DNA of 7,390 nt, from positions 1-7,390 of the forward strand of contig JAUVVP010000081.1 in NCBI GenBank assembly GCA_030604585.1, given 5' to 3'. The notes below the pieces were generated by a model. It did no database searches and was not told the origin of the DNA. It was given only the letters and a program-made list of their open reading frames with translations. Source of the stretch: Planctomycetota bacterium. Lineage in GTDB: Bacteria > Planctomycetota > Brocadiia > SM23-32. The position numbers were made by a program, and so were the translations under genes. This document shows, piece after piece, positions 1 to 7,390 of this stretch (within the stretch, counting starts at the first letter, position 1; the number at the start of each line of letters is the position of its first letter).

Positions 1-583
1 CCCCGATCTTGCGGGCGAAGTCCGCCGAGACCGGCCCACCGCCTATCATCACCTTGAACGAGTCCGCCAGGCCGGCCTCTTTGAGGGCCTCTACCAGCCG
101 ACCCATGCCGGGCATCGTGGTGGACATCAGCGTGGAGACGGCGATGATGCCGCGCTCCAGCTCCCGCGCCTTCTCGACGAACGCCGAGACCGGCACGTCG
201 TTGCCCAGGTCGTGCACTGGGAACCCGGCGGCCTCCAGCATCAGCCGCACGATGCTCTTGCCGATGTCGTGGACGTCGCCTTCGATGACGCCGATGATCA
301 CCGGGGCGCGGCCGGTCCCCATCTCTGCCTTCAGGTGCGGCTTGAGCAGCTTTATGGCCGCATACATCGCGTCCGCGCAGAGAAGTATCTCCGGCACGAA
401 GTAGATGCCCTTGTCGTACTTGTCGCTGACGATGTCCATGCCTTTCGAAAGCCCCAGCGTGATGGCGTCGTAGGCATCTATGCCGGCAGCAAGGGCCTCC
501 TTGGCGGCCTGAACGGCGCCCTCCTCGTCCATCCCGTCAACCGCCTGCGCCAGACGGGCGAGGATCTCCTCTCTCTCACTCAT
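1..583 (-). CDS. Methyltransferase cognate corrinoid protein (MtbC/MtmC/MttC-like), 3'-truncated by window edge
   Basis: This small cytoplasmic protein binds cobalamin and shuttles methyl groups between a substrate methyltransferase (methylamine- or betaine-type, MttB superfamily) and a second methyltransferase. The frame is open from ATG 581-583 to the left edge, giving 194 residues of a family usually about 210-220 long, so only the C-terminal end is missing. Residues 5-88 match the N-terminal helical cap domain (D-K-G-x-Y-F-x-P-E at about 57-65). From residue 93 the Rossmann-type B12 domain begins, with the cobalt-ligand motif D103-x-H105-D106-x-G108, a Ser-x-Leu turn (S150, L152) and a GGGP loop at 181-184. 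The start is supported by AAAGGAG about 6 nt upstream. The partner methyltransferase would be expected beyond the left edge and is not visible, so the substrate cannot be named. It is 146 nt downstream of the barrel gene on the same strand, and no separate promoter was recognised. The family call is secure and the exact subfamily is not. Confidence 0.93.
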   Translation of the reverse strand, partial: MSEREEILARLAQAVDGMDEEGAVQAAKEALAAGIDAYDAITLGLSKGMDIVSDKYDKGIYFVPEILLCADAMYAAIKLLKPHLKAEMGTGRAPVIIGVIEGDVHDIGKSIVRLMLEAAGFPVHDLGNDVPVSAFVEKARELERGIIAVSTLMSTTMPGMGRLVEALKEAGLADSFKVMIGGGPVSADFARKIG

Positions 584-729
584 CGTTCTCTCCTTTGCGG
601 CACCAAGCACCGCGCCTGACGCCCAGGGAAGGCCCGATCGGGTTCTTCGCCGTGCATTTCGCGTGACCCCCTTTCACACAGAGCACTCCGTTCGATGAAC
701 ATGGCGGGCCGGACGAGGCCACGCCTGAT

Positions 730-1701
730 TCAGAACTCATACTTGAAGCACGCAGCAAAGACCTGCTCATCCTTATGGTTGGCCACCGTGCCGAAATCGC
801 CGTAGCCGGCCCCGATGGTCATACGATCGTTGATGATGTAGCAGGCGCACACCGTCCACCAGGGATCCTCGTGATCGAAGAGGCCAGGAATGCTGTCCAG
901 GTCGCTCTCTTTCTGGCGGTACTCAGCGGCCAGGATGAGCCTGTCGGTCAAGAAGACGGCGGCGTTGCCCTCGAAGGTGACGCGGTAATCGTCGGTGAAC
1001 CCGAACAACCCGATGTGTGTTGCCTTTGATGCCCGAGCTCCCGCTGACACCATGACCGGACGAGGCAGGAAGGTCAACGTCTTGGTGGCCGTCAGCGTGA
1101 AGTCCACGCCGTAGTCGTCTTCGAGGCCCAGGTCGCTCAGTACACCGTCCAGGCGCCGGTCGATGTCCTCGACATCCTCGTTATACTTGAGGTGGGCTCC
1201 GACGGTGACGGCGGGCAGCCAGCCCAGCTCCCAGTTGTTCTCCTCTATGACGTTGAGCCGGGCGTTGAAGTGGTGGAGGAGGATGTCATTGGTCCTGATG
1301 TCCACGCCGGTCGCCAGACGGATGTCATGGTCCAGGTCGGCCAGACCAAGGCGGTTGATGCCGTACCCCAACTCCAAGCGCCGCCACAGCGTCCACGTCA
1401 GCGTCAGAGTCTCGAGGTCCTTCTGACCGATCCTCGCCCAGTGGGTGGACACCGCAGGTTTGCCGATGACCGTTCCAGCCGGCCCCGGGTTCACGAGGTA
1501 GGCGAAGGGCGTGATGAACACGCCGCCGACGCCTTCAACGGTGTGCAGGGGCAGCGGCGGCCCCTCGTCCGCTGCTGCGGGTTCGGTCTCTTGCTCCGCG
1601 GCCATCGTCCCGGTCGCGACCAGCAGGAGCGCGCCCAGACACATCACTCGTCCAATAAGCTTGCAGGTCCTGCGTATACCGCGCCTCCCCCTCGGGCTCA
1701 T
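730..1701 (-). CDS. DUF3034-like outer-membrane beta-barrel protein
   Basis: Predicted protein of 323 residues. The chosen start is the ATG at 1699-1701, which has GGAAGGAG about 6 nt upstream and begins a good signal peptide: basic n-region (RGRRGIRR), hydrophobic core at about 15-30, probable cleavage after T-M-A-A (residue 35). An in-frame ATG further upstream (1798-1800) would add 33 residues before the signal peptide and overlap a terminator-like hairpin, so I rejected it. The mature part alternates short amphipathic strands with polar turns and ends in F-K-Y-E-F, the C-terminal aromatic signature of proteins inserted by the BAM complex. The segments TVEGVGGVFITPFAYLVNP, LELGYG, TLTATKTL and AGYGDFGT resemble, from memory, the DUF3034 family, whose function is unknown. 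No substrate or pore role can be assigned. A Cys pair (C-A-C) near the C-terminus is unusual for a barrel. It lies between the selenoprotein cluster and the corrinoid gene; a functional link to either is not evident. Confidence 0.8.
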   Translation of the reverse strand: MSPRGRRGIRRTCKLIGRVMCLGALLLVATGTMAAEQETEPAAADEGPPLPLHTVEGVGGVFITPFAYLVNPGPAGTVIGKPAVSTHWARIGQKDLETLTLTWTLWRRLELGYGINRLGLADLDHDIRLATGVDIRTNDILLHHFNARLNVIEENNWELGWLPAVTVGAHLKYNEDVEDIDRRLDGVLSDLGLEDDYGVDFTLTATKTLTFLPRPVMVSAGARASKATHIGLFGFTDDYRVTFEGNAAVFLTDRLILAAEYRQKESDLDSIPGLFDHEDPWWTVCACYIINDRMTIGAGYGDFGTVANHKDEQVFAACFKYEF

Positions 1702-1743
1702 GTCCTTCTCCTTCCCGGCTGTTGCCGGCTCCACGTGCTCTCC

Positions 1744-1783
1744 AGAAAAGAAGCGGGGACGAGAATTGCTTCTCGGTCCCCGC
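1744..1783 (-). terminator. Strong intrinsic terminator-like hairpin between the selenoprotein cluster and the barrel gene
   Basis: On the minus strand a 7-bp stem GCGGGGA/TCCCCGC, a single bulged C and a further 6-bp stem CGAGAA/TTCTCG close a GCAA tetraloop (GNRA type). A T-rich run TTCTTTTC follows at once. This is a textbook rho-independent terminator for transcription coming from the selenoprotein genes. No such T-tract is present in the other direction. It ends about 43 nt before the barrel gene's ATG, which is unusually close, so it may instead act as a leader attenuator for that gene. Confidence 0.75.
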
Positions 1784-1814
1784 CGATACCCGCGTCTCAA
1801 GGGCTCAGCTTTGT

Positions 1815-2009
1815 CTATTCAGCGCCGGGCGCCCTCCCGTTTGCGCTTCGGTGACCCTCGGTCCGCCTCGGGCTGCGCCGGCGCCGGCCCCTGATGCCTC
1901 GCTGTACTCGCCACGAGTACCGGCAGACGCCACGTCAGCCATACTCAAAGGCGTCCGAGACGATAGCTGTCAGCAACTGTTCCATGACCTGAACTGCGCA
2001 AGAGATACG
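1815..2009 (-). pseudogene. Decayed third copy of the selenoprotein C-terminal (Sec/SECIS) region
   Basis: This minus-strand frame runs from just after a TAA (2010-2012), through a TGA at 1935-1937, to a TAG at 1815-1817. Around the TGA it reads VSDAFEYG-U-RGVCRYSWRV, against VSDSFEYG-U-GGTCRYSWRV in selenoprotein A. Weaker similarity extends about 12 codons upstream (VQVMEQ against FKIIDE) and a few codons downstream (RG-I-RGRRR against AS-F-KGRFR), after which it becomes low-complexity Arg-rich. The 300-odd codons expected upstream are absent, both Gly-Gly and Thr of the GGTC motif are altered, and there is no clear ribosome binding site. The UGA, the Cys four residues later and the hairpin survive. 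I read it as the stump of a third tandem paralogue after an internal deletion. A tiny functional selenopeptide starting at ATG 1983-1985 is possible but unlikely. Confidence 0.7.
1904..1937 (-). promoter_or_regulatory. SECIS-like hairpin retained in the third-copy remnant
   Basis: The TGA is at 1935-1937. The stem GTACTCG/CGAGTAC (7 bp, perfect) with loop TGG begins 15 nt after the TGA, at the same spacing as in the two intact genes. Sequence outside the stem has drifted, while the stem and loop are unchanged. This could be recent common origin rather than selection. Confidence 0.55.
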
Positions 2010-2027
2010 TTACATGTGCCCGCCAGG

Positions 2028-3359
2028 CTACCGGACCGTATGCCACTGGTCCGCGTTGACGGCCTGGAACTGGCCGAGATCGGCTTCGACCACGACGCGA
2101 AACCTTCCTTTGAAGCTCGCAGGCACTCGCCACGAGTACCGGCAGGTGCCTCCTCAGCCGTACTCGAACGAGTCGGAAACGCCGGTCCTGCCCCGTTCGT
2201 CAATGATCTTGAACTTCGGCGCCTTCTGCAGCCGGCCGTTCTTCTGCACGCCGGGTAGGTACTCCTCGCCCGCCTGTCCCGCGACCAGGCAACCGATGGA
2301 CACGAGCCCCGTGCCGACGCTGCGTGCCTCCGTCTTGATAGTCAGGGGCGGGCCCGCCCTGAGCGAAAGCGTCTCGCCGCCGCGAATCCCGAAGCTCGCC
2401 AGCCGCCCCGTGTTGCCCTCGCCCTGGAGCGTCCACGTGTCCCTTCGGCTATCGGTGGAGCTCATGCGCACGGATGTCGTGAAGTACTGGCCGGCCGGCA
2501 ATTGCCACCTGCCGCCGTTGCCGCTCAGACGGTAGGGGCCGCTGTCAGACAGGAGCGTCAGTTCGGCATGGGGGTACCCGATGTCCAGGACTCCCACGTC
2601 GGGTTCCGTCCGCAGGAGGCTGATGGCTGAGCCATCCTGCGCGACCTCGATGCCGTAGTACGTGCCGTTCACGCGGATCATCTTCGGCAGCGGCATGATC
2701 TCGCCGGCTCCGTAGATGTCACCATCGATCCTTCCGTCGCCGTTCAGGTCTATGGCGAGCCAATCGCCGCCGGTCGGTCCGGAAGACGCCGACAGGACGC
2801 CGTCGTAGCGGCCGTCGTAATCCCCGTCCACAACTCCCACCTGGTAAGTGCGCCCGCCCAGCGTGACCCGTCCGGACATGACCCCTGCGGGATAGACGGC
2901 CACCGATGGAGACCCGATCGGCGCCTTGTAGACCTCGACGCGGAGAGCCGACCGGCTTCCGGCCTCGGCGCCGCGGGCCTGCACGAAGACGGGGCCGAGC
3001 TGGTAGACGGACGTAGTGCCCTGCCGTCGGGTTCCCCCCCGCGGCAGCGGGCTCTCGTCGGACAGGTCGCCGTCCCCGTCCGTATCCGCATAGCAATGGG
3101 AAGGGTTGGAGGGGTCGAGCGCGACCAGCAGGGAAGTGCGCCCCGGGGTCCGGGCCGAATAGCACGTGAACCCAGGCTTCAGGCCCGCGGGAACGCGCTC
3201 CACACCGCGATGCAGGAACTGGCGGGCCTTGACCGCACAGGCATGAGAGGGGTCCGTCAGTTGCTGGTACTGCAAGGGGAACGTCCCGTCCGCCCGGAGT
3301 GACAGGGACAGGGGGAAGAGCAGAAACCAGGATGCGGCCGCGAGCGTTACCTTCTTCAT
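2028..3359 (-). CDS. Exported selenoprotein A, Sec at residue 402 (in-frame UGA 2154-2156), unrecognised family
   Basis: Predicted 443-residue protein when the TGA at 2154-2156 is read as selenocysteine; the true stop is TAG 2028-2030. The start ATG 3357-3359 follows GAGAGGGG. A signal peptide covers residues 1-23 (MKK, then a hydrophobic core, cleavage near L-R-A/D-G), so the product is exported. Asp-rich loops resembling calcium-binding EF-hand/dockerin loops occur at 92-100 (D-T-D-G-D-G-D) and 204-212 (D-L-N-G-D-G-R-I-D), with a related D-G-D-Y-D-G-R-Y-D at 178-186. The C-terminal region (about 335-443) is beta-rich, Ig-like in character, and holds EYG-U402-GGT-C406-x-YSWRVP. Read-through is supported by 26 of 41 identities with the paralogue's tail, by synonymous codon differences, by the hairpin after the UGA, and by adjacent selA/selB. 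Other Cys in the mature part are 41, 66, 89 and 357. Function is unknown; a redox or metal role for the U/C pair is inference. If the TGA were a stop, the product would be 401 residues. Confidence 0.88.
2122..2156 (-). promoter_or_regulatory. SECIS element of selenoprotein A
   Basis: The UGA is at 2154-2156. Starting 14 nt downstream is an 8-bp stem GGTACTCG/CGAGTGCC (one U-G pair) closed by loop UGG, with the loop at nt 22-24 after the UGA. Known bacterial SECIS elements are coding-region hairpins just after the UGA, with a G early in the apical loop and a UGA-to-loop distance of roughly 16-37 nt; this fits. An alternative fold pairs GGCAC with GTGCC and GCC with GGC around a 9-nt loop beginning GG. 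SelB would bind here during translation. Confidence 0.78.
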
Positions 3360-3392
3360 GGGCTGCCCCTCTCAGGATAGTGACCTGACGCC

Positions 3393-3421
3393 ATGGTACA
3401 CCTTTTGGCGCCGTCCGGCAA
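3393..3421 (-). promoter_or_regulatory. Candidate sigma70-type promoter for selenoprotein A
   Basis: On the minus strand, TTGCCG (-35, 4 of 6 consensus bases) is followed by a 17-nt spacer and TACCAT (-10, 4 of 6). The predicted start point lies about 27 nt before the ATG. This would allow selenoprotein A to be expressed independently of selenoprotein B. The boxes are only moderate, so confidence is limited. Confidence 0.4.
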
Positions 3422-3422
3422 C

Positions 3423-3439
3423 CCTTAGGGCCTCTAAGG
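3423..3439. repeat. Short palindrome upstream of the selenoprotein A promoter
   Basis: CCTTAG and CTAAGG form a perfect 6-bp inverted repeat around a 5-nt centre, directly upstream of the candidate -35 box. Its size and position suit an operator for a dimeric regulator, but nothing else supports that. Confidence 0.3.
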
Positions 3440-3468
3440 CTCTGTGGCAATGTCGCGCGGGCCGCTGG

Positions 3469-3513
3469 AAGAAGGGGTCAGACCCTCTTGACTAAAGGGC
3501 CTGACCCCTTTTT
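3469..3513. repeat. REP-like imperfect inverted repeat (GGGGTCAG core), possible terminator
   Basis: Arms at 3472-3485 (AAGGGGTCAGACCC) and 3497-3510 (GGGCCTGACCCCTT) pair at 13 of 14 positions around an 11-nt loop. Flanking A/T pairs and a G-T wobble extend the stem to 3469-3513. From memory, GGGGTCAG...CTGACCCC palindromes recur in many environmental bacterial genomes as dispersed REP/MITE-like elements. On the plus strand the hairpin ends in a T-run; on the minus strand it is followed by TTCTTCC and could end selenoprotein B's transcript. Confidence 0.6.
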
Positions 3514-3669
3514 CTCCTCGACCTTGTCAACAGAGCAAACCTCTGCCAGAATGAACCGCCGAGGGCCCGCCGGAGCCAGCCACGCAGAGACCATTCAAGG
3601 AGCAGTGTCAGTGCCATTCTTTTTTCCGGCCTCTGCGCTCTCGGCCCGAAGTCCTTTCTGTTGGACGAC

Positions 3670-5013
3670 CTAACGGATGGTGTGCCACTTCTCTTTGCTG
3701 GTTACCTCGAACGGTCCGAGGTCGGCCTCAACGTCAACGCGGTACTTGCCTTTGAAATCCTTCGGTACTCGCCACGAGTACGCGCAGGTGCCGCCTCACC
3801 CATACTCGACGGCGCCGGAGGTGAGCACTTTTCCCGATTCATCCACGATCTTGAACTTGGGCGGGGACCCCGTGCTTCCATTCTTCGTTACTCCGGCCGT
3901 GTACTCCTCCCCGCCCTGTCCCGTCACGGACAGGCCGATCGCGACCTGTCCCCTGCTAGCCTGGCGTGCATCGGTCTGGACCGTCAGCGGCGGGCCCATC
4001 TTAACGGAGGTTGTCTCGTCTTCTCTTATCCGGAAAGTGCTCAGCTTCCCCAGCTTCGAACCCATCCGGAGGACCCACCGATCTCCCTTCTCATCCGTAG
4101 CGCTCAACGCCAACCCCCTGGTGACGTAGCGGCCCGTCGGAAGGTCCCATTTCCCTTCGGAGCCGCCGAGCACGAAGTAGCCCGAATCGGACATCACGGT
4201 CAACTGCGCGGCCGGCACGCCGACGTCGAGCGCCCCCAACGCCGGCTCGGCCTTCGCGAGCGTGATGCTTGAGCCGTCAGGGGCCACTGCCACGCTGTAG
4301 AAGGCGTCCTTCACACGGAGCAGTTTCGTCAGGGGCAGGATCTCCGGGCTTTCGTAAGGCCGGGGGTCGAACTGACCGTCCCCGTCCAGGTCTATGGCCA
4401 GCCAATCGTACTCCGAGCGGCTCCTGGCGATAGTGCGGTCGTAGTGGCCGTCGAAGCCCCCGTCCACGAGCTGCACGCGGTAGGACTCGCCGCCCAACTC
4501 GACCTGGCCCGAGCGAAAGACGCCGGGATGGACCTCCATGTAGCCGCCCCCGCCTTCCCAGACGGTAACCTGGAAGCGGGCATGTACCGCCGCCCCGTCC
4601 GCCCCAACCCGCAGGGCGACAGGGCCGAAGTGGTGGATCGACATGCCGGCCATCACGACCTCGCCCGGCGGCTTGACCGCTTCCAGCGGCCGTTCCTCGG
4701 CCAGGTTGAGGTCGCCGTCCGTGTCCACGTACAGCTTCGGTGTCTCACCCAGGTCGGCCAGCAGCAGGATCGGCTTCCGCCCGGGCCTCATCGTGTAGTA
4801 AATCACGTCGTCTGACAGGCCCTCCGGCAGGTCTTTCACCCCGTAGGGCTTGCCGGGAAGGGCCGGCACGTACTGCCGCACCCTGGAGGCAACGGCCGGC
4901 GGCTCGGCCCCGATCTCCTGCTCGTCCAGGGCAAACTCCCCCTGCGCCCGAGCAAGCGAGCACGGAGCCCAGAGAAACAAGCCCAACACGATCGCCAACG
5001 CTGCCCTTTTCAT
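3670..5013 (-). CDS. Exported selenoprotein B, Sec at residue 406 (in-frame UGA 3796-3798), paralogue of selenoprotein A
   Basis: Predicted 447-residue protein when TGA 3796-3798 is read as selenocysteine; the stop is TAG 3670-3672. Start ATG 5011-5013 is preceded by GGGGGA. A signal peptide covers residues 1-23 (MKR, hydrophobic core, cleavage near A-R-A/Q-G). Asp loops lie at 97-101 (D-T-D-G-D) and 208-216 (D-L-D-G-D-G-Q-F-D), with V-D-G-G-F-D-G-H-Y-D at 183-192, matching the paralogue in order and spacing. The C-terminal beta-rich region ends with EYG-U406-GGT-C410-A-YSWRVP and a further 31 residues. After signal peptide removal, Cys410 is the only cysteine in the whole protein, so U406/C410 is the sole possible selenylsulfide pair. 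The gene diverges from selA, and a good promoter at 5199-5228 implies a leader of about 180 nt. The family is not recognised. If the TGA were a true stop, a 405-residue cysteine-free mature protein would result. Confidence 0.9.
3764..3798 (-). promoter_or_regulatory. SECIS element of selenoprotein B
   Basis: The UGA is at 3796-3798. The stem GTACTCG/CGAGTAC (7 bp, perfect) with loop UGG begins 15 nt downstream, the loop at nt 22-24, as in selenoprotein A. With one bulged C on the 5' side, two further G-C pairs extend the stem. The stem also encodes Y-S-W-R-V, so RNA and protein constraints overlap. Confidence 0.78.
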
Positions 5014-5198
5014 CGTCGTCGTCCCCCGCTGTTTCAGTCTGTCTGCCGCTCGCCGTCTGACCGACCCTTTCCCGTCCCTGCCGACGCACAGAAAGAAGCC
5101 ACCGCCGAACTCGGCAAAGCAGTACGAAGCCCTTCCGGAGACGCCTGCCGGCGAGCCCCTTCTTCCTAATACCTGTCATGCCCGGCAGGGCTTTCCTG

Positions 5199-5228
5199 AT
5201 TCTACATTGCCCCGAGGCGCCGCGTCAA
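5199..5228 (-). promoter_or_regulatory. Sigma70-type promoter for selenoprotein B
   Basis: On the minus strand, TTGACG (-35, 5 of 6 consensus bases) is followed by an 18-nt spacer and TAGAAT (-10, 5 of 6). Transcription from here would give a leader of about 180 nt before ATG 5013, long enough for a regulatory RNA structure, though none was identified. Confidence 0.6.
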
Positions 5229-5308
5229 CAGCAAACCTGGCGCCCATCAGGGCTGCCGGCTGCTATTGGGAGGTCTCGGCAGGGCAGGGATGGCTCAGGT
5301 CCCCCGGC

Positions 5309-5337
5309 TTGACCCCCCGCCGGGGCGCAAGTAGAAT
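5309..5337 (+). promoter_or_regulatory. Sigma70-type promoter for selA-selB
   Basis: TTGACC (-35, 5 of 6 consensus bases), an exact 17-nt spacer and TAGAAT (-10, 5 of 6) lie about 60 nt before the selA ATG. The -10 hexamer is identical to that of the divergent promoter for selenoprotein B. The spacer is very GC-rich and partly self-complementary (CCCC/GGGG). Confidence 0.65.
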
Positions 5338-5404
5338 GCGCCTTGCAGGCGAGCGTCCGGCACGAATCGTCGAATGCATTTGCGACGCATGTCGGGGGAA
5401 CGCG

Positions 5405-6826
5405 ATGGCGTCGAAGGAAAGTATGCTGCGCAGGCTGCCCGCCGTGGACGCCTTGCTCCAGGACGAAGGCCTGGTGGGGTGCACCGGCGGCGTGCCGCGC
5501 AAGGTCGTGGCGGACTCTGTGCGCGCGTCGCTTGAGCAGATGCGTGCGTTGATCCTGGAGGGGGCCGTCGAGGAGACCGCCGACGAAGCGATCCGCGAGG
5601 CCGTGATCCTGGAGGCCAGGCGGCGCATTCGGGCCGCGGTCGGGCCCCATTACCGCAAGGTGGTCAACGCCACTGGCATCATCCTCCACACGGGCCTGGG
5701 GCGCGCCGTTCTGGCCGAGGGGGCGCTGCGGCAGATCCGAGAGGAGCTGTCCGGCTACTCCCTGCTGCAACTGGGCGCCGAGACGGGCAAGCGCTCGAAA
5801 CGCGACGGGCGGATCGAATGGCTGCTGCGGCAACTGACGGGCGCCGAGGCCGCCACGGTCGTCAACAACAACGCCGCCGCCACCCTGATCGTGCTGAACA
5901 CGGTCGCCGCGGGCAGGGAGGTCATCGTCTCGCGCGGCCAGCTCGTCGAGATAGGAGGGTCCTTCCGCCTGCCGGAGGTGATGGCGGCCGGCGGGGTGAA
6001 GCTTGTTGAGGTGGGCGCGACCAACAGGACCCACCCGCGGGACTACGAGAACGCCATCACGCAGGAGACCGCCGCCATCCTGCGCTGCCATCCGAGCAAT
6101 TACGTGATCTCGGGGTTCACGTCGGAGGTCCCTCTGGAGGAGCTGGTGGGGATTGCGCACTCTCGCGGGCTCGTGCTCATAGACGACGTCGGCGCCGGCG
6201 CGCTGGTGGACTTCTCACGCTTCGGCTTCCGACGGGAACCCACCTTGCCGGACTCCATCCGGGCCGGGGCGGACCTGGTGACCTCCAGCGCCGATAAGCT
6301 CATCGGCGCCTGCCAGGGCGGCATCATCCTCGGCAGGACCGACCTGATAGAGGCGGTGCGGAGCAACCCGCTGGCCCGGGCCGTCCGCGTCGGCAAGCTG
6401 ACACTGGCGGCGCTGGAGGCCACTCTGACGCTCTTTCTCGACGAGTCGCTCGCCCTGGCCGAGGTGCCGGTCCTGCGCATGCTCAGGCGGGAGCTGTCGG
6501 ACGTCTCCGAGCAGGCGGAGCGCATCGCGCGGGCGATCCGCAAGAGCGCTCCCGCCGGCTCCGTGCAGGTCGAGACTGTCGAGGGCTTCTCCCAGATGGG
6601 GAGCGGCTCGCTGCCGGGGCAGGACCTGCCGACGCGCTTGGTGGCGACCGGGCCGGCGGGGATGTCATCGGAAGAGCTGGCCCTGCGCCTGCGCCGCAGC
6701 GCCCCGCCGGTGTTCGCGCGCATCCGGCACGACCGGGTGCTCCTTGACCCGCGCACGCTGCTGGAGGGTGAGGAGCAGATTGTGGTGGAGGCAGTTGCCG
6801 GGGCGCTCACGACCTCTGAGCACTGA
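5405..6826 (+). CDS. selA: L-seryl-tRNA(Sec) selenium transferase
   Basis: SelA is the cytoplasmic PLP enzyme that converts seryl-tRNA(Sec) to selenocysteyl-tRNA(Sec) using selenophosphate. The predicted 473 residues are close to the E. coli protein (about 463). The N-terminal tRNA-binding part (about 1-75) includes LPAVDALL. The conserved VNATGIILHTGLGR is at 87-100, and GAETGKRSKRD at 124-134 is typical of the family. VNNNAAAT is at 153-160 and RGQLVEIGGSFRLPEVM at 177-193. The cofactor-binding LIDDVGAGAL is at 259-268, and the Schiff-base lysine is K298 in SSADKLIG. The start ATG 5405-5407 is chosen because GGGGGAA lies just upstream and the N-terminus begins like other SelA proteins. The frame stays open for 555 nt further upstream, but that part is antisense to selenoprotein B and its leader. 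Its own promoter is at 5309-5337. selB follows after 128 nt, so an operon is likely. Confidence 0.97.
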   Translation: MASKESMLRRLPAVDALLQDEGLVGCTGGVPRKVVADSVRASLEQMRALILEGAVEETADEAIREAVILEARRRIRAAVGPHYRKVVNATGIILHTGLGRAVLAEGALRQIREELSGYSLLQLGAETGKRSKRDGRIEWLLRQLTGAEAATVVNNNAAATLIVLNTVAAGREVIVSRGQLVEIGGSFRLPEVMAAGGVKLVEVGATNRTHPRDYENAITQETAAILRCHPSNYVISGFTSEVPLEELVGIAHSRGLVLIDDVGAGALVDFSRFGFRREPTLPDSIRAGADLVTSSADKLIGACQGGIILGRTDLIEAVRSNPLARAVRVGKLTLAALEATLTLFLDESLALAEVPVLRMLRRELSDVSEQAERIARAIRKSAPAGSVQVETVEGFSQMGSGSLPGQDLPTRLVATGPAGMSSEELALRLRRSAPPVFARIRHDRVLLDPRTLLEGEEQIVVEAVAGALTTSEH

Positions 6827-6954
6827 GCTGCCGAGTTCCGGGACGTGGACTTCGGAGCCGCCTCAACTGACAACCGGCAACTGACAACTGCCCCACCGAG
6901 AACGAGCACGAGAACGAGGGGGAGGGGATACCCCTCGCAGTTCAAAGGGCCGAG
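6827..6954 (+). repeat. Repeat-rich selA-selB spacer
   Basis: This 128-nt spacer contains CAACTGACAAC twice (6864-6874 and 6878-6888) and GAGAACGAG twice (6898-6906 and 6910-6918). A perfect 6-bp hairpin GAGGGG/CCCCTC with loop ATA lies at 6922-6936, 18 nt before the selB start. The hairpin has no T-run, so it is not an intrinsic terminator. These look like low-complexity intergenic repeats rather than a gene. AAAGGG at about 6944-6949 is the probable selB ribosome binding site. Confidence 0.55.
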
Positions 6955-7390
6955 ATGCCACTGGAACACCCCAACATTACGCTCGGCACGGCCGGCCACA
7001 TAGACCACGGCAAGACGGAGCTGATCAAGTTCCTTACCGGCTGCGACACCGACCGCCTGAAGGCGGAGAAGGAACGCGGCATGTCCATTGACCTGGGCTT
7101 TGCCCCCTGCACGCTCGCCAACATGCAGGTGGGGATCGTGGACGTGCCGGGCCACGAGAACTTCGTCAAGACCATGGTGGCGGGGGCGAGCGGGATGGAT
7201 GGGGTCATCCTCGTTGTGGCCGCCGACGACGGCGTCATGCCGCAGACGCGCGAGCACCTGGAGATACTGGCCCTGCTCGGCGTCGAGCACGGCGTAGTGG
7301 CGCTGACGAAGATCGACCGCGTCGAGCCCGACCACCTCGAGATGGCGCGCGAAGAGGCGCGGGACTTCCTGAAAGGGACGTTCCTGGAAG
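6955..7390 (+). CDS. selB: Selenocysteine-specific elongation factor SelB, N-terminal 145 residues (3'-truncated by window edge)
   Basis: SelB is a GTPase that carries selenocysteyl-tRNA(Sec) to the ribosome and recognises the SECIS hairpin. The visible part is most of the GTP-binding domain. The G1 motif GHIDHGKT is at 14-21 and the switch I segment [11 protein letters not shown] at 40-50, a form typical of SelB rather than EF-Tu. G3 DVPGH is at 63-67 and G4 TKID at 118-121. ATG 6955-6957 is preceded by AAAGGG with a 5-nt gap. The EF-Tu-like domains 2 and 3 and the C-terminal winged-helix repeats that bind the SECIS lie beyond the edge. It is the second gene of the selA unit and supplies the machinery needed by the two adjacent UGA-containing genes. 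No frameshift is visible. Confidence 0.96.

What the first reader, a model, noticed from the sequence alone, without database searches (positions are those of the whole stretch)
2028..3359. Unrecognised exported selenoprotein hidden by an in-frame UGA (selenoprotein A)
The apparent stop TGA (2154-2156) is followed in the same frame by 41 sense codons and a TAG. The added tail (GGTCRYSWRVP..., ending WHTVR) matches the tail beyond the neighbour's TGA at 26 of 41 residues. Codons for shared residues differ mainly at third positions (for example GGA/GGC, GAA/GAG, GAT/GAC, CAT/CAC), as expected if the tail is translated. A SECIS-like hairpin follows the UGA, and selA/selB are in the same window. 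I do not recognise the family among known bacterial selenoproteins.
Basis: partly seen in the sequence, partly recalled or inferred. Interest (0 to 1): 0.95.

Follow-up and report, generated by a model that had tools for sequence, protein, structure and literature searches.

The report
Hidden exported bacterial selenoprotein family
Two neighbouring genes that look cut short by a UGA stop signal likely read through it, inserting the rare amino acid selenocysteine to complete a predicted exported protein, and relatives with a UGA inside the same domain occur in 89 of 392 sampled genomes of the same phylum, so a whole protein family has likely been mis-annotated as truncated.

Summary
Genes A (2031-3359, -) and B (3673-5013, -) each carry an in-frame TGA, then 41 codons and TAG; the tails match at 26 of 41 residues. 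With a 65-row domain profile, 112 of 392 genomes of the phylum match; 140 of 150 listed matches contain an in-frame TGA (TAG in one, TAA in none). In two relatives the frame runs on past the TGA, without another stop, into ankyrin repeats (206 codons) or a LamG domain (564 codons). A hairpin with its loop 21 nt after the TGA covaries, and bacterial-SECIS matches exceed synonymous-codon shuffles (37 of 70 against 7.0). Three relatives have Cys at the site, one in a 99%-complete genome without selA, selB or tRNA-Sec over cut-off. AlphaFold puts the site inside one Ig/macroglobulin-like domain that the TGA would cut. selA lies near the gene in 11 genomes; operons include SelD, double-cubane reductases, corrinoid proteins or MtaA-type methyltransferases. 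No NCBIfam or Pfam model is met over cut-off, and no entry of a 119-family inventory fits. Sec insertion: very likely. Function (selenium acquisition or envelope redox): inferred. No protein-level proof.

The parts
2031..3359 (-). selenoprotein gene A: 443-aa read-through product (stop TAG 2028-2030), N-terminal signal-peptide-like stretch, Sec at residue 402
   Evidence: export is read from the N-terminal sequence only
2154..2156 (-). Sec UGA codon of A
   Evidence: same position as TGA in relatives
2122..2140 (-). SECIS-like hairpin of A, 8-bp stem, UGG loop, loop 21 nt after the UGA
   Evidence: covariation
2031..2153 (-). 41-codon tail of A, predicted to complete the Ig-like domain
   Evidence: 26 of 41 identical to B
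3673..5013 (-). selenoprotein gene B: 447-aa read-through product (stop TAG 3670-3672), Sec at residue 406
3796..3798 (-). Sec UGA codon of B
3765..3781 (-). SECIS-like hairpin of B, 7-bp stem, UGG loop, loop 21 nt after the UGA
3673..3795 (-). 41-codon tail of B; predicted last strands of the C-terminal Ig/MG-like domain
1898..1962 (-). third, truncated copy of the UGA/hairpin region (UGA 1935-1937, hairpin 1904-1920), 53 of 65 bases as in A
5405..6826 (+). selA, selenocysteine synthase, divergent from B; itself ends in TGA
6955..7389 (+). selB, 5' part only (contig ends)
730..1701 (-). DUF3034 protein, likely outer-membrane, downstream of A; also near the Sec genes in L008 and L014
2..580 (-). 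corrinoid protein (Pfam B12-binding over cut-off; best NCBIfam model just under its cut-off), cut by the contig end

Best explanation
Genes A and B are predicted selenoproteins: the in-frame UGA at residue 402 or 406 is likely decoded as selenocysteine by the SelA/SelB system encoded beside them, directed by a downstream hairpin that covaries among relatives. Shown here by sequence: the conserved UGA, the conserved tail, the covarying hairpin, Cys forms (one in a genome without the Sec machinery over cut-off), and UGA still used as a stop in the same contig. Predicted: the tail supplies the last strands of a C-terminal Ig/macroglobulin-like domain, placing Sec in a YG-U-GGxC loop; an N-terminal signal peptide sends the protein out of the cytoplasm. 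Inferred (about 35%): Sec, usually with the Cys four residues on, works as a redox or soft-ligand pair at the envelope in acquiring or handling selenium compounds, because in several relatives the genes sit in sel-locus operons with an outer-membrane-type protein, an ABC importer, double-cubane reductases with their activase, SelD, or corrinoid or MtaA-type methyltransfer proteins.
For: Conserved TGA: 140 of 150 listed matches, one also with a TAG, none with a TAA. 70 distinct sites: 63 with Gly before Sec, 48 with Cys at +4. SECIS: 37 of 70 sites meet the published bacterial model against 7.0 expected from synonymous-codon shuffles (model read). All 7 stem pairs show a change on both sides, three of them in 9-13 of 32 sequences; covariation score 0.474 against 0.142 shuffled and at most 0.165 when slid. 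The frame runs on 206 codons into ankyrin repeats and 564 into LamG. Cys at the site in G426, G260 and G245; G426 is 99% complete with no selA match and no selB or tRNA-Sec over cut-off. Strong selA in 82 of 89 TGA-bearing genomes against 160 of 303 others, Fisher p 5e-13; selA near the gene in 11 genomes. Domain: mean pLDDT 91.4, site inside residues 341-447. UGA stays a stop: selA and DUF3034 end in TGA. Operons.
Against: No protein-level data. The own draft genome (70% complete) shows no tRNA-Sec over cut-off and no selD over cut-off; selB is a fragment. Folded singly, the hairpins of A, B and the fragment are not exceptional (z -1.99, -0.69, -0.71). Against synonymous shuffles A alone is p 0.10, B p 0.01; the isolated B stem (-7.2 kcal/mol) just misses the -7.5 limit. 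33 of 70 sites fail the strict SECIS rule, though some keep the stem with a wider loop. Four of the seven covarying pairs rest on one sequence each, and pair 9-13 is unpaired in 14 of 32. The Sec loop itself is the weak part of the model (residues 401-410, pLDDT 68). 7 of 89 TGA-bearing genomes lack a strong selA; three have selB, four were not tested. Five of the ten listed matches without TGA have neither Sec nor Cys at the site. No activity is known for the fold, and operon content differs between genomes.
Confidence: 0.93

Rival explanations
1. UGA is a true stop; A and B end at EYG, and the tail is a remnant of an older, longer protein or a separate small gene.
For: Gene callers end 9 of 12 database homologues here; relatives without Sec exist (L006, first gene of L007). 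In the ankyrin and LamG cases a separate start codon after the TGA cannot be excluded (downstream ORFs are listed).
Against: Tail under purifying selection; covarying hairpin; in-frame stops are TGA in 140 listed matches, TAG in 1, TAA in 0; the cut would fall inside one predicted domain; Cys at the same site in three genomes.
Confidence: 0.03
2. UGA is reassigned to another amino acid in this lineage, or is read through nonspecifically by near-cognate tRNA.
For: The frames stay open when UGA is read as sense.
Against: selA and DUF3034 in the same contig end in TGA; in many relatives the next in-frame stop after the Sec TGA is again a TGA; the site-specific hairpin and the Sec machinery would be unneeded; Cys replaces it in a genome without the machinery over cut-off.
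Confidence: 0.02
3. The proteins are selenoproteins, but the Sec domain is mainly an antioxidant or structural redox clip of envelope proteins in general; its nearness to sel genes only reflects co-regulation.
For: The domain occurs in varied architectures (ankyrin, LamG, short membrane-anchored forms), and near a listed selA in only 11 of 89 genomes (the selA listing is cut).
Against: In L007, L008, L011, L012, L014 and G004 the Sec gene is followed by a methyltransferase gene and, where scanned, HgdB-like or SelD genes.
Confidence: 0.5

Closest known systems
Bacterial selenoproteins with a downstream bSECIS (119 families/subfamilies in the 2026 inventory PMC13188914)
   Same: UGA, hairpin 16-37 nt on with G in the first two loop positions, SelA/SelB nearby, Sec-Cys spacing typical of redox motifs; one entry (TsoA, LULAxC) has the same Sec-to-Cys spacing of four
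   Different: No table entry has a YGUGG or UGGxC motif; no NCBIfam or Pfam model over its cut-off; predicted all-beta Ig-like domain, not thioredoxin-like; few Cys forms seen (three)
DUF1573 selenoproteins (UGC motif), listed in the same table
   Same: Recalled: exported proteins with Ig-like (ASH) domains
   Different: U-G-C motif and other Pfam family (PF07610); no PF07610 hit in A or B
MG2 macroglobulin domain (PF01835; alpha-2-macroglobulin, complement C3/C5)
   Different: Sequence score 13.9 bits against a cut-off of 32.8; no Sec loop known to me in MG2
Type I mlp gene clusters for methyl-selenide salvage (PMC10418091, preprint)
   Same: Corrinoid protein beside Sec genes (window), MtaA/CmuA-type methyltransferases beside a Sec gene and a SelD-like gene (G105), double-cubane proteins with selABD in other members
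   Different: The passages read mention methionine transporters and dicubane proteins, but no exported Ig-like selenoprotein and no DUF3034

Membership tests
bacterial selenoprotein | in-frame UGA conserved at one position with conserved coding sequence beyond it | tested here: met
bacterial selenoprotein | bSECIS: loop 3-9 nt, stem 4-16 bp, G in first two loop positions, 16-37 nt from UGA, MFE <= -7.5 | tested here: met
   A meets all: 8 bp, UGG, 21 nt, -10.5. B: 7 bp, UGG, 21 nt, isolated stem -7.2 (just misses), 45-nt fold -14.4. Family: 37 of 70 against 7.0 expected
bacterial selenoprotein | host has selA, selB, selD and tRNA-Sec | tested here: inconclusive
   own genome: selA whole, selB cut, selD and tRNA-Sec not found over cut-off in a 70% draft. 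Relative G004: selA, selD and tRNA-Sec over cut-off and a selB-like frame read by eye beside selA, all on one contig
bacterial selenoprotein | Sec/Cys pair among homologues | tested here: met
   TGC at the site in G426, G260 and G245; none of these is a close relative of A or B
bacterial selenoprotein | selenium in the protein | not testable with these tools
   needs 75Se labelling or mass spectrometry
any NCBIfam or Pfam family | score over the curated cut-off | tested here: not met
   A, B and ten divergent members, (only sub-cut-off hits)
thioredoxin-fold selenoproteins | alpha/beta thioredoxin fold around Sec | tested here: not met
   the model's only helix of four or more residues is 2-21; domain alone all beta
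MG2 (PF01835) | sequence score over 32.8 bits | tested here: not met
   13.9 bits
MG2-like fold | structural match standing clear of unrelated folds | tested here: inconclusive
type I mlp gene cluster | Mlp methyltransferases plus corrinoid protein | tested here: inconclusive
   window: corrinoid only, contig ends. G105: two MtaA/CmuA-type genes, one over an NCBIfam cut-off and one below, corrinoid not seen

The most novel reading that the evidence does not exclude
A phylum-wide class of exported selenoproteins, built on an Ig/macroglobulin-like domain with Sec in a YG-U-GGxC loop and rarely found as a Cys form, serves selenium acquisition itself: a Sec-bearing envelope protein that captures or activates (methyl)selenium for the importer, corrinoid and double-cubane enzymes and SelD encoded in the same operons.
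Probability: 0.35. Interest if true: 0.92.

Novelty: new variant of a known kind. Interest (0 to 1): 0.83.

Why it matters
The decoding mechanism is the known one; the protein family is not. It is widespread (TGA-bearing matches in 89 of 392 sampled genomes of the phylum), and the close relatives of B found in the protein database end at the UGA as unnamed or hypothetical proteins. Few Cys forms were seen, and a current predictor says it may miss selenoproteins without Cys homologues (deep-Sep paper, passage read). It puts Sec in a predicted all-beta extracytoplasmic domain rather than a thioredoxin fold, offers a candidate for Sec-utilising genomes in which no selenoprotein was recognised (noted as open in PMC5029168, passage read), and marks operons that may be a new selenium acquisition route.

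Tried and rejected
Rfam on the window gave one sub-threshold match (ylbH leader, 18 bits against a 50-bit cut-off, 3471-3625), taken as chance. tRNA-Sec in the own genome: 11 matches, all under the cut-off; of the 8 loci rescanned, ARAGORN gave ordinary tRNAs in 7 and none in L022. The tRNA-Sec cut-off is not fully specific (over it in 5 of 14 control genomes), so rests on best scores of 65-80 bits.

A search with the tail alone found only the window's own protein; this fits truncation in the databases but is weak evidence (7 candidates). A profile search scored only the 7997 candidates sharing most words and added P0013, a near relative of the Sec-less own paralogue.

Single-sequence folding energies do not prove the hairpins; the case rests on covariation and synonymous shuffles. 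The covariation set was chosen on protein (Trp at +8; 42 of 70 sites, 32 distinct) and its members are related, which the shuffles do not remove; the slid controls do. Code reassignment, pseudogene and assembly error were rejected (UGA stops in the same contig; 140 matches in 89 genomes). Pairs with few differences gave noisy dN/dS, for instance 0.73 in the tail of the L007/L008 pair. Foldseek matches were weak (best E 7.5e-5, TM about 0.1) and give no function. Sequence search of solved structures found nothing below E 0.06. DUF3034 is not a constant partner: found in 4 of 14 genomes, near the Sec gene in three of these. The adjacency p-value treats matches as independent and placed at random, so it is rough; the selA listing is cut, so nearby cases may be undercounted. 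The listing is cut near E 3e-6; 23 of its 112 genomes have no TGA row in the listed part. Of the ten listed matches without TGA: three have Cys at the site, five neither Cys nor Sec, one (G119) does not reach it, and one (G107:C177) has a TGA just beyond the match end.

Papers with this motif in Planctomycetes, Planctomycetota or Phycisphaerae: none found in the listings. One paper lists selenoprotein candidates of two Planctomycetes in a supplementary table that I could not see (PMC4807772, passages), so an earlier listing of a member is not excluded.

It also said that the ankyrin and LamG domains are reachable only through the TGA; a separate start cannot be excluded.

Full report
Observation. 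On the minus strand the window holds two tandem genes whose apparent ends are TGA codons: A (TGA 2154-2156) and B (TGA 3796-3798). Each TGA is followed by 41 sense codons and a TAG. The tails agree at 26 of 41 residues with dN/dS 0.23, against 0.48 for the bodies. Divergently beside B lie selA (complete) and selB (cut by the contig end). Downstream of A, on the same strand, lie a DUF3034 gene and a corrinoid protein. The contig is the whole window, from a 70%-complete draft.

Relatives. A protein search with read-through B gave 12 proteins: the window's own, nine that end at the UGA position (eight in YG, one in YE), and two longer ones without Sec. Where DNA was read, the same position is TGA and the frame goes on. 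One scan of genome contigs gave eight loci from seven isolates, all Planctomycetota. In the order, 2 of 10 genomes have the family; in the class 2 of 75; in the phylum 54 of 392 with the narrow profile A2. A script collected 70 distinct TGA sites, including the window's own remnant and one similar fragment in L095. With a 65-row profile (A5) 112 of 392 genomes match; of the 150 matches listed, 140 hold an in-frame TGA, one of them also a TAG, and none a TAA (the list is cut near E 3e-6). The profile was built from TGA-bearing sequences, so it favours their kin, but it does not favour TGA over other stops.

Motif. Among the 70 sites Gly precedes Sec in 63 and Cys in 6; Cys lies at +4 in 48; 14 have no Cys at -1 or +1 to +5. 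So Sec is the constant part and the Cys partner varies: YGUGGxC, YGUGFTC, YGUGGGG (no Cys) and CUGG forms.

Sec-less forms. Ten listed matches lack a TGA. Three have TGC at the site (G426, G260, G245), five have neither Cys nor Sec (including the own-genome paralogue at C202), one does not reach the site and one has a TGA just beyond the match end. The first gene of L007 has Arg. G426 is 99% complete, has no selA match and no selB or tRNA-Sec over cut-off, and BLASTP aligns its Cys with the Sec of three relatives.

Length beyond the UGA. In G004 the frame runs on for 206 codons into ankyrin repeats; in G342, a one-contig genome, for 564 codons into a LamG domain and a terminal hydrophobic stretch. 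A separate start after the TGA cannot be excluded in these two, though the conserved tail and the new domain share one frame. The median over 70 sites is 41 codons.

SECIS. The published bacterial model is met by 37 of 70 sites; shuffling synonymous codons, which keeps the peptide, gives 7.0. For the 42 sites with Trp at +8, a choice made on protein only, 32 distinct 21-nt stretches were aligned. All seven stem pairs show a change on both sides, three of them in 9 to 13 sequences and four in one each; the covariation score is 0.474 against 0.142 (sd 0.026) after shuffling and at most 0.165 after sliding. Examples are GGUACUCG-UGG-CGAGUACC, GCUCUCG-UGG-CGAGAGC and GGGCUCG-UGG-CGAGUCC. Against this, single hairpins of the window are not exceptional in energy, A alone is p 0.10 in the synonymous test (B 0.01), and 33 of 70 sites fail the strict rule.

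Machinery. Strong selA (E at most 1e-70) is present in 82 of 89 TGA-bearing genomes and in 160 of 303 others. Of the seven exceptions G123, G239 and G345 have selB over the cut-off; G231, G275, G322 and G328 were not tested. tRNA-Sec over the cut-off was found in 7 of 8 genomes tried; the eighth is G426.

Genome context. selA lies near a TGA-bearing gene in G000, G004, G086, G093, G105, G135, G241, G257, G342, G365 and G369; about 0.6 such rows would be expected at random (rough). The divergent arrangement of the window, selB-selA one way and a Sec gene the other, is seen in L008 and L013, and with selA in G004 and G105. In L008 the operon runs: two Sec genes, DUF3034, SAM methyltransferase, three HgdB-like proteins (one a double-cubane reductase over its cut-off), activase, SelD fused to a CMD domain. 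In L014 a Phenol_MetA_deg protein (likely outer-membrane) and an ABC importer follow the Sec gene, then DUF3034 and a methyltransferase. L010 has the Phenol_MetA_deg protein and importer after its Sec genes. G105 has two MtaA/CmuA-type methyltransferases (one over an NCBIfam cut-off) and then a SelD-like gene. G004 has a HgdB-like protein, activase, SelD-CMD and tRNA-Sec after the Sec gene. In L007 and L011 only the following methyltransferase was scanned.

Mechanism. Sec insertion at UGA by SelB with the hairpin is the ordinary bacterial mechanism (established knowledge; review sections read). What the protein does is inference: a Sec-Cys pair on an envelope domain, in operons that resemble methyl-selenide salvage clusters, for which a preprint reports corrinoid methyltransferases, dicubane proteins and selABD together (PMC10418091, passages read). 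I put about 35% on a role in selenium acquisition and about 50% on a more general envelope redox role.

Known or new. No NCBIfam or Pfam model is met over its cut-off by A, B or ten divergent members. The 119-entry table of PMC13188914 was read (section 7, parts 1 and 2 of 3) and has no YGUGG or UGGxC entry. Two entries come near in letters: TsoA (LULAxC, NF045695) has the same Sec-Cys spacing, and 'hypothetical protein DG' (GUxG, NF049953) shares GU and G; neither model is hit by the scanned proteins. Two papers that might describe related systems (Haft and Gwadz 2023; Haft and Tolstoy 2025) were not held; their families enter only through the table and NCBIfam. Six paper searches found no report of this family, but a supplementary list of planctomycete selenoprotein candidates (PMC4807772) could not be seen.

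Noticed in passing
window 1898-1962 (-): A 65-base remnant repeats the UGA and the SECIS-like hairpin of A (53 of 65 bases), without a full gene: a decayed third copy, or a mobile UGA-hairpin cassette.
   Followed up: partly
L095 (G342), UGA context FELEYGUGAVCRCSWRAPS: Another isolated UGA-hairpin fragment near selA/selB, with an 8-bp stem and little family sequence around it.
   Followed up: no
G004:C32 (L063) and G342:C1 (L068): The Sec domain runs on in frame into ankyrin repeats, or into LamG plus a terminal hydrophobic stretch.
   Followed up: yes
L010, L013, L007, L008: Short membrane-anchored forms (about 185-217 aa to the likely end) occur in tandem with each other or with the long form; in L007 the long copy has Arg in place of Sec next to a Sec copy.
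   Followed up: partly
L013:6714-7360: One tandem copy appears frameshifted before its UGA tail; assembly error or real decay not settled.
   Followed up: no
L108:13020-14693, L063:7846-9453: SelD fused to a CMD/AhpD-type domain.
   Followed up: partly
window 730-1701 (-): DUF3034 gene beside the Sec genes in three loci (window, L008, L014); function unknown.
   Followed up: partly
G000:C202 (L006): Own-genome paralogue that has lost both Sec and the +4 Cys (MRRGGGFATYTVSW), hinting that the two residues work as a pair.
   Followed up: partly
L111 (G260:C17) and L112 (G245:C885): Cys forms of the family in genomes that do have a strong selA, so Sec and Cys forms coexist with the machinery.
   Followed up: partly
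sites of L046, L053, L061, L079, L080, L081, L083: Subfamily with YGUGGGG/YGUGGGA-type loops and no +4 Cys; six of these seven pass the SECIS rule with a different hairpin sequence.
   Followed up: no
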